NCBI RefSeq assembly: GCF_000024365.1
Contig: NC_013235.1
Span: 310,001 to 374,000, forward strand
Reading direction: 5' to 3'
DNA: 64,000 bases
Source of the DNA: Nakamurella multipartita DSM 44233
GTDB taxonomy: Bacteria; Actinomycetota; Actinomycetes; Mycobacteriales; Nakamurellaceae
The notes under the pieces are model-generated. The model was given only the letters and a program-made list of their open reading frames with translations. It made no database searches and was not told where the DNA came from. Of the stretch, positions 1-64,000 are shown in pieces (the first letter of the stretch is position 1; the number at the start of each line of letters is the position of its first letter). The translations under genes and the position numbers were made by a program.

Positions 1-449
1 TGGCGCAGGGTGACGTCGGCCCAGGCGGCGGGCAGATCCGGCAGCCACTTGCCGATCGTGTCGTCCAGCGAGAGCTTCCCCTGGTCGACCAGGGACAGCG
101 CGGCCGCGCCGCTGAAAGCCTTTGCTGCCGAGGCGATCCGCATGTGATCGGTCGCCTCGGGCGCCGCCCCGGTGGTGGTGTCGGCGACGCCGGCGGTGTG
201 CACCGTCTGCTTGTCGCCGACCTGCACGATGGAGATGACGCCGGGCGGCCCGCCCGGCATGGCCACCAGTTCCGCCAGGGCCCGGTCGAGATCGTCCGCC
301 GGTGAACCGGTTTCCGACGCCGTTGGTGACACCGTGGCCGCAGACTTCGTTGTCGATGCGGCTTCGGTGCCGCTGGTGCACCCCGCGAGCACCAGAGCCC
401 CGGCCGCGACCACGACCAGCAGGCCGCGGCTCTTGCGTGTTGCCCTCAT
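1..449 (-). CDS. Class C beta-lactamase-type serine hydrolase lipoprotein, N-terminal part
   Basis: The reading frame starts at an ATG at 449 and runs off the left edge of the window, giving about 149 residues. The N-terminus has a basic start (MRATRKSR), a hydrophobic stretch and a lipobox LAGC, then a Ser/Thr/Ala-rich linker, so the protein is probably a lipoprotein on the outer face of the membrane. After the linker comes a beta-lactamase/transpeptidase start with the motif SAAK (SxxK, catalytic Ser and Lys) inside RIASAAKAFSGAAALSL. Families with this layout act as D-alanyl-D-alanine carboxypeptidases or esterases. The YxN and HxG motifs lie outside the window, so the exact class cannot be settled. 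It follows dacB on the same strand after about 40 bp, which suggests co-transcription. Confidence 0.85.
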   Translation of the reverse strand, partial: MRATRKSRGLLVVVAAGALVLAGCTSGTEAASTTKSAATVSPTASETGSPADDLDRALAELVAMPGGPPGVISIVQVGDKQTVHTAGVADTTTGAAPEATDHMRIASAAKAFSGAAALSLVDQGKLSLDDTIGKWLPDLPAAWADVTLR

Positions 450-488
450 TGCTTTGTCAGACCTTCCGGTGACTGTTGCTGGTCGAGC

Positions 489-2153
489 TCAGTACGCCTG
501 CTGGATGGACGCGACGACCTTTCCCACGTCGTCATTGGCCTGGAAGATCCCGTTGATGTCGGGGTACAGGCTGTTCGTCGAGAACACCGCGAACGCGAAG
601 TGCCGTCCGCCCTCGGTGTCCATCTGCCCGCCCAACGCCTTGACCGGCAACCGGTACCGGTCGTTGAAGGCATCCCCGGCGGCCAGGGTGCCGGTCTTGC
701 CGAAGACCTTCCCCGCGGACGGGCTGGTCGACTGCACGGTCGCCAGCGACCCGTCGACCCCGAGGATCGGCAACGTGTCCAGCCATTCCTGGGAGTCCGG
801 CCGTTTCGCCATGATCGTCTGGAGCTGGACCTGGCTGTTCGGCGTGACGTAGTTGCCTTCCAACCCGGACCCGTCGACGAGCACGACAGCATTGGTGTCC
901 AGCCCGGCCGCCTGCCAGATCTCCTGCCCCTTCCGCAGCCCCTGCTCGCAGTCATCACTACCGGCGGCCACCGCCAACCGGCAGAACATCGCCTCGCCGC
1001 CGTTGTTGTAGCTGATCTTGTTGATGTAGGTGATCTCCTCCTTGAGCGGGAGCGAGGTCAGTTCGGCCACCGAGGTCAATCCGTCGACGTCGGCCTTCGG
1101 CGGCAGGGCGGAGTCCGGATTGGTGGCGACCGGGTCGGCGGTGACGGTCACGCCGGCCCGGCCGAGGGCCTCGATGAAGGCGGTGCGGGCGTAGGTCGCC
1201 GGGTCCTTGAACAGGTAGACGTTCACCACGGGCGCGCTGTCCGCTGCGATGGTGCCGGTCAGCGTCACCGTCTTCTCGTCGGTGGAGGTCGGCTTGATCT
1301 GCGTTTTCCCGCCGGCCTCGACGGTCTGCACCTGGTTGTCGATCTGCCACGGCGCGACGACCGGGCTCATGACGATGGACGCCGGCTGGCCGGGAGTCGT
1401 TGCGGTGGTGGTGAAGTCGATGACGTTCTGATTGATGATGATCGGCGTGACGGGGTTGCCAACCAGGTCGTGCGGTTGCCACAACCGGTCGTCGACGATC
1501 ACGTCGCCGGATACCTCGTTGATGCCGGACGCCTTGACCTGTGCGGCGAGCTCGTTCAACCCGGTCAGCGGGTCCTCGGTGGTGAGGGTGGCGCCGGGGA
1601 TGCCGTTGGCGTCGTTGTGGTCGAGGTTGGTGAAGTCCACGGTGCCGTCGGGCTTGGTGCGGCCGCCCATCGTGATGTCGCCCTTGCCGACCAGGACGAG
1701 GTCCCCGTTCAGGGTGCCGCCGGTGACCTCACCGGTCCGTTTCACCGGGGTGGTGACGGTCGAGTCCGGCCCGAGTTCCTGCCACGCGGCGCCGGTGCTG
1801 TAGGTCTTCGTCACCGACGCCGGCTCGAAGAGGGTGTCCGGGTGCAGCGAGACGATCTGCTCGCCGGTGTCGATGTCGCGGACCGAGATCGCCCACTGGC
1901 CCAGGGCGTACTGGGGCTGGTTCATCACGTCCAGCGCTTCCTGGGGGAGGCCCGGCACCGAGGTCAGGCCCTCGGAACCGGTGCCGGCCGACGACGACAC
2001 GGCCGACGACGGGCTGGTCGATGCGTTCGCGCCCGCCGCCGACGATGGCGTCGAACTGCTCGAGCTCACCGTCGTCGAGTTCCCCGTGCAGGCAGCCAGG
2101 CAGAGCACCGCCGCGCCTGCCACCAGAACGCGGCTCGTCTTACCTGTCAACAT
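489..2153 (-). CDS. dacB: D-alanyl-D-alanine carboxypeptidase/endopeptidase (PBP4/DacB type, peptidase S13), lipoprotein
   Basis: 554 residues. It hydrolyses D-Ala-D-Ala ends and cross-links of peptidoglycan outside the cell. All three penicillin-binding motifs are visible: SVTK in EPASVTKTYSTGAAW, SYN in KISYNNGGEAMF, and KTG in VFGKTGTLAAGDAF. The long insertion between SxxK and SxN (about 270 residues) is typical of family S13. The N-terminus carries a signal sequence with lipobox LAAC and then a Ser/Ala-rich linker. I chose the ATG at 2153, not an in-frame start 21 bases upstream, because AGGGGA sits about 8 bases before it. The start lies inside the 3' end of a small upstream frame (14 bp overlap). 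Another penicillin-recognising lipoprotein follows downstream. Confidence 0.92.
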   Translation of the reverse strand: MLTGKTSRVLVAGAAVLCLAACTGNSTTVSSSSSTPSSAAGANASTSPSSAVSSSAGTGSEGLTSVPGLPQEALDVMNQPQYALGQWAISVRDIDTGEQIVSLHPDTLFEPASVTKTYSTGAAWQELGPDSTVTTPVKRTGEVTGGTLNGDLVLVGKGDITMGGRTKPDGTVDFTNLDHNDANGIPGATLTTEDPLTGLNELAAQVKASGINEVSGDVIVDDRLWQPHDLVGNPVTPIIINQNVIDFTTTATTPGQPASIVMSPVVAPWQIDNQVQTVEAGGKTQIKPTSTDEKTVTLTGTIAADSAPVVNVYLFKDPATYARTAFIEALGRAGVTVTADPVATNPDSALPPKADVDGLTSVAELTSLPLKEEITYINKISYNNGGEAMFCRLAVAAGSDDCEQGLRKGQEIWQAAGLDTNAVVLVDGSGLEGNYVTPNSQVQLQTIMAKRPDSQEWLDTLPILGVDGSLATVQSTSPSAGKVFGKTGTLAAGDAFNDRYRLPVKALGGQMDTEGGRHFAFAVFSTNSLYPDINGIFQANDDVGKVVASIQQAY

Positions 2154-2334
2154 CTTCGGTCCCCTCTGGCGCACCCTGCGGTGCGACGTTCTCGATCTCG
2201 TCGTCGATAGCGCTGAACAGGCCGAGCCGGCCGGTGAACGTCCGGACCCGACCGCTCGGCAGCGTCAGTGTGCCGGTGATGAGGTCACCGGCCCGGCCGA
2301 CCTCGATGCACAGATGAAGCCGCTCGACGCTCAC
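2140..2334 (-). CDS. Small hypothetical protein upstream of and overlapping dacB
   Basis: 64 residues from a GTG at 2334 (VSVERLHLCIEVGRAGD...). The frame ends 14 bp inside the dacB start, the arrangement seen with translational coupling. The protein is mixed alpha/beta in look, with a run ITGTLTLPSGRVRTFTGRLG that could form beta strands, and an acidic C-terminus. No signal peptide or membrane segment is present, and I do not recognise a family. The start is uncertain; an in-frame TTG lies further upstream at 2397. Codon use has the strong GC third-position bias of neighbouring genes, but the frame is short, so it could still be chance. Confidence 0.45.
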   Translation of the reverse strand: MSVERLHLCIEVGRAGDLITGTLTLPSGRVRTFTGRLGLFSAIDDEIENVAPQGAPEGTEDVDR

Positions 2335-2452
2335 CCCTGCATCCTGTCCGGACCCGGCCGGGTATGTCTCTGGGGCCACCCCCAAGGTCCACCCCAAGAT
2401 TCGCTGCGTGATGGCCGCTGCTGGAGCTCGACCGATTTGCGATCATGGCGGG

Positions 2453-5296
2453 ATGACGGGGCGGGCCAGCGGCGACGGCGGTCCGTCGGCGGGCACCCTG
2501 TTGGAACGGGCCGGAGAGATCTCGGCGATCGCGGACGCGTTCGGAGCGGCCGCCGACGGCGAGGGCCGGGTCGTGGTGGTGGCCGGCCGGGCCGGGATCG
2601 GCAAGTCGAGCCTGCTGGCCGAGAGCCAACGAGCGGCCCGGGCCGGCGGGTTCTCGGTGCTGACCGCCCGGGCCAGCGACCTGGAGCGGGAGTTCGCCTT
2701 CGGGGTGGCGCGGCAGCTGTTCGAACGGGCCGTGCGGCGGTCGCCGCAGTGGTGGGCCGGCGCCGCCGACCAGGCCCGGGCGGTGTTCGACGAGGTCCCG
2801 GCGGCCCCCGGCGGGATCTTCGAGGACGTGTCGCAGTCGGTGCTGCACGGCCTGTACTGGCTGGTCGTCAACGCCAGCGCCGACGGGCCGTTGCTGCTGA
2901 CCGTGGACGATCTGCAGCTGTGCGACCGCTCGTCCCTGCGGTTCCTGTCCTACCTGAGCCGGCGGTTGGACGGGTTGCCGGTGGTCGTCGTGGCCGGCTA
3001 CCGGACGGCGGGCCAACCACCGGCCGACGCCGCCCTCGACGAGCTGGTCGGGGACCCGGCCACCCAGCTCGTGCAGCCCCAGCCGCTGACGCTGGAGGCG
3101 GTGACGGAGGTGCTGCGTCGGCGGATGGGCACCTACCCGGCGCCGGAGTTCGCCGCCGACTGCCGCCGGGTGACCGGCGGCAACCCCCTGCTGCTGGACG
3201 AGCTGGCCCGCGCCCTGCAGGCCGACGGGGTCCGCCCGGACGCCGCCTCGGTCGCGGCGATCGCCACGCTCGGACCGCGGGCGGTCTCCCGCACCGTGCT
3301 GGCCCGGCTGGCCCACGCCGGGCCACAGGCCATCGCCGTGGCGCAGGCGCTGGCGGTGATCGGCGATTGGGAGGGCGTGGCCATGGTGGAGGCCGTCACC
3401 GGCCTGGACGCCGACGAGATCGAGGCGGCGACCCGGACCTTGCTGCGCGCCGAGATCCTGCAGCCCGGTTCACCGTTGCGGTTCGTGCACCCTCTGGTGC
3501 GCGATGCCGTCTACCGCGAACTGACGCCCGTCGAATCCGAACGACGGCATCTGCGAGTGGCCGATGTGCTGCGGACGATGGGGCGCCCCGACGAGCAGAT
3601 CGCCGCCCACGCGTTGGCCCTGCAGCCGGCCGGCCGGGAGTGGGTGGTGACGGTGCTGCGGGCGGCCGCGCTGATCGCGGTCCACCGCGGCGCGGCCGAC
3701 GACGCGTTGGCCTACCTGCGGCGCGCGGTGATCGAGCCCGCCCCCGACGATGTCCGGCCGCGGCTGCTGCAGGAACTGGGCATGTCCGAATCGCTGGCCA
3801 ACGAACCGGTGTCGGCCATCGAGCACCTGCGCGCGGCCTACCAGCTCGCGTCCGCGCCGGCCGACCGCGGCGAGATCGTCGGCGTGCTGTCCCGAATGTT
3901 GATCTTCACCAACCCACCGGGAGAGGCCGTCGAGCTGCTGCGCCAGGCCCGGGCGACACTGCCGGCCGACTTCGGCGATCTGCACGATGCACTGGTCGCG
4001 GTCGAGCTGTATGCGGGGCACTTCGGAGCCGACGACGCGGACGCCGGGGAGCGATTGTCACTGGTGCGGGTGCCGGGTCCGGGGTCCGGGCCGGGCGCGC
4101 GGATGCTGGCCGCGACCGCGGCCTGGGACCGGGCCCTGACCGGGGCCCCGATGGCCGGCTGCGTGGCCTTGGCCCGAGCCGCCCTGGACGACGGGGTGCT
4201 GGTCCGGGCCGACCCGTGGTTCATGTCGATCGTGGCCGCCGGCGTGCTGGTGCTGGCCGACGAGGCCGGTGCGGCCGACGTCTGGGCGCGGATGCTCGCC
4301 GACGGGCTTCGCAACGGCTCGCAGCTGACCGTCAGCGGGGTTCGGCTGTGGCAGGGCTGGAACTTCCTGGAATGGGGCGCGCTGGACGAGGCCGCGCACG
4401 CCCTGGGGCAGTACGAGACCGACACGATCCGGCGCGGCGGGCAGCACGAGAGCGGCATGGCCTACTGGGCCGGGTTCCACACCCGGCTGCTGGTCGACCG
4501 GGGTGACCTGGCCGGCGCACGGGCCGCCTGGGGGCGGGCCGCGCCGGCCGCGCCCGGGTCGGACGGGGACCTGCTGCTGCGCCGGGCCGAGCTGGAGGTG
4601 CTGCTCGCCGAGGGCCAGTGGCAGCAGGCGCTGGAGGCCGCCGACCGGTTGGATGCGGTCCGCCGGCGGGTGGTGAATCCGGCCTGGGTGCCGGTCGCCG
4701 GTCTTCGGGCCCGCGCGCTGGCCGGGCTGCAGCGGTGGTCCGAGGCGACCGCGGCGGCCGAATCCGGAGTGAGCGCCGCGCGGCAATGGGGTGCGCCCCG
4801 CACGGTCGGGTCCGCCCTGCGGGTGCTGGCCGGCGTGCTCGACGCCGCCGGATCCGACTCCTGCCTCCCGGTCTTCGACCAGGCCGTCGGCGCGCTGGCG
4901 GACTCGCCCGCCCGGTTGGAACTGGCCCGGGCCGAGGCCGGTCTGGGCGGGGCCCTGCGCCGCCGCGGCCAGGCGGTGGCCGCCCGCCCGCACCTGGCCC
5001 GGGCGGTCGAGCTGGCCACCGCGTGTGGGGCCGACTCCGTGGCGGGCCCGGCCGCGGCCGAACTGCGGGTTGCCGGCGGCCGTCCGCGGCAGCGGGCGCT
5101 CACCGGGATCGAGGCCCTGACCCCGAGTGAACGCCGCGCCGTCGAGCTGGCCGCCGCCGGCCGGACCAACAAGGCCATCGCCCAGGAGCTCTTCGTCACG
5201 CCCAAGACGGTCGAGGTGCATCTGTCCAGCGCCTACCGCAAGCTCGGCGTCACCTCGCGCGGCGAGCTGGCGGCGTTGTGGGCGCGGGTCGGCTGA
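2453..5296 (+). CDS. Large ATP-binding LuxR-family transcriptional regulator (LAL type)
   Basis: 947 residues. An N-terminal AAA/NACHT-like ATPase has Walker A GRAGIGKSS near residue 45 and Walker B LLLTVDDLQL near 145. A long helical, TPR-like middle section follows. The C-terminus has a LuxR helix-turn-helix (LTPSERRAVELAAAGRTNKA, then VTPKTVEVHLSSAYRKLGV). LAL/MalT-type proteins bind an inducer in the central region, hydrolyse ATP and activate promoters; the target here is unknown. The ATG at 2453 is preferred because the ATPase domain begins soon after it; an earlier in-frame ATG at 2408 would add 15 unconserved residues. It is divergent from the dacB group, which makes control of cell-wall genes possible but unproven. 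A second LAL protein lies at 48.2-51.0 kb. Confidence 0.9.
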   Translation: MTGRASGDGGPSAGTLLERAGEISAIADAFGAAADGEGRVVVVAGRAGIGKSSLLAESQRAARAGGFSVLTARASDLEREFAFGVARQLFERAVRRSPQWWAGAADQARAVFDEVPAAPGGIFEDVSQSVLHGLYWLVVNASADGPLLLTVDDLQLCDRSSLRFLSYLSRRLDGLPVVVVAGYRTAGQPPADAALDELVGDPATQLVQPQPLTLEAVTEVLRRRMGTYPAPEFAADCRRVTGGNPLLLDELARALQADGVRPDAASVAAIATLGPRAVSRTVLARLAHAGPQAIAVAQALAVIGDWEGVAMVEAVTGLDADEIEAATRTLLRAEILQPGSPLRFVHPLVRDAVYRELTPVESERRHLRVADVLRTMGRPDEQIAAHALALQPAGREWVVTVLRAAALIAVHRGAADDALAYLRRAVIEPAPDDVRPRLLQELGMSESLANEPVSAIEHLRAAYQLASAPADRGEIVGVLSRMLIFTNPPGEAVELLRQARATLPADFGDLHDALVAVELYAGHFGADDADAGERLSLVRVPGPGSGPGARMLAATAAWDRALTGAPMAGCVALARAALDDGVLVRADPWFMSIVAAGVLVLADEAGAADVWARMLADGLRNGSQLTVSGVRLWQGWNFLEWGALDEAAHALGQYETDTIRRGGQHESGMAYWAGFHTRLLVDRGDLAGARAAWGRAAPAAPGSDGDLLLRRAELEVLLAEGQWQQALEAADRLDAVRRRVVNPAWVPVAGLRARALAGLQRWSEATAAAESGVSAARQWGAPRTVGSALRVLAGVLDAAGSDSCLPVFDQAVGALADSPARLELARAEAGLGGALRRRGQAVAARPHLARAVELATACGADSVAGPAAAELRVAGGRPRQRALTGIEALTPSERRAVELAAAGRTNKAIAQELFVTPKTVEVHLSSAYRKLGVTSRGELAALWARVG

Positions 5297-5495
5297 CCGG
5301 CGCCGTCGGGTCCGTTCACCGAACGTGAGGGCGCTGGCCGGCGTCCGCGGCGCCCGGGTGCGCGCGCCACACGAATGTGCCGATGGCCCGATCGGTCGTC
5401 GCCCTCCGGAACGGAAATAAACGCTTTCGAGTGGGAAATAGTCGCCGTTGCTTTCCAGGCGTGTTAGCCCCACCGTCAACGATTACGTTCTGTTC

Positions 5496-6908
5496 ATGAC
5501 AGAGTTGGTACGACGCCGGTCGATCGTGATGATTCTGCTCATGCTGATGATCGCGGCGGTCAGCGGCGCGGGCCCGGTCCAGGCCCGTACGCTGCCGGCG
5601 CCCGCAGCCGTGGCGGCGGCCGCGCCCGGCGCTTTCAGCCTGGCCGTCATCCCGGACACCCAGCAGGAAGTATTCGGTGCCGATACACGTTTCGCCAACC
5701 GCACCCAGTGGCTGGTGGACAACCGGGCCGCCCTCAACCTGGCCTTCGTGCTGCACACCGGCGACGTCGTGAACTGGGACACGGCCGATCATGCGCAGTA
5801 CGCGATCGCCCGCACGGCGATGCAGAAGCTGACCTCCGCCGGAATTCCGTGGATTCCGGCGATCGGAAATCATGACACGGCCGCGGTCTGCGCCGGCGGC
5901 TCCGCCTGCCCTGGCCAATCGGCCCACGTGAATGTCCGGGGAACCGCGACGTTCAATCAATATTTTCCGGTCTCCTCCTTTCCGGCGGTGAATGGCACCT
6001 TCGAATCCGGGAAGGTCGACAATGCCTGGAGCACCTTCACGGCCGGGAACATGGATTGGCTGGTGCTCAACCTGGAGCTCTGGCCGCGGGCCCAGGTCAT
6101 CTCCTGGGCCCGGGATGTGGTGGCCGGACACCCCCAGCACAACGTCATCGTGGTCACCCACTCCTACCTGAATGCCGGGGGCGGTATCGAGCAGGGCAAC
6201 GGCGGCTACGGCGACACCAGTCCGCAGTACTTGTACGACAACCTGGTCCGGCCGTTCAGCAACGTCAAGCTGGTCTTCTCCGGGCACGTCGGCAATGCCG
6301 CCAGCCGGACGGACGTGCGGCCGGACGGCAGCAAGGTCGTCTCGTTCCTGGGCGCGTTCCATTCCAACTCGACCAACCCGGTGCAGATCGTGACGATCGA
6401 CCCGGCCGCGGGCTCGGTCAGCACCCGCTTCTACGCCCCCAAGGACGGCGCGACGTGGCCGCAGTACGCGACCACCGTCACCGGTGTGTCCTGGGGGCCG
6501 CCGCAGCCGTCGGGATCCTGGGTGGCCCTGCGGGCGGTGGCCAACGATCGGTTCGTCACGGCCGAGGCCGCCGGCGCCCAGCCGCTGATCGCCAACCGCA
6601 CCGTCGCCCAGGGCTGGGAACGGTTCATCCTGCACAGCCTGGGCGGCAACGAGGTCAACCTCTGGTCGCTGGCCAGCCAGCGCTATGTCACCGCCGAGGC
6701 CGCCGGTGCGCAACCGCTGATCGCCAACCGGGCGGAGGCGCTGGGCTGGGAGCAGTTCGAGCTGATCGACAACGGCGACGGCACGGTCAGTTTCCGGGCT
6801 CGGGCGAACAACCTGTTGGTCACCGCCGAGGCCGCCGGGGCCCAATCGCTGGTCGCCAACCGGACGGCGATCGGCGGCTGGGAGAAGTTCGTGTTGGTCC
6901 GCCTGTAG
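5496..6908 (+). CDS. Secreted calcineurin-like metallophosphoesterase with C-terminal triple repeat
   Basis: 470 residues. A signal peptide covers roughly residues 1-35. The phosphoesterase core shows PDTQ, HTGDVVNWD, AIGNHD, VTHSYL and SGHVGN, matching the metal-ligand blocks of the family, although the first block has DTQ where classical members have DxH and the last has GHVGN where GHxH is usual. Related secreted actinobacterial phosphoesterases have the same QTQW/VDNRAALNxAFVLHTGD layout. The last ~130 residues hold three units with the core VTAEAAGAQ, spaced 44 residues apart, resembling fascin/ricin-type beta-trefoil repeats that bind sugars or actin-like ligands. It stands alone between convergent neighbours. 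The substrate cannot be inferred. Confidence 0.88.
   Translation: MTELVRRRSIVMILLMLMIAAVSGAGPVQARTLPAPAAVAAAAPGAFSLAVIPDTQQEVFGADTRFANRTQWLVDNRAALNLAFVLHTGDVVNWDTADHAQYAIARTAMQKLTSAGIPWIPAIGNHDTAAVCAGGSACPGQSAHVNVRGTATFNQYFPVSSFPAVNGTFESGKVDNAWSTFTAGNMDWLVLNLELWPRAQVISWARDVVAGHPQHNVIVVTHSYLNAGGGIEQGNGGYGDTSPQYLYDNLVRPFSNVKLVFSGHVGNAASRTDVRPDGSKVVSFLGAFHSNSTNPVQIVTIDPAAGSVSTRFYAPKDGATWPQYATTVTGVSWGPPQPSGSWVALRAVANDRFVTAEAAGAQPLIANRTVAQGWERFILHSLGGNEVNLWSLASQRYVTAEAAGAQPLIANRAEALGWEQFELIDNGDGTVSFRARANNLLVTAEAAGAQSLVANRTAIGGWEKFVLVRL
6552..6863 (+). repeat. Three in-gene repeats of a beta-trefoil-like unit
   Basis: Cores at 6552-6599, 6684-6731 and 6816-6863 encode F/Y/L-VTAEAAGAQ-P/S-L-I/V-ANR and are spaced exactly 132 bp (44 codons) apart. 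Third-codon positions have diverged while the residues are kept, so the repeat is old and maintained at protein level. Confidence 0.9.
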
Positions 6909-6920
6909 CGGCCGGAGGGT

Positions 6921-8294
6921 TCAGAGCATGGCCCAGGCGTCGGTGAACACCGACCGCAGCACTGATTCGATCTCGTCGAACACCGCCTGATCGCTGATCA
7001 GCGGGGGCGCGACCTGCACCACCGTGTCGCCGCGGTCGTCGGCCCGGCAGTACAGGCCGCGCTCGAATAATGCCGGCGAGACGAAACCGCGCAGGATGCG
7101 CTCGCTCTCGGCCGCGGTGAACGTCTCCTTGGTCGCCTTGTCCTTGACCATCTCGATGCCGAAGAAGAACCCGTCGCCGCGGACGTCGCCGACGATCGGC
7201 AGGTCCAGCAACCGGTTCAGGGTGGTGCGGAAGTCCACCTCGCGGCGCAGTACGTTGCCCAGCAGATCCTCGGACTCGAAGATGTCCAGGTTGGCCAGCG
7301 CCACCGCGCAGGACACCGGGTGACCGCCGAAGGTGTAGCCGTGGGCGAAGGTGGTCTCGCCGGTGGCGAACGGCTCGAAGATCCGGTCGGAGATGATCGC
7401 CGCCCCGAGCGGCGAGTAACCGGAGGTCAGACCCTTGGCGCTGGTGATGATGTCGGGCTGGTAGCCGAACTTCTGGGCGCCGAACATGGTGCCCAGCCGG
7501 CCGTAGGCGCAGATCACCTCGTCGCTGACCAGCAACACGTCGTGGGCGTCGCAGATCTGCCGCAGCCGCTCGAAATAACCCGGCGGCGGCGGGAAGCAGC
7601 CGCCGGCGTTCTGCACCGGCTCGACGAACACCGCGGCCACCGTGTCCGCGCCCTCCATCAGGATGGCTTGCTCCACCTGGTCGGCGGCCCACCGGCCGAA
7701 GGCCTTCTCGTCGCCGGCGACGAACTCCGGGGCGCGGTAGAAGTTGGTGTTGGGCACGCGCACCGAGCCGGGCACGAGCGGTTCGAACGGGGCCTTGAAC
7801 GGCGGTACCCCGGTGATCGACAGCGCGCCCTGGGTGGTGCCGTGATACGCGATGGCCCGGCTGATCACCTTGTACTTGCCGGGCCGGCCGGTCAGCCGGA
7901 AGTACTGCTTGGCCACCTTCCACGCGGTCTCGACCGCCTCGCCGCCGCCAGTGGAGAAGAACACCTTGTTCAGATCGCCCGGCGCGGCCGCGGCCAGCCG
8001 GTCGGCCAGCTCGATCGCCGTCGGGTGGGCGTAGGACCAGACCGGGAAGAACGCCAGCTTGCGAGCCTGCGCGGCGGCGGCCTGCGCCAGTTCCTCCCGG
8101 CCGTGGCCGGCCTGCACGACGAACAGCCCGGACAACGCGTCCAGGTAGCGCTTGCCGTCGGTGTCCCAGATGTGGCAGCCCTCGCCGCGTTCGATGGTGG
8201 GCACCGGCTGGCCGGCGTAGGCGGACATGCGGGTGAAGTGCATCCACAGGTGGTCGGCGGGTGAGCTCGGGCGGGCCGGAGCGGAGGCGGTCAT
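6921..8294 (-). CDS. Class III PLP-dependent aminotransferase
   Basis: 457 residues. It carries the class III fold: FFSTGGGEAVETAWKVAKQY for cofactor phosphate binding, AVFVEPVQNAGG, VSDEVICAYGR (Asp that contacts the pyridine nitrogen) and the Schiff-base lysine in TSAKGLTSGYSPLGA. Such enzymes move an amino group from diamines, beta-alanine or putrescine-like amines to pyruvate or 2-oxoglutarate. The neighbouring agmatinase and AsnC-type regulator suggest an amine released from agmatine (putrescine) as substrate; that is inference. The start overlaps the stop of the regulator gene by 4 bp (ATGA), so the two are translationally coupled. Confidence 0.92.
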   Translation of the reverse strand: MTASAPARPSSPADHLWMHFTRMSAYAGQPVPTIERGEGCHIWDTDGKRYLDALSGLFVVQAGHGREELAQAAAAQARKLAFFPVWSYAHPTAIELADRLAAAAPGDLNKVFFSTGGGEAVETAWKVAKQYFRLTGRPGKYKVISRAIAYHGTTQGALSITGVPPFKAPFEPLVPGSVRVPNTNFYRAPEFVAGDEKAFGRWAADQVEQAILMEGADTVAAVFVEPVQNAGGCFPPPPGYFERLRQICDAHDVLLVSDEVICAYGRLGTMFGAQKFGYQPDIITSAKGLTSGYSPLGAAIISDRIFEPFATGETTFAHGYTFGGHPVSCAVALANLDIFESEDLLGNVLRREVDFRTTLNRLLDLPIVGDVRGDGFFFGIEMVKDKATKETFTAAESERILRGFVSPALFERGLYCRADDRGDTVVQVAPPLISDQAVFDEIESVLRSVFTDAWAML

Positions 8295-8797
8295 CGGGTT
8301 CCCCAGGTGTAGGTCTGCTTGGACAGGTCGAGATAGACGAACGTTTCGGTGCTGCGGACGCCGTCGACGGCGCGCAGGTGGTGGTTGATCACGCGGAGCA
8401 GGTGCTCGTCGTCGGTGCAGACCACCTCGACCAGCAGGTCGAACGATCCGGCGGTGACCACGACGTAGGACACCTCGTCCAGGGCGGACACCGCCGCGAC
8501 GACCGGATCGATCGGGCCGTCCACCCGGATCCCGACCATGGCCTGGCGGGTGAATCCGACGTGCAACGGGTTGGTGACCGCCACGATCTGCACCACGCCG
8601 GCCCGCAGCAGCCGCTGAACCCGTTGCCGTACCGCGGCTTCCGACAGCCCGACGGCCGCGGCGATGCTGGCGTAGGGCCGGCGGCCGTCCTGCTGCAACT
8701 GCTCGATGATCTTCTTGGACACCTCGTCCAGGACGATGCGCCCGGGCGGGTCGACCGCCACTGGCTCCGGATCATCATGAAGGGGCATGACGGTCAT
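8291..8797 (-). CDS. Lrp/AsnC-family transcriptional regulator
   Basis: 168 residues. An N-terminal winged helix (DEVSKKIIEQLQQDGRRPYA, then VGLSEAAVRQRVQRLLRAG) is followed by the RAM ligand-binding domain (VVVTAGSFDLLVEVVCTDDE). These proteins form octamers or dimers and respond to amino acids or related small molecules. It is first in an operon with the class III aminotransferase (4 bp overlap) and divergent from agmatinase, so it most likely controls both units through the 113-bp intergenic region. Two ATG codons (8797 and 8788) could serve as start. Confidence 0.92.
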   Translation of the reverse strand: MTVMPLHDDPEPVAVDPPGRIVLDEVSKKIIEQLQQDGRRPYASIAAAVGLSEAAVRQRVQRLLRAGVVQIVAVTNPLHVGFTRQAMVGIRVDGPIDPVVAAVSALDEVSYVVVTAGSFDLLVEVVCTDDEHLLRVINHHLRAVDGVRSTETFVYLDLSKQTYTWGTR

Positions 8798-8826
8798 TCT
8801 GCCCGGTTCGGATCCTCTATGGCAAG

Positions 8827-8865
8827 GGAATCCGTTGCCGGAAACGCAAATTGCGACGGAATCCG
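8827..8865. promoter_or_regulatory. Candidate AsnC operator in the divergent intergenic region
   Basis: An inverted repeat CGCAA-A-TTGCG (8845-8855) is flanked by two direct copies of GGAATCCG (8827-8834 and 8858-8865, 31 bp apart). The site lies between the divergent starts of the AsnC-type regulator and agmatinase. Repeated sites spaced about three helical turns apart fit binding by an oligomeric AsnC protein; this is inference. Confidence 0.45.
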
Positions 8866-8910
8866 CAGACGACAGGTTGGTCCATCGCGTCCCCGGGACG
8901 GGGCAGAATC

Positions 8911-9981
8911 ATGGGTATGGCCAGATACGGCTCGATGTACGGACCGGACATCACCTTCACCGGGGTGCCGCGCTGCGACCTGGCTGATCCGGCCAGCTAT
9001 ACCGACGCGGTCGCGGTGATCCTGGGGGCGCCGTACGACGCCGGCACCTCATACCGGGCCGGGGCGCGGATGGGGCCGATGGCCCTGCGCAGCTGCGATT
9101 ACTCCGAGCACACCGGCTCCCGGCCGCACCTGGCCCTGCGGGTGGATCCGCTGCTGGACCTCGGGGTCGTCGACGCCGGTGACGTCGAGATGGCCCCGAC
9201 CGAGACCCAGCGGTCATTGGCCGCCCTGCAGGACGCCGTGCTGACGCTGGCCCGGGCCGGCAAGATCCCGGTCGTGCTGGGTGGTGACCACACCGTCGCC
9301 CAGCCCGACATCACCGCACTGGCCGAGCATTTCGGCTACGGTCGGCTGGCCGTCATCCACTTCGATGCGCACGCCGACACCGGCGACATCCAGTTCGGCT
9401 CGCTGTACGGGCACGGCCTGCCGATGCGCCGGGTGATCGAGTCCGGCGCGGTGCGGGGCGAGAAGTTCCTGCAGATCGGCCTGCGCGGGTATTGGCCGGA
9501 ACCGCCCGAGCTGGCCTGGATGGCCGAGCAGGGCATGCGCTGCTACGAGATGGCCGAGATTGCCCGCCGTGGCCTGGATCGCGTGCTCACCGAGGCCATG
9601 ACGATCGCCACCCAGGACACCGACGGGGTCTACCTGTCGGTGGACATCGATGTCTGCGACCCGGCCGCCGCGCCCGGTACCGGCACCCCCGAACCCGGCG
9701 GGCTGACCGCCCGCGAACTGCTCGACGCGGTCCGGCGGATCGGCCGGGCGGTGCCGTTGGTGGGCCTGGAAATCGTCGAGGTGGCCCCGCCGTACGACCA
9801 CGCGGACATCACGGCGATGCTGGGCAACCGGGTGGTGCTGGAAACCCTGTCCGGCATCGCCCGCCGCCGGGCCGACGCGGCCGCCGGCACCGTCTGGGAC
9901 GAGGCGACCCCGCTGATGGCCGGCCGGGTGTCGGCCGCCCCGCCGCCGGTGGAGCCACCGGAGCACGAGCGCTCGCTCTGA
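8911..9981 (+). CDS. speB: Agmatinase (ureohydrolase family)
   Basis: 356 residues. It hydrolyses agmatine to putrescine and urea using two Mn2+ ions. Metal-binding motifs are visible: GGDHTV, DAHADTGD and SVDIDVCDPAAAPGTGTPEP. GAPYDAGTSYRAGARMGP is the usual N-terminal ureohydrolase block. The ATG at 8911 follows GGGGCAG by a normal distance; a second ATG two codons later is possible. Related ureohydrolases such as guanidinobutyrase or proclavaminate amidinohydrolase share the fold, so agmatine is the best but not the only candidate. It is divergent from the AsnC/aminotransferase operon. Confidence 0.85.
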   Translation: MGMARYGSMYGPDITFTGVPRCDLADPASYTDAVAVILGAPYDAGTSYRAGARMGPMALRSCDYSEHTGSRPHLALRVDPLLDLGVVDAGDVEMAPTETQRSLAALQDAVLTLARAGKIPVVLGGDHTVAQPDITALAEHFGYGRLAVIHFDAHADTGDIQFGSLYGHGLPMRRVIESGAVRGEKFLQIGLRGYWPEPPELAWMAEQGMRCYEMAEIARRGLDRVLTEAMTIATQDTDGVYLSVDIDVCDPAAAPGTGTPEPGGLTARELLDAVRRIGRAVPLVGLEIVEVAPPYDHADITAMLGNRVVLETLSGIARRRADAAAGTVWDEATPLMAGRVSAAPPPVEPPEHERSL

Positions 9982-9991
9982 TCGGCGACGT

Positions 9992-11350
9992 TCAGGATCG
10001 GGAGGTGATGCGGGCGGGTACCGGGCCGCCCGCGGTCAGGGTGAACGGCAGGCCGATCGGGAAATCGGCGTCGAGCGATTCGACCCGGGTCCGGCCGATG
10101 ATGGTGGCCAGCCCGAGGGTCGTCTCGAGCATGGCGAAATGGTCGCCGATGCAGGACCGAGGCCCGGCGCCGAACGGCAGGAACCGCCACCGGTCGTCGC
10201 CGACCGGCCGATAACCGGCGAACCGGTCGGGGTCGAACAGTTCCGGTTCGCTCCACAGCGAGGGGTCGTGGTGCATCGCGTAGGCACCGACGATCACCTG
10301 GGTGCCGGCCGGAATCCGCACGCCGTCGACGGTCGCGTCCTGCATCGCGGATCGCACGATGATCGGGGCCGGCGGGCACAGCCGAAGCGCCTCGTGGATC
10401 ACGCGCGCGGTGAACGCAAGCTTGGGCAGGTCGTCCACGGTCAACGCCCGTGGTCCCAGGCCACTGACCTCCTGGGCCACCCGTTCCTGCAGGACCGGAT
10501 CACGCCCCAGCGACCACAGGCTGAAAGCCAGGGTGGTGGAGGTGGTGTCGCGGCCGGCGATCAGGAAGACGAACAGCTCGTCGCGGATCTGCTCGTCGGT
10601 CAGCCGGACGCCCGTCTCCGGGTCGTCGGCCGCCAGGAGCAGGGTGACCAGCCCGGCGTCGCGGCCGGGATCCATCCGTGCCGCGTCGATCGCCTCATCG
10701 ATGACGGCCCGGATCTGGCCGAGCGATGTCCGCATGCGGTGCCGGGCGGGCGTCGGCAGCCAACCTGGGGCCCGCACCGGTCTTCGCGACCGGCCGGTCA
10801 GCCACTGGAGCACGAGTTTGACCGGGGGTCCGAGCTCGTCGGCCCGCTCGCCCAGATCGAGCCCGAACACCGAGCGACCGATCACCTGCAAGGTCAGACG
10901 CCGGGTCTGCTCGTCCAGATCGACGGTCCCGCGCGCGATCCAGTCGTCGGCCAGCCGGGCGGCCGAGGTGGACATGTGGCCGGCGTACTCGGCCACGTGG
11001 CGGCGAGTGAACAGTGGTTGCAGCAGCCGCCGTCGACCCAGCCAGGGCTCGTGCGGCAGGTTGAACACGTTGCGCCCGAAGGCCTGACTCTGCCGGTGCA
11101 CGATGTGCTGCTTGTCGAATGCGCCGTCGGTCCGGCCCAGGACGTCCCGGGCACCCCGCGGTGAGCAGACCATCGCGTATCGCGGAATCAGCCACCGAGG
11201 GGTGAACGTCAGCAGGGCCACCGGTCCGGCCGCCGCGGCCACCTTCCCCGGCCCGGTATGGAACACCCGGAGGGCGGCCAGCTTGTCCCGCACGGGCAGC
11301 GGCGCCTCAGGGGCCAGGGGCGCGGTGCTGGGGTGTGCCGGGGCGGTCAT
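9992..11350 (-). CDS. Cytochrome P450
   Basis: 452 residues. The I-helix oxygen-binding motif AGRDTTSTTL, the ExxR motif EALR and the haem-thiolate loop FLPFGAGPRSCIGDHFAM are all present. The length and FGAGPRSCIG loop resemble bacterial P450s of the CYP4/CYP102-like or fatty-acid/terpene type. No signal or membrane anchor is evident. It ends 10 bp from the convergent agmatinase stop and has no adjacent redox partner; the FprA-like reductase at 55.6-57.0 kb could supply electrons through a ferredoxin encoded elsewhere. The substrate is unknown. Confidence 0.93.
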   Translation of the reverse strand: MTAPAHPSTAPLAPEAPLPVRDKLAALRVFHTGPGKVAAAAGPVALLTFTPRWLIPRYAMVCSPRGARDVLGRTDGAFDKQHIVHRQSQAFGRNVFNLPHEPWLGRRRLLQPLFTRRHVAEYAGHMSTSAARLADDWIARGTVDLDEQTRRLTLQVIGRSVFGLDLGERADELGPPVKLVLQWLTGRSRRPVRAPGWLPTPARHRMRTSLGQIRAVIDEAIDAARMDPGRDAGLVTLLLAADDPETGVRLTDEQIRDELFVFLIAGRDTTSTTLAFSLWSLGRDPVLQERVAQEVSGLGPRALTVDDLPKLAFTARVIHEALRLCPPAPIIVRSAMQDATVDGVRIPAGTQVIVGAYAMHHDPSLWSEPELFDPDRFAGYRPVGDDRWRFLPFGAGPRSCIGDHFAMLETTLGLATIIGRTRVESLDADFPIGLPFTLTAGGPVPARITSRS

Positions 11351-11418
11351 CCGTCGATCCTGACAGATGTCGCGTGAGGGACAAATAGGATGATTTACCC
11401 ACGCGGCACGCGGCCGGG

Positions 11419-12072
11419 TCAGCGGCCGGCGAACATGCTCAATGCGAACGCGACGACGGCGGCGTTGTAGAAGAAGCTGATCGTGGAATGGACCAGCACG
11501 TGCCAGCGCATCCGGGCCGTGGTGACCAGGACGTCGGAGACCGAGAAGGCCGTGCCGATGGTGACCGAGAAGTAGAGGAAGTCGACCGCCGACGGGTCCG
11601 CCGTGCTCGGGAAGGTCAGGCCGCCGCCGCGGACGTACATGCTGGCGTAGCGCCGGGCGTACCCGGCCTGCAACAGCATCCAGGACAGGATCATCGCGAC
11701 GACGCCCAGCAGGTTGAGCAGGATCTGATACTCGTCCGGGTTGTCGGAGACGGCGATGTCGACCGCGACGAAGAAGCCGATCATGCTGGCGACGAGCGCG
11801 AACAGGAAGTTGAACCGGAAGCGGCCGACCACCGGCCCATCCGTGACGGGCCGGGGGTCGCGGCGACTGCGCCGCAGGACGACCACGCCGATCCCGACGT
11901 ACAGGACCGCCAGCAGGTCCCAGATGCCCAGGTAGGCCAGTTCGTCCTCGTCGGCGACGAAGACGAACCCGAGCCCGACGACGATCAACGCCACCTCGTG
12001 CAGCCGGACCAGGCCGTCACCGACCAGGCCCGGCACGCGTCGTGTCCAGGTCCGCCCCGTCGGTGTCGCCAC
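11419..12072 (-). CDS. DUF1345 family membrane protein
   Basis: 217 residues with about five hydrophobic segments. The C-terminal half carries the conserved DUF1345 pattern DFLYFSVTIGTAFSVSDV and the ending VHSTISFFYNAAVVA. The function of the family is not known. The start is a GTG at 12072. It sits between the P450 and the proteasome activator gene on the same strand, with separate spacing that does not force an operon. Confidence 0.85.
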   Translation of the reverse strand: MATPTGRTWTRRVPGLVGDGLVRLHEVALIVVGLGFVFVADEDELAYLGIWDLLAVLYVGIGVVVLRRSRRDPRPVTDGPVVGRFRFNFLFALVASMIGFFVAVDIAVSDNPDEYQILLNLLGVVAMILSWMLLQAGYARRYASMYVRGGGLTFPSTADPSAVDFLYFSVTIGTAFSVSDVLVTTARMRWHVLVHSTISFFYNAAVVAFALSMFAGR

Positions 12073-12177
12073 CCGATCACGGTGCCGCAGACCCGCCGCC
12101 CGACCCCGTCGCCGGCCCGCGACACGCCGGACGGCCGCAGCCCGCGGCCGCGGGCCCGGCCTCAGGTCAGTCTCAGA

Positions 12178-12732
12178 TCAGAGGTACTGGCCCGAGCCCG
12201 GTCCCGGCGCCGAGCCGGGTCCGTCGGAATGCCCCGGCGGCAGGCTGCGCCGCATTTGTTCCAGCTGGGTGCGGGCGGCCATCTGCTGCGCGACCAGAGC
12301 GGCCTGCAACCCGTGGAAGACGCCTTCGAGCCAGCCGACCAGCTGGGCCTGCGCGATCCGCAGCTCACCTTCGGAGGGCACGGTGTCCTCGGTGAAGGGC
12401 AACGAGAGGCGCTCCAGCTCGTCCCGCAGCTCCGGCGTCAACCCGGTCTCCAACTCCCGGATCGAGCGCTGGTGGACCTGCATCAGCCGGGCCCGGCTGG
12501 CCTCGTCCAGCGGTGCCGCCCGGACCTCCTCCAGCAGCTGCTTGATCATGGTGCCGATGCGCATGACCTTCGCCGGCTCGCCGATCGCGTCGGCCGGGTC
12601 GGCCGGGCCGTCACCGTCCGGGGACGAGGTCCCGTCGGCCGGCTGGCCGTCGCCGTTCGGCACGTCGGCATAACCGACCGGCTGACCGTCCGGTCCGATC
12701 ACCACGACCCGCTGTCCCTGTGGCTGGCTCAT
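12178..12732 (-). CDS. bpa: Bacterial proteasome activator Bpa/PafE
   Basis: 184 residues. In actinobacteria Bpa forms a dodecameric ring that docks on the 20S proteasome and opens its gate without ATP, so unfolded or regulatory proteins can be degraded. A disordered Pro/Asp-rich N-terminus (residues 20-50) is followed by a four-helix domain (MIKQLLEEVRAAPLDEASRA, HQRSIRELETGL, LVGWLEGVFHGLQAALVAQQ). The last residues are GSGQYL, matching the GQYL tail that inserts into the proteasome alpha-ring. The ATG at 12732 has a GGAGAG-type ribosome site. It lies 28 bp downstream of the quinone oxidoreductase gene, likely in one transcript. Confidence 0.93.
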   Translation of the reverse strand: MSQPQGQRVVVIGPDGQPVGYADVPNGDGQPADGTSSPDGDGPADPADAIGEPAKVMRIGTMIKQLLEEVRAAPLDEASRARLMQVHQRSIRELETGLTPELRDELERLSLPFTEDTVPSEGELRIAQAQLVGWLEGVFHGLQAALVAQQMAARTQLEQMRRSLPPGHSDGPGSAPGPGSGQYL

Positions 12733-12760
12733 CGTCGCTCTCCCTGTTCGTTCGGCTGCT

Positions 12761-13792
12761 TCACGTTGTCGCGGCGCCCTCGCCGGTACCGGTACCCACC
12801 CGGGCGGGCGCGCGCAGCAGGATCTTGCCCACATGCCCGCCCTCGGCCATGCGCGCGTGCGCCGCCGCGGCGTCCGGCAGGTCCAGCACCGAGTCGATCA
12901 CCGGCCGCACCGCCCCGGCCGCGACTAGCGGCCACAGGTCGGTCCGCACCCGCTCGACGATCTCGCTCTTGGACCCGGGGCCGGCGATCGGCCGTGAGCG
13001 CAAGGTGGTGCCGATGACGCCGGCCCGCTTGCGCATCAGCCCGTTGATGTCCAGCTCGGCCCGGGTGCCGCCCTGCAGGCCGATGATCACCAGCCGGCCA
13101 CCGTCGGCCAGCGCGTCGATGTTGCGGGCCAGGTACTTGGCCCCGATCGGATCGAGGATGACGTCGGCGCCCCGCCCGTCGGTCGCGTCCTGGATGGCCT
13201 CGACGAAGTCCTGCTGCGCGTAGTTGATGGTGACCTGGGCGCCCAGCGTGCGGCACCGGTCCAGGACGGCGTCCCGGGACGCGGTCACCGCGACCCGCGC
13301 GCCCAGCTGGACGGCCACCTGGATCGCCATGGTGCCGATGCCCGATCCGCCGCCGTGGATCAACACCGTCCGGCCGGCGGTCAATCCGGCCGTCAGCACC
13401 AGGTTCGACCACACCGTGCAGGCGACCTCGGGCAGACCGGCTGCCTCGATCAGGTCGACCCCGTCCGGCACGGGCAGCACCTGACCGGCCGGTACCGCGA
13501 CCCGCTGGGCGTACCCGCCCCCGGCCAGCAGGGCGCACACCCGGTCGCCGACCCGCCAGCCGGACACGTCCGGGCCGAGCTGGGCGATCACCCCCGAGCA
13601 CTCCAGGCCCAGGGTGTCCGGCGCGCCCGGCGGCGGGGGATAGTGACCGGCCGCCTGCAGCAGGTCGGCCCGGTTGACGGCGCTGGCGGCGACGTTTATC
13701 AGCACGTCACCGGCGCCCGGGACCGGGTCGGGCACCTCCCGCCAGACCAGCCGGGCCGGCGAGCCCGGCTGCTCCACGACGATCGCTTTCAT
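12761..13792 (-). CDS. NAD(P)H-quinone oxidoreductase, MDR family (PIG3 type)
   Basis: 343 residues. MDR-family fold without the catalytic or structural zinc cysteines. The N-terminal part begins MKAIVVEQPGSPARLVWREV; the nucleotide-binding fold has VLIHGGGSGIGTMAIQVAVQ, and GADVILDPIGAKYLARNIDA is typical of the PIG3/QOR group, which reduces quinones with NADPH. The start was set at the ATG at 13792, where homology begins; the open frame continues upstream without family features. It is likely co-transcribed with bpa. The link between the two is not understood. Confidence 0.88.
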   Translation of the reverse strand: MKAIVVEQPGSPARLVWREVPDPVPGAGDVLINVAASAVNRADLLQAAGHYPPPPGAPDTLGLECSGVIAQLGPDVSGWRVGDRVCALLAGGGYAQRVAVPAGQVLPVPDGVDLIEAAGLPEVACTVWSNLVLTAGLTAGRTVLIHGGGSGIGTMAIQVAVQLGARVAVTASRDAVLDRCRTLGAQVTINYAQQDFVEAIQDATDGRGADVILDPIGAKYLARNIDALADGGRLVIIGLQGGTRAELDINGLMRKRAGVIGTTLRSRPIAGPGSKSEIVERVRTDLWPLVAAGAVRPVIDSVLDLPDAAAAHARMAEGGHVGKILLRAPARVGTGTGEGAATT

Positions 13793-13902
13793 TCGCCCGA
13801 GGGTAGCGACCGCATCATTCGGCACCCGGCGGGTGGGGCGCTCCGGTGCCCGGCACGCGTGTGCGGTTGTGCCGAACGCGTTCGCACGGGACGCTGCCAG
13901 GC

Positions 13903-14562
13903 GTGAGCACGAAGCTACGGACGCTGGCCGACTACTGGCCCATCTTCGGGCTGCGGCTGGCCTCCCCGCGGCTGGTGCTGGCCCCGCTGCAGGATGCCGA
14001 CCTGCCGGAGACCCTGGACCTGATCCTGGCCGGCATCCACGATCGCGCGTCGATGCCGTTCGCGATGCCGTGGACCGACGTGCCACCGGACGAGCTGGTC
14101 GCCGGCGCGTTGCGTCACTACTGGTCGACCCGGGCCTCGGCCACTCCGCAGCGCTGGACGGTGCCGTTCCTCGTCCGCCGCCAGGGCGTCGCGGTCGGTC
14201 TGCAGGACCTGTCGGGTACCGACTTCGCGGTCACCCGCACGGTGCACACCGGGTCCTGGCTCGGCCGGGCCCACCAGGGGCAGGGCCTGGGCACCGAGAT
14301 GCGCTCCGCGGTGGTCCAGTTCGCCTTCGACCACCTCAAGGCCGAGCGGGCGGACAGTGCCGCGTTCAGCGACAACCCGACGTCGCTGGCCGTTTCCCGC
14401 AAGCTCGGGTACCGGGCGGACGGCACCGCCGTGGTGCAGCGGCGGCCGGGCGAGCGGGCGGTCGAGCAGCGGCTCACCCTGGACCGGGCCTCGTTCGTCC
14501 GGCCCGGCTGGATGGTGCAGGTCCGTGGCCTGCCCGCCTGCCAGGCCTTCTTCGGGACCTGA
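13903..14562 (+). CDS. GNAT-family N-acetyltransferase (RimJ/RimL type)
   Basis: 219 residues from a GTG at 13903. The acetyl-CoA loop is WLGRAHQGQGLGTEMRSAVV, followed by AFSDNPTSLAVSRKLGYRADG, the usual end of RimJ/RimL-like enzymes that acetylate protein N-termini or amines. The substrate is unknown. It is divergent from the quinone oxidoreductase and converges on the GAP-family gene with only 4 bp between the stops. Confidence 0.87.
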   Translation: MSTKLRTLADYWPIFGLRLASPRLVLAPLQDADLPETLDLILAGIHDRASMPFAMPWTDVPPDELVAGALRHYWSTRASATPQRWTVPFLVRRQGVAVGLQDLSGTDFAVTRTVHTGSWLGRAHQGQGLGTEMRSAVVQFAFDHLKAERADSAAFSDNPTSLAVSRKLGYRADGTAVVQRRPGERAVEQRLTLDRASFVRPGWMVQVRGLPACQAFFGT

Positions 14563-14566
14563 CCGG

Positions 14567-15238
14567 TCAGCGCAGGGCGGTGACGCCGTTGACGATCAGC
14601 ACGACGCCCAGCACCAGCAGCACCGCGGCCACGATGACGGTGCTCTGCCGGGTCATCCATTCATCCACCGACCGCAGCAGCGGGCCGGCGCGGTCCCCGA
14701 GGACGAGCGTCAGCACCGGCGGCGCGGCCACCCCGACGCTGCCGATCACGGTGAACACGGCCAGCGCCGCCGCCTGCTGGGCCGGGACCGCGGTCGCCTC
14801 GGCGATGGTCACGGCCCCGGCCAGCACCAGGGCCAGGTTCTTCGGGTTCAGGCCGGCCAGCAGCAACGCCAGGCCGAACGCCCGGCCGGCGCCCATCGCA
14901 TCGACGCTGGCCAGCCAGCCGGGGACGGGCGGATCCTCGCCGGCCCGCGGACGGCCCAGCCAGCGGCGGCCGGCCAGCCCGATCAGCACCAGGCCGATGG
15001 CGATCTTTATGTAGCCGAACCAGGAAAGGTTGCCCGACGGCAGCACGATCACGTCGGCCAGCACGATCACCACCGTGCCGACCACCGCGATCCCCAGCAG
15101 CCACCCCAGCAGGAACGCGCGGGCGACCGCGGGGGGTCGCTTGGCCGCCAGCGCGATCGGGATCAGGGTGACCGGCAGCGCCGCCAACGCCAGTCCGATG
15201 GCCAGGGGCAGCACCGCGAGGATCGCTCCGCCGGTCAC
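14567..15238 (-). CDS. GAP-family membrane protein (Sap/LysE-like)
   Basis: 223 residues with about six membrane segments. It has the GAP pattern: an N-terminal hydrophobic helix with a Pro-rich turn, NPKNLALVLAGAVTIAEA in the middle, and a TM at the C-terminus. In mycobacteria Gap/Sap proteins help to move glycopeptidolipids or sulfolipids to the surface; whether this applies here is unknown. The start is either the GTG at 15238 or an upstream in-frame start at 15274. Confidence 0.8.
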   Translation of the reverse strand: MTGGAILAVLPLAIGLALAALPVTLIPIALAAKRPPAVARAFLLGWLLGIAVVGTVVIVLADVIVLPSGNLSWFGYIKIAIGLVLIGLAGRRWLGRPRAGEDPPVPGWLASVDAMGAGRAFGLALLLAGLNPKNLALVLAGAVTIAEATAVPAQQAAALAVFTVIGSVGVAAPPVLTLVLGDRAGPLLRSVDEWMTRQSTVIVAAVLLVLGVVLIVNGVTALR

Positions 15239-15312
15239 CTCGGCCAGCCCTGGGTCATGGCGGCACGCTAACACCGCTCCTGAGTGGCCCTCGGGGCTGG
15301 CACACTCGCCCG

Positions 15313-16218
15313 GTGAGTGAACCCACGCCGTCCCCGGCGCCCCGGGGGCTCGTGGATCGGATCCCCGCGCCCGCTCTGTTCCTGACCTCCGGGCTGACCC
15401 AGTACGTGGGGGCCGCGCTCGCCGTCGGGCTGTTCGCGACGATCCCGGCCGCGTCGGTGGCCTGGTGGCGGATCGCCGTGTCGGCCGTGGTGCTGATGGC
15501 CTGGCGCCGCCCGTGGCGGCAGGCCTGGACCCGCAGCGACCTGGTCGGGGCGGCGGTCTTCGGCATCGTGCTGGCCACGATGAACGTCACCTTCTACATC
15601 GCGATCGACCATCTGCCGCTGGGGACGGCGGTGGCGATCGAGTTCCTCGGGCCGGTCGCCGTGGCCGGCCTGACCGGCCACGGTTGGCGGGACCGGGCCG
15701 GCATCGCCCTGGCCGCCGGCGGGGTCGTGCTGCTGGCCGGCGTGCAGGTGGAGGGGGGCGTCACCGGCTCGACGGCGATCGGCCTGGTCGCGATCATGGG
15801 GTCGGCGGTGTCCTGGGCCGGCTACATCCTGCTGGGCCGGCGGATGGCGGTGCGGCGGGACGGCATCAGTTCGCTGGCCGTGGGCATGACCGCCGGCGCG
15901 GTGGTGTGGGTGCCGTTGGCCTTCGGCGCGTTCCTGCCGGTGGTGACCGATCCGGCCCGGGCGGCCGCGGTCGTCGGCGTGGCCGTGCTGAGCTCGGTGA
16001 TCCCGTACGTCCTGGAGCAACTCGTGTTGCGCCGGGTCACCGCCGCCCGATTCGCCATCCTGCTGGCCATGCTGCCGGTCACCGCGGCACTGATCGGCGC
16101 CGTCCTGCTGGCCCAGATCCCGACCGGGTTCGAGCTGGCCGGCATGGCCCTGGTCTGCGTGGCCATCGTGCTGTCCGGCCAGCGGCCGGCGCCGCCGGAG
16201 AGCCCGCTGCCGGGCTGA
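15313..16218 (+). CDS. EamA/DMT-family transporter (RhtA-like)
   Basis: 301 residues from a GTG, with ten predicted hydrophobic segments in two EamA halves. The pattern (FFATIPAASVAWWRI-like, TFYIAIDHLPLGTAVAIEFL, LEQLVLRRVTAARFAILLAM) matches RhtA/YddG-type exporters of amino acids or metabolites. It is divergent from the GAP-family protein and converges on the metallopeptidase. The substrate is not predictable. Confidence 0.9.
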   Translation: MSEPTPSPAPRGLVDRIPAPALFLTSGLTQYVGAALAVGLFATIPAASVAWWRIAVSAVVLMAWRRPWRQAWTRSDLVGAAVFGIVLATMNVTFYIAIDHLPLGTAVAIEFLGPVAVAGLTGHGWRDRAGIALAAGGVVLLAGVQVEGGVTGSTAIGLVAIMGSAVSWAGYILLGRRMAVRRDGISSLAVGMTAGAVVWVPLAFGAFLPVVTDPARAAAVVGVAVLSSVIPYVLEQLVLRRVTAARFAILLAMLPVTAALIGAVLLAQIPTGFELAGMALVCVAIVLSGQRPAPPESPLPG

Positions 16219-16227
16219 CCGGCCCGG

Positions 16228-17178
16228 TCAGCCCAGGTCGTTGGTGTCGAAGGTGTTGCAGACGGCCGGATCGCCGCTGCGGTACCCGGCCAGCAGCCAC
16301 TTCTGCCGCTGGGCCGACGTGCCGTGGCTGAACTGCGACGGATCGACCCGCTGCCCGGCCAGGTTCGTCTGGATGTAGTCGTCGCCGATCGCCCCGGCCG
16401 TCTGTACCGCGTTGGCCAGGTCGGCATCGGTGATCTCGGTGATCAGCACCTGCCCGTCGGCGCCGGGCACCGTGGTGGCGTGGTTGGCCCAGACCCCGGC
16501 GTAGCAGTCGGCCTGCAGCTCCAGCCGGACCGAGCCGGACGTCGCACCGGTGGCCGAGCCGACCCGGCTGCTGGTGCCCAGCAGGTTCTGCACGTGGTGG
16601 CCGTACTCGTGGGCCAGCACGTAGGCCTGGGTGAACGGCGCGTCGTTGGCGCCGAAGGTGGTGCGCAGGTCCTTCCAGAAGCTCAGGTCGATGTAGACCA
16701 GCTGGTCGGCCGGGCAGTAGAACGGGCCCATGCCGGCGCTGCCCTGGCCGCAGGCGGTGCGGGTGGAGCCGGTGTAGAAGACGGTGTCCGCCTCCTGGTA
16801 GGTGCCGCCGGATGCCGCCAGGGCGTCGGCCCAGTAGTCCTGCACCGAGTTGATGACGGCGACCGCGGTGCAGTCGGCGTTGGCGTTGGCGTCCGCCCCG
16901 GTCTGGCACTGCTGGGCCAGCTGGCCGTTGTCCACCGTCGCATTGCCGGAGGCACCTTCCAGCAGGCCGGTGCTGCCGGTCGACCCACCCCCGCCGCCGA
17001 GCATGTTGAACAGCACGACGGCCACCAGCACCAGCAGGCCCAGGCCGCCACCGCCGACCGCAAGACCGCCCCGCCCGCCGGGAAAGCCCCCGCCGGACAG
17101 GCCGCCGCGGGAGGAGCCGCCGCCCCGCCGGTCCTGGACCTGCGAGGTGTCCAGCCGGGCATTGGGGTTGAACTTCAT
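16228..17178 (-). CDS. Neutral zinc metallopeptidase (YpfJ/KPN_02809 family)
   Basis: 316 residues. A Gly/Arg-rich cytoplasmic N-terminus (about residues 18-45) precedes one hydrophobic helix (LLVLVAVVLFNML), then an extracellular catalytic domain with the zinc motif HEYGHH in YVLAHEYGHHVQNLLG, and ELQADCYAGVWANH with a further likely ligand. Conserved SFWKDL and FSHGTSAQRQKWLLAGY support the family. GGGAG precedes the ATG at 17178. It is divergent from the MMPL-like gene. The proteolytic target is unknown. Confidence 0.9.
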   Translation of the reverse strand: MKFNPNARLDTSQVQDRRGGGSSRGGLSGGGFPGGRGGLAVGGGGLGLLVLVAVVLFNMLGGGGGSTGSTGLLEGASGNATVDNGQLAQQCQTGADANANADCTAVAVINSVQDYWADALAASGGTYQEADTVFYTGSTRTACGQGSAGMGPFYCPADQLVYIDLSFWKDLRTTFGANDAPFTQAYVLAHEYGHHVQNLLGTSSRVGSATGATSGSVRLELQADCYAGVWANHATTVPGADGQVLITEITDADLANAVQTAGAIGDDYIQTNLAGQRVDPSQFSHGTSAQRQKWLLAGYRSGDPAVCNTFDTNDLG

Positions 17179-17275
17179 CGGTGACTCCCGGTTGTCCTGG
17201 TGGGTCGTACGGGCGACAGGTGCCCACTGTAAGTCCGGGCGAACCGGCCGGCCCGGATCGTCCTACCCTCATCCG

Positions 17276-19195
17276 GTGGCGACGCGGTTCGGCCGGGCGA
17301 CGACCGCGGCGGTCTGGGGCCTGCTGCTGGTCGGGCTGGGCGTGGCCGCCTGCCTGCTCGGACCGGTCGTCGGCCCGTTCGGCGACTCGACCGACCCGGT
17401 GTCCCCGCCGACCCGGGCGCAGGCCGCGCTCGACCGGCTCGGACAGCGGATCCCCGGTGCCGCCGACCCGACCGGGTGGGTGGTGGTCGTCGCCCCCGCG
17501 GGCCGGACCGTCGACGATCCGGCCGTCGCCGGCGCGCTGCGCACCCTGGTCGACCAGCTGCGGGACGTGCCGGGGGTGACCGCGGTGGTCGATCCGGCCG
17601 TCGGGGGGACCGTGGCGGCGGATCGGCGGACCGCCTTCGTCCCGGTCGCAGTGGCCGCATCGGCCGTCCTCGACGCCCGTCCCGCGGTGGCGACCGTGGC
17701 CACGGCCGCCCGGGACGACGGCTCGCAGGTGGAGGTGGGCGGGGTGCTGCGGGCGCCGGCGGATCGATCCGGCGCGGCCGCGTTGCTCGCGCTGGTGGTC
17801 GCGATCGGGCTGGCCGGGCTGCTCGCGCGGCTGATCCTGCGGTCGTGGGGCGGGGCTGCGCTGGCCCTGGGCACCGCCCTCGTCGGCGCCGGGGTGGGCG
17901 TCGCGGTGGCGATCCTGCTCGGACTGGCCGGCTCGGGCAGCGGTTGGGGCAGCGGTTGGGGCAGCGCGGCGGTCGCCGGCGGGTTGGGGGTGGCGGTCGG
18001 CAGTGCCGCAGCGGTGCTGCGGCACAGTCACCCGGGCAGTCACCGGGGCAGCCGGCGGGCGGTGGCCGGTGGCGGCGCGCTGGCGGTCGTGGCGACCGCC
18101 GGGCTGGCGGTGACCGGGGTCGGTGCCTGGGCCGCGGCCGGTGCCGCGCTGGCGCTGGCGACCGCCGGCGCCCTGCTGGCGATCCTGACCCTGGCGCCGG
18201 CCGTGATGGGCCTGACCGGAGAGCCGCCGGCGGCCCCCGAGGCCGGGCCGGGGCGATGGGCTCGCGCGGTCACCGGATACCCGCTGCGGGCGATCCTCGG
18301 CGGGCTCGGGGTCGTGGGTGTCCTGGCGCTGATGCCGTTGCTGGGTGTCCGGTTCGGCCCGCCGGCGGACCCGGCGCAGGCCCGGCTGGCCGCCGAGTTC
18401 GGTCCCGGAGCGGCCGGGCCGCTGCTGCTGATCGTCGAGGTCGATCGTCCGGCCGAACTGACCGGGGCGCTCACCGCGGTGGCGGCGCAGGCCCGGCAGG
18501 CGGCCGGGGTCGCGCTGGCCGCGCCCGGCCGCACCGCGGCCGACGGGACCCTGGGGGTGGTCACCGTGTTGCCCCGCACCGGGCCCACCGATCCGGCTAC
18601 CCGGGACCTGCTGCTACGGCTGCGGGCCGATCCGGCCGGGGTGGCCGGCGCAAGCGTCGAAGTCACCGGCGCGACTGCGGTGGCCATCGACGTCGCGGAC
18701 GCGCGGGCGGGCGCAGCGTGGCGCTACCTGCTGATCATCGGACCGGTGCTGCTGGTCCTGCTGGCGGTGACGAGCGGACCTCCGTCGATCGGGCTGGCCG
18801 TCGCCGCCGGATCGGTGCTGTCGATCGGACTGTCGACCTGGCTGGCCCTGGGGACGTTCTCGGGGGTCTTCATCCACGATGGTGGTGGACTCGGGGCCGA
18901 TCTGTGGTGGGCGGCCGTCGGGCTGGCCCTGCTGCTGGCGCTGGTGTCCGAGCAGGCGGCCCGCGCGGCCGTCGTTCGAACCGACCACGGCGCCGGCCGG
19001 GCGGTGGGGCTGACGGCACTGATGGTCGCGGTGCTGGTCGGTGGTGACCTGCTGGCGGCGGGCTCGGTGCCGGCCGCGGCGCTGGTGGTGCTCGCAGTCC
19101 TGGTGGACGCGCTGGTGGTCCGGCTGACCCTGCTCCCGGCGCTCGCTGCCCTGCTCGCGCGGCCGGCTCGTCACCGGGGGCGGCACCGGGGCTGA
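17276..19195 (+). CDS. MMPL-like (RND-type) membrane protein
   Basis: 639 residues from a GTG at 17276, with about 11 hydrophobic segments. The layout is N-terminal TM, an extracellular loop (residues 30-155), a membrane block, a second loop (residues 365-475) and a second block, as in MMPL/RND proteins. It is shorter and more Ala/Gly/Leu-rich than MmpL lipid transporters, and the expected GxxxDY motif is weak (DGGGLGADLWW near residue 540). It could be a diverged lipid exporter. A short Gly-Ser-Gly-Trp tandem repeat lies near residue 220. It is divergent from the metallopeptidase gene. Confidence 0.72.
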   Translation: MATRFGRATTAAVWGLLLVGLGVAACLLGPVVGPFGDSTDPVSPPTRAQAALDRLGQRIPGAADPTGWVVVVAPAGRTVDDPAVAGALRTLVDQLRDVPGVTAVVDPAVGGTVAADRRTAFVPVAVAASAVLDARPAVATVATAARDDGSQVEVGGVLRAPADRSGAAALLALVVAIGLAGLLARLILRSWGGAALALGTALVGAGVGVAVAILLGLAGSGSGWGSGWGSAAVAGGLGVAVGSAAAVLRHSHPGSHRGSRRAVAGGGALAVVATAGLAVTGVGAWAAAGAALALATAGALLAILTLAPAVMGLTGEPPAAPEAGPGRWARAVTGYPLRAILGGLGVVGVLALMPLLGVRFGPPADPAQARLAAEFGPGAAGPLLLIVEVDRPAELTGALTAVAAQARQAAGVALAAPGRTAADGTLGVVTVLPRTGPTDPATRDLLLRLRADPAGVAGASVEVTGATAVAIDVADARAGAAWRYLLIIGPVLLVLLAVTSGPPSIGLAVAAGSVLSIGLSTWLALGTFSGVFIHDGGGLGADLWWAAVGLALLLALVSEQAARAAVVRTDHGAGRAVGLTALMVAVLVGGDLLAAGSVPAAALVVLAVLVDALVVRLTLLPALAALLARPARHRGRHRG

Positions 19196-19210
19196 CCGGG
19201 GCCGATTCGA

Positions 19211-19657
19211 TCAGGGGCCGGCCAGCGGGGGGGCGGCGAGCCGGTCCAGGACGCCCGTCTGGGCCAGGATGGCCAATCGATCCGGGACGCCCCAGTGCTC
19301 GACGATCCGGCCGTCGACGACGCGCGCGAGGTCGAACACCGTGAAGTCGACCGGGCGGCCGCTCGGCGGCCCGAAGAACGGGCCGGTCGCCCGGCCCCGA
19401 CCGTGCACCCGGACCCAGACGCGATCGCCGGACTCCGCCGAGTCCTCGATGTCGAACCGCAGGCCGGGCATGGCCCGGTGCACGTCCCGGATGGCCGCCT
19501 TGACCGAGGCAAGGGCAGCCGGCCCGGAGCCGGTCAACCCGAATTGGTGCTCGACCAGGTCCGGCGAGCAGAGCTCGTCGACGATCGCGTCATTTCCGGT
19601 GGCGAAGCCCTCGTCGAACATCCGACGCAGGACGTCGAGGGCAGCAGTGGTGGCCAT
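19211..19657 (-). CDS. SnoaL-like/NTF2-fold polyketide-cyclase family protein
   Basis: 148 residues. NTF2-like fold with a helical start (LDVLRRMFDEGF), DELCSPDLVEHQFGL, and FTVFDLARVVDGRIVEHWGV, the usual SnoaL ending. Members are small-molecule isomerases, hydrolases or binding proteins. The ATG at 19657 is preceded by AGGAGAG. It is divergent from a TetR regulator, with a palindromic operator between them that overlaps the probable promoters, so TetR control is likely. Confidence 0.88.
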   Translation of the reverse strand: MATTAALDVLRRMFDEGFATGNDAIVDELCSPDLVEHQFGLTGSGPAALASVKAAIRDVHRAMPGLRFDIEDSAESGDRVWVRVHGRGRATGPFFGPPSGRPVDFTVFDLARVVDGRIVEHWGVPDRLAILAQTGVLDRLAAPPLAGP

Positions 19658-19691
19658 GACTCTCCTCTTCGATGCAGTAGCAGTACTTCGA

Positions 19692-19708
19692 ATGCAGTTA
19701 TACTGCAT
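19692..19708. promoter_or_regulatory. TetR operator candidate between SnoaL and TetR genes
   Basis: A perfect inverted repeat ATGCAGT-tat-ACTGCAT lies in the 76-bp divergent region. Further half-sites flank it: GCAGTAGCAGT at 19674-19684 and ACTGCACTGC at 19711-19720. The arrangement suggests cooperative binding by TetR dimers and autoregulation. Confidence 0.75.
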
Positions 19709-19733
19709 CGACTGCACTGCTATTCTGCGCGCT

Positions 19734-20342
19734 GTGGCCCCACCCGTCAAGACCCGGTCGACGTACCGCCAGGAACAGGCGGCCGCGACCCGGGTGCGGA
19801 TCGCCGAGGCGGCCCGGCGCCTGTTCACCGCCCACGGCTACGGGTCCACGAGCATCGATGCGATCGCCACCGAGGCCGGGGTGGCCGTGCGTACCGTCTA
19901 CTCGGCGTTCGGCACCAAGCGCGACATCCTGTCCCTGGTCTGCGAGCAGTGGCTCGAGCAGGCCCAGGCCCGGGAACGGGCCCAGCAAGTGCTGGCCGAT
20001 CCCGATCCGGTACGCCGGCTGCGCGGCGCCGCGGGCTGGTTGACGCACCTGTACGCCGCCGGCTTCGACGTGGTGACCATCTTCGAGGGTGCCATGGACG
20101 AGGGCCCGCAGACCCGAGAGTTGTTGCGGGCCAAGCTGGCCGGCCGCAATCAGGTGATGGACGCGATGATCGCGTCGGTGGGTGAGCGGCTCGTCGTCCC
20201 GCTGGCCGACGCGCAGGCGGTCTTCCGCGCCTTCGCCGCCGCGGGCGTCTACCAGGAGCTCGTCGTCGATCAGGGGTGGACCCCGGACCGGTTCGAGCAC
20301 TGGCTGGCCGACACCCTGCAGGCGCAGCTGCTGGGCGGCTGA
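19734..20342 (+). CDS. TetR/AcrR-family transcriptional regulator
   Basis: 202 residues from a GTG at 19734. The N-terminal DNA-binding domain is clear: RIAEAARRLFTAHGYGSTSI, then ATEAGVAVRTVYSAFGTKRD. The C-terminal helical domain (residues 70-200) would bind a hydrophobic ligand and form the dimer. There is no clear Shine-Dalgarno sequence, so the message may be leaderless. It is divergent from the SnoaL-like gene with the palindrome between, which is the classic layout for a local repressor. Confidence 0.92.
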   Translation: MAPPVKTRSTYRQEQAAATRVRIAEAARRLFTAHGYGSTSIDAIATEAGVAVRTVYSAFGTKRDILSLVCEQWLEQAQARERAQQVLADPDPVRRLRGAAGWLTHLYAAGFDVVTIFEGAMDEGPQTRELLRAKLAGRNQVMDAMIASVGERLVVPLADAQAVFRAFAAAGVYQELVVDQGWTPDRFEHWLADTLQAQLLGG

Positions 20343-20364
20343 CCCCGGCTCGAGACCGGGTCAG
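20339..20364. terminator. Hairpin between convergent TetR and DUF1365 genes
   Basis: CTGACCCCGG / CCGGGTCAG arms surround a 7-base loop, with one extra C on the left. The stem overlaps both stop codons and could end transcription from both sides. There is no clear T-tract. Confidence 0.5.
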
Positions 20365-21152
20365 CGACCCCGCTCGTCCGCGGCGGCGTCGGCCGGCCGG
20401 GGTTGCACGGGCACCCGGCGCAGCCACAACCGGATGCCCTGCCAGCGGATCAGCGCACTGGTGCGCAGGGTGAGCACGGGCCAGCGCAGCACCGCGCGGA
20501 CGGCGGATGCCGGGGTCAGCGGCCGGCCGGGACCGGTCAGGGTGGCCACGAACGGCGTCGCCCCGTCCTGGTGCAGGGTGATCGACACCGCCAACCGTTC
20601 CTCCGGCAGGGGGGTGCGCATGGTGTAGCTGCCGCCCATGGGCAGGAACGGTGAGACGTAGAACTGCTTGTCCACCTCGTCGGCACCGGCCTGGTCCGGC
20701 CGCAGCAGGTAGGTGTGCCGGCCGCCGTAGGTGTTGTGCACCTCGGCGATCACCGCGACGAGCTCCTCGCCGGCGTCCTGGCGGCGTAGGCAGTAATAGA
20801 CCGACAGCGGGTTGAACACGTGCCCGAACGTGCGTGGGCAGGTCAGCAGCAGGATCCGGTCGGCGGCCAGGTCGTGCTCGGCCAGCCGCGCCCGGGCGTT
20901 CGTGGCGATCGTCGCGGCCGGATCGCCGAGGTGGTCCCGGGCCTCGAACCGGACCAGCCGGCGCAGGACACCGGGCAGCACGGGCGGCTCGTCCAGGTCG
21001 ATGAGCCAGTAACAGGTGCGGTAGTCGAAGCGGCGGTCCACCTGCGCCGGGGCGGCCACCGTCCGCCGGTGGGTGGTGCGGGCGTCGTAGATCCGCGCCG
21101 CCAGCCGGGTCGGACTGCGACGACGATCGGCGCGGGCGGACGGCACCGTCAC
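20361..21152 (-). CDS. DUF1365 domain-containing protein
   Basis: 263 residues. DUF1365 signature blocks: DYRTCYWLIDLDE, CPRTFGHVFNPLSVYYC, EVHNTYGGRHTYLL and KQFYVSPFLPMGG. The family occurs with an FAD-dependent amine-oxidase-like protein and often with a cyclopropane-fatty-acid-synthase-type methyltransferase in operons that modify unsaturated fatty acids in response to oxidative stress. Its start (GTG at 21152, or the adjacent GTG at 21155) overlaps the stop of the FAD gene, so translation is coupled. No methyltransferase is found in the window. Confidence 0.88.
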   Translation of the reverse strand: MTVPSARADRRRSPTRLAARIYDARTTHRRTVAAPAQVDRRFDYRTCYWLIDLDEPPVLPGVLRRLVRFEARDHLGDPAATIATNARARLAEHDLAADRILLLTCPRTFGHVFNPLSVYYCLRRQDAGEELVAVIAEVHNTYGGRHTYLLRPDQAGADEVDKQFYVSPFLPMGGSYTMRTPLPEERLAVSITLHQDGATPFVATLTGPGRPLTPASAVRAVLRWPVLTLRTSALIRWQGIRLWLRRVPVQPRPADAAADERGR

Positions 21153-22438
21153 CACTGCACGCCCAACGACGCGGCCGCGCGGACACCGGACAGGCACCCG
21201 TCCTCGTGGAAGCCCCAGCCCTGCCAGGCGCCGGCGAAGGCCAGCCGGTCGGTGTTGAGCTGCGGCAGTTCGCGCTGGGCGGCGACCGAGGCCCGGGTGT
21301 AAGTGGGGTGGGCGTAGTTCATCCGGGCCAGCACGGACCCGGGGTCGACCGCCCCGGGCGCGTCGGGATCGTCGTTGAGGGTGACCACGTAGGTGCGCTC
21401 GTCGGTGATCCGCTGCAGCCGGCTGATGTCGTAACTGATCTTGACCCGGTCCGGCTCCGCGTGGCACTGCGCCATCCGGTAGTTCCAGGAGGCGCGGGCC
21501 TTCGGCGCGCGCGGCAGCACGGAGGCGTCCGTGTGCAGCATCGCGGTGCTCGGCAGGTACTCGAACGCGCCGAGCAGCCGCGCCTCGTCCCGGGTGGGCT
21601 CGGCCAGCATGGCCAGCGTCTGGTCCGGGTGCCCGGCCAGCACGGCGTGATCGACCCGGTGCACCGTGTCGGCGTCGTCCCGGATCTCGATGCCGTCGGG
21701 GCGCCGGAGCACCGACCGGACCGGGGTCGCGGTGTGCACCGCCGACAGGTCCTTGGCCACCCGCTCGACGTAGGTCTTGGAGCCGCCGACCACCGTCCGC
21801 CACTGCGGCGAGCCAGTGACGCTCAACGCGCCGTGGTTGTCCAGGAAGGTGAACAGGTAGCGGGCCGGGTAGGCCCGGGCGCCGTCGTACCCGCAGGACC
21901 AGACGGCCGCGACCATCGGCAGCATGAAGTGGTGGGCGAAGTAGTCGGTGAACCGGCCCCGGGTGAGGAATTCGTCCAGGGTGAGGGTGTCGTCGCCGCT
22001 GTCCAGCACGGCCCGGGCCCGCCGGTGGAAGTACTTGACCTGGGCCAGCATGGCCAGGTAGCGCGGCCGAGCCAGCGAACTCTGCCGGGCGAACAACCCG
22101 GACAGGCCCTTGGCCCCCGCGTATTCGAGTCCGCAGCCGTCGCAGCGCACGCTCATCGACATGTCCGAGTCCTGCGTGGCCACCCCCAGCTCGTCGAACA
22201 GCCGCAGCAGGTTCGGGTAGGTCCGGTCGTTGTGCACCAGGAACCCGGAATCCAGCCCGACCACCTGACCGTGGGTCAGGGCGACCTCATGGGTGTGGGC
22301 GTGGCCGCCGAGGCGTTCGTCGGCCTCGAACAGGCGCACGTCGTAGCGGCGTTGGAGCAGGTAGGCGGCGGTCAGTCCGGCCACCCCGGAGCCGATCACG
22401 GCCACGGTGGGCCGGGCGGACGTGGCGTCGGCAGTCAT
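21149..22438 (-). CDS. FAD-dependent oxidoreductase (amine-oxidase-like, NAD(P)-binding Rossmann)
   Basis: 429 residues. The N-terminal dinucleotide-binding motif is VAVIGSGVAGLTAAYLLQRR, with LFEADERLGGHAHTHEVALT following as in the family that partners DUF1365. The C-terminus, FAGAWQGWGFHEDGCLSGVR, closes the FAD site. The start was placed at the ATG at 22438 because conserved sequence begins there. It forms a two-gene operon with the DUF1365 gene. A role in lipid modification is likely from known gene partnerships but cannot be shown here. Confidence 0.9.
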   Translation of the reverse strand: MTADATSARPTVAVIGSGVAGLTAAYLLQRRYDVRLFEADERLGGHAHTHEVALTHGQVVGLDSGFLVHNDRTYPNLLRLFDELGVATQDSDMSMSVRCDGCGLEYAGAKGLSGLFARQSSLARPRYLAMLAQVKYFHRRARAVLDSGDDTLTLDEFLTRGRFTDYFAHHFMLPMVAAVWSCGYDGARAYPARYLFTFLDNHGALSVTGSPQWRTVVGGSKTYVERVAKDLSAVHTATPVRSVLRRPDGIEIRDDADTVHRVDHAVLAGHPDQTLAMLAEPTRDEARLLGAFEYLPSTAMLHTDASVLPRAPKARASWNYRMAQCHAEPDRVKISYDISRLQRITDERTYVVTLNDDPDAPGAVDPGSVLARMNYAHPTYTRASVAAQRELPQLNTDRLAFAGAWQGWGFHEDGCLSGVRAAASLGVQW

Positions 22439-22681
22439 CGGTGATGGTCCTCTCGGGTCTGATCGCGGCGCCCCTGGCGTCCCCGAGGGGGACTGGGGGC
22501 GAGCGTTCTGGGGTCCTTCGTCGCCGGCGTCGTCGCGGCTGGGTCCCACGCCGGCACGCTCATGTGCGAAGTACCCGTTCCGGGGCCTCATCAGATCACG
22601 ATGCGCGCCCCGATCCGGACAGCTATCCGCACTCCGATCCACACAGCGAAGGGGCGACGGCCGGCCAGTAGACTCCCGCGC

Positions 22682-22769
22682 GGAGGCGTGTCCGAGTGGC
22701 CGAAGGAAGCCGCCTTGAAAGCGGCCAGGTGTCAAAGCCTCGGGGGTTCGAATCCCTCCGCCTCCGCCA
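22682..22769 (+). tRNA. tRNA-Ser(UGA)
   Basis: An 88-nt cloverleaf with acceptor GGAGGCG/CGCCTCC, discriminator G and an encoded CCA. The anticodon arm is GCCGC-CTTGAAA-GCGGC with anticodon TGA. A long variable arm, expected for serine tRNA, precedes the T arm (GGGTTCGAATCC). There is no sign of integration at its 3' end: the next gene starts 7 bp later with ordinary sequence. Confidence 0.97.
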
Positions 22770-22775
22770 TCGGTG

Positions 22776-23336
22776 TCACGGACCGGGCCAGACCAGCTGC
22801 CGGTACAGCGCGTCGCCGCCGACGTCGACCAGCCCGAGCCGCAGCAGCCAGCCCAGCGCCGACGAGCCGTAGACGCCGGTGGCGTGCACCGACCGCTGAT
22901 GCTGCGCGGCCGTGTCCAGCAGCGCTCGAGCCACCGTGCTGCCGATGCCGGAGCGCCGGTGGTCGGGGTGCAGGGCGATGTCGACCAGCACGACGGGTGG
23001 CCGAGCGCTCGGCAGTTCGGTGTCCAGGTCGAGCAGCAACCGGCCGACGGTCTGCCCCTGCCGGCAGATGCCCAGGTCGCGGGCGTCCGGATGGTCGGCC
23101 TCCAGCTCGCGGTGCCGGCTCACCAGCTGGCTGTCGATCAACCGGGACATCTTGGCCGCGCTCATCCGGGTGCCGGCCCAGTCGTCGGCCAGCAACGCCC
23201 GCAGCGCCTCATCGCCGACGCCAGGCTGCCCGGTCGGCACCGGCCACGGGCCGGGCACCAAGGACAGCGGGTCCGGGACGCGAAGGATCAGGTCATGGAC
23301 GAGTTCGTCCAGCGGGTTCGAGGGACTCGCCGACAC
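22776..23336 (-). CDS. GNAT-family N-acetyltransferase
   Basis: About 186 residues. The acetyl-CoA binding block is VVLVDIALHPDHRRSGIGST, followed by ALLDTAAQ and a C-terminal SSALGWLLRLGLVD. The N-terminal part is less conserved. The start is uncertain: the GTG at 23336 is a guess, and the open frame continues further upstream across the YbjQ gene of the other strand. It ends 7 bp from the tRNA-Ser gene. The substrate is unknown. Confidence 0.75.
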   Translation of the reverse strand: MSASPSNPLDELVHDLILRVPDPLSLVPGPWPVPTGQPGVGDEALRALLADDWAGTRMSAAKMSRLIDSQLVSRHRELEADHPDARDLGICRQGQTVGRLLLDLDTELPSARPPVVLVDIALHPDHRRSGIGSTVARALLDTAAQHQRSVHATGVYGSSALGWLLRLGLVDVGGDALYRQLVWPGP

Positions 23337-23454
23337 ACCGACGACGGTACGCAGGGTTCGCGGGCCGCGCGCGTTGCCGGGGCCGGGAGTCTGCCCGATG
23401 ATCATCAGCGGACGGGGCGGCGGGGTGCGGCCCCGACGACGAAGGGGGATTGCC

Positions 23455-23799
23455 ATGGAAGGCAGTGCACCGGTCACCTTGCCCTGCTCCACCACGTTCG
23501 ACCTGCCCGGGTACACCATCGATCGGAACTTGGGCATCTGCTGGGGCCTGGTGGTCCGCAGCGTCGGCTTCGCCAAGGGCTTCACCGGCGGGTTCCGCTC
23601 GCTCAAGGCCGGCGAGGTGCCGCAGTACACCGAGGTCGTCGACTCGGCCCGGCAGACCGCCATGGAGCGGATGGCCGCGCACGCGCAGCAACTGGGTGGC
23701 AACGCGGTGCTCGGGGTCCGCTTCGACTCCTCCGACGTCGCCGAGAACCTGGCCGAGGTCATCGCCTACGGCACGGCGGCGGTCGTTCACCCGAGCTGA
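23455..23799 (+). CDS. YbjQ/UPF0145-family protein
   Basis: 114 residues. It contains the UPF0145 blocks LGICWGLVVRSVGFAKGF and ARQTAMERMAAHAQQLGGNAVLGVRFD. Family members are small pentameric proteins that may bind metal; their role is not established. The ATG at 23455 follows GGGGGA by 6 bases. Downstream, in the same direction, is a TauE/SafE transporter with a 76-bp gap. Confidence 0.88.
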   Translation: MEGSAPVTLPCSTTFDLPGYTIDRNLGICWGLVVRSVGFAKGFTGGFRSLKAGEVPQYTEVVDSARQTAMERMAAHAQQLGGNAVLGVRFDSSDVAENLAEVIAYGTAAVVHPS

Positions 23800-23875
23800 C
23801 CCCCGGACCCGGGTGCCCGGCCGGCGCCGCCCAGGTGGCCCCGGCCGGGTACGACCTCGCCCGTAGGGTGTCCGG

Positions 23876-24658
23876 GTGAGCGCCGTCGAGATCATCGCCA
23901 TCTTCCTGGCCGGGGTCGGTGCCGGCACGATCAATGCGGTCGTCGGTTCCGGCACGCTGGTCACCTTCCCGACGCTGGTCGCGTTCGGTTACCCGCCGGT
24001 GGTGGCCACCATGTCCAACGCGATCGGCCTGGTGCCCGGCAGCGCCTCCGGCACCTTCGGCTACCGGCGGGAGCTGCAGGGCCAGGGCCCGCGGCTCAAA
24101 TGGCAGATCCCGGCCTCGTTCCTGGGCGCGCTGGTGGGGGCCTGGCTGCTGCTGCACCTGCCGGAGGCGACGTTCAAGAAGATCGTCCCGGTGTTGCTGG
24201 TGATCGCCCTGGTGCTGGTCGTGGTGCAGCCCCGGCTGCAGGCGACCATCCGTCGGCGAGCCGAAGCGGCCGGCCGCGACCACGACACCGTCACCCGCGG
24301 CCGGTTCGTCGCCCTGATCATCGCCACGTTCCTGGTCGGCATCTACGGGGGCTATTTCGCCGCCGCCCAGGGCATCCTGCTGGTCGGCGTGATGGGGGTG
24401 CTGCTGCCCGAGACCATGCAGCGGATGAACGCAGCCAAGAACCTGCTCACCCTGGTGGTCAACACGGTGGCCGCGACGACGTACATCATCGTCGGCTTCG
24501 ACCGCATCGCCTGGGGCGCAGTGGCGCTGATCGCTGTCGGTTCGCTGATCGGTGGTTTCGTCGGCGCCCACTACGGCCGCCGGCTCTCCCCGGTCGTGCT
24601 GCGGGGCTGCATCGTGGTCTTCGGCCTCATCGCCCTCTGGCGGCTGCTGGCCGTCTGA
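23876..24658 (+). CDS. TauE/SafE-family sulfite/sulfonate exporter-like membrane protein
   Basis: 260 residues from a GTG, with eight hydrophobic segments. It has the two-fold TauE/SafE pattern: AGVGAGTINAVVGSGTLVTFP in the first half and ATFLVGIYGGYFAAAQGILL in the second. The family exports or imports sulfonates, sulfite or related organic acids. Nothing nearby indicates the substrate. Confidence 0.9.
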   Translation: MSAVEIIAIFLAGVGAGTINAVVGSGTLVTFPTLVAFGYPPVVATMSNAIGLVPGSASGTFGYRRELQGQGPRLKWQIPASFLGALVGAWLLLHLPEATFKKIVPVLLVIALVLVVVQPRLQATIRRRAEAAGRDHDTVTRGRFVALIIATFLVGIYGGYFAAAQGILLVGVMGVLLPETMQRMNAAKNLLTLVVNTVAATTYIIVGFDRIAWGAVALIAVGSLIGGFVGAHYGRRLSPVVLRGCIVVFGLIALWRLLAV

Positions 24659-24673
24659 CATCCGGCGGCTGCT

Positions 24674-24702
24674 CGCCCCTGGCCCACCGCGCAACAGGGG
24701 CG
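24674..24702. terminator. Hairpin between the convergent TauE/SafE and DUF559-type genes
   Basis: CGCCCCTG / CAGGGGCG arms (8 bp) surround a 13-base loop in the 53-bp gap between two convergent genes. It could serve both strands. Confidence 0.5.
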
Positions 24703-24711
24703 CGGGGTGGA

Positions 24712-25159
24712 TCAGACCAGGTGCAGCGCCCGCCGGATCCGGTCGGTTGCGGTGCCGTCGTCGAGCTCGGCCCAGGTCCAGCGCACCACGGTGATGCCCT
24801 CGCCGCGGATGAGGTCCTCCCGGCGCTTCTCCTGGAACACCACATCCCCGGGCTGCCGGCCGGATGGGACCAGCCGGCCGTACTTGATCCGGCCGTCGAA
24901 CTCGCCGACCGTGCGTTGCTCGCGCCACCCGAAGTCCGAACGGCCCAGGAACCGGCCGTCGGCGGCCGAATACAACTCGACCTGCAGGTCGGGCGCCGGT
25001 AGGCCGGCCCGGGCGATGGCCACCCGGCTCCGCGATTCGCCGACGCTTTCGGACCGCCCGTCGGCGAACGCCATCGCCTGCCGGGCCCGGCCGACTCGCG
25101 GAGTCCGGGCCGCCCGGTCCAGGGCCGCCGCCAGCTGCGCGAGCCCCCGGCGGTGCGGG
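24712..25159 (-). pseudogene. N-terminally truncated DUF559/AbiEi-like endonuclease-fold protein
   Basis: The open sequence (about 149 residues, or 120 from the first ATG at 25074) matches only the C-terminal nuclease-like part of a common actinobacterial family of about 300 residues. Family blocks are visible: ESVGESRSRVAIARAGLPAP, then DFGWREQRTVGEFDGRIKYG, and VVFQEKRREDLI...VVRWTWAEL. The N-terminal winged-helix and linker are missing; upstream, the frame runs straight into hisC, whose stop codon touches the start of the homology. It therefore looks like a remnant left by a deletion next to hisC. A functional short form from 25074 cannot be excluded. Confidence 0.7.
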
Positions 25160-26230
25160 TCAGCGGGGGAAGGCGGCGGCCGCCGCCAGGAAGGCGTCGT
25201 TCTCGTGCGGGGCGCCGATGGACACCCGGACTCCACCGGAGGCGTCCGCAAAGGCCCGGACGATGACCTTGTGCTGCTCGCTGTGCGCGGCGAACTCAGC
25301 CGAGCGCTCCCGCAGCGGCAGCCAGACGAAGTTGGCCCGGGACACCGGGACCTCGTAGCCCAGCTCGCGCAGCGCCGCGTGCACCCGGGTGCGTTCGGCG
25401 ACGACCTGCTGCCACCGCGGGGCCAGCTCGGCGCGGGCACCGAGGGCGGCCAACGCCGCCGCCTGGGCCAGCGAGTTCAGCGCGAACGGGATGGCCACCT
25501 TGCGCAGGGCGGTGACGACGGCCGGGTCGGCCACCGCGTAGCCGACGCGCAGCCCGGCCAGGCCGTAGGCCTTGGACAGGGTGCGCAGGGTGACCACGTT
25601 GGGCCGGCTGGTCGCCTCGGCCAGGCCGTCGGGGGAGTCGTCGGCGTCGTCGAACTCGGTGTAGGCCTCGTCGATGGTGACCAGGACGTGCTCGGGCACC
25701 CGATCCAGGAAGGCGATCAGGTCGGCGGCGCGGACGGTGGTGCCGGTCGGGTTGTTCGGGGTGCAGATGAAGATCAGCCGGGTGGCCGGGGTGATCGCGT
25801 CGGCCATCGCCGCCAGGTCCAGCTCGTGGCCGGCGGTGACCGGCACCCGGACCGCGGTGGCCCCGGTGATCTGGGTGACGATCGGATAGGCCTCGAACGA
25901 GCGCCAGCCGAACAGCACCTCGTCGCCGGCCTCCGCGGTGGCCTGGACCAGTTGCTGGCACAGGGCCACCGACCCGCAGCCGGTCACGATGTGCGACTCC
26001 GGGGCGCCGGTCAGCGCGGCCAGCGCGGTCACCAGCCGGGCCGCGCCGTTGTCCGGGTACCGGTTGATGCCGCTCGATTCGTGCACCGCGGCGTCGGCGA
26101 TGGCCTGGGCGACGGCCGGCAGGGTGGGGAAGGCCAGCTCGTTGGAGGCCAGCTTGATCGCGCCGGGCACCGAGCGGCCCGGGGCGTAGGCGGGCAGGGT
26201 GTCCAACGCCGATCGGATCCGCACCGTCAC
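25160..26230 (-). CDS. Histidinol-phosphate/aromatic aminotransferase (class I/II PLP)
   Basis: 356 residues from a GTG at 26230. Features include KLASNELAFPTLPAV, FICTPNNPTGTTV, VTIDEAYTEF and the Schiff-base lysine in TLSKAYGLAGLRVGYA. The sequence is close to the HisC/Pat group: HisC makes histidinol phosphate in histidine synthesis, while Pat transaminates aromatic amino acids. No other his genes are nearby, so the Pat-like role is at least as likely. The remnant nuclease gene follows immediately downstream. Confidence 0.88.
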   Translation of the reverse strand: MTVRIRSALDTLPAYAPGRSVPGAIKLASNELAFPTLPAVAQAIADAAVHESSGINRYPDNGAARLVTALAALTGAPESHIVTGCGSVALCQQLVQATAEAGDEVLFGWRSFEAYPIVTQITGATAVRVPVTAGHELDLAAMADAITPATRLIFICTPNNPTGTTVRAADLIAFLDRVPEHVLVTIDEAYTEFDDADDSPDGLAEATSRPNVVTLRTLSKAYGLAGLRVGYAVADPAVVTALRKVAIPFALNSLAQAAALAALGARAELAPRWQQVVAERTRVHAALRELGYEVPVSRANFVWLPLRERSAEFAAHSEQHKVIVRAFADASGGVRVSIGAPHENDAFLAAAAAFPR

Positions 26231-26425
26231 CGCTTCGAACCTCCACCGTCAGGACCACGCCGGCTCCGGCGCCGGGCTGGCGTCCACGACCATAGCCGCC
26301 CGCCGGGCTACGGTGAGGCCGCACGGTGGCGGACCACCGCCGTGGAGCTCGCGCACACTCGATCCGCGGATAGGTGTGCCGGACAGATATACCGATCAGT
26401 GGATGTCACCAGGTAGGAACGACGA

Positions 26426-28429
26426 ATGACTGGAAACGATGTGGTTCCTGAGGTGTTGTGGTCGCCGAGCAAGGAGCGGATCGCCCGCGCGGCCATCACC
26501 GACTTCGCCGATTTCGTCAGCGACCGGACCGGCCGGACCTTCGACGACTACGCCGCCCTCTGGGACTACTCGACCGGCGAGCCGGCCGATTTCTGGGGGG
26601 CGATCGCCGACTACTTCCAGGTCCGGTGGCACGAGCAGCCCACCGAGGTGCTTCCTGACGTGTCGATGCCCGGGGCTCGCTGGTTCCCGGGCGGCACCCT
26701 GAACTACGCCGAGCACGCGCTGGCCGAGCCGGCCGAACCGGTGGCCGGGGAGCCGGCGATCATCGCGGTCGCCGAGGACGGCAGCGAGCAGCAGCTGACC
26801 CGGGCCGACCTGCGCCGGCAGGTCGGTGCGGTCCAGGCCGGCCTGCGCCGGCTCGGGGTCGGTCAAGGCGATCGGGTCGTCGCCCTGGTGCCGAATACAG
26901 TGCACGCCCTGGTCGGCTTCCTGGCCACCGCCGCGCTCGGCGCCGTGTGGTCGTCCTGCTCGCCGGACTTCGGTGCCCCGTCGGTGATCGACCGGTTCAC
27001 CCAGATCTCGCCGACCGTGCTGATCGCCGTGGACGGGTACCGCTACGGCGGCAAGGCCTTCCCGGTCGCCGAGACGGTGACCAAGCTGCGCGAGGCGTTG
27101 CCGTCGCTGGCCGGGGCGGTGCACGTGCCGGCGCTGGGCACCGACGTGCCCGCCGGCATGATCGGCTGGGACGAGCTCACCGCGCAGGCGGCCGAGCAGA
27201 CCTTCACCCCGGTGCCGTTCGACGCGCCGCTGTGGGTGCTGTACTCCTCCGGCACCACCGGCCTGCCCAAGCCGATCGTGCACTCGGTCGGCGGGATCCT
27301 GGTCGAGCACCTCAAATCGTTGCGGCTGCACTGGGACCTGGGTCGGGGCGATCGCTTCCTGTGGTTCACCACCACGGGCTGGATGATGTGGAACTTCCTG
27401 ATCGGCGGGCTGCTGGTCGACGCCACCGTCATCCTCTACGACGGCAGCCCCGGGCACCCCGACCTGATGACGCTCTGGCGGCTGGCCGAGAAGCACCGGG
27501 TCACCCTGTTCGGCACGTCCGCGCCGTTCGTCGCGGCCAGCCAGAAGGCCGGTCTGCGCCCGGCCGCCGAGCTGGACCTGTCCAGCGTCACCGCCATCGG
27601 CTCGACCGGATCGCCGTTGTCCACCAGCGGTTTCCGGTGGATCCGGGACGAGGTCGGGGCGGACATCCAGATCGCCTCCTTCTCCGGCGGCACCGACGTG
27701 TGCACCGGAGTGGTGGGCGGCGCGCCGACCGTGCCGGTGTGGATGGGCGAGATCTCCTGCCGGGCCCTGGGCGCCAAGGTCGAGTCGTACTCGCCGACCG
27801 GTGAGCCGCTGATCGACGAGGTCGGCGAACTGGTGATCACCGCGCCGATGCCGTCGATGCCGGTGTTCTTCTGGGGCGACGAGGACGGAAGCCGGCTGCG
27901 CGACTCGTATTTCGACGACTACCCGGGGGTGTGGCGGCACGGGGACTGGATCCGGATCACCTCGCGGGGGTCCTGCGTGATCGAGGGCCGGTCCGACGCC
28001 ACGCTCAACCGCGGCGGCGTGCGGATGGGCACCGCCGAGTTCTACCGGGTGGTCGAATCGCTGCACGAGGTCGCCGACTCGTTGGTGGTGGACACCTCGA
28101 CCGCGGCCGGGGAGGGTGATCTGCTGCTGTTCGTGGTGCTGGCCCCCGACGCCGACCCGGTCGCCGTCACCGGTTCGGTGAAGAAGCTGATCCGGCAGGA
28201 ACTCTCGCCCCGGCACGTGCCCGGAGCGGTGGTGGCGGTGCCGGCCGTGCCGCGCACCCTGAACGGCAAGAAGTGCGAGGTGCCGGTCAAGCGGATCCTG
28301 GGCGGCATGGCGGTCGACACGGCCGTGTCCCGGGACGCGTTGGCCGACCCGGCCGGCTTCGACGAGTTCATCCGGGTGGCCCAGGAATCGGCCAACCGAT
28401 CAGCTGCGGGAAGGGGATCCACCGGGTGA
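26426..28429 (+). CDS. Acetoacetate-CoA ligase
   Basis: 667 residues. An ANL-superfamily adenylating enzyme with the acetyl-CoA synthetase N-terminal domain (DDYAALWDYSTGEPADFWGA), ATP-binding P-loop YSSGTTGLPKPIVHSVGG, the A5 motif region SFSGGTDVCTG and WRHGDWI. The C-terminal lysine is in RTLNGKKCEVPVKRIL. It matches acetoacetyl-CoA synthetases, which activate acetoacetate for use as carbon source or for lipid/polyketide precursors. The downstream lipoprotein gene overlaps the stop codon (GTGA). Confidence 0.92.
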   Translation: MTGNDVVPEVLWSPSKERIARAAITDFADFVSDRTGRTFDDYAALWDYSTGEPADFWGAIADYFQVRWHEQPTEVLPDVSMPGARWFPGGTLNYAEHALAEPAEPVAGEPAIIAVAEDGSEQQLTRADLRRQVGAVQAGLRRLGVGQGDRVVALVPNTVHALVGFLATAALGAVWSSCSPDFGAPSVIDRFTQISPTVLIAVDGYRYGGKAFPVAETVTKLREALPSLAGAVHVPALGTDVPAGMIGWDELTAQAAEQTFTPVPFDAPLWVLYSSGTTGLPKPIVHSVGGILVEHLKSLRLHWDLGRGDRFLWFTTTGWMMWNFLIGGLLVDATVILYDGSPGHPDLMTLWRLAEKHRVTLFGTSAPFVAASQKAGLRPAAELDLSSVTAIGSTGSPLSTSGFRWIRDEVGADIQIASFSGGTDVCTGVVGGAPTVPVWMGEISCRALGAKVESYSPTGEPLIDEVGELVITAPMPSMPVFFWGDEDGSRLRDSYFDDYPGVWRHGDWIRITSRGSCVIEGRSDATLNRGGVRMGTAEFYRVVESLHEVADSLVVDTSTAAGEGDLLLFVVLAPDADPVAVTGSVKKLIRQELSPRHVPGAVVAVPAVPRTLNGKKCEVPVKRILGGMAVDTAVSRDALADPAGFDEFIRVAQESANRSAAGRGSTG

Positions 28430-29343
28430 GCACGGTTTCGCCACGCCCGCGGACCGGTCGGGCCCACCGGCTCGCCGGCCTGCTGGCCGCCACCGGGGTG
28501 CTGCTCGCATCATGCGCGAGCGGCACTCTGGCCACCTCCGACACCAGTCCGGTGGGCTCGTCCGCGCCGGTCACCCGGCCGTCGGTGACCGGGCCGACGG
28601 TGGTGGTTACCGTCCCCGAGCTGGTGCTGAGCAGCCAGGGCACGGCGCCGGTAACCGTCGCGCCGACGACCGACACGGTGACCGCGTCGAGTACACCCGA
28701 GCCGGCCGCCGAGACCGCCCAGGTCCCGGCCGCTGAGACGGACACCGCCGGGCCCGCCCCCGAGACGACCGCCGCCGCGACGGCGGCCAATCCGGCGCCG
28801 GCGCCGGCGCCCAGCGGTCAGGGCCTGAACGTCTCGCTGGCCAACTGTGACGGCTGCACCGTGCTGGCCACCCATCGCGATGTGGCCGGCGGCCGGTCGG
28901 CGGCCCTGGTCAGCACGGGATCCGGGCGAGGCATCCTGCTCTCGGTCGGCGGGGACGGTCAGGTGGCCGGGGTCATCGGGGTGCCCTACGGGGCGGCGTT
29001 CACGACGCCGGACAGCGGCGTGCTGCCGTGCGCCCAGGGCCGCTGCGTGGTGACCGGCCGGCAAGGTGACGGGCGGGCCATCCTGTCCGCGTTCGAACTG
29101 ACCGACTCCGGGGCCTGGCGGGACGTCTCCGGCGACGACGCGTTCCCGTCGGCCACGGAGCGTTCGGCGGTCGTCGATCTGGACGGCGAACTGGCGATCG
29201 CGGTGCAGGATCAGGGCGACGGGTCGGCCGTCTGGATGCTCTACACCTGGAGCGGCGACCGGTACGCGGTGCTCGGCTGCGCGGCCGACGGCGACCCGCC
29301 AGCCACGGCGGCGGCCGTCTCCCCGTCGGCCTGCCTGTCCTGA
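28426..29343 (+). CDS. Hypothetical Ser/Thr-rich lipoprotein
   Basis: 305 residues from a GTG that overlaps the ligase stop by 4 bp. A signal sequence ends with lipobox LASC (near residue 30). A Pro/Thr/Ala-rich linker runs to about residue 130, followed by a globular domain with many short beta-strand-like segments (ILLSVGGDGQVAGVIGVPYG, GRCVVTGRQGDGRAILSAFE, AVQDQGDGSAVWMLYTWSGD) and three cysteine residues that could form a disulphide. The repeated strand pattern hints at a beta-propeller or beta-sandwich. I recognise no family. Coupling to acetoacetate-CoA ligase is puzzling and may only reflect gene packing. Confidence 0.7.
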   Translation: MSTVSPRPRTGRAHRLAGLLAATGVLLASCASGTLATSDTSPVGSSAPVTRPSVTGPTVVVTVPELVLSSQGTAPVTVAPTTDTVTASSTPEPAAETAQVPAAETDTAGPAPETTAAATAANPAPAPAPSGQGLNVSLANCDGCTVLATHRDVAGGRSAALVSTGSGRGILLSVGGDGQVAGVIGVPYGAAFTTPDSGVLPCAQGRCVVTGRQGDGRAILSAFELTDSGAWRDVSGDDAFPSATERSAVVDLDGELAIAVQDQGDGSAVWMLYTWSGDRYAVLGCAADGDPPATAAAVSPSACLS

Positions 29344-29441
29344 GCGAACCCGTTGCCCGGCCCGGTGGTGACCGCGTGGTGAGGTCCCCCACTTTCCGGC
29401 CCACGGCCGCAACAGCAGGCCGGGGTCGGCGTCTTATCAGC

Positions 29442-29708
29442 ATGAACACACACGAAAGGAACGACGAAGCCAGCACCACGATGACCGAGCTGTCCGCGGT
29501 GAGCACCGGGACGATGATCCGGCTGGACGACGAGACGATCACCCTTGACCGGGTCGAGCATCTCGGCGCCACGGAGGGCGCGCTGTCGCCGGTGCACGGC
29601 ATGCCGCTGACCAAGATCAAGTTCAGTCGCAACGGGCGCACCAAGCGCCGCATCTACCCCTCGATGATGCTGGTCGAGCGCCTGCGCCGGGGCCGCAACC
29701 GCCCCTGA
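29442..29708 (+). CDS. Small hypothetical protein, basic C-terminus
   Basis: 88 residues from the ATG at 29442; another ATG at 29481 begins MTELSAVSTG. The central part, MIRLDDETITLDRVEHL, looks like a short beta-rich module, and the C-terminus is strongly basic (NGRTKRRIYPSMMLVERLRR), compatible with RNA or DNA contact. No family recognised. The gene ends 40 bp before a strong bidirectional terminator. Confidence 0.6.
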   Translation: MNTHERNDEASTTMTELSAVSTGTMIRLDDETITLDRVEHLGATEGALSPVHGMPLTKIKFSRNGRTKRRIYPSMMLVERLRRGRNRP

Positions 29709-29747
29709 TCGGCCGCGCCGCGACTGCGATAGATCACGAAGAACGAG

Positions 29748-29787
29748 AAGCGGGCGGGTCCCACCACCAGGTGGGACCCGCCCGCTT
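29748..29787. terminator. Strong bidirectional terminator
   Basis: A perfect 18-bp stem (29748-29765 / 29770-29787) with a 4-base ACCA loop, starting AAGCGGGCGGG. It lies between the convergent small basic protein and csbD. Confidence 0.92.
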
Positions 29788-29810
29788 GCCGTCGTGCGGT
29801 GTGGGCTACG

Positions 29811-29993
29811 TCAGTTGATGACGTTCTTCACCGCGTCCTTGATCTTCTCGCCGGCCTGCTTGATGCCGGCAGCCGCCTGGTCGCCCTTGCCTTCGGCTTC
29901 CAGGTCACGGTCACCGGTCGCCTTGCCGGCGCCCTCCTTGACCTTGCCGCCCAGGTCCTGACCCTTGTTGGCGATCTTGTCGTCCAAACCCAT
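29811..29993 (-). CDS. CsbD-family stress protein
   Basis: 60 residues. Typical CsbD composition and pattern: DKIANKGQDLGGKVKEGAGK, GDRDLEAEGKGDQ and a hydrophilic helix rich in Lys, Gly and Ala. CsbD-like proteins are small, induced by general stress and of unknown molecular role. GGGAGCC precedes the ATG at 29993. It has its own terminator and probably its own promoter, since the PTS operon upstream ends at a separate terminator. Confidence 0.93.
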   Translation of the reverse strand: MGLDDKIANKGQDLGGKVKEGAGKATGDRDLEAEGKGDQAAAGIKQAGEKIKDAVKNVIN

Positions 29994-30010
29994 TGTCGGC
30001 TCCCTTCGTC

Positions 30011-30037
30011 GTGAGCGGGCACCGTAGGCCCGCTCAC
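30011..30037. other. Hairpin in the csbD upstream region
   Basis: A 10-bp perfect stem GTGAGCGGGC / GCCCGCTCAC with a 7-base loop lies 18 bp upstream of the csbD start. It could be a 5'-UTR structure or part of a double terminator for the PTS operon. Confidence 0.5.
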
Positions 30038-30047
30038 GAACGACAGT

Positions 30048-30081
30048 GCCCCGCCCGGTGAAGGCTCACACCGGGCGGGGC
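30048..30081. terminator. Terminator of the PTS operon
   Basis: A perfect 13-bp stem GCCCCGCCCGGTG / CACCGGGCGGGGC with an 8-base loop lies just past the ptsG-type stop codon on the minus strand. Confidence 0.88.
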
Positions 30082-30106
30082 ATGGGAGAAATCTGCCAAT
30101 TGCCTG

Positions 30107-32083
30107 TCAGGCAGGTACCGACACGAGCTGGCCGCGCATCTCGGCCGCGTACTGGTCGGCGTTGGCCCCGGCGATCAGGTGGTAGAGGCCGTCGCCGACC
30201 TTGACCACCCCGGCGATGCCGCTGTTGGCCAGGGCCGCCTCGTCGACCTTGGAGCCGTCCTTGACCTTGACCCGCAGCCGGGTCTCGGCCGCCGCCTCGA
30301 CCTTGCTGATGTTGTCCCGGCCGCCCAGGCCGGCGATGAAGTCCCGCGACTTCTCCGCCGCCAAGGGGTCGCGCAGCTTGGGCTTGGTGCCGGGTTCGTC
30401 GTAGACGACTTCCTCGATCTGGTCGTCGCCGAGTTCGGCCTCGTCGCCGGCGATCTTGAGGTACTCCTCGATGTCGGTCTTCAGGTTCTCCGACCGGGTC
30501 CCGAAGATCGCCTGCATGTTGTTGCCGACGATGAGCACACCCGCGGCACCCAACGCCCGCAGCTTGCTCTGGCTGGCCTTGTTGATGTCGACCACGCCGA
30601 CGCGCAGCCGGGTGATGCAGGCGTCCAGGTCGGTGATGTTGCTGCGCCCGCCGAAGGCCAGCACGAGCTGCTGGGAGAACCGGTTGGCCCCGTCCGCGGC
30701 CGCCTCGCCGACGTCGACCTCGGCCTCCTCGCGGCCCGGGGTCTTCATGTTGAGCAGCTTGATCAACCCGTAGAACACGGCGAAGTACAGGACGAACCAG
30801 ATCGGCCCGATGACCAGCACCAGCCAGGGTTTGATGCCGTTGGCATAGAACAGCACGTAGTCGATGCCGCCCTGGGAGAACGTGTATCCGAGCCGGCCGC
30901 CGAGCAGGTACATCACGGTGAAGCCGGAGGCGTACATCAGGGCGTGCGCCACGTACAGCAGCGGCGCGACGAACAGGAAGGCGAACTCCAGCGGCTCGGT
31001 GATCCCGGTCAGGAACGTGGTCAGCGCCGCGGCCAGCATGATCGAGCCGATCTTGACCTTGTTCTCCGGCTTGGCGGTCACGTAGATCGCCAGCGCCGCG
31101 CCGCACAGCCCGAACATCTTGCCCAGGAAGCCACCGCCGAAGATGCCGGACTCGGGATGCCCGCGCAGGAAGCAGGTCAGGATGCCTTCGCAGTTGCTCC
31201 ACCCGCCGATGTTGACCACGTAGAAGAACGGCGCGTTCCAGATGTGGTGCAGACCGAACGGCAGCAGCGCGCGTTCCACCAGCGCGTAGACGAACACCGC
31301 GACCGGGGCGTTGGCGCTGATCACCTCGTTGGCGGTGTTCTCGATGAAGTTGCCGATCGGCGGCCACAGGAAGGCCAGCACCACGCCGAGCGCGATGGCG
31401 GCGAAGGCGGTGACGATGGGCACGAAACGCTTACCGGCGAAGAAGCCCAGATAGGGCGGCAGGCTGATGCGATAGAACCGGTTGAACAGGTACCCGGCGA
31501 TGATGCCGATGATGATGCCGCCGAACACGCCGGTGTCCAGCGTCTGCAGGCCCAGCACGGCCTTGGTGTCGATCCCGCGGGCCTGGGCGACGACACCGAT
31601 GGTGGCCGTCATGACCAGGTAGCCGACGGTGGCGGCCAGCGCGGAGACGCCGTCGTTCTTGGAGATGCCCAGCGCCACACCGACCGCGAAGATCAGGCCG
31701 AGCGCGCCGAAGACCGGGTCGCCGGCGCCCTGCAGGATCTTCAGGAACACGTACAGCGGTTCGGCCAGGATGCCGGCGGCGACCGGATCGCCGACGACGG
31801 TGTCCGAGGGCAACGCCAGGCAGGCGGCCGCGTCACCGGAGATGGTGATCCCGCCCGGAGCGCTGCAGTAGCCGGCGTTGATGGCCTGCTGGTTGTAGTT
31901 GCCCAGGAAGGCACCGCCGACGCCGAGCAGGATCCCGGCGACCGGCAGCACGGCGACGGGCAGCATCAGCGACTTGCCCAGCTTCTGCAGGAAGCCGAAG
32001 AAGTTGCTCCAGATTTCCTTGAGTTTGTTCGGGGCCGGCGCGGCCGGTTCGGCCGCCGGAGTCTTTTCCAACGTGGTCGTCAT
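30107..32083 (-). CDS. ptsG: Glucose-family PTS permease EIIC-EIIB with second EIIB-like domain
   Basis: 658 residues. It takes up and phosphorylates a hexose, probably glucose. A membrane EIIC domain (residues 20-455, about ten helices) carries GITEPLEFAFLFVAPLLYVA and HHIWNAPFFYVVNIGG, typical of the glucose/N-acetylglucosamine superfamily. LNMKTPGRE links it to an EIIB domain with the phospho-cysteine in DACITRLRVG. After a linker, a second EIIB-like domain (about residues 575-658) keeps GGRDNI and TRLRV but has no cysteine. The ATG at 32083 follows AAGGA. It lies 49 bp downstream of the EIIA-HPr-EI fusion, and no separate EIIA is needed. GlcNAc specificity cannot be excluded. Confidence 0.9.
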   Translation of the reverse strand: MTTTLEKTPAAEPAAPAPNKLKEIWSNFFGFLQKLGKSLMLPVAVLPVAGILLGVGGAFLGNYNQQAINAGYCSAPGGITISGDAAACLALPSDTVVGDPVAAGILAEPLYVFLKILQGAGDPVFGALGLIFAVGVALGISKNDGVSALAATVGYLVMTATIGVVAQARGIDTKAVLGLQTLDTGVFGGIIIGIIAGYLFNRFYRISLPPYLGFFAGKRFVPIVTAFAAIALGVVLAFLWPPIGNFIENTANEVISANAPVAVFVYALVERALLPFGLHHIWNAPFFYVVNIGGWSNCEGILTCFLRGHPESGIFGGGFLGKMFGLCGAALAIYVTAKPENKVKIGSIMLAAALTTFLTGITEPLEFAFLFVAPLLYVAHALMYASGFTVMYLLGGRLGYTFSQGGIDYVLFYANGIKPWLVLVIGPIWFVLYFAVFYGLIKLLNMKTPGREEAEVDVGEAAADGANRFSQQLVLAFGGRSNITDLDACITRLRVGVVDINKASQSKLRALGAAGVLIVGNNMQAIFGTRSENLKTDIEEYLKIAGDEAELGDDQIEEVVYDEPGTKPKLRDPLAAEKSRDFIAGLGGRDNISKVEAAAETRLRVKVKDGSKVDEAALANSGIAGVVKVGDGLYHLIAGANADQYAAEMRGQLVSVPA

Positions 32084-32132
32084 CTGAGGTCCTTCTGCCG
32101 CGTGGCGCGGACGGGTGATCGGGACGGGTTGG

Positions 32133-34730
<2,598 letters not shown>

Positions 34731-34780
34731 GAATGTCCCCCTTCGCGCATGACGCCACTTTCGGGCGGGACGTGATCTCG

Positions 34781-34786
34781 ACCCTA
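34781..34786 (-). promoter_or_regulatory. Possible -10 box of the PTS operon
   Basis: On the minus strand, TAGGGT (matching the actinobacterial TAnnnT -10 pattern) lies 50 bp upstream of the GTG start. No convincing -35 element is seen at the proper distance. Confidence 0.3.
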
Positions 34787-34964
34787 GCCGGGTGACCACG
34801 AGGGCGCGCGCTGTAAATTCAGAGAACCGGTTTAGCCCGACACTCCCACTCTCATCAGTGATTTCGCTACCGATAGCCGACCCCGTCGGGGGGTGTCCAG
34901 AGTCTTTCGACCCGTTATCGGAGGAAGGCGAAACGACATCGGCCGGGTTTCGATTTCAAATGCA

Positions 34965-34997
34965 GACAAGGCGCGACCCAATGGGTCGCGCCTTGTC
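34965..34997. terminator. Terminator downstream of the tRNA-like element
   Basis: A 16-bp inverted repeat GACAAGGCGCGACCCA / TGGGTCGCGCCTTGTC with a one-base centre. On the minus strand it begins 3 nt after the CCA end of the tRNA-like sequence and is followed by T-rich DNA, as expected for a stable-RNA terminator. Confidence 0.85.
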
Positions 34998-35000
34998 CGG

Positions 35001-35054
35001 TGGTGGAGGACCCAGGAATTGAACCTGGCGAGGCGCCCCAAGTGCGCATCCCCC
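35001..35054 (-). ncRNA. tRNA-like element: T-arm, acceptor and CCA without a normal D/anticodon part
   Basis: Read on the minus strand, the 3' end is a textbook tRNA end: T arm CCAGG-TTCAATT-CCTGG (35012-35028), acceptor strand GTCCTCC, discriminator A and CCA at 35001-35003. The matching 5' acceptor strand GGGGGAT (two G-U type pairs) lies only 54 nt upstream at 35048-35054, and between them is a single small hairpin GCGC-ACTTGGG-GCGC in place of the D and anticodon arms. A further structured stretch (GGTA-GCTT-TACC) extends to about 35095, so the RNA may be longer. No standard cloverleaf could be drawn. A strong terminator follows. Options: a tRNA-like regulatory RNA (Y-RNA-like RNAs also carry such modules), a tRNA 3' fragment left by an old integration, or a degenerate tRNA. 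Confidence 0.5.
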
Positions 35055-35238
35055 TCGGCAGTGCCCGGTAAAGCTACCTCACCCGTCGTGGGACAACAAC
35101 TCGAACGGTCGGCCATGCGCGCTCGGCGTGCCCGATGGGGCAGACCTGACCCGGCGACGGTGCAATCGCGCAGGTCACGGTGCCAATCGAGACCAAAGAC
35201 GCTGGCTGGGAGATCATTCCTGCTGGCAGAATGACGAC

Positions 35239-36408
35239 ATGTCACACGGACGGGCTAGCGCACGCCCGATCTTGATCAGGGCGAGCCTTGCGGCGGTCGC
35301 CACTCTCGCGCTGGCCTCCTGTGCAAGCGTCGGCGGGACGGCCGCGGTGCCATCGACGACCCTGCCGTCACTGCTCACGGCGACGTCCAGCGCGAGTGCG
35401 AGCCCGGCCTCCACTGCCGCATCGAGTTCGCCCTCGACGTCATCCGCGAGCGCCTCGGCCTCGTCGTCGTCGAGCAGCGCGACGACCTCCAGATCGGCGG
35501 CGCCCATCGCTGGCGTGCCCCGGTCCGCTCCGCTCACCGACACGCAGTTGATCGCCACCCGGAACGAGGACGACAAGAACGACCTGTCCGTGATCGACAC
35601 GACAACCGGCATGGTCGTCGGCAAGCTCACCGACGGCTCGCCCGGGTCGCAGTATCCGACGATGTCTCCCGACCGGAGCACCATCGTCTACGCCCAGACA
35701 AGCGATCACGGCATCGAATTGCGCATGATGGCAGCGGATGGAAGTGGCGACCGATCCCTGCTGGCCGCGGACTCGGAGTTCTGCCCGAACCCGCAACGAC
35801 CGGCCTGGAACCCCATGGACACCTCGGAGATCGCGGTCGCCTGCCGCCGGGGCGAGGATCCGGACACCCTTGCGCTGATCAGCGTGGACGGCACCTTGCG
35901 CAGCACCATCAACACCGGGTTTCCGTCCTTCGACGATCCGACGTACTCGCCCGACGGCAAGACCTTGGCGTACTGGGCGTCGCAGACCCCCGGGAGCACG
36001 AGCGGCGCCATCTACACGCAACCGGTCAACGGAAGTGAGGCGCCCAAGCAGATCACCTCGCCGGGTGCCCGGGCGAACGATGTCGACCCCGTGTGGAGCG
36101 TTGATGGCAAGACCATCTATTTCCGCCGAGCCACCGAAGACGCTTCCGGTCAGTCCTCAGCGCAGATCCTCCGCGTCCAGGCCGACGGATCCGGTCTGAC
36201 CCCGATCACTGACGGTACGGCTTTCGACAACGATCCGTCGGTCTCACCCGATGGCACCCAGTTGGCCTTCTTCAGCAACAGGACCAACGCGGCCGGCAAC
36301 AATGCCGGCCAGATCTGGGTGATCAACGTCGACGGAACCGGCTTGCGGCAGATCGGCATCGGAAAGCCCGGGACGGCCAGCGGCCCGCCCGAGTGGAGCC
36401 GGCGCTGA
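35239..36408 (+). CDS. Lipoprotein with PD40/TolB-like beta-propeller
   Basis: 389 residues. A signal sequence with lipobox LASC near residue 25 is followed by a very long Ser/Ala/Thr linker (about residues 40-85). The mature domain has repeating PD40 blades: YPTMSPDRSTIVYAQT, RPAWNPMDTSEIAVAC, DPTYSPDGKTLAYWAS, DPVWSVDGKTIYFRRA, DPSVSPDGTQLAFFSN, as in TolB-type propellers. In actinobacteria such lipoproteins bind unknown partners at the cell surface. The ATG at 35239 follows a weak site. It is a single gene, converging on the YdeI gene. Confidence 0.9.
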   Translation: MSHGRASARPILIRASLAAVATLALASCASVGGTAAVPSTTLPSLLTATSSASASPASTAASSSPSTSSASASASSSSSSATTSRSAAPIAGVPRSAPLTDTQLIATRNEDDKNDLSVIDTTTGMVVGKLTDGSPGSQYPTMSPDRSTIVYAQTSDHGIELRMMAADGSGDRSLLAADSEFCPNPQRPAWNPMDTSEIAVACRRGEDPDTLALISVDGTLRSTINTGFPSFDDPTYSPDGKTLAYWASQTPGSTSGAIYTQPVNGSEAPKQITSPGARANDVDPVWSVDGKTIYFRRATEDASGQSSAQILRVQADGSGLTPITDGTAFDNDPSVSPDGTQLAFFSNRTNAAGNNAGQIWVINVDGTGLRQIGIGKPGTASGPPEWSRR

Positions 36409-36418
36409 CCGATCCGGT

Positions 36419-36997
36419 TCAGTCGTGGTCGGCCGCGGCCGCCAGCCGGGCCACCGCCGCGGCCAGGGTGCGGGCGCGAGCGGCGGGCGTGCGGGCCTTG
36501 GCCAGGGCCAGGATCACCAGGTACCGGTCGGTCCGGCTCAGCGCATCAAAGGCGCTTTGCGCGGGCGGATTCTCGGCGAGGGCGGCGATCAGATCGGGTG
36601 GTGGTTCGGCGGTGCGCTGGCGCTCGTAGGCGGCCGCCCAGCGGCCGTCGGCCTTGGCCGCGTCGATCTGGGCGAGGCCGGGTGGCCGCATCCGGCCGGC
36701 GGCGATCAACACCTCCACCTTGCCCACGTTGACCTGCGACCAGGCGCTGCGTGGTCGTCGGGGGCAGTAGCGTTGCCGGAACGAGGTCGCATCGTGGGCG
36801 CGGCGTTGGCCGTCGATCCAACCCCAGCACAGCGCCACGTCCAGCGCGTCGGCGATGTCGATCAGCGGCGCCCCGGATCCCCGGCGGGCGATTCTCAGCC
36901 AGGCCTCCCGGGCCTGATCGTGGTTGGCTGACAGCCACCGCTCCCAGGCCTCGGCGTCGGGCAACTCCAGCACGGCCGTGGCATCGGGGGCGGGCAT
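36419..36997 (-). CDS. YdeI/OmpD-associated family protein
   Basis: 192 residues. The pattern ELPDAEAWERWLSANHDQAR...WLRIAR, ALDVALCWGWIDGQRRAHDA, SFRQRYCPRRPRSAWSQVNV and the C-terminal helix-rich tail (LSRTDRYLVILALAKARTPA) match the YdeI/OmpD-associated domain. The role is poorly known; members have been linked to resistance to antimicrobial peptides. It stands alone between two plus-strand genes. Confidence 0.88.
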   Translation of the reverse strand: MPAPDATAVLELPDAEAWERWLSANHDQAREAWLRIARRGSGAPLIDIADALDVALCWGWIDGQRRAHDATSFRQRYCPRRPRSAWSQVNVGKVEVLIAAGRMRPPGLAQIDAAKADGRWAAAYERQRTAEPPPDLIAALAENPPAQSAFDALSRTDRYLVILALAKARTPAARARTLAAAVARLAAAADHD

Positions 36998-37061
36998 CCT
37001 GGCATGACATCACAGTCGCGGCGCGCCGGGAGCGGGACGGGCGGCGGAAAAGGAGTCCTCG

Positions 37062-38207
37062 ATGCGACGCGTGATCTTCGATCAGGACCATGACGACTAC
37101 CGGCAGGCGATCACCGAGTGCTTGACCCGGGTCGTGGTGCCGCACCACGAGCAGTGGGAGCGCGACGGAATCGTGCCCCGCAGCCTGTTCGGTGACCTCG
37201 GCGAGCTGGGCGTTTTCGGCTTCGGGGTGCCGGAGGAGTACGGCGGCGCGGGCATCAGCGACTTCCGGTACAACATGATCTTGATGGAGCAGGCGCACCG
37301 GCTGGGGGTCGCGCCGGCGGTGCTCGGACCCGCTCTGCAGGCGGACATCTGCCTGCCCTACTTCGTCACCGGCACCCCCGAACAACGGGCCCGGTGGTTG
37401 CCGGGGATCGTCGCCGGCACGTCGATCACGGCGGTCGCGATGACCGAACCGGGCACCGGGTCGGACCTGTCGGGCATCGCCACCAAGGCGGTGCGCGACG
37501 GCGACCACTACGTGCTGGACGGGTCGAAGACGTTCATCACCAACGGGATCAACGCCGACCTGGTGATCGTCGCGGTGCGCACCGGCGGGCACGCCCACCG
37601 CGGGCTGAGTCTGATCGTGGTCGAACGCGGGACGCCCGGGTTCGAGCGGGGACGCAAGCTGGCCAAGGTCGGGCTGCACGCGCAGGACACCGCCGAGCTG
37701 TCCTTCGCCGGGGCCCGGGTGCCGGCGGCAAACCTGTTGGGGGGCGAGGGTTCCGGATTCACCCAGCTCACCGCCAACCTGACCCAGGAGCGGCTGTCGG
37801 TCGCGGTCGGGGCGGTCGCCGCGGCGGCCACCGCGCTGGACCGGACCATCGACCACGTCCGCACCCGCACCGCCTTCGGGGCGCCGATCGGCGCCCTGCA
37901 ACACATCAGGTTCCAGATCGCCGAGCTGGCCACCGAGATCGACATCGCCCAGCAGTACGTCGACCGCTGCGTGACCGAGCACAACCAGGGCGTGCTGGGT
38001 CCGGTCGACGCGGCCAAGGCCAAATGGTGGACCACCGAGATGCAGTGGCGGGTGCTGGACGCCTGCGTGCAGCTGCACGGCGGCATGGGGTACATGACCG
38101 AGCACCCGATCGCCCGGGCGTGGGCCGATGCCCGGGTGCAGCGGATCTACGCCGGCACCACCGAGATCATGAAGGACCTGATCGGCCGGTCGATGAAACT
38201 CGGCTAA
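37062..38207 (+). CDS. Acyl-CoA dehydrogenase
   Basis: 381 residues. FAD flavoenzyme with the conserved blocks AMTEPGTGSDLSGIATKAVR, VDGSKTFITNG-like DGSKTFITNGINAD, FGAPIGALQHIRFQIAE and the C-terminal QLHGGMGYMTEHPIARAWAD...RIYAGTTEIMKDLIGRS. It oxidises an acyl-CoA to the enoyl-CoA; the catalytic base, usually a Glu, is likely the one in AGTTEI. Chain-length preference cannot be judged. The start has GGAG 9 bases upstream. It is a single gene, converging on the CDP-alcohol phosphotransferase fusion. Confidence 0.93.
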   Translation: MRRVIFDQDHDDYRQAITECLTRVVVPHHEQWERDGIVPRSLFGDLGELGVFGFGVPEEYGGAGISDFRYNMILMEQAHRLGVAPAVLGPALQADICLPYFVTGTPEQRARWLPGIVAGTSITAVAMTEPGTGSDLSGIATKAVRDGDHYVLDGSKTFITNGINADLVIVAVRTGGHAHRGLSLIVVERGTPGFERGRKLAKVGLHAQDTAELSFAGARVPAANLLGGEGSGFTQLTANLTQERLSVAVGAVAAAATALDRTIDHVRTRTAFGAPIGALQHIRFQIAELATEIDIAQQYVDRCVTEHNQGVLGPVDAAKAKWWTTEMQWRVLDACVQLHGGMGYMTEHPIARAWADARVQRIYAGTTEIMKDLIGRSMKLG

Positions 38208-38225
38208 CCCGGATCGGCCGCGCGG

Positions 38226-40580
38226 CTACGCGAAGGCGCGCAGGAAGCGGTCGCCGAACTCGTCCATCCGCCAGACCGGCGCCTGCGGATCGGGGTGCAG
38301 TCCGGGCTGCCAGCCCCACGGGGCGATGGCGTCGAGCACGGCGGGGTCCTTGCTGATGATCGTCACCGGGACGTCGCGCCCGGCGTCGGCGCCGCTGACG
38401 ATGCTCGCCGGCTGATGATCGCCGAGCACCACCAGGACCAGGTCGTCGTCGCCGTAGGTCAGCACGAACGAGATCAGCGCGGACAGGCTGTACTCGATGG
38501 TGGCGCCGTAGGCGGCCCGGACCCGATCCCCGCTCGCCCACACCTGATCCACCGACGGCGAGCGCTCGGGCATCCCGGTGAACACGGTGCCGTCGCCGAC
38601 CCGGGCCCAGTCGACCAGCTCGGGCAGCGGAGCCCAGGGCGAATGGCTGGTGAGCAGGTCGATCTCGGCCATCACCGGGGCGCGGTCGGTGGGGGCCAGC
38701 TCGGTCCGCGCGAAGTGGGCCAGGGTGTACTGATCCGGCGGCGCACCGAACGCGAAGGGCGGGCCGCGGTAGCCGACGGTGCGCGCGTCGTCAATCCGGT
38801 CCGGGCCGTAGAAGCGCTGCCCCTCGGGCCAGTCACGGGTGTTGGCCGGCACGTTGAGCACGGTGCGCCAGCCCGCGTCGCGGAACGTCGAAATCAGGGT
38901 CGCCCGGGGAGTGGCCGTCAACTGGTCGTAGCGCGCCTGGTTGTTCACCCACAATCCCGACTCCAGGGTGGAATGGGCCAGCCAGCTGATGCCGCCGAAG
39001 GTGGGGGAGGTCAGGAACGCGCTGCGGCCGCCGAACCCGGCGGCGGTGAGTTGCCGGGTGCCGTTGTTAAGCACGGCGTCGACACCGGGGGAGATCGCCG
39101 GATCCTGCACCGCCACCCGCCCGTAGCTCTCCACGAACGCGATCACCACGTCCTTGCCGGCCAGCCCGGTCAGCGCGGACGGCGGCAAGGTGGGCCGGGC
39201 CAGCTGCTCGGCGAAGTCCTCCCGGTCGGCCAGCCCGGCCCGCACGGTGCTCAACTCCTGGTACGCGGTCTCGGCCGCTTCGGCGGCGGCCAGCGGAGCG
39301 CCCGGGGCCACCTGCAGGCCCACGGTGGCGGCGACCAGCCAGATGACGCCGAACGCGCCGACGAAGCGGTAGGTCAGCGCCCGGTCCCGGCCGGCCACCC
39401 GGACCAGCCGGCGCACGGCCAGCGGCAGCAGCACCAACAATCCGACGATGAGCACCGCGGTGGCGATGCCGACGGCCGTCCCGGCAGCGTCACCGAGCGA
39501 ACCGCCCAGGAGCTCGACGAACGAGCGTGCGTAGCTCCAGTCGGACAGCAGGTTGAACGGCCGGTCGAGGGCGGCCAGGAAGCCGATGTCGAGCAGTTTG
39601 ATAACGGTCAGCACACCGAGCAGGACGCCGCCGAGCACGGCGACCACCTGACCCGCGCGCCGCGGCAGGGTGAGCACCAGGGCCACCATGATCAGCGCTT
39701 CCAGCGGGATCCGCAGGAACGCCGTGACGTCGAGCTGGCTGGGGTCGCTCGGACCGACCAGGCCGAACCAGACGAGCCCGACCGCCACGGCGGTGGTCAG
39801 CCCGGCCAGCACCCGGCGGGTCGGCGACACCGCCCGCGCGGACGCCGCTCCCTCCGCGGATCGGTCGGGGCGGGCATGACGGAACAGCCACCACACCTGG
39901 CGGCCGAACGATTCGACCAGCAGGCCCAGGGCGGCCAGCACCGCCACGGCCAGCACCGGCGTCGGCAGCAGACCGGCCATCGTCACGGTCAGCACGATGC
40001 CCTGGATCGCGGCCACGACCTTGGCCCAGTACCGCGGCGGCGCCGGGCGGTCCAACCACGGCCACCGCCAGGTCGCCGCCACGAACAGGTAGCGGGCCGC
40101 GCCGATCAGCAGCACCCAGCTGCCCAGCAACCGCACGTCATAGACCGCGAGCACCAGCAGCAGGAACGAGTCGACCTCCATGTCGAACCGCGCGCCGGCC
40201 GGGGTGACCGTGCCGGTTCGCCGGGCGACCCGGCCGTCCACCGCGTCCAGGGCCAACGCGACCGTGGCCAGCGCGACCATCATCGAGACCGGAGCCGGCC
40301 CGGAGATCGAGTCGGCGACCAGGGCGGTCAGACCGCCGACGAGGACCGCCCGGGTCAGCGTCACCGCATCCGCAGGGCCGAGGTGACCGCGGCCCGTTCG
40401 CCACACCGCCCGGATCAGCAACCCGGTCAAGGTCAGCCCGTAGCCGACCCCCACCACCCAGCCGGGGGTGCGCAGCCCGACGGTGCCGGCCAGGGCACCC
40501 AGCACCAGCAGTACCCCGACCAGCCCCGCGACGGCCTGGATGACCAGCAGCCGGGGCGGGTGACGGCGAACCGTTGGCAT
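38226..40580 (-). CDS. Fusion of CDP-alcohol phosphotransferase with sulfatase/LTA-synthase-like domain
   Basis: 784 residues. The N-terminal 200 residues are a membrane CDP-alcohol phosphatidyltransferase with the full signature D-x2-D-G-x2-A-R-x8-G-x3-D-x3-D (LDAVDGRVARRTG and GARFDMEVD). A membrane region with about six further helices follows (residues 280-470). The extracellular C-terminus (residues 500-784) resembles sulfatase/phosphoglycerol transferase domains: VVIAFVESYG near the metal/nucleophile site, EIDLLTSHSPWAPLPE and VVLGDHQPASIV. Together this suggests one polypeptide that makes a phospholipid-type precursor and then transfers a head group outside the cell. In known genomes these are usually separate genes. 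The start is the ATG at 40580. Confidence 0.85.
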   Translation of the reverse strand: MPTVRRHPPRLLVIQAVAGLVGVLLVLGALAGTVGLRTPGWVVGVGYGLTLTGLLIRAVWRTGRGHLGPADAVTLTRAVLVGGLTALVADSISGPAPVSMMVALATVALALDAVDGRVARRTGTVTPAGARFDMEVDSFLLLVLAVYDVRLLGSWVLLIGAARYLFVAATWRWPWLDRPAPPRYWAKVVAAIQGIVLTVTMAGLLPTPVLAVAVLAALGLLVESFGRQVWWLFRHARPDRSAEGAASARAVSPTRRVLAGLTTAVAVGLVWFGLVGPSDPSQLDVTAFLRIPLEALIMVALVLTLPRRAGQVVAVLGGVLLGVLTVIKLLDIGFLAALDRPFNLLSDWSYARSFVELLGGSLGDAAGTAVGIATAVLIVGLLVLLPLAVRRLVRVAGRDRALTYRFVGAFGVIWLVAATVGLQVAPGAPLAAAEAAETAYQELSTVRAGLADREDFAEQLARPTLPPSALTGLAGKDVVIAFVESYGRVAVQDPAISPGVDAVLNNGTRQLTAAGFGGRSAFLTSPTFGGISWLAHSTLESGLWVNNQARYDQLTATPRATLISTFRDAGWRTVLNVPANTRDWPEGQRFYGPDRIDDARTVGYRGPPFAFGAPPDQYTLAHFARTELAPTDRAPVMAEIDLLTSHSPWAPLPELVDWARVGDGTVFTGMPERSPSVDQVWASGDRVRAAYGATIEYSLSALISFVLTYGDDDLVLVVLGDHQPASIVSGADAGRDVPVTIISKDPAVLDAIAPWGWQPGLHPDPQAPVWRMDEFGDRFLRAFA

Positions 40581-40754
40581 CCCATCTCCGTATCTACCCA
40601 TGGATCGATCGCCCGGTGGGACCGGCGCCCGCCGGGACCGGATGGCTACCACCTACCGTGACGGATACGTCGCCGCGGGCCGATCGGTTCGCCGGCCGGA
40701 TGCGTCGCGCCGGATTCGCAGCCGGGTGATACGCAGCAGGAAGGGGACGTTCGA

Positions 40755-41744
40755 ATGGTTGGCCCGACCGAGCCCGGCGCCGCCTTCTGGGTGCGTGCCC
40801 CGGGCGTCGGCGAGATCCGGCCCGGCCCCCGGCCCGAGCCCGAAGCGGGCCAGGTCCGGGTCCGCACCCTGCGCAGCGGGATCAGCCGGGGAACCGAGAC
40901 GTTGGTGTTCACCGGGTCGGTACCGCCGAGCCAGTACCAGGCGATGCGGGCACCGTTCCAGGAAGGGGATTTCCCCGGACCGGTCAAGTACGGCTACCTC
41001 AACGTGGGGGTCGTCGAGTCCGGCCCGGCCGACCTGCGTGGGCGGACGGTGTTCTGCCTGTACCCGCATCAACGCGAGTACGTGGTCCCGGCGTCGGCGG
41101 TGACCCCGGTGCCCGACGGGGTGCCACCGGCCCGGGCCGTGCTGGCCGGCACGGTGGAGACCGCGGTCAACGCCTGCTGGGATGCGCGGCCGCTGGTCGG
41201 CGACCGGATCACCGTGGTCGGTGCCGGCATGGTCGGTGGCAGCCTGGCCCGGGTGCTGGCCGGGCTGCCGGGTGCGCGCGTCACCCTGGTCGACCTGAAC
41301 CCGGCTCGGGCCGAGCTGGCGGCCGCCCTCGGTGTCGACTTCGCCGCCCCGGAGCGGGCGCCCGACGGCCAGGACCTGGTCTTTCACACCAGCGCCAGCT
41401 CTGACGGGCTGGCCCTGGCGCTGCGCCTGCTGCGTCCGGAGGGGGAGGTGATCGACCTGTCCTGGTACGGCACCACCCCGGTCCGGCTGCCGCTCGGCGA
41501 GGCCTTCCACTCCGGCCGGCTCAGCATCCGGGCCAGTCAGGTGGGCGCGGTCGCCCCGGCCCGCCGCGGTCACCGGAGCATGGGCGAGCGCCTGGCCCTG
41601 GCCCTGGAGCTGCTCCGGGACCAGGCGTTCGACGCGTTGCTGTCCGGGGAATCGACATTCGAGGATCTGCCGCGGGTGCTGCCCGCGTTGGTCGGCGGCC
41701 AGCTGCCGGCGCTTTGTCACGTCATCACCTACGACGAGAGGTAG
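40755..41744 (+). CDS. MDR-family dehydrogenase, first gene of a biosynthetic operon
   Basis: 329 residues. MDR-superfamily dehydrogenase with SGISRGTETLVFTG in the N-terminal part and the nucleotide-binding loop VVGAGMVGGSLARVL. It lacks the cysteines that hold structural zinc. Sugar or polyol dehydrogenases with SRGTE are typical of this group. AAGGGGA lies 7 bases before the ATG at 40755. It opens a six-gene operon in which all later junctions are 6 bp apart or overlap. A role in oxidising the product of the operon is inferred. Confidence 0.87.
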   Translation: MVGPTEPGAAFWVRAPGVGEIRPGPRPEPEAGQVRVRTLRSGISRGTETLVFTGSVPPSQYQAMRAPFQEGDFPGPVKYGYLNVGVVESGPADLRGRTVFCLYPHQREYVVPASAVTPVPDGVPPARAVLAGTVETAVNACWDARPLVGDRITVVGAGMVGGSLARVLAGLPGARVTLVDLNPARAELAAALGVDFAAPERAPDGQDLVFHTSASSDGLALALRLLRPEGEVIDLSWYGTTPVRLPLGEAFHSGRLSIRASQVGAVAPARRGHRSMGERLALALELLRDQAFDALLSGESTFEDLPRVLPALVGGQLPALCHVITYDER

Positions 41745-41750
41745 GAATCG

Positions 41751-42158
41751 GTGTTCACGGTCACCGTCCGCGACCACATGATGATCGCGCACAGCCTGCG
41801 CGGTGAGGTCTTCGGGCCGGCCCAGCGCCTGCACGGCGCCACTTTCGTGGTGGACGCCGCATTCGCCGGCCGGGCCCTGAGCCCGGACGACATCGTGGTC
41901 GACATCGGGCTGGCCGCGGACGAACTGCGCGCCGTGGTGGACGACTTCCGCTACCGCAACCTGGACGACGACGAGGCCTTCGCCGGCCGCAATACCACCA
42001 CCGAGGTGCTGGCCCGAGCGATCGCCGACCGGTTGGCCGACCGGGTGCACGCCGAGGCGTTCGGGCCGTCCGGGCGGGGCCTGTGCCGGCTGACCGTGAC
42101 CCTGCACGAATCGCACATCGCCTGGGCCAGCTACGAGCGTGAGCTGTGGCCGGGGTGA
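41751..42158 (+). CDS. 6-pyruvoyltetrahydropterin synthase-like protein (PTPS/QueD family)
   Basis: 135 residues from a GTG at 41751. The T-fold shows [69 protein letters not shown] and the C-terminal [17 protein letters not shown]. Compared with QueD/PTPS, the third zinc histidine (HGH) is replaced (LHGAT), and no cysteine is present at the usual catalytic position. It therefore may act on a related but different substrate. It follows the MDR gene by 6 bp and overlaps the glycosyltransferase gene by 13 bp. Confidence 0.85.
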
Positions 42159-43177
42159 CGCGGGCGGTGGTCGCCCTGGTCCCGGCCGGTCTGGACGACC
42201 CGGCCCGGCCCAGCGGCGGGAACACCTACGACCGCCGGGTGCTCGACGGGTTGACCCGAACCGGCTGGCAGGTCGACGAGCGACCGGTGCCGGGTGGTTG
42301 GCCGGAGCCGGACGAGCCCGACCTGGCCGGCCTGGACCGGGTGCTGGCCGACCTGCCGGACCGGGCGGTGGTGCTGGTGGACGGGCTGATCGCGTCGGCC
42401 GCGGCGCCGGTGCTGGTGGCCGCGGCGGGCCGGGTGCGGCTGGTCGTTCTCGTGCACATGCCGCTGGGCACCGATCAGGAGCGGCTCGTGCTCGAGCGCA
42501 GCCGGCGGGTGATCACCACCAGCCGGTGGACCCGGGAGTGGCTGGTCGCGCGCCACGGGCTGGACCCGGAGCGGATCCAGGTCGCTTCGCCCGGGGTGGA
42601 TCCGGCCCCGCCGGCCGCCGGCTCGGCCGGCGGTCGCCGGTTGCTCGCGGTGGGCGTGATCGCCCCGCACAAGGGACAGGACCTCCTGGTCGACGCCCTG
42701 GCCACGCTGCCCGACCTGGACTGGTCGTGCACCGTCGTCGGCGCGCTGGACGTCGCGCCCGACTTCGCCGCGCGGGTGCGCGCCGCCGGCTCGCCCCGCA
42801 TCCGCTTCCGGGGCCCGTTGACCGGCCCGGACCTGGCCGCCGCGTACGCCCACGCCGACCTGCTGGTGCTGCCGTCCCGGGCCGAGACCTACGGCATGGT
42901 GATCGGTGACGCGCTCGCCCGGGCGATCCCGGTGCTGGCGACCCGGGTCGGTGGGGTGCCGGAGGCCCTCGGGGCCGGCGACGGGTCCGGCCGGCCGGGC
43001 ATGCTGGTGGCCGCGGACGACCCGGCCGCGCTGGCCGCGGCGTTGCGGGACTGGCTGGGCGACCCGGCGCGCCGGCAGGAGTGGCGCCGAGCGGCGGCCG
43101 CGCGTCGGAGCACGCTGACCGGCTGGCCGGTCACCGCCGAGCGGGTGTCCCGGACGCTGCTGGCGGCGGGTCGATGA
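42146..43177 (+). CDS. Glycosyltransferase family 4
   Basis: 343 residues from a GTG at 42146. GT-B fold with [60 protein letters not shown] and [20 protein letters not shown], where the acidic ExxxxG-type site ([13 protein letters not shown]) contacts the sugar nucleotide. It would transfer a sugar to a product of the operon. It overlaps PTPS upstream and shares ATGA with the membrane protein downstream. Confidence 0.9.
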
Positions 43178-44205
43178 CGATCGCCCCGCCCCCGCCCCCG
43201 CCCCCGTCCCCGCTGCCGGTCGCCGACCGTCGCCGTCCCGATCGGGCGCGCTGGTGGCCTCGCCTGCAGCTGCTCGGCGGGGCCCTGGTGGTGGTCATCG
43301 TCCTGCGGCAGCTGGGCACGGGCCCATTCCTGGCCGGCCTGGCCGCGCTGACCGTCCCGGCCGTGCTGGCCGCGATGGTGATCGGCGCGGTGACCACGGT
43401 GGCCTGCGCGTGGCGGTGGCGAATCGTCGCCGAACGGCTGGGTCTGCGCCTGCGGTGGGGGCCGGCGATCGCCGCCTACTACGGCTCCCAGTTCCTCAAC
43501 TCGACCCTGCCCGGCGGGGTGCTCGGCGACGTGGACCGGGCCGTCCGGCACGGCCGGACGGTCGAGGACGTCGGGCGCGGGGCTCGGGCGGTCGCCGGTG
43601 AACGCGCGGCCGGCCCGCTGGTGCATGTCGGCCTGACCGTGCTGGTGGTGGCGCTGGTGCCGGGGCCGGCGCTGTCCTGGTTGCTGGGCCCGGTGATCCT
43701 GCTCGGCGGGCTGCTGATCGTCGCCGGTGCGGTGCTGCTGATCGCGCGGGGGACGAGCCGTTGGTCCCGGCTGGCCGGCGTGGTGGCGGCCGATCTGCGG
43801 ACCGGTGTGTTGGCCCGGGAGGCCTGGCCCCGGATCCTGCTCGCCTCGGTCGTCGTGGCTGTGGGTCCGGCCGTGCTGTTCGTCATCGCGGCCCGGCTGG
43901 TCGGCGTGCCGGCCGGCGCGCTGGAGCTGGTTCCGGTGGCCATGGTCGTGCTGGCCGCGATGCTCGTGCCGATCAACGTGGGCGGCTGGGGGCCGCGAGA
44001 ATCGGTCGCGGCGGCCGTGTTCGGGGCCGCCGGCTGGGGTGCCGGGACCGGCGTCGCGGCGGCCACCGCGTTCGGCGCGCTGACCCTGATCGCCACCACC
44101 CCCGGGCTGGTCGTCCTGCTCGCCCGGCCCCTGTCCCGATCGACCCTGGCCCGATCGATCCGGACCCGATCGGCCGGGCGGACGCGGGAGGTCGGCGATG
44201 AGTGA
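43174..44205 (+). CDS. Flippase-like membrane protein (lysylphosphatidylglycerol synthase TM/UPF0104)
   Basis: 343 residues with a proline-rich N-terminus and about eight membrane helices. It carries YYGSQFLNSTLPGGVLGDVDRA and IGGWGPRE-like INVGGWGPRESVAAAVFGAA, typical of the flippase-like/LPG-synthase transmembrane family. Such proteins flip or transport lipid-linked compounds. It sits between the glycosyltransferase and reductase genes and could move a glycosylated product through the membrane. The ATG at 43174 overlaps the upstream stop. Confidence 0.87.
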   Translation: MTIAPPPPPPPSPLPVADRRRPDRARWWPRLQLLGGALVVVIVLRQLGTGPFLAGLAALTVPAVLAAMVIGAVTTVACAWRWRIVAERLGLRLRWGPAIAAYYGSQFLNSTLPGGVLGDVDRAVRHGRTVEDVGRGARAVAGERAAGPLVHVGLTVLVVALVPGPALSWLLGPVILLGGLLIVAGAVLLIARGTSRWSRLAGVVAADLRTGVLAREAWPRILLASVVVAVGPAVLFVIAARLVGVPAGALELVPVAMVVLAAMLVPINVGGWGPRESVAAAVFGAAGWGAGTGVAAATAFGALTLIATTPGLVVLLARPLSRSTLARSIRTRSAGRTREVGDE

Positions 44206-44890
44206 GCGACCCTACACCCTGCTCTCCTGCTGCACCTCGTTGGACGGTTACCTGGCCGGTGCGGGCCAGCGCCGCCTGCTGCTGTCCAACGACGCCGACT
44301 TCGACCGGGTCGACGAGGTGCGGGCCGGCTGCGACGCGATCCTGGTCGGCGCGGCCACCGTGCGCAAGGACAACCCGCGGCTGCTGGTCCGCACCGCCAC
44401 CCGGCGCGACGACCGGGTCACCCGGGGCCAGGCCCCGTCGCCGGCCAAGGTCACGCTGACCTGCGGGGCGCAGCTCGATCCGACGGCCCGGTTCTTCACC
44501 GAGGGCGAGACCGACCGGTACGTCTACTGCGCCAGTTCCGCCGTCACCCAGGCCCGCCGCAGCCTCGGCCCGCGGGCCACCGTGATCGACGGCGGCCAAC
44601 CGGTCGACCTGGCCTGGATGAGCCAGGACCTGTACGGGCGGGGCATCCGCCGCCTGATGGTCGAGGGCGGCGGGTCGGTGCACACGCAGTTCCTCACCGC
44701 CGGTCTGGCCGACGAGCTCAACCTGGTCATCGCGCCGTTCTTCGTCGGCGACCACCGGGGCCGCCGGTTCGTCGACGACGGAGACTTCCCCTTCCATCCG
44801 GGCCGCCGAGCCCGGCTGGCCGAGGTCCGGCAGATCGGGGACGTGGTGCTGCTGCGGTACGCGCTGTCCGACCGGTTCGGCGCGCCATGA
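44198..44890 (+). CDS. RibD C-terminal/dihydrofolate reductase-like protein
   Basis: 230 residues. It shows SLDGYLAGAGQRRLLLSNDA, VDEVRAGCDAILVGAATVRK, DNPRLLVRT and the RibD motif LMVEGGGSVHTQFLTAGLAD. RibD-like enzymes reduce pyrimidine- or pterin-type rings with NADPH, which fits the PTPS-like gene. It overlaps the flippase-like gene by 8 bp and the FkbM gene by 4 bp. Whether it acts on a pterin, a deazapurine or a ribityl compound is unknown. Confidence 0.9.
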   Translation: MSERPYTLLSCCTSLDGYLAGAGQRRLLLSNDADFDRVDEVRAGCDAILVGAATVRKDNPRLLVRTATRRDDRVTRGQAPSPAKVTLTCGAQLDPTARFFTEGETDRYVYCASSAVTQARRSLGPRATVIDGGQPVDLAWMSQDLYGRGIRRLMVEGGGSVHTQFLTAGLADELNLVIAPFFVGDHRGRRFVDDGDFPFHPGRRARLAEVRQIGDVVLLRYALSDRFGAP

Positions 44891-45684
44891 CCCGCGGGCG
44901 CCGGTGGGCGCAGGGGCGGGACGCGGCCGTCCGGGCGTGGGGGATCGGCCGGTCGCTGGCGATCTACCACGGCATTCCCGGGCGACGGGCCCGGCTGACC
45001 CGGTTCTACCGGCAGTTCCTGGACCCGGGCGACGTGGCGTTCGACATCGGCGCGCACGTGGGCAGCCGGGTCCGGGCCTGGCGGCGGCTGGGCGTGCGGG
45101 TGATCGCGGTGGAGCCGCAGCCGGACTGCCTGCGCGTGTTGCGGGTGCTCTACGGCCGCGATCCCCGGGTGACGATCGTGCCCGAGGCCGTGGGCGCCCG
45201 GCCGGGCCAGGCTCGACTGGCGGTCTCCACGGCCTCGCCGACGGTGTCCTCGATGGCCCCCGAGTGGATCGACGAGGTCACCCGCGACCCGTTGTTCGCG
45301 CGGGTGCACTGGGACCGGTCCGTGCCGGTGTCGGTCACCACCCTGGACGAGTTGGCCGCCCGGTACGGCGAGCCGGCGTTCGTCAAGATCGACGTCGAGG
45401 GCTTCGAGACGGCGGTGCTGGCGGGGCTGTCCCGTCCACCGCGGGCCCTGTCCTTCGAGTACCTGCCGGCCGCGCACGATCAGGCCGGGGCCGCCCTTGA
45501 CCTGGTCGACCGGCTGGGGAACTACCGGTACAACTACTCGCCGGTCGAGACGATGCGCTTGGCCGCCGACAGCTGGCTGGACGCCGACGGTCTGCGCCGG
45601 CTGCTGGACCGGTTCCGGCCGGCCGGTCGCTCGGGCGATGTGTATGCGCGGCTGGTGGGTCCGGCGGTCGAGGCCGGCTCGTAG
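44887..45684 (+). CDS. FkbM-family SAM-dependent methyltransferase
   Basis: 265 residues. The SAM site is DVAFDIGAHVGSRVRAWRRL, followed by VIAVEPQPDCLRVL and the FkbM block FVKIDVEGFETAVLAGLSRP. FkbM enzymes O-methylate sugars and natural products. It ends the operon; the next gene converges with 1 bp between the stops. In the operon model it would methylate the sugar or the ring compound. Confidence 0.9.
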   Translation: MTRGRRWAQGRDAAVRAWGIGRSLAIYHGIPGRRARLTRFYRQFLDPGDVAFDIGAHVGSRVRAWRRLGVRVIAVEPQPDCLRVLRVLYGRDPRVTIVPEAVGARPGQARLAVSTASPTVSSMAPEWIDEVTRDPLFARVHWDRSVPVSVTTLDELAARYGEPAFVKIDVEGFETAVLAGLSRPPRALSFEYLPAAHDQAGAALDLVDRLGNYRYNYSPVETMRLAADSWLDADGLRRLLDRFRPAGRSGDVYARLVGPAVEAGS

Positions 45685-45685
45685 G

Positions 45686-47260
45686 TCAGCCGGTCGGCGG
45701 CCCCGCCCGGACGATGCCGTGCTGCACCGCGAACAGGCTGGCCCCGGCCCGGTTCGACACCCCGGTCTTGGTGTAGATGTGCTCCAGGTGATTGCGCGCG
45801 GTCTTCTCGCTGATGGTCAGCTCGGCGGCGATCTGCCGGCTGGACCGGCCGACCGCGGCCAACGCCAGCACCTGCTCCTCGCGGGCGGTGAGCCCGGTGG
45901 CGCGGGCCCGCCGGCGCGGCTGGGGCTGGCCGGCGGCGTCGGCGACCGCCGCGACCGCCTGGGCGTCCAGGGCACCGGCCGCCGCCTCCCGCTCCAGCGT
46001 CCGGACGGCCTGCGCCAGCCCCACCGCGGGCCGGTCGAGCCGTTCCTCGGTCAGCGACTGCAGTCGGGCCGCGGCGGCCAGCAACCGCGCCGGCACCGAC
46101 AGCGACGAGCCATCCACGCCGCGGGGAAACCCCGAGCCGTCCAGCCGTTCTCGATGGGCCCCGGCGATCTCTGCGACCTCGGCCAGGCCGCCCACCCGCC
46201 CCAGGATGCGCTGGGTGAAGTACGGGTAGAGCCGGATCCGTTCGCGATCGGCCGACGACAGCGGGCCGGAGCGGTCCCAGAGGGCGCCCGGCACCCCCAG
46301 CCGGCCCAGATCGTGCACCCACCCGGCCCGGCGCAGGGCGTGCACCGTCGTCTCGGGTAGGCCGCGCGACTGGCCGGCCCGCGCCGCCAGCGCCCCGACT
46401 CGTCGTGAATGTCCTTGCCGTCGAGGTGATTTGACGTCGACGAAATCGCCGATCGCGATCAACAGGGCGTCCACCTCGGGGTCGGACAGGGCCAGCCGCG
46501 GGTCGGGGGCCTGGCTCAGGGCCAGGGGCCAGACGTCCTGCTGATCCAACCCGGCGAAGATCTCGTCGGCCGCGCCGGTGAGCACCGCGACCACCTGCGG
46601 ATCGAACTGGGTGCCGCTGCGCCGGCGGGCCAGCTGCACGGCGGCCTCCGGTCCGGCCGCCCGCAGCTGGACCTCGATGACGTCGGCGACGTGCACGATC
46701 CGCATGGCGATCGGGATGGCCGGGCCGCCGATGCCGCGAGGCAGGCCGGTGCCGTCCCAGCGTTCGAAGGTGTGGTGGATGGCGTCCCGCACGCCCGCAC
46801 CCAGGCCCAACCGGTCGGCCAGCGCGCCGGCCGACGCGTAGTGCGACTCCAGTAGTTCGTGCATCCGCCGGCGCCCGTCGGCTAGCAGGCGCAGCCGGGC
46901 GCGGCCGCCGGCCAGCGGCGGACGGCCGTGGCCGGCCTGGCCGAGCAGGAACCGGGCCCGGTTCCGGCCGCGCAGATCGATCGGGAAAGTACCCGCCCGG
47001 AAGGCGATCTCGTCCGCGAACAGGGCGCTGAGCTCCGGCGAGTCGGCCTGGCAGCCGATCCAGGACACCAGCTCGGCGTAGTAGACGACCCCGCGTTCGG
47101 TCGCGTCCATCCCGATCCGGTCGGCCATTCGGGTGGCGATGACCGCGGCCCGCAGCATGTGCTCCATCGGCTGGCCCAGACCCAGGTCGAGGGCCAGCGA
47201 CAGGGCGGCGAGCACCTCGGCCCGGCGGGGCCGGGCCGGGGCCGGGTCGGCGGCGAGCAC
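45686..47260 (-). CDS. Tandem HD-domain phosphohydrolase with LuxR DNA-binding domain
   Basis: 524 residues (start uncertain; the GTG at 47260 was chosen, an upstream TTG at 47389 would add 43 residues). The first HD/HD-GYP-like module lacks the HD pair but keeps ERWDGTGLPRG. The second has GHSRRVGALAARAGQSRGL, WVHDLGRLGVP and the GYP-type block AHRERLDGSGFPRG. The C-terminus is a LuxR helix-turn-helix (LTAREEQVLALAAVGRSSRQ, ISEKTARNHLEHIYTKTGV). It may sense or cleave a nucleotide, possibly cyclic di-GMP, and change transcription directly. The combination is unusual. It is divergent from the DsrE-like gene. Confidence 0.85.
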   Translation of the reverse strand: MLAADPAPARPRRAEVLAALSLALDLGLGQPMEHMLRAAVIATRMADRIGMDATERGVVYYAELVSWIGCQADSPELSALFADEIAFRAGTFPIDLRGRNRARFLLGQAGHGRPPLAGGRARLRLLADGRRRMHELLESHYASAGALADRLGLGAGVRDAIHHTFERWDGTGLPRGIGGPAIPIAMRIVHVADVIEVQLRAAGPEAAVQLARRRSGTQFDPQVVAVLTGAADEIFAGLDQQDVWPLALSQAPDPRLALSDPEVDALLIAIGDFVDVKSPRRQGHSRRVGALAARAGQSRGLPETTVHALRRAGWVHDLGRLGVPGALWDRSGPLSSADRERIRLYPYFTQRILGRVGGLAEVAEIAGAHRERLDGSGFPRGVDGSSLSVPARLLAAAARLQSLTEERLDRPAVGLAQAVRTLEREAAAGALDAQAVAAVADAAGQPQPRRRARATGLTAREEQVLALAAVGRSSRQIAAELTISEKTARNHLEHIYTKTGVSNRAGASLFAVQHGIVRAGPPTG

Positions 47261-47382
47261 GCCTCCACGCTGCCACCGTTCGCCATTTCCGACAAATGGG
47301 GCGAGCGCCCCATGACCGCCGCGACCCGTGGCCGGACGATCGGGCGAGTCGATCCGCGCCGGGCCAATGAGGAGAGGTTGTG

Positions 47383-47763
47383 GTGGCAATGAGCCAAGCA
47401 GTGGGCAAAGCGGTGATCAGCCTGTGCACGGGGCTGGAGGACGCGGAGAAGGTGACGGTCGCCTTCCTGGTCGCCGTCGGTGCGGCCGAGCAGGGCCGAA
47501 CCACGCTGATGTTCCTGACCAAGGAGGCGGTCCGGCTGGCCACCGGATCGGTCGCCACCGGGGTGGCGTGCGCGGGCTGTCCGCCCCTGGCCGACCTGGT
47601 CGCCCGGTACGCCGCCGCCGGCGGCAGCTACCTGGTCTGCCCGCTGTGTTTCGACGCCAAGGCCCTGTCTGCGCAGACCCTGGTCGCCAACGCCACGCTG
47701 GGGGGAACCGTCCCGCTGTGGCAGTGGATCGGTGACGACCCCGTGGTCACCTTCAGCTACTGA
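47383..47763 (+). CDS. DsrE/F-like protein
   Basis: 126 residues. DsrE fold: TGLEDAEKVTVAFLVAVGAA, TLMFLTKEAVRLATGSVATG and CAGCPPLADLVARYAAAGGS, then LVCPLCFDAKAL with cysteines that may carry sulfur. These proteins take part in sulfur transfer or act as small peroxiredoxin-like proteins. GAGGAGAGG lies 8 bases before the GTG at 47383; the ATG at 47389 is also possible. It is followed closely by an NTF2-fold gene. Confidence 0.78.
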   Translation: MAMSQAVGKAVISLCTGLEDAEKVTVAFLVAVGAAEQGRTTLMFLTKEAVRLATGSVATGVACAGCPPLADLVARYAAAGGSYLVCPLCFDAKALSAQTLVANATLGGTVPLWQWIGDDPVVTFSY

Positions 47764-47774
47764 GAGGCCGGTCA

Positions 47775-48188
47775 ATGATGGACACCAACACGATGACCTC
47801 GGTCGGTGAGTGCTTCGCGCGGGCCGTGGCGGCCAAGGACCGGGCCGGCCTGCGGGCGCTGCTGGCCGAATCGATCGACTTCCAGGCGTTGACCCCGGGC
47901 CGGCACTGGCAGGCCGGCGCCCCGGACGTGGTGGTCGACGAGATCATCCTGGGCCGGTGGTTCGGTCCCGGTGACGTGATCGAGCACCTGTTCTCGATCA
48001 CCGGCGGGCAGGTCGCCGATTGCGAACGGGTCACCTACCGGCTCGGGGTGCGGCGGGACGGCCACGGATACACGGTCGAGCAGCATGCCTACTTCACCAC
48101 CGTCCCGGCGGCGGGCGCCGGTACCCGGCAGATCGACTGGATGCGGTTGCTGTGTGCCGGTTATCGCTCCGACCCCGGCGTCGGCTGA
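47775..48188 (+). CDS. NTF2-like (SnoaL-type) protein
   Basis: 137 residues. The sequence has the NTF2 fold pattern: ARAVAAKDRAGLRALLAESI, WFGPGDVIEHLFSITGGQ and GYTVEQHAYFTTVP. It contains few candidate catalytic residues, so it may be a binding protein. It is 11 bp downstream of the DsrE-like gene, likely one operon, and converges on the second LAL regulator. Confidence 0.7.
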   Translation: MMDTNTMTSVGECFARAVAAKDRAGLRALLAESIDFQALTPGRHWQAGAPDVVVDEIILGRWFGPGDVIEHLFSITGGQVADCERVTYRLGVRRDGHGYTVEQHAYFTTVPAAGAGTRQIDWMRLLCAGYRSDPGVG

Positions 48189-48201
48189 CCCGCCTCGGCG
48201 G

Positions 48202-51018
48202 TCACCGATCCGGCCGGTGCACCCAGAGGGCCAGTTCGGTCCGCGAGGTCAGCTGCAGCTTGGCCAGGGCGTTGCGGACGTGGGACTCGACGGTGCGGAC
48301 CGACAGGAACAGCTGCGCGGCGATCTGCTTGTTGGTCAGACCCTGACCGACCAGGCCGGCGACCTCGGCCTCCCGGTCGGTCAGGCCGTCGCCGTGCGCG
48401 GCCGGGCTGCGATGCTCGAGCAGGCGCCGCGCCGCGGCCGCCGGTCCGGGCATCGCCAACCGCTCGAATTCGGCCAGTGCGGTGCCGGCCAGGTCGCCGC
48501 CGGCCGGTGAGTCCGGGTCGTCATCGGTCAGGCAGCGGGCCCAGCCCAGGCGGGCCATCGCCACGAAAGGCCGGGCGCCCAGCCGGGTATTGATCTCGAT
48601 GGCGCGCCGGAAATGGCCAATGGCCGTCTCGGCCAGACCGGCGCAGCGGGCCATCTCACCAAGGGGCCAGTCAATCGAACCGAGCGAGTAGGGCGTTCCG
48701 CCGCCGTCGCCCAGGCACCAATGGGCCGTGGGCGCGAGCGCCCGGTAGCACCGGCCGGCCAGATCGGCGTCACCCAGGTCGGTGGCGACCAACCCGAGCG
48801 AGCCGAGCGAACCCGACCAGCGCGGGCCCATGGGCATCCGTTCGGGCAGGTCGCGCAGCGGGGCGATCGCCGCCGCAGCAGCGTCGCGACGGCCCTGGGC
48901 CAGGAAGATCTGCGCCTGGCTGACCGTGATCAGCGGCATGGCCGGCGCTCGATCCATCAGCGACATGGCCTGCCCGAGTATGTCGTCGGGCGCGCCGAGC
49001 AGTATCGCCAGTTGCGCCCGGAGAGCGAAATACATGCCCAGCATGGAGATGTCCCCGACCTGCTCGGCCAGCCGCCGCCCCCGGTCGGCCTCGACCAGCG
49101 CGGCCGCGAATTCCCCGATCAGAGCCAGCCGCAACGCCTGCATCCGGGCGACGTGCCAGCGCGCGACCGGGGATCCGGTCCGGCGGGCCAGCGCGTCGAT
49201 GTCCTGGACGAGACCATCCCAGCGGCCCATATCGCCTTCCTGCAGGGCGATGTCGGACAGCCACAGCAAGCCCCAGAGCCGGCTCATCGACCCGGGCGGG
49301 GCGAGTTCCAGCGTGCGCCGAGCCAGCGCGGTGCGTTCGGCGATGGCCTGCGGGTAGCTCAGCACGAAGTGTCGCGCCGCGATGGTGTCCAACTCGGCGT
49401 GCGGGTCGCCCGTGCGGCGGGCCATGGCCAGCGCATCGGCGGACAGGACCTCGGCCGACGAGTCGATCGCCTCGTCCGCCGCGGCTACCGCGAGCAGTCC
49501 GAGAAGCCTTGCTCGCCAAGCGGAATCACCCGCCGGAAGCCGGTTCAGGGCGCGTCGGCAGAGCCCGTCGCGGACCCGCGAGACGTCCAGGGAACCCACC
49601 CCCTGCGGGACCAGGGCGGCCTGGGCCATCAGCTCGGGCCGGTCGCACCGGTCGGCCAGGTCCACCGCCTCGGTGCAGGAAGCGAGCGCGTCCGGCAGCA
49701 GCCCGGCCGCCCATTCGTAGCGGGCCAGCTCCAGGGTGCGCTGGGCCAACTCGACGGTCGGATCACCGAGTTCGCGGCTGTGCCGCAGGCTCATCCGGGC
49801 GAAGCCGACGGCCCGGTCGTGGGCCGTGTCGCTCGCCGCCAGCACCGCCGCCCGGGCCGCCCGGTCCCGGCATCGCTGCGCGCTGGGCCGGCCGGGAACC
49901 TGGTTCCAGTGGCCCGCACTCGGTCCGACCAGCGCGTCGTCGGCGACCGTGTCCATGGCGGTGGCGATGCTTTCGTGGGCGGCGATGCGCTCGTCGGCGG
50001 ACATGTCGGCCAGCACTGCGTCCCGGACGATGGCGTGCCGGAAGGCCAGACCGGTGGCCCCGAAATGCAGCAGCCCCACCCGGACCGCGTCGGCCAGTTG
50101 CGCGCTCACCGACTCGGTGGGCACGCCGAGCGCGGCGGCCAGCAACGTCGGGGACAGCCGCTCGCCCAGCACGGCCGCGGTGGCCACTGTCCGGCGGTGA
50201 TCTTCGGACAGCGAGCGCAGCGGGGTCAACAGGATCGTCCGCAGCCCCGCCCGGTCCAGCACCAGCCGGTCCACGGTGGGCCGGGCGGAACCAGGCGGCC
50301 GTTGCTGTGCGGTGATCGCGGCGAGATAGAAGGGGTTGCCCGCGGTCCGGTCGGCCAGCTCGGGGGCCAGCTCGAGCCAGCCGTGGGGATCGCCGGTGGC
50401 CGCCAGCCAGTCCCGCACCGCTAGCTCCGGCAGGCCGCGCAGCGGGATCGACACGGCTGCGGGACTGCGGGTCAGCTCCGCCCACGCCCGGGTGAACGGG
50501 GTGTCCTCGGCCTCCCGGGCGGTGACCAGCACCAGCAGCCGGGCCGCGGCGAGCTCCTGGGCCAGGTGCTTGAGCACCGCCACGGTGGTCGCGTCCGCCC
50601 ACTGCAGGTCCTCGAGCAGGACGGCCAGCCCCGTGGGTCCGGCCGCCGCGGTCACGGCGTCGGCGATCGCCTCATTGAGCCGGAAGCGGGCTCCGGCATC
50701 CGGAAGGGCAACGGGGACCGCGTCCGGAGGTGCGTCGCCCCCGGCCGTGGTCGCCAGGGCGTGGGCCACCTCGGGCAGATCGCGACCCACGCGCCGCCAC
50801 GGCCACAGGGCGGGAGCACCGGGATCGTCGACCGCGAAACCGCGCGCGACGCGGCAGCCGGCCGCGGCGGCGTCCTCCAACGCCCGTTGGGCCAGTGCAC
50901 TCTTGCCGATCCCCGCCTCACCGGTGATCAGCACCAGGCGACCCGACCCACCCAGCACCGCCGCCCGCGCCGCAGCCAGGGCGGCGAGGTCGGACGACCG
51001 GCCGAACAGGGCGACCAT
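48202..51018 (-). CDS. Large ATP-binding LuxR-family transcriptional regulator (LAL type)
   Basis: 938 residues. N-terminal ATPase with Walker A ITGEAGIGKSAL near residue 33 and Walker B GLAVLLEDLQWADATTVAVL near 130. A helical middle section follows, and a C-terminal LuxR helix-turn-helix (LTDREAEVAGLVGQGLTNKQ, LSVRTVESHVRNALAKLQL). It is of the same class as the protein at 2.5-5.3 kb but clearly separate in sequence. It is divergent from a small YceI-containing group, which could be its target, and convergent with the DsrE/NTF2 genes. The inducer is unknown. Confidence 0.92.
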   Translation of the reverse strand: MVALFGRSSDLAALAAARAAVLGGSGRLVLITGEAGIGKSALAQRALEDAAAAGCRVARGFAVDDPGAPALWPWRRVGRDLPEVAHALATTAGGDAPPDAVPVALPDAGARFRLNEAIADAVTAAAGPTGLAVLLEDLQWADATTVAVLKHLAQELAAARLLVLVTAREAEDTPFTRAWAELTRSPAAVSIPLRGLPELAVRDWLAATGDPHGWLELAPELADRTAGNPFYLAAITAQQRPPGSARPTVDRLVLDRAGLRTILLTPLRSLSEDHRRTVATAAVLGERLSPTLLAAALGVPTESVSAQLADAVRVGLLHFGATGLAFRHAIVRDAVLADMSADERIAAHESIATAMDTVADDALVGPSAGHWNQVPGRPSAQRCRDRAARAAVLAASDTAHDRAVGFARMSLRHSRELGDPTVELAQRTLELARYEWAAGLLPDALASCTEAVDLADRCDRPELMAQAALVPQGVGSLDVSRVRDGLCRRALNRLPAGDSAWRARLLGLLAVAAADEAIDSSAEVLSADALAMARRTGDPHAELDTIAARHFVLSYPQAIAERTALARRTLELAPPGSMSRLWGLLWLSDIALQEGDMGRWDGLVQDIDALARRTGSPVARWHVARMQALRLALIGEFAAALVEADRGRRLAEQVGDISMLGMYFALRAQLAILLGAPDDILGQAMSLMDRAPAMPLITVSQAQIFLAQGRRDAAAAAIAPLRDLPERMPMGPRWSGSLGSLGLVATDLGDADLAGRCYRALAPTAHWCLGDGGGTPYSLGSIDWPLGEMARCAGLAETAIGHFRRAIEINTRLGARPFVAMARLGWARCLTDDDPDSPAGGDLAGTALAEFERLAMPGPAAAARRLLEHRSPAAHGDGLTDREAEVAGLVGQGLTNKQIAAQLFLSVRTVESHVRNALAKLQLTSRTELALWVHRPDR

Positions 51019-51172
51019 CGCCTCAGTATGGGCCGCAGGCCGATCCAGCGGTCGGTCAAAGGCGGGTCAGCGCCCCGATTCAGTAGGCGATCTCAGTGGC
51101 GGCACTGAGGTCGGGAGGGACTGCGCGGCGCGACCGTGAGGCAGTCCTATTCCGCTTACCCCGGGAGTCGCC

Positions 51173-51502
51173 ATGTACGCCCAACTCACCCTGTTCGACG
51201 GCCCGCGCTCGCCCGAACTGGTCGCCGCCGCCGAACGCGCCGGCACCGAACGCATCGACCCGCTGTTGGACTCCGATCCCGAGCTGCGCGCCGACCTGGT
51301 CGCCCGCTACGTGCTCACCCAACCCGACGGCGGGTCCGCGGTCGTGGTCATCTCCCGGTCCGAGGCCAGCCTGGACAAGGCGATCCGGTTGATCACCACC
51401 TCGGAACTGCTGCCCGGCGAGGACCCGGCCCTGCTGCCCGGACCGTCCCGGGTCGAGCGGTACCAGGTCGCGGATGTCCGGTCCGGGGACGGTGCCCGAT
51501 GA
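51173..51502 (+). CDS. Hypothetical protein, translationally coupled to YceI
   Basis: 109 residues. It begins MYAQLTLFDGPRSPELVAAA, with VVVISRSEASLDKAIRLITT in the middle, and is rich in acidic residues and Leu/Ile, suggesting a small cytoplasmic alpha/beta domain, perhaps of the ABM/ferredoxin-like type. GGGAG precedes the ATG at 51173. It overlaps the YceI gene by 4 bp. Divergent from the LAL regulator. Confidence 0.65.
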   Translation: MYAQLTLFDGPRSPELVAAAERAGTERIDPLLDSDPELRADLVARYVLTQPDGGSAVVVISRSEASLDKAIRLITTSELLPGEDPALLPGPSRVERYQVADVRSGDGAR

Positions 51503-52044
51503 CCGCGCCGGCGCGGGCGGTCACGCCGAGCGCGGCGATGGTCGGATGGTGGGCCGTCGATCCGGCCACCAGCACCGCGCGATTCCGGGTCCGCGACAAG
51601 CTGGTCGCGACGGCCCGGGGCACGATCGCCGTCGCGGGCGGGACCATCCGGATCGGTGCCGCCGGCGACGTCGTCTCCGCCCGGGTGGAACTGACGACCG
51701 CGTCGATCGACACCGGGAACCGCCACCGCGACCGGGATCTGCGCACCGAGCGGTTCCTGTCCGCGGATCGGCATCCGACGATCGTGGTGCAGGCGGCTCC
51801 GGCGCCGGCCAGGTCCGACGGATGGACGGTGCCCGCCCAGCTGCAAGCCCGAGGGAGCTCGGTGCCGGTGGACCTGACGGTCACGCTGACGGCGGTGGAC
51901 GAGGGGTCGGCCGCCGTCCGCATCACCGGCCGGCTGGACCGGTCCGGCCTGGGTATCAAGGTGCCCGGTTTCGTCATCGCCCGGTTCGTCGATCTGGAGG
52001 TGGACATCCGGGCGCACCGGCTCGATCACACCCCGGCAGACTGA
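51499..52044 (+). CDS. YceI-family protein
   Basis: 181 residues. Lipocalin-like YceI fold: WWAVDPATSTARFRVRDKLV, SARVELTTASIDTGNRHRDR, FLSADRHPTIVV and the C-terminal GLGIKVPGFVIARFVDLEVD. YceI proteins bind isoprenoid-type or fatty lipids in a beta barrel. There is no signal peptide, so it is probably cytoplasmic. The ATG at 51499 overlaps the previous stop. Confidence 0.9.
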   Translation: MTAPARAVTPSAAMVGWWAVDPATSTARFRVRDKLVATARGTIAVAGGTIRIGAAGDVVSARVELTTASIDTGNRHRDRDLRTERFLSADRHPTIVVQAAPAPARSDGWTVPAQLQARGSSVPVDLTVTLTAVDEGSAAVRITGRLDRSGLGIKVPGFVIARFVDLEVDIRAHRLDHTPAD

Positions 52045-52128
52045 CCCGACAGGATCAGGGCAGGGGCTGGATCCGGGTGGGATCCGAACCCGGTCGAATC
52101 TCGATCAGATCCGACCAATCCACGGAGC

Positions 52129-53793
52129 GTGGGGCAGCGAACCTCCGGCGTGACCACCAGTGAGCAGGTTCCCCCGGCCGGGACGACGGCCGCCCCGGCG
52201 CCATGGCGGGCCGGGTGGCTCGGGTCAGCTCTCGGCGGCATCGTTGCGGTCGTCCTGACCCTGGGCGTCGCCGAGCTGATCAGCACCCTGGGTCGCTGGA
52301 TCGGGCTGCTCGGTGCTTCCTCCTCGCCGTTCGTCGCCCTCGGCCAGACGTTCATCCAGTTCACGCCGGAATGGCTCAAGGAACTGGCGATCCGGACGTT
52401 CGGCGAGCACGACAAGGACGCACTCACCGCCGGCATGGCGTTGACGTTGCTGATCGTGGCCATCGGCATCGGTCTGCTGAACCGCCGCAGCCCGCGGCTG
52501 GCCCTGGGCGTGACCGCGCTGCTGGTGCTGGTGGCCGGTGCGGCGGTGGTGAGCCGGCCCGGGGCCGACGTGCTCGATCTGCTTCCGCTGGTGGTCGGCG
52601 CCATTGCCGGGGTCACCTTCCTGATCCTGCTCGCCCGTCGCTCCCTGGTCCAAGACCCGGACTCGGCCCCCTTGGAGACCCCATCGTCGACAGCATCGTC
52701 GACAGCATCGTCGGCAGGGGGTACCGACCGGCGCCGCTTCTTCCGCCTGGTCGGGATCGGCGCGATCATCGGGGTGGCCGCCGGCTCGCTGGCCCGCCTG
52801 GTGCCCAGCGCCGCCGAGGTCGCCGACAGCCGGCGCCGGATCAGCCTGCCCACCCCGGCCGACGACCAGAACATCGACGTCGACGCGCTGACCCTGGACG
52901 TGGCCGGGTTGACCCCGTTCGTCACCGCCAGCAGCGACTTCTACCGCGTCGACACCGCTTTCACCGTGCCCAACCTGACCACCGACGAGTGGTCCCTGCG
53001 CATCCACGGCGCGGTGGACCGGGAGATCACGATCTCCTTCGACGACCTGCTGGCGATGCCGGCCGTGCAGCGCATGATCACCCTGACCTGCGTGTCCAAC
53101 GAGGTCGGCGGCAAGCTGGCCGGCAACGCCCGCTGGCTGGGCGTCCGCCTGGCCGACGTGCTGGCCATGGCCGGGCCGCAGGACGGCGCCGACTGCCTGC
53201 TGTCCACCAGCGTCGACGGTTTCACCGTGACCACCCCGCTGGCCGCGGTGACCGACGGCCGAGATGCGTTGCTGGCCTACGCGATGAACGGCGAGCCACT
53301 GCTGGTCGAGCACGGCTTCCCGGTGCGCATGGTGGTGCCCGGTCTGTACGGCTACGTCTCGGCGACCAAGTGGGTGGTCGATCTCGAGGTGACCCGCTTC
53401 GCCGACGTCACCGCCTACTGGACCGAGCGCGGCTGGGCGCCGCAGGCGCCGATCAAGACTGCGTCCCGGATCGACGTGCCCGCCGGGTTCGCGCAGCTGA
53501 CCGCGGGCAGCGTGGCCGTCGCCGGCATGGCGTGGGCCCAACATCGTGGACTGCGGGCGGTCCAGGTGCAGATCGACGACGGCCCCTGGCAGGACGCGAC
53601 CCTGTCCGGCGAGGCCGGGATCGACTCCTGGCGCCAGTGGTCCTACCCGTGGACGGCGACCGAGCCGGGTATCCACACCATCCGGTGCCGGGCGATCGAC
53701 GCCGACGGCACCGTGCAGACCGATGCCGTACAGGGGGTGATGCCCGACGGATCCACCGGCCTCGACAGTCGCCAGGTCACCGTCAAGGCCTGA
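52129..53793 (+). CDS. Membrane-anchored molybdopterin-dependent oxidoreductase (sulfite oxidase family)
   Basis: 554 residues. The N-terminal ~195 residues hold about four membrane helices. A twin-arginine-like [11 protein letters not shown] at residue 203 precedes the fifth hydrophobic segment. The catalytic domain has the molybdenum-binding cysteine in [12 protein letters not shown], followed by [21 protein letters not shown]-terminal dimerisation/Ig-like domain ([20 protein letters not shown] to the end) completes the sulfite-oxidase layout. It probably acts outside the membrane on sulfite, sulfoxides or similar. The start is the GTG at 52129 or at 52150. Confidence 0.87.
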
Positions 53794-53909
53794 GCCCCAT
53801 CCCCATTCGCATCTCACCTGCCGTTGCGGTCATCCGACCGGCGGCATCCGGCGGGCTTGGTCCCGCCTCCGTCCCGGCCACCGGCCGGTTCTCACCCAAG
53901 GAGCACTCC

Positions 53910-54611
53910 ATGTTGATCAAGCGCGTCCTCACCCTGGTGGCCGGAGCTGGTGTGGCCCTGGCCCTCGCAGCCTGCGGGTCCACCTCCACCCCCGCCGCGA
54001 CGTCGGCGGCCTCCTCGGCGGCTTCCTCCGCGGCGTCCTCGATGAGCAGCTCCATGGCGCCCAGCTCGTCGATGTCCGCGCCGATGAGCAGCTCGATGTC
54101 CGGCTCCGACATGGGCGCCGCCCTGGTCGGGCCCGGCTGTGCCGACTACGCCAAGCAGGTGCCCACCGGCGCCGGCTCGGTCGACGGGATGGCCCAGGAT
54201 CCGGTGGCCACGGCCGCCTCGAACAACCCGCTGCTGACCACGCTGGTGGCCGCGGTGTCCGGCAAGGTGAACCCGCAGGTCGACCTGGTCAACACCCTCA
54301 ACAGCGGTGAGTTCACCGTGTTCGCTCCGGTCGACTCGGCCTTCGCCAAGATCGACGCCGGCACCATGGACACCCTCAAGACCAACTCGGAGCTGCTCAG
54401 CGGCATCCTGACCTACCACGTGGTGGCCGGTCAGCTCGATCCGAGCCAGGTCGTCGGCAGCCATCCGACCGTCAACGGTGCCTCGCTGACCGTGACCGGC
54501 AGCGGTGACACCCTCAAGGTCAACGACGCGAACGTCATCTGCGGCGGCGTCAAGACCAAGAACGCCACCGTCTACCTGATCGACTCCGTGCTGATGCCCC
54601 CGACCAGCTGA
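53910..54611 (+). CDS. Fasciclin-domain lipoprotein (MPT70/MPB83-like)
   Basis: 233 residues. AAGGAG precedes the ATG at 53910. The signal sequence ends in lipobox LAAC, then a Ser/Ala/Met-rich linker (residues 25-70). The fasciclin domain is clear: [52 protein letters not shown] and [11 protein letters not shown]. Such proteins act in adhesion or as surface antigens. Transcription follows that of the molybdopterin enzyme; a strong terminator is downstream. Confidence 0.93.
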
Positions 54612-54642
54612 TCACCTCAGCCAGCTGATCGCTGACTCCGCC

Positions 54643-54684
54643 GACGGCCGCCCGCCCCGAGCACATCGGGACGGGCGGACCGTC
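54643..54684. terminator. Bidirectional terminator between fasciclin and aldo/keto reductase genes
   Basis: A long imperfect stem (GACGG..CCGCCCG.CCCCGA with TCGGG.CGGGCGG.CCGTC) around a 5-base loop lies between two convergent genes. Confidence 0.85.
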
Positions 54685-54713
54685 GCCGTCGGTCGGGGCG
54701 GTGGCCGGCCGGC

Positions 54714-55592
54714 TCAGGCGGCGTCCAGCTCGGCGACCGCGTCGTCGGGCAGCACCAGGGTGGCTGCGCCCAAGTTGTCCTCCAGGTGCTCGACCGAGCC
54801 GGTGCCGGGGATCGGCAGCATCACCGGGGAGGTCTGCAGCACCCAGGCCAGGGCGACCTGCGCGGGGGTGGCCGACAGCCGGCGGGCGATCGTGTCCACC
54901 GGGCCGCCCAGTCGGGCCAATTCGCCCGCGGACACCGGCGCCCAGGGGATGAAGCCGATGCCCTGCGTCTGCGCGTAGGCCAGGACGTCGGCCGACGACC
55001 GGTCGGTCAGGTTGTACCGGTTCTGCACGGTGGCGACGGTGAAGACCTCTTGCGCGGCCTTGATGTCGTCGACGGAGACCTGGGACAGGCCCAGGGCGCG
55101 GACCTTGCCCTCGTCCTGCAGGTCGCGCAGCACCCCGAACTGGTCGTCCCGGTCGACATCCGGGTCGATGCGGTGCAGTTGGAACAGGTCGATCACGTCC
55201 ACCCTGAGCCGGCGCAGGCTCAGCTCCACCTGCTGGCGCAGGTAGTCGGGCCGCCCCAACGGGTGCCACTGATTGGGCCCGGAGCGGACCAGGCCGGCCT
55301 TGGTCGCGATGCGCAGACCGGCCGGGTAGGGGTGCAGGCTTTCGGCGATGATCTCCTCGCTGATCGCCGGGCCGTAGGAGTCGGCGGTGTCGATGAAGTC
55401 GACGCCCAGGTCGACCGCCCGTCGCACTACGGACCGGGCGAGGTCACGGTCGGCCGGCTCGCCCCAGATGCCGGGTCCGGTGATGCGCATGGCGCCGAAG
55501 CCGAGGCGCCGGACGGGCCCGAGGTCCTTGATCTCGAAGGTCCCCGCGGCGGCCACATCGATTCTCTGGTCATGAGTTCTGGTCTGAGTCAC
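54714..55592 (-). CDS. Aldo/keto reductase
   Basis: 292 residues from a GTG at 55592. (beta/alpha)8 barrel with [14 protein letters not shown], the catalytic Asp/Tyr region [20 protein letters not shown], Lys in [10 protein letters not shown] and His in LFQLHRID. The C-terminal block [16 protein letters not shown] is typical of the YdhF/PLR-like groups that reduce aldehydes or ketones with NADPH. It is 38 bp downstream of the FprA gene on the same strand, likely co-transcribed. The in vivo substrate is unknown. Confidence 0.9.
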
Positions 55593-55630
55593 CCTTGCGC
55601 CAACACGATCGGCTGGCGGGTTGTTCCGGA

Positions 55631-56998
55631 TCAGACCGGGACCGTTCGGGCGGTCGCGAGCAACTCGCGCCAGGTGCACACCTTGACCCGCGGGCGGCCC
55701 AGGGGTGCCCCGGCGCGCAGCTCGGCAGTGTCGATCGCGGTCCAGCCGTCGAGATCGACGAGGTCCGGCTGCCGTCGCCGCAGCCACGCCTCGATCGCCC
55801 CGGGGTCGGCGGCGGCCGGCCGGGTGGACGCGCCCGGGGTGCTGGCCAGGTCGGCCAGCAGGGTGTGCACGGTGTCGGTGGCGCACTTCTTGTTGGTTCC
55901 GATGATCCCGCTGGGACCCCGTTTGATCCAGCCGGCGACATACTCCCGGTCGCCGCCGAGCACCCGGCCCTCGACGTTGGGGACCAGGCCGGCGCGGTCG
56001 TCGAACGGCACCCCGGGGATCGGCACCCCGCGGTAGCCCACCGCCCGCAGCACCAGCCCAGCGGCGAGCTCTTCCCGCTCACCGGTGTCGATCGCGGTCG
56101 CCGCCCCGTCACCCGGATCCAGGAGCCGGTTGCGGCCCAGCACGACGGACTCCACCCGATCCCGCCCCCGGATCTCGATCGGCGAGGTCAGGAAGCGCAG
56201 GGTGATCCGGCGGCCGGTTCCGGCGGGCTCGGCCGCGGCGTACCGGCGCAACACCTCCAGGTTGTGCCGGGGCACATGAGGCAGATCGGCATCGGCGTCG
56301 GGCGGCCCCAGCTGGGCCGGATCGACGATCACGTCCGCCCCGGTGAGCTCGCCGAGCTCGCGCAGCTCGGGGGTGGTGAAGCTGGCCTGCGCCGGCCCGC
56401 GGCGCCCGATCACCAGCACGTCCCGGATGCGGCTGGCCCGCAACGCCACCAGCGCGTGGTCGGCGATGTCGGTGGCGGCCAGCCGGTCCGGCGGGGTGCT
56501 CAGGATGCGGGCGACATCCAGGGCGACGTTGCCGTGGCCGACGATCACCGCCCGGCTGACCTGCAGGTCGAAGGTCAACGCCCGGAAATCGGGATGGCCG
56601 TTGTACCAGCCGACGAAGTCGCGGGCGCCCACCGATCCCGGCCGATCCGCACCGGGGATGTGCAGGTCCCGGTCGGCCGGTGACCCGACGCAGTAGACCA
56701 CCGCGTCGTAGCGGGCCAGCAGCTCCTCGCGGCTGACCGTGGTGCCCACCTCCACGTTGCCGAACCACCGGAACCGTTCGTGCGTCGCGGTTCTGGCGAA
56801 CTGGGCGGAGATGGATTTGATCTTGGGATGGTCCGGGGCGACGCCCGCGCGGACCAGGCCCCACGGGGTGGGCAGCCGCTCGTACATGTCCACCCGCACC
56901 CGCGGCTCGGGTGGGGCCAGCAGGGCCGCGGCGGCGTAGAAGCCGGCCGGTCCGGCGCCGACGACGGCCACCGCGAAGTCGGGCACGGCGTTCGGCAC
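55631..56998 (-). CDS. fprA: Ferredoxin/ferredoxin-NADP reductase (FprA, adrenodoxin reductase type)
   Basis: 455 residues from a GTG with GGAGG upstream. It transfers electrons between NADPH and ferredoxins, serving P450s. FAD binding: [20 protein letters not shown]. The block [20 protein letters not shown] and [19 protein letters not shown] (NADP site), then [13 protein letters not shown], are characteristic of adrenodoxin-reductase-like FprA. The C-terminus ends in [13 protein letters not shown]-type helices. It may serve the P450 at 10-11.3 kb, though they are 45 kb apart. Confidence 0.92.
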
Positions 56999-57101
56999 GG
57001 GCTGACCACCTCCGCGAGGGAACCGTCATCGGCGTTGACCGTTCCCATGCTGCCACCTCGGTGCGCCGCGGACCGGGCCGACGCGCACCGGCCCGGGTCG
57101 A

Positions 57102-58088
57102 TCAGGCGGCGGGGATCAGCCGGCGCAAGGTGGACCCGGCCAACTCCACGATGCCGGGCTGATGCCCGTTGGCGATCAGGTTGACGATCACCCCGTCGAC
57201 TCCGGTGTCGAGCACCCGGGCCTGCAGATCGGCGGCGACGTCGTCGGGGGTGCCGGCGAACAGCCGGGACTCCATGGACTTTCGCCGCTCGGGATCCAGC
57301 GAGTCCAGGTCGACCCCGGTGCGCCGGAAGTGCTCGAGCATCGCCGCCCGGGCCCGGTCGCCGTCCTCGTCGATGATCCCGGTGACCAGGAAGCTGGTCT
57401 CCAGGGTCGAGCGGTCCCGATCCACCTCGGCGCACCGCTCGTCCAGCGCGGCCAGCTTGCGCGGCAACTCGTCCGGGGCGCAGATGATGTTCAGGTGCTG
57501 GGCGTAGCGGGCGGCCAGCCCGAAGGTCTTGCGCTCGCCCCCGCCGCCCAACAGGATCGGCAGGTCGTCGCGCAGCCGGGGCTCGTTCATGGCCGACTCG
57601 GTGTGATACCAGCGGCCGTCGACGGTGGGCCGCTCGCCCCTGAGCATCGGCGCGATGATGGACAGCGACTCGGCCAGCTTGCTGAACCGGTCGCCGAAGG
57701 TGCCGAATTCGAAGCCGAGCTGGCGGTGTTCCAGTTCGTACCAGCCGGCGCCGATGCCGAGCACGGCCCGACCGCCGCTGACCACGTCCAAAGTGGTGAC
57801 CGTCTTGGCCAGCAGCGTCGGATTGCGATAGGTGTTTCCGGTGACCAGCGCCGAGAGCTGAATCCGATCGGTGACGCCGGACAGGGCCGACAGCGTGGAG
57901 TAGGCCTCCAGCATCGGCTGGTCGGGCGAACCGATACCGGGTAGTTGATAGAAGTGGTCCATCACGAAGACCGCGTCGAAGCCCGCCGCTTCCGCGGCCC
58001 GGGCCTGCGCGACCACCGTGGGGAAAAGCTGGTCGACCGCGGTGCCGTAGGAGAAGTTCGGGATCTGGTAACCAAGCCGGATGCTCAC
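57102..58088 (-). CDS. LLM-class F420-dependent oxidoreductase
   Basis: 328 residues from a GTG at 58088. Bacterial luciferase-like TIM barrel: RLGYQIPNFSYG, AAGFDAVFVMDHFYQLPGIG, TVTTLDVVSGGRAVLGIGAG, WYELEHRQLGFEFGTFGDRF and ILLGGGGERKTFGLAARYAQ. The GIGAGWYExEH pattern is typical of F420-dependent LLM enzymes, which reduce or oxidise C=N or C=C bonds. It is a single gene, facing away from the small-peptide locus to its right. Confidence 0.9.
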   Translation of the reverse strand: MSIRLGYQIPNFSYGTAVDQLFPTVVAQARAAEAAGFDAVFVMDHFYQLPGIGSPDQPMLEAYSTLSALSGVTDRIQLSALVTGNTYRNPTLLAKTVTTLDVVSGGRAVLGIGAGWYELEHRQLGFEFGTFGDRFSKLAESLSIIAPMLRGERPTVDGRWYHTESAMNEPRLRDDLPILLGGGGERKTFGLAARYAQHLNIICAPDELPRKLAALDERCAEVDRDRSTLETSFLVTGIIDEDGDRARAAMLEHFRRTGVDLDSLDPERRKSMESRLFAGTPDDVAADLQARVLDTGVDGVIVNLIANGHQPGIVELAGSTLRRLIPAA

Positions 58089-58285
58089 CGGACCAGCCTA
58101 CTGCCCGGTGAACCCGCGGTCACTTTGTTGGGCTGATCACGATCTGCCCGCGGCCGGCCCGGAATGCGACGGTCCATCCCGCCATCAACCGCCGATGCCG
58201 TCGAATGGTTCTGCCATAGTGCTTGCCCCGCAATAGGTTTCGCCGGCCCTAGCAGCGCCGTGCGGATCGCGCTCCGCAGTCGGGC

Positions 58286-58330
58286 GTGGTCCTGCCCACG
58301 TTGACCGGCCGGATCGTCCAGCAGTACGGT
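58286..58330 (+). promoter_or_regulatory. Promoter of the first CxxxCxxC micropeptide gene
   Basis: TTGACC (58301-58306), an 18-bp spacer and TACGGT (58325-58330, TAnnnT type). A 15-bp element directly upstream (GTGGTCCTGCCCACG, 58286-58300) is repeated with two changes before the second micropeptide gene. The -10 box ends 44 bp before the ATG. Confidence 0.75.
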
Positions 58331-58374
58331 CGTTATGTAAAAGCTGGTGGGGAATGACGGGACGAGGAGAAATC

Positions 58375-58452
58375 ATGAACGAGCAATTGCCGGTGGAATA
58401 CACCGACTGCGCGCTGGACTGCCTGTACTGCAGCCTTCCGGAAACGGACTGA
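58375..58452 (+). CDS. 25-residue CxxxCxxC micropeptide, copy 1
   Basis: ATG at 58375 with GAGGAG 5 bases upstream. The peptide begins MNEQLPVEYT and ends DCALDCLYCSLPETD. Three cysteines at 12, 16 and 19 form C-x3-C-x2-C with Tyr before the last, the same spacing as the [4Fe-4S] loop of radical SAM enzymes. There is no signal peptide and no membrane segment; the peptide is acidic. A second gene 344 bp downstream encodes a peptide identical at 19 of 25 positions. I know of no family. Candidate roles: metal or cluster-binding mini-protein, RiPP-type precursor (no maturase nearby), or a regulatory peptide. Both copies have their own promoter, so they are probably expressed separately. Confidence 0.75.
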   Translation: MNEQLPVEYTDCALDCLYCSLPETD

Positions 58453-58468
58453 CCGCTGTCCGTTCCGG
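58438..58468 (+). terminator. Hairpin overlapping the stop of micropeptide copy 1
   Basis: CCGGAAACGGAC / GTCCGTTCCGG form an 11-bp stem with one bulged A and an 8-base loop that contains the stop codon. It may end the transcript or stabilise it. No U-tract follows, only TTGG. Confidence 0.55.
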
Positions 58469-58618
58469 TTGGTCATCCTCCGGAAAGCGAAATGTAACAT
58501 CCGGGAAACCTGGCCCGCCTGGCCGGTCGGGATCCGTGTTTGTCGGCGAGAGTGCTTGTTTAGCAGACGATGTCAAACTTCAAATGGCGGCCGGGTGAAC
58601 GCCGTGGGCGGTGTCCGG

Positions 58619-58663
58619 GTGGTCCAGCCCACATTGACCCGACATTCGTGAGCCGGATACGGT
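58619..58663 (+). promoter_or_regulatory. Promoter of the second CxxxCxxC micropeptide gene
   Basis: TTGACC (58634-58639), an 18-bp spacer and TACGGT (58658-58663). The stretch ending at the -35 box (58619-58639) matches the one before copy 1 at 19 of 21 positions, while the spacers and 5' leaders differ. The -10 box ends 55 bp before the GTG. Confidence 0.75.
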
Positions 58664-58718
58664 TTTGTTCAGCAGGGCCGCAGGATATCAAAGTAGATTT
58701 TAATTTGAGGAGCCGAAC

Positions 58719-58796
58719 GTGAACGAGAATTCACTTCCCGAGTACGCCGACTGTGCCACCGATTGCCTCTACTGCAGCCTGCCCGAGACCGACTGA
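58719..58796 (+). CDS. 25-residue CxxxCxxC micropeptide, copy 2
   Basis: GTG at 58719 with TTGAGGAG ending 6 bases upstream. The peptide begins MNENSLPEYA and ends DCATDCLYCSLPETD. Compared with copy 1 it keeps the start MNE, the EY pair, all three cysteines and the last eleven residues. Within the conserved positions at least eight codons carry synonymous changes (TGC/TGT, GCG/GCC, GAC/GAT, CTG/CTC, CTT/CTG, CCG/CCC, GAA/GAG, ACG/ACC), which is the mark of protein-level selection. The leader between promoter and start is AT-rich for this genome. The next gene begins 142 bp later and has its own ribosome site. Confidence 0.75.
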   Translation: MNENSLPEYADCATDCLYCSLPETD

Positions 58797-58938
58797 TGAA
58801 GTGGCGTCACTGACTGGCTGACTCATCCCGCCTGATGGCCGTTCCCGGCCGGACCGCCCGCCCCCTCCGTAGGGTGAAGGATGCCGGCGCCTGGCCCGCC
58901 AGTTCGACACCTCGTCGAGGCCGGCCGAAGGGATGCCC

Positions 58939-59163
58939 ATGGTGAGCGAGGCGGATCTGGACCAGCGGATCGAACAGGCCTTCCGTGATGTGCTGCGCAA
59001 GGCGATCGCCTGGCGGATGATCACCGACGATCCCGACCAGGTGGCCGTGGTCGACTACGCGGCCCGCGAGTTGCACGCCGCCGTCGTGGAATACGAGGCG
59101 GCGATGAACGCCTGGACCGGGCCGATCGATCCGGACGGCTCCGCCTCACCAGCGGTCGGCTGA
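58939..59163 (+). CDS. Small hypothetical helical protein
   Basis: 74 residues. GAAGGG lies 6 bases before the ATG at 58939; an ATG two codons earlier is too close to the ribosome site. The sequence (EADLDQRIEQAFRDVLRKAI, then VVDYAARELHAAVVEYEAAM) is almost entirely amphipathic helix, with a short Pro/Asp tail. It could be a small helical-bundle protein. No family recognised. It follows the micropeptide pair on the same strand. Confidence 0.6.
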   Translation: MVSEADLDQRIEQAFRDVLRKAIAWRMITDDPDQVAVVDYAARELHAAVVEYEAAMNAWTGPIDPDGSASPAVG

Positions 59164-59188
59164 TCAGGCCGCGCCGCTCGGCCCGCGG

Positions 59189-59689
59189 TCAGCGGCGACG
59201 GCCCGGCCGCTCGTTCAGCTTCTGATCGCGATACAGCTCGTCGAGCGTCATGGTGCCGTAGCGGAAGTTCTTCATGCTCCAGCCGAGCAGTCCGAGCGCG
59301 AGCAGCCCGGAGAAGATGAGGAACACGCCGGTGCCCCAGCCACCGAAGAGCCACCACTTCTCGGCCAGCGGCCACCAGCCGGGCGCGGCCGGGCGAATGC
59401 CCCAGATCACGCCGACGGCGATCAGCCCCAGCGCCAGCGTGGTCGACATGATGATCCGCGGCCACGACTTCACGCCTTCCGCGGCGCCCCGGTAGGCCGC
59501 CCGCTTGACCGGGTCCAGCAGCCGGTCGGCCCATTCGTAGTTCTTGGCCAGCACCCACAGGCCCAGGGCCAACAGCAGCAGGCCGGGCCCGGGCAGGATC
59601 AACGCGGCGACGCCGGCCGCCACCAACAGCCAGCCCAGGATCTCCAGCCCGATGCGAGTCGCCTTCGAGGAACTGCCGTTGTCGCCCAT
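59189..59689 (-). CDS. PGPGW-type transmembrane protein (TIGR02611-like)
   Basis: 166 residues with about four membrane helices. The hallmark LILPGPGLLLLALGLWVLAK followed by NYEWADRLLDPVKRAA matches the PGPGW family, whose function is unknown. The C-terminus is hydrophilic and basic. ATG at 59689. It converges on the small helical protein gene. Confidence 0.85.
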   Translation of the reverse strand: MGDNGSSSKATRIGLEILGWLLVAAGVAALILPGPGLLLLALGLWVLAKNYEWADRLLDPVKRAAYRGAAEGVKSWPRIIMSTTLALGLIAVGVIWGIRPAAPGWWPLAEKWWLFGGWGTGVFLIFSGLLALGLLGWSMKNFRYGTMTLDELYRDQKLNERPGRRR

Positions 59690-59778
59690 GCCGTCAGGAT
59701 GCCAAACCTGAGACCTCCTGGTGACCGCCGCGGACCGATTGCGACCGATTCCGGCCAGATGCGGCTTTTCGCCGGCGG

Positions 59779-60915
59779 TCAGGGCACACGAGGGTCGCGG
59801 ACCGGTCTTTGGCCGACCGGGCGATGCAGACGAGCCGCGACAAACGGGAAGATTGCGATCGACAGGACACCGGCGCCGACCAGGGCGGCCGCGTTCTCCG
59901 GCAGCATCACCCCCGACTGCAGGCCGATCTCGGACAGGGCGACCAGCAACGGCAATGCCGTCGCCGTCAGGAACATCATCTCTACGCGCTGCCGCGGGCC
60001 CAGGGTCTTGCGGTAGATCAGGATGGCCGGCACCCCCCGCACCACCAACAGCAGCACGAAGAAGGCCAGCAACCGTCCGGGGCTGTTCAGGATCGACTGC
60101 AGGTCAAGGCCCATGCCCGAGCTGACGAAGAAGACGGGAATGAAGAAGCCGTAGCCGACGGCATCGAGCTTGTCCTCGAATTCCTGATTGCCCTCGGCGG
60201 ACGAGGTCTGCCGCAACACCATGCCGGCGAAGAACGCGCCCAGGGCCGCCTCGATGCCGAAGTTCTCGGTGATCAACAACAGGGCCAGCAGCAGGACCAC
60301 GGTGATCCGCAGTGTCGACTGCGAGGTGGCGTGCTTGTGCAGCCAGGCCAGGAGCAGGGCCAGGCCGGCGATCGAGGCGATGATCAACGCCTCCCACCAG
60401 GAGTCGTAGGCGCCGAGAAACAGTGAGATCGCCAGGATGGGCAGCAACTCGCCGACCGCCCCGGCCGCGAAGACGTACCGTCCGAACGGCCCGGCGAGCA
60501 TCTGCTGCTCGCGCAGGATCGGCAGCAGCGTGCCCAGTGCGGTGGTGGTCAGGGCGATCGCCACCGGGACGAAAGCCTTGACGTAGCCGAGGTACTCCAG
60601 CCCGCCGACGACCAGCACCGCCAGCGCCGCGCTGACGCCCCAGGCCAGCAAGGCCTGCGTGCCGGCCCGCTCGCGCAGCATCCGTGGGTCCAGCTCGTGG
60701 CCGGCCAGCAGGAACAGAAAGCCCAGCCCCAACCCGGAGAGCAGTTCGATGTCGACGGCGTCCGCCCAGCCCAGCACCGAGGGCCCGATGACCATGCCGC
60801 CCAGGATCAGGAACAGCACCTGGGGCGGCCGGCCCGGCACCAGCCGGGAGGCGATAGGGGCCAGCGCGGCCACGGTCATCACCAGCAACAGCGACCACAG
60901 CGAGCTCTCGCTCAT
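59779..60915 (-). CDS. Cation:proton antiporter (CPA2/KefB-like)
   Basis: 378 residues with about eleven membrane helices. Features: RPPQVLFLILGGMVIGPSVL, FLLAGHELDPRML, FGIEAALGAFFAGMVLRQTS and FFIPVFFVSSGMGLDLQSIL. The pattern matches CPA2/Kef-type Na+(K+)/H+ antiporters without the C-terminal RCK domain. It would exchange a cation for protons. It lies 44 bp downstream of zwf on the same strand; a functional link is not evident. Confidence 0.9.
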   Translation of the reverse strand: MSESSLWSLLLVMTVAALAPIASRLVPGRPPQVLFLILGGMVIGPSVLGWADAVDIELLSGLGLGFLFLLAGHELDPRMLRERAGTQALLAWGVSAALAVLVVGGLEYLGYVKAFVPVAIALTTTALGTLLPILREQQMLAGPFGRYVFAAGAVGELLPILAISLFLGAYDSWWEALIIASIAGLALLLAWLHKHATSQSTLRITVVLLLALLLITENFGIEAALGAFFAGMVLRQTSSAEGNQEFEDKLDAVGYGFFIPVFFVSSGMGLDLQSILNSPGRLLAFFVLLLVVRGVPAILIYRKTLGPRQRVEMMFLTATALPLLVALSEIGLQSGVMLPENAAALVGAGVLSIAIFPFVAARLHRPVGQRPVRDPRVP

Positions 60916-60959
60916 CGATCAGCGCCCGTCATCATCGTCGTGGCCGACCCGACCGGAAC

Positions 60960-62468
60960 TCAGCGGGTTTCCCGCCAGGTTCGTTCGAACGGGAGGCGCC
61001 AGGCGTGCGGCGCGATGAGCTGGTGGATCGCGTTGGGTCCCCAGGAGCCCGGGGCGTACGGCTTGACCGGCGGCGGGTTCTCCAGCAGGGGAATCGAGCG
61101 TTCCCAGAGGCTCTCGATGCCCTCGGCAGTGGTGAACAGGGTGTGGTCGCCACGCATCGCGTCCAGGATGAGCCGTTCGTAGGCTTCCAGCACGTCCGCG
61201 GCGCGATCGGTGTCGTGTGCCGAGAACTGCATGCTCAGCTTGTCCATCTTCATGCCCGGACCGGGTCGCTTGCCGTAGAACGACAATGACACCTTGGTCT
61301 CGTCGGCCAGGTCGAAGGTGAGATGGTCCGGGCCCTGCAGGCCGACCCCGGACCCGGCCGGGAACATGCTCTTGGGCGCCTCGCGGAAGGCGATGGAGAT
61401 GATCCGCTGGCCCTCGGCCAGGCGCTTGCCGGTGCGCAGGTAGAACGGGACGCCGGCCCAGCGCCAGTTGTCGATGCCGCACTTGAGGGCGATGAAGGTC
61501 TCGGTCTCCGAGTCCGGGGACACCCCTTCCTCCTGCCGGTACCCGTTGTACTGGCCGCGGACCACGTTGGCCGGGTTGATCGGCAACAACGATCGGAAGA
61601 CCTTGTTCTTCTCCTCGCTGATCGCCCGGGGCTCCAGCGCGGTCGGCGGTTCGATGGCCACGAAGGCCATCACCTGGAACAGGTGGGTGACCACCATGTC
61701 CTTGTAGGCGCCGGTCGATTCGTAGAAGCCGGCCCGTCGATCCAGGCCGAGGGTCTCGGGAATGTCGATCTGGATGTGGTCGATGAAGTTGCGGTTCCAG
61801 ATCGGTTCGAACAGGCCGTTGGCGAAGCGGAACGCCAGGATGTTCTGCGCCGCCTCCTTGCCCAGGAAGTGGTCGATCCGGAAGATCTGGCTCTCCCGAA
61901 AGACCTGGTGGACAAGCTGGTTGAGCAGCACGGCGCTGTCGAAGTCGGTCCCGAAAGGCTTTTCCATCACCACCCGGGAGCGGGCGACCAGATCGGCCTG
62001 GTCGAGCATCGTCACCACCGCGAGGGCGGCCTTGGGCGGCACGCTCAGGTAGTGCAGCCGGCGCACGTCGGGGCCGAGCTCGGCCTCGGCCTCGGCGACC
62101 GCCCGGGCCAGGGCCTCCGGTCCGGCGCTCTGCGGCACGTACCGCAGGCGCGGAGCGAAGGTGTCCCAGTTCTGCACGTCCTTGGGTCGCGAGCTGAACT
62201 CGGTGACCGCCGCGCGCGCCAGCTCGCGGAACTGGTCGGTGTCCATTTCCTCCAGAGAGGTTGCCACGACCTGGATGTCGGGGGTCAGGGCGGACAGCGA
62301 CAGGTGCGTCAGGCCAGGCAGGAGCTTGCGCCGGGCGAGATCTCCGGTGGCGCCGAACAGCACCACCACATACGGATCGAGTTGCTCATCGGCCCGGCGG
62401 TAGGGCCGGGAACCCGGCGCCGGATAGGCAATGGTCTGCGGCAGTGATTCCGACAGTGGTTCCGACAT
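60960..62468 (-). CDS. zwf: Glucose-6-phosphate 1-dehydrogenase
   Basis: 502 residues. Oxidises glucose 6-phosphate to 6-phosphogluconolactone with NADP+, first step of the oxidative pentose phosphate pathway. NADP site VVLFGATGDLARRKLLPGL; substrate/catalytic motif RIDHFLGKEAAQNILAFRF with the catalytic histidine and lysine; VPFYLRTGKRL near residue 335. Length is normal. It is not in the usual tal/opcA/pgl operon. Its product would use the glucose 6-phosphate made by the PTS at 30-34.7 kb. Confidence 0.95.
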   Translation of the reverse strand: MSEPLSESLPQTIAYPAPGSRPYRRADEQLDPYVVVLFGATGDLARRKLLPGLTHLSLSALTPDIQVVATSLEEMDTDQFRELARAAVTEFSSRPKDVQNWDTFAPRLRYVPQSAGPEALARAVAEAEAELGPDVRRLHYLSVPPKAALAVVTMLDQADLVARSRVVMEKPFGTDFDSAVLLNQLVHQVFRESQIFRIDHFLGKEAAQNILAFRFANGLFEPIWNRNFIDHIQIDIPETLGLDRRAGFYESTGAYKDMVVTHLFQVMAFVAIEPPTALEPRAISEEKNKVFRSLLPINPANVVRGQYNGYRQEEGVSPDSETETFIALKCGIDNWRWAGVPFYLRTGKRLAEGQRIISIAFREAPKSMFPAGSGVGLQGPDHLTFDLADETKVSLSFYGKRPGPGMKMDKLSMQFSAHDTDRAADVLEAYERLILDAMRGDHTLFTTAEGIESLWERSIPLLENPPPVKPYAPGSWGPNAIHQLIAPHAWRLPFERTWRETR

Positions 62469-62610
62469 CTGTTGATGATCTCACTGGAAAGTCTTCGATC
62501 CGATGGTGGGGAGCCCGGACCTCACGGGGGCAGCATCGTGCCCCGGCCCGAGGGCCCGGTCGTGCCACTTCGGCGCGGCCTGGTCGGCTGCCTTCTGAAC
62601 CGGCCAGGCC

Positions 62611-63441
62611 TTAGGAGCGCCACTGTCCCGGGTGAGCGGGCTCCCGAACTGCACAGTCCCCCGCCGTGCCCGCTCGGAAACGGCTTTGTCGATTCGGGTC
62701 CGGCTCCCGGTCCAGCCCGGGCAACTCGCCGGTGGCCACCACGGCCCGCGCGAGCTCGATCAACTTGACGTTGCGTTGCTGCGAGTGCCGGCGCAACAGG
62801 GCGAAGCCCTGATCGGCGTCCAGGCCGAACCGGCTGCGCAGCAGGCCGACCGCCTGCCCGACCGTGCTGCGGCTCACCAGCGCACGTTCCAGTTGCTGCC
62901 GCCGCTCGGACCCCTCGACCAGCACCGACAGGTGGGCCGCAAGGGTGGCCAGATCCGCCCACTCGTCGACGACGCCGTCCATGGCCCGGGGCCGCCCGGA
63001 CGAGAGCGGGGCGGGCGGCAGCGGGGTGGGGGAGTACAGGGTGAGCGTGCCCAGCGTCCGTCCGGCGTGCAGGCGGATGGAGGCGGCGGCCCGGACGCCG
63101 AGCGTGAGCGCCGCCGGGCGCCACCGGGGCCAGCGCGGGTCGCGGCCCAGATCGCCGGCGATGATCAGATCAACGGTCAGCGCGTCGTGGGCCGGGCCGT
63201 CCTGCAGCGCCCACTGCCGCTGGTCGCAGCCCGGGTCGACCGACCCGGTCTCGCTCAGCGTTCCCCAGGCTCCGGAGGCGAGACGGCCGGCCAGCGCGGC
63301 GCCCTGCCACGGGCCGGTCAATGCGAGATCCATGAGCGATGGGGCCGCCTCGGCCAGCGGCCGGGTGATCGCGTCCCGCAGGAGGTCGGCGAGGGCGGCC
63401 GCAGTCAGGGCAGGCGGCAGTTCGCGCCGACCCTGAGCCAT
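62611..63441 (-). CDS. GAF-ANTAR-type regulator
   Basis: 276 residues. The central part resembles a GAF sensor domain (LTLGVRAAASIRLHAGRTLGT, LTLYSPTPLP). The ANTAR RNA-binding domain follows: LERALVSRSTVGQAVGLLRS, FGLDADQGFALLRRHSQQRN, VKLIELARAVVATGEL. ANTAR proteins bind paired hairpins in nascent RNA and prevent termination. The last 30 residues are unconserved and rich in Arg/Pro. Divergent from the lysine-rich small protein; nested palindromes lie between them. Confidence 0.88.
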   Translation of the reverse strand: MAQGRRELPPALTAAALADLLRDAITRPLAEAAPSLMDLALTGPWQGAALAGRLASGAWGTLSETGSVDPGCDQRQWALQDGPAHDALTVDLIIAGDLGRDPRWPRWRPAALTLGVRAAASIRLHAGRTLGTLTLYSPTPLPPAPLSSGRPRAMDGVVDEWADLATLAAHLSVLVEGSERRQQLERALVSRSTVGQAVGLLRSRFGLDADQGFALLRRHSQQRNVKLIELARAVVATGELPGLDREPDPNRQSRFRAGTAGDCAVREPAHPGQWRS

Positions 63442-63497
63442 CGCCGTTCCTCACCCCACCGGGGGCCGGTCCCGGATGACCGGCCCATCGACCAATC

Positions 63498-63539
63498 AAC
63501 ACCCCCCAAGGGGTGGTCCGGCACACCCCTAGGGGGGTT
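63498..63539. promoter_or_regulatory. Nested palindromes between the ANTAR regulator and the basic small protein
   Basis: Two arms, 63498-63515 (AACACCCCCCAAGGGGTG) and 63524-63539 (CACCCCTAGGGGGGTT), are near-perfect inverted repeats of each other. Each also contains its own smaller palindrome (CCCCAAGGGG, CCCCTAGGGG). Such paired symmetric sites suggest an operator or a paired-hairpin RNA element. Confidence 0.55.
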
Positions 63540-63654
63540 ACCTCGCTGGTCTGCGGGTCGCCGGTTTGACCGGGTTCAGCGCCGGAAACCGGATGAGTGG
63601 TTGATCCGGGGCCGATATCCGGTTGTCGATCGATGGACAGAAAGGGGCACCGTC

Positions 63655-63894
63655 ATGAGCAAGGACCTGAGCAAGCCCAAGAACCGCAAGAAGCTCGACA
63701 AGTCCGCGTTTGCGCTGCCCGGAAAGCGCAAGTACCCCATCCCGGACAAGGCGCACGCCCGCAACGCGCTGGCCCGGGTCGCCCAGCACGGCACCAAGGA
63801 CGAGCAGAAGAAGGTCAAGGCCGCCGTGCACAAGAAGTTTCCCGGCATCGGGCGCGACGGCAAGGGCAAGGGCAAGAAGGCGGCCAAAACCTGA
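63655..63894 (+). CDS. Small lysine-rich protein (DUF6582-like)
   Basis: 79 residues, strongly basic. The core, FALPGKRKYPIPDKAHARNA followed by LARVAQHGTKDEQKKVKAAV, is found in many bacterial and phage proteins of unknown function, sometimes as the tail of larger ones. The C-terminus is Lys/Gly-rich (GKGKGKKAAK), suggesting nucleic-acid contact. The ATG at 63655 has AAAGGGG upstream. It ends the annotated part of the window; 63895-64000 shows no gene I can support. Confidence 0.85.
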   Translation: MSKDLSKPKNRKKLDKSAFALPGKRKYPIPDKAHARNALARVAQHGTKDEQKKVKAAVHKKFPGIGRDGKGKGKKAAKT

Positions 63895-64000
63895 CCTCGT
63901 GGCCCGCTCGGTCTGTGATCGCGCGCGGGACGTCGGTCCTGGCCCGCCCCGGATCGGCGGATGATCGCGCAGCCGGGTTCGTTGCCCGCCGGACGGGGCA

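Follow-up and report, generated by a model that had tools for sequence, protein, structure and literature searches.

A scattered family of actinobacterial micropeptides with a conserved cysteine-bearing C-terminal tail, including a tandem gene pair of Nakamurella multipartita DSM 44233

Introduction

Several described systems share parts of the organization reported here. RiPP precursors of the prochlorosin kind are encoded by many paralogues per genome; leader and arrest peptides of the TnaC kind are encoded by short open reading frames (ORFs) with conserved residues just before the stop codon; and the CLE-type peptides of plants consist of a variable front and a short conserved C-terminal motif and are encoded by many dispersed genes. 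Three cysteines with an aromatic residue before the last are also found in the cluster-binding loop of radical SAM enzymes, such as PqqE. To our knowledge, no described bacterial family consists of many unlinked short genes that have nothing but a C-terminal tag in common.

In this study, we analyzed a 64,000-nt stretch of the genome of N. multipartita DSM 44233 (contig NC_013235.1, forward-strand positions 310,001 to 374,000; hereafter the window). A preliminary description, made from the letters of the window, had drawn attention to two 25-codon genes whose peptides were suggested to form a new family under selection. The two genes belong to a conserved protein family whose apparent functional unit of about 10-16 residues lies at the very C-terminus, and is small enough to escape annotation.

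Results

Both 25-codon ORFs are found in the window with their start codons 344 nt apart, and the good ribosome sites ascribed to them are borne out by a GAGGAG box located 5' of each start (Table 1). Their peptides have the same residue at 19 of 25 positions, with the GTG start of copy 2 counted as Met, and contain Cys12, Cys16 and Cys19 as well as Tyr18. At least eight synonymous codon differences had been claimed for the pair, and nine were found (E8, C12, A13, D15, L17, L21, P22, E23, and T24). Within codons 15-25, all six substitutions are silent (P ~2e-5 with simulated random substitutions), which, together with the alternative codons used for the conserved residues of the family, shows purifying selection on the amino acids. 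The position before Pro is occupied by Leu in both copies, where the family usually has Gly. With copy 1 as query, a search of the same genome returned two strong matches (E 1.8e-13 and 1.2e-7); the third match (E 0.15) was a CALRCLYCQNPDT stretch inside a 279-codon ORF, which we take to be a radical-SAM-like motif.

Table 1. Positions in the window of the micropeptide genes and their associated sequence features
Feature	Position	Strand	Remarks
Promoter-like block, copy 1	58289..58330	+	GTCCTGCCCACGTTGACC, 18-nt spacer, TACGGT; exact match of shared block
Ribosome-binding box GAGGAG, copy 1	58364..58369	+	read from sequence
Micropeptide gene 1	58375..58452	+	25 codons + TGA; ATG start; MNEQLPVEYTDCALDCLYCSLPETD
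Family tail C-x-Y-C-x-x-P-E-T-D + stop, copy 1	58420..58452	+	family motif
Imperfect inverted repeat spanning copy 1 stop codon	58438..58468	+	possible terminator; read from sequence
Promoter-like block, copy 2	58622..58663	+	GTCCAGCCCACATTGACC, 18-nt spacer, TACGGT; exact match of shared block
Ribosome-binding box GAGGAG, copy 2	58707..58712	+	read from sequence
Micropeptide gene 2	58719..58796	+	25 codons + TGA; GTG start; MNENSLPEYADCATDCLYCSLPETD
Family tail + stop, copy 2	58764..58796	+	family motif

The conserved DNA reaches upstream of both copies, where GTCC[TA]GCCCAC[GA]TTGAC is followed by C, an 18-nt spacer and TACGGT. The whole 6.06-Mb genome (a contig of 6,060,298 bases) contains the block GTCC[TA]GCCCAC[GA]TTGAC exactly twice. 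Because the same block precedes each copy, the two are regarded as separate genes with promoters that look alike. An inverted repeat of the type found at copy 1 was not seen at copy 2; the 65 nt around the former fold with -26.5 kcal/mol, in a pairing that differs partly from the repeat. No Rfam family matched the window at gathering thresholds. The five neighbors scanned were a luciferase-like monooxygenase, a flavoprotein of the pyridine-nucleotide-disulphide-oxidoreductase type, a 74-codon ORF that matched nothing, a membrane protein of the PGPGW type and, at a distance of about 1 kb, a Na/H exchanger. They are unrelated to one another and to the peptides, and, as had been stated for the pair, none of them was recognized as a maturase, protease or peptide exporter.

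Profile searches of actinobacterial genomes identified homologues in Nakamurella, in Micrococcaceae and in another family of the same order as Nakamurella (f12). They support the proposal that the pair represents a new family under selection, which is far larger than the two copies show. A search of 61 related genomes with one copy as query gave weak matches only, two of which later proved real; both lie on the reverse strand, in frames that end ...CDDDCVYCSGPETD-stop (G008) and ...ECPPDCDYCAGPETD-stop (G040). A four-row profile was then run on 397 genomes of the order and added members in G027, G001, G013, and G012. Scanning of a collection of 84,980 species with the exact DNA pattern for C-x-Y-C-x-x-P-[EQ]-T-D-stop yielded 118 stretches, of which 112 were in Micrococcales, one was in Nakamurella and five were elsewhere. 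The Micrococcales stretches came nearly all from Arthrobacter, Pseudarthrobacter, Paenarthrobacter, Sinomonas, Kocuria, and Yaniella, with one from Gulosibacter, and Pseudarthrobacter sp. HLT1-5 had five in one genome. The five stretches outside Micrococcales and Nakamurella (L057, L059, L087, L114, and L173) were dropped as chance matches before any counts. The collection does not include every carrier, because pattern-fitting members of G001, G027, and G040 are missing from it. Two Micrococcaceae loci (L191 and L201) carry tandem member pairs inside one 3-kb stretch, as in the window.

Unforced counts were obtained with a 34-row profile from which the stop codon was omitted. At E up to 0.005, 36 of 245 Micrococcaceae genomes had a match, at 57 places in total and at no more than four per genome. 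The tail was found in seven of the 17 Nakamurella genomes, or six of 16 besides the window genome (G000, which has two copies; the others are G001, G003, G008, G009, G012, and G013), and in two of the five genomes of family f12. A class-wide draw of 394 genomes gave four matches at E up to 0.01, one of which (L178 of G746, E 9.7e-4) is not tail-final and was not counted as a member, because its frame runs on past the motif. Also left out of the counts was a sequence of G005 (L215/L233; C1 ~3801264-3801296) that reads QCHCCQGPETD-stop and was taken as a probably decayed copy; it lies beside the same convergent gene as the copy of G001, with a transposase-like ORF close by. The unforced counts in Micrococcaceae, Nakamurella, f12 and the class-wide draw therefore show that the family is scattered and accessory.

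The family is apparently undescribed. Eight members had no match in Pfam and NCBIfam at E up to 1, and PADLOC and PHROGs gave no significant match for members, the one PHROGs match (E 0.23) being taken as chance. None of the titles and beginnings of abstracts listed from the literature describes the family. A search of genome contigs and viral contigs with the two-copy alignment returned 22 and 8 raw stretches, respectively, none of which was confirmed by tblastn at E 1e-3; the DNA pattern of the family was not found in viral contigs; and tblastn with two members, a method insensitive for such short queries, gave no match in plasmids.

All 57 Micrococcaceae places were read individually, and each of them ends with C-x-[YF]-C-x-x-P-E-[TS]-D directly at the stop codon, with a search model that contained no stop. 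The residue before the last Cys is Phe in 11 of the 57 and Tyr in the rest, and Thr is replaced by Ser once. The distance to the first Cys is variable: among 54 distinct Micrococcaceae sequences, the spacing is x3 in 26, x4 in 12 and x5-x9 in 14, while the first Cys is lacking in two. The 113 stretches of the pattern set have, unforced by the pattern, an upstream Cys in 109 and Gly in 96; Glu is found in all 113 although Gln was allowed, and TGG stands in place of the stop codon in none. The Nakamurella tails vary in having Phe for Tyr (G003 and G009), Gln for Glu (G013) or Leu for Gly (G000).

The conserved residues of these 113 Micrococcales and Nakamurella members are encoded by four codons each for Pro, Thr and Gly, and by two each for Glu, Cys, Tyr and Asp. 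Because alternative codons are used so freely, the constraint lies on the amino acids. The codon proportions of the tail are near, not equal to, those of the background of neighboring genes (e.g., GGA 25% vs. 13%). Tail Glu favors GAA (73 of 113; 65% vs. 44% in the background) over GAG, the codon preferred by the background. RNA folding after the stop codon gave a mean z of -0.57, with 6 of 62 contexts below -2, compared to -0.45 and 10 of 62 for an upstream control window. The DNA downstream of the stop is little shared among contexts, the exceptions being a few related groups (e.g., L072/L115 and L078/L084/L146). A function at the RNA level was rejected on the codon variation and the lack of a fold signal. 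The codon variation, the absence of excess RNA structure and the scarcity of shared downstream DNA therefore place the constraint on the C-terminal residues.

Peptide starts and gene calls were made with custom scripts rather than a gene finder, and the lengths are therefore estimates, with a median of 44 residues and quartiles of 29 and 51. The front part has a high content of A, P, T, R, and S; its N-terminus and length vary, and it is nearly absent in the shortest members, which are estimated at 16-18 residues (e.g., MTECPEDCHYCCGPETD). The unit under selection is the C-terminal tail [C-x(3-9)]-C-x-[YF]-C-x-[mostly G]-P-E-T-D, ending at the carboxyl terminus. As the front ends differ while the tail is nearly the same, the tail itself probably does a job. 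These results establish that at least three actinobacterial lineages have a micropeptide family that is under selection and anchored at the C-terminus.

The pattern GCATCC-N15-17-CGTC[CT]-N6-11-ATG has 38 matches in the 17 Nakamurella genomes, compared to nine for the backwards pattern. Five of the 38 end exactly on the start codon of the peptide (G001, G003, G008, G012, and G013), and G009 has only a weak look-alike (GCACCT-N14-CGTCT). The gene setting of the peptide differs among these Nakamurella, with G008/G012 and G003/G009 each seeming, by eye, to share one. In form, the element is ECF-like, resembling the promoters of ECF sigma factors, and transcripts from it would be leaderless or nearly so. 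It was not seen at the window copies, and it occurs in 1 of the 62 nonredundant contexts, where 0.5 was expected. A common Micrococcaceae promoter was rejected, as no clear shared motif was seen in the 62 nonredundant contexts. One GC-rich gapped pair, CCGC-N18-CGCC, occurs in 8 of the 62 (1.6 expected), and the enriched 7-mers, of the GACGACG kind and AAAGGAG, are interpreted as peptide codons for Asp and as a ribosome site, respectively.

These 62 nonredundant contexts derive from the 110 of 113 loci with enough upstream DNA, the other three being left out. Flanks without a called gene of at least 90 aa (4 upstream and 9 downstream of the 62) were excluded. The next upstream gene of at least 90 aa lies on the same strand in 44 of 58 contexts, and the next downstream one on the same strand in 31 of 53 and on the opposite strand in 22 of 53. 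The copies sit at many unrelated loci, and no gene was found to adjoin all of them. The upstream same-strand genes within 700 nt (n = 36) included, among the matches listed (25 of 43 Pfam families, some of which share one protein), aldehyde dehydrogenases (7), citrate-type carriers (4), flavin amine oxidases (3), dicarboxylate symporters, DAO oxidoreductases and amidohydrolases (2 each), and a proline dehydrogenase, a glutamate dehydrogenase and a gluconate permease (1 each). Downstream, where 23 of 29 genes were scanned and six were omitted by hand, the matches listed (25 of 34 families) included a single aromatic amino acid lyase, a single PAD_porph hydrolase and amino-acid permeases. The theme of the Micrococcaceae neighbors, catabolism of amino acids, amines and organic acids, is a lead rather than proof, because Arthrobacter genomes are rich in such genes.

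A small ORF, here called c0 (41-120 residues, mostly 71-81 aa; e.g., L074:2839-3051, L115:4021-4236, and L078:811-1077), lies directly upstream of the peptide in 27 loci, where its stop codon overlaps either the first codons of the peptide or a candidate start codon. A c0 profile built from genes of these same loci gave 40 matches in the loci, 37 of them within 250 nt of the peptide; they fall in 11 of the 62 nonredundant contexts and show both gene orders. Genome-wide, c0 was found in all 20 peptide-positive Micrococcaceae genomes tested (2-14 copies each) and in 7 of 14 peptide-negative ones (1-8 copies). It was not found in 14 Nakamurella and four f12 genomes, with only 114 first-look candidates scored in 17 of these 18 (the exception being G006). 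Two c0 members had no significant match in Pfam and NCBIfam. The AlphaFold2 model of c0 is five-stranded, with a mean pLDDT of 78.5, and Foldseek found nothing in the PDB below E 0.001. The best chains (E 0.01 to 0.07), which we take to be mostly small SH3-like barrels, belong to Glu-tRNA amidotransferase, IsrB, a ribosomal protein, an Scd6/Edc3 complex and Tudor proteins, with a TM score of 0.75 by target length for the Tudor domain of PHF1.

Discussion

The reading that we favor, at a probability of about 0.45, is that the window genes encode micropeptides of an undescribed actinobacterial family that would act in trans via a metal- or thiol-bearing C-terminal tag. The downstream gene varies and often lies on the opposite strand, which suggests action in trans; the conservation extends as far as the final residue, which suggests docking by the free C-terminus; and a Cys pair is joined by a third Cys at a flexible distance, which suggests metal or thiol chemistry. 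The free C-terminus (GPETD-COOH) would be docked by one cellular partner, and two or three adjacent cysteines would carry the chemistry, either as a metal site (Zn or Fe-S) on which Tyr or Phe packs, or as a dithiol that reports the redox or electrophile state. It is the cysteine content that points to such a metal or redox role. Produced from a number of operons, of which many are catabolic in Micrococcaceae, the peptide would give one common output to the partner; the same output would come from ECF-like promoters in other Nakamurella and, in N. multipartita, from a tandem pair with promoter-like blocks of its own. Counted against this explanation are the accessory nature of the family, the Leu in place of Gly before Pro in the window copies, the lack of a common neighbor gene and the departure of the tail codon proportions from those of the background.

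A wider version, which we consider doubtful, is a distributed peptide-output network, in which unlinked operons would each encode a different micropeptide with the same Cys/Tyr-Cys-Gly-Pro-Glu-Thr-Asp tag and one receptor would read the tag. Such a receptor might sense the free C-terminus of the tag together with its metal or thiol state, and might sum which catabolic or stress programs are on. The organization can be likened to that of the CLE-type peptides in its variable front, short conserved C-terminal motif and dispersed genes, but the analogy is one of organization only, as the present family is bacterial, has no hydrophobic signal seen by eye and is without a known receptor. The conserved unit recurs at several loci in a genome and is maintained at the level of the peptide. 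From its invariant carboxyl end and its cysteines, a C-terminal binding partner and metal or redox chemistry are predicted, which could be tested in soil bacteria such as Arthrobacter.

The preliminary description had likened Cys12, Cys16, Tyr18 and Cys19 to the CX3CX-aromatic-C loop of radical SAM enzymes, and the family as a whole retains one half of that likeness. An aromatic residue precedes the third Cys in all 57 Micrococcaceae places, but the CX3C spacing is found in the window pair and 26 of the 54 distinct sequences, while the other 28 do not fit (x4-x9 in 26 and no first Cys in two). A self-contained [4Fe-4S] peptide mimicking this loop would accord with the aromatic residue, with the CPLRCPYCS loop of PqqE as the only match of the tail profile in the PDB (E 0.24, with E up to 10 allowed) and with the third-best match in the N. 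multipartita genome, yet we regard it as quite unlikely. A strict copy of the loop is disfavored because the spacing of the first Cys varies, and we know of no radical SAM counterpart of the GPETD end. Moreover, the family differs from radical SAM enzymes in being short peptides without a barrel, consistent with the estimated median of 44 aa and the lack of Pfam or NCBIfam matches, and in having the motif anchored C-terminally and followed by GPETD-stop. A radical-SAM-like loop is one possible form of the putative metal or thiol site. Another reading is a RiPP-type precursor or scaffold, whose tail would be recognized by an enzyme encoded elsewhere that modifies Cys or Tyr, or that makes additions to the C-terminus or cleaves it. 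As in the prochlorosin kind, one recognition-like segment is common to many short genes of a lineage, and this segment contains Cys and Tyr and is conserved up to the last residue. In contrast to those precursors, however, the conserved segment is C-terminal and itself carries the cysteines, and there is no obvious core, because the variable part is of low complexity and nearly absent in the shortest members. No maturase was seen among the five scanned neighbors of the window, and no recognized peptide-modifying enzyme among the matches listed for the Micrococcaceae neighbors (25 of 43 upstream and 25 of 34 downstream families, from 36 and 23 genes). We hold a RiPP-type role to be unlikely.

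The position of the tail would also suit a nascent-chain regulator of the TnaC kind, in which ribosomes would stall on the tail at the stop codon and neighboring genes would thereby be controlled in cis. The ORFs are short, the N-terminus is free and the conserved residues fill the last 10-16 codons, directly before the stop in 57 of 57 places; some members also lie shortly before a same-strand gene, such as that of L113, which is followed after 29 nt by an aromatic amino acid lyase family gene. Such regulation is nevertheless improbable, since the paralogues are scattered and have no consistently placed downstream gene, the next gene being on the other strand in those 22 contexts and likewise in Nakamurella G001, G003, G009, and G012, and since no excess RNA structure follows the stop. 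As a general rule, a leader for the downstream gene was rejected on the 22 opposite-strand contexts. About as improbable is a role as an accessory component, in which the peptide would be in a complex with c0 and solitary copies would rely on c0 proteins produced elsewhere. The overlapping gene arrangement, the closeness of the c0 matches to the peptide in both orders and the presence of c0 in every peptide-positive Micrococcaceae genome tested are consistent with such a complex, but c0 is also found in half of the peptide-negative ones, was not found in the Nakamurella and f12 genomes as scored above, and looks, by eye, reduced to its first codons at a locus that keeps the peptide (L137); in addition, the closeness was measured with a model built from the locus genes themselves.

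Besides c0, further types of small genes recur near the peptide. They include cluster c21, with 65-83 aa (L060, L126, L130, and L148), and cluster c54, with 47-53 aa and a membrane-like appearance by eye (L079, L083, and L124).
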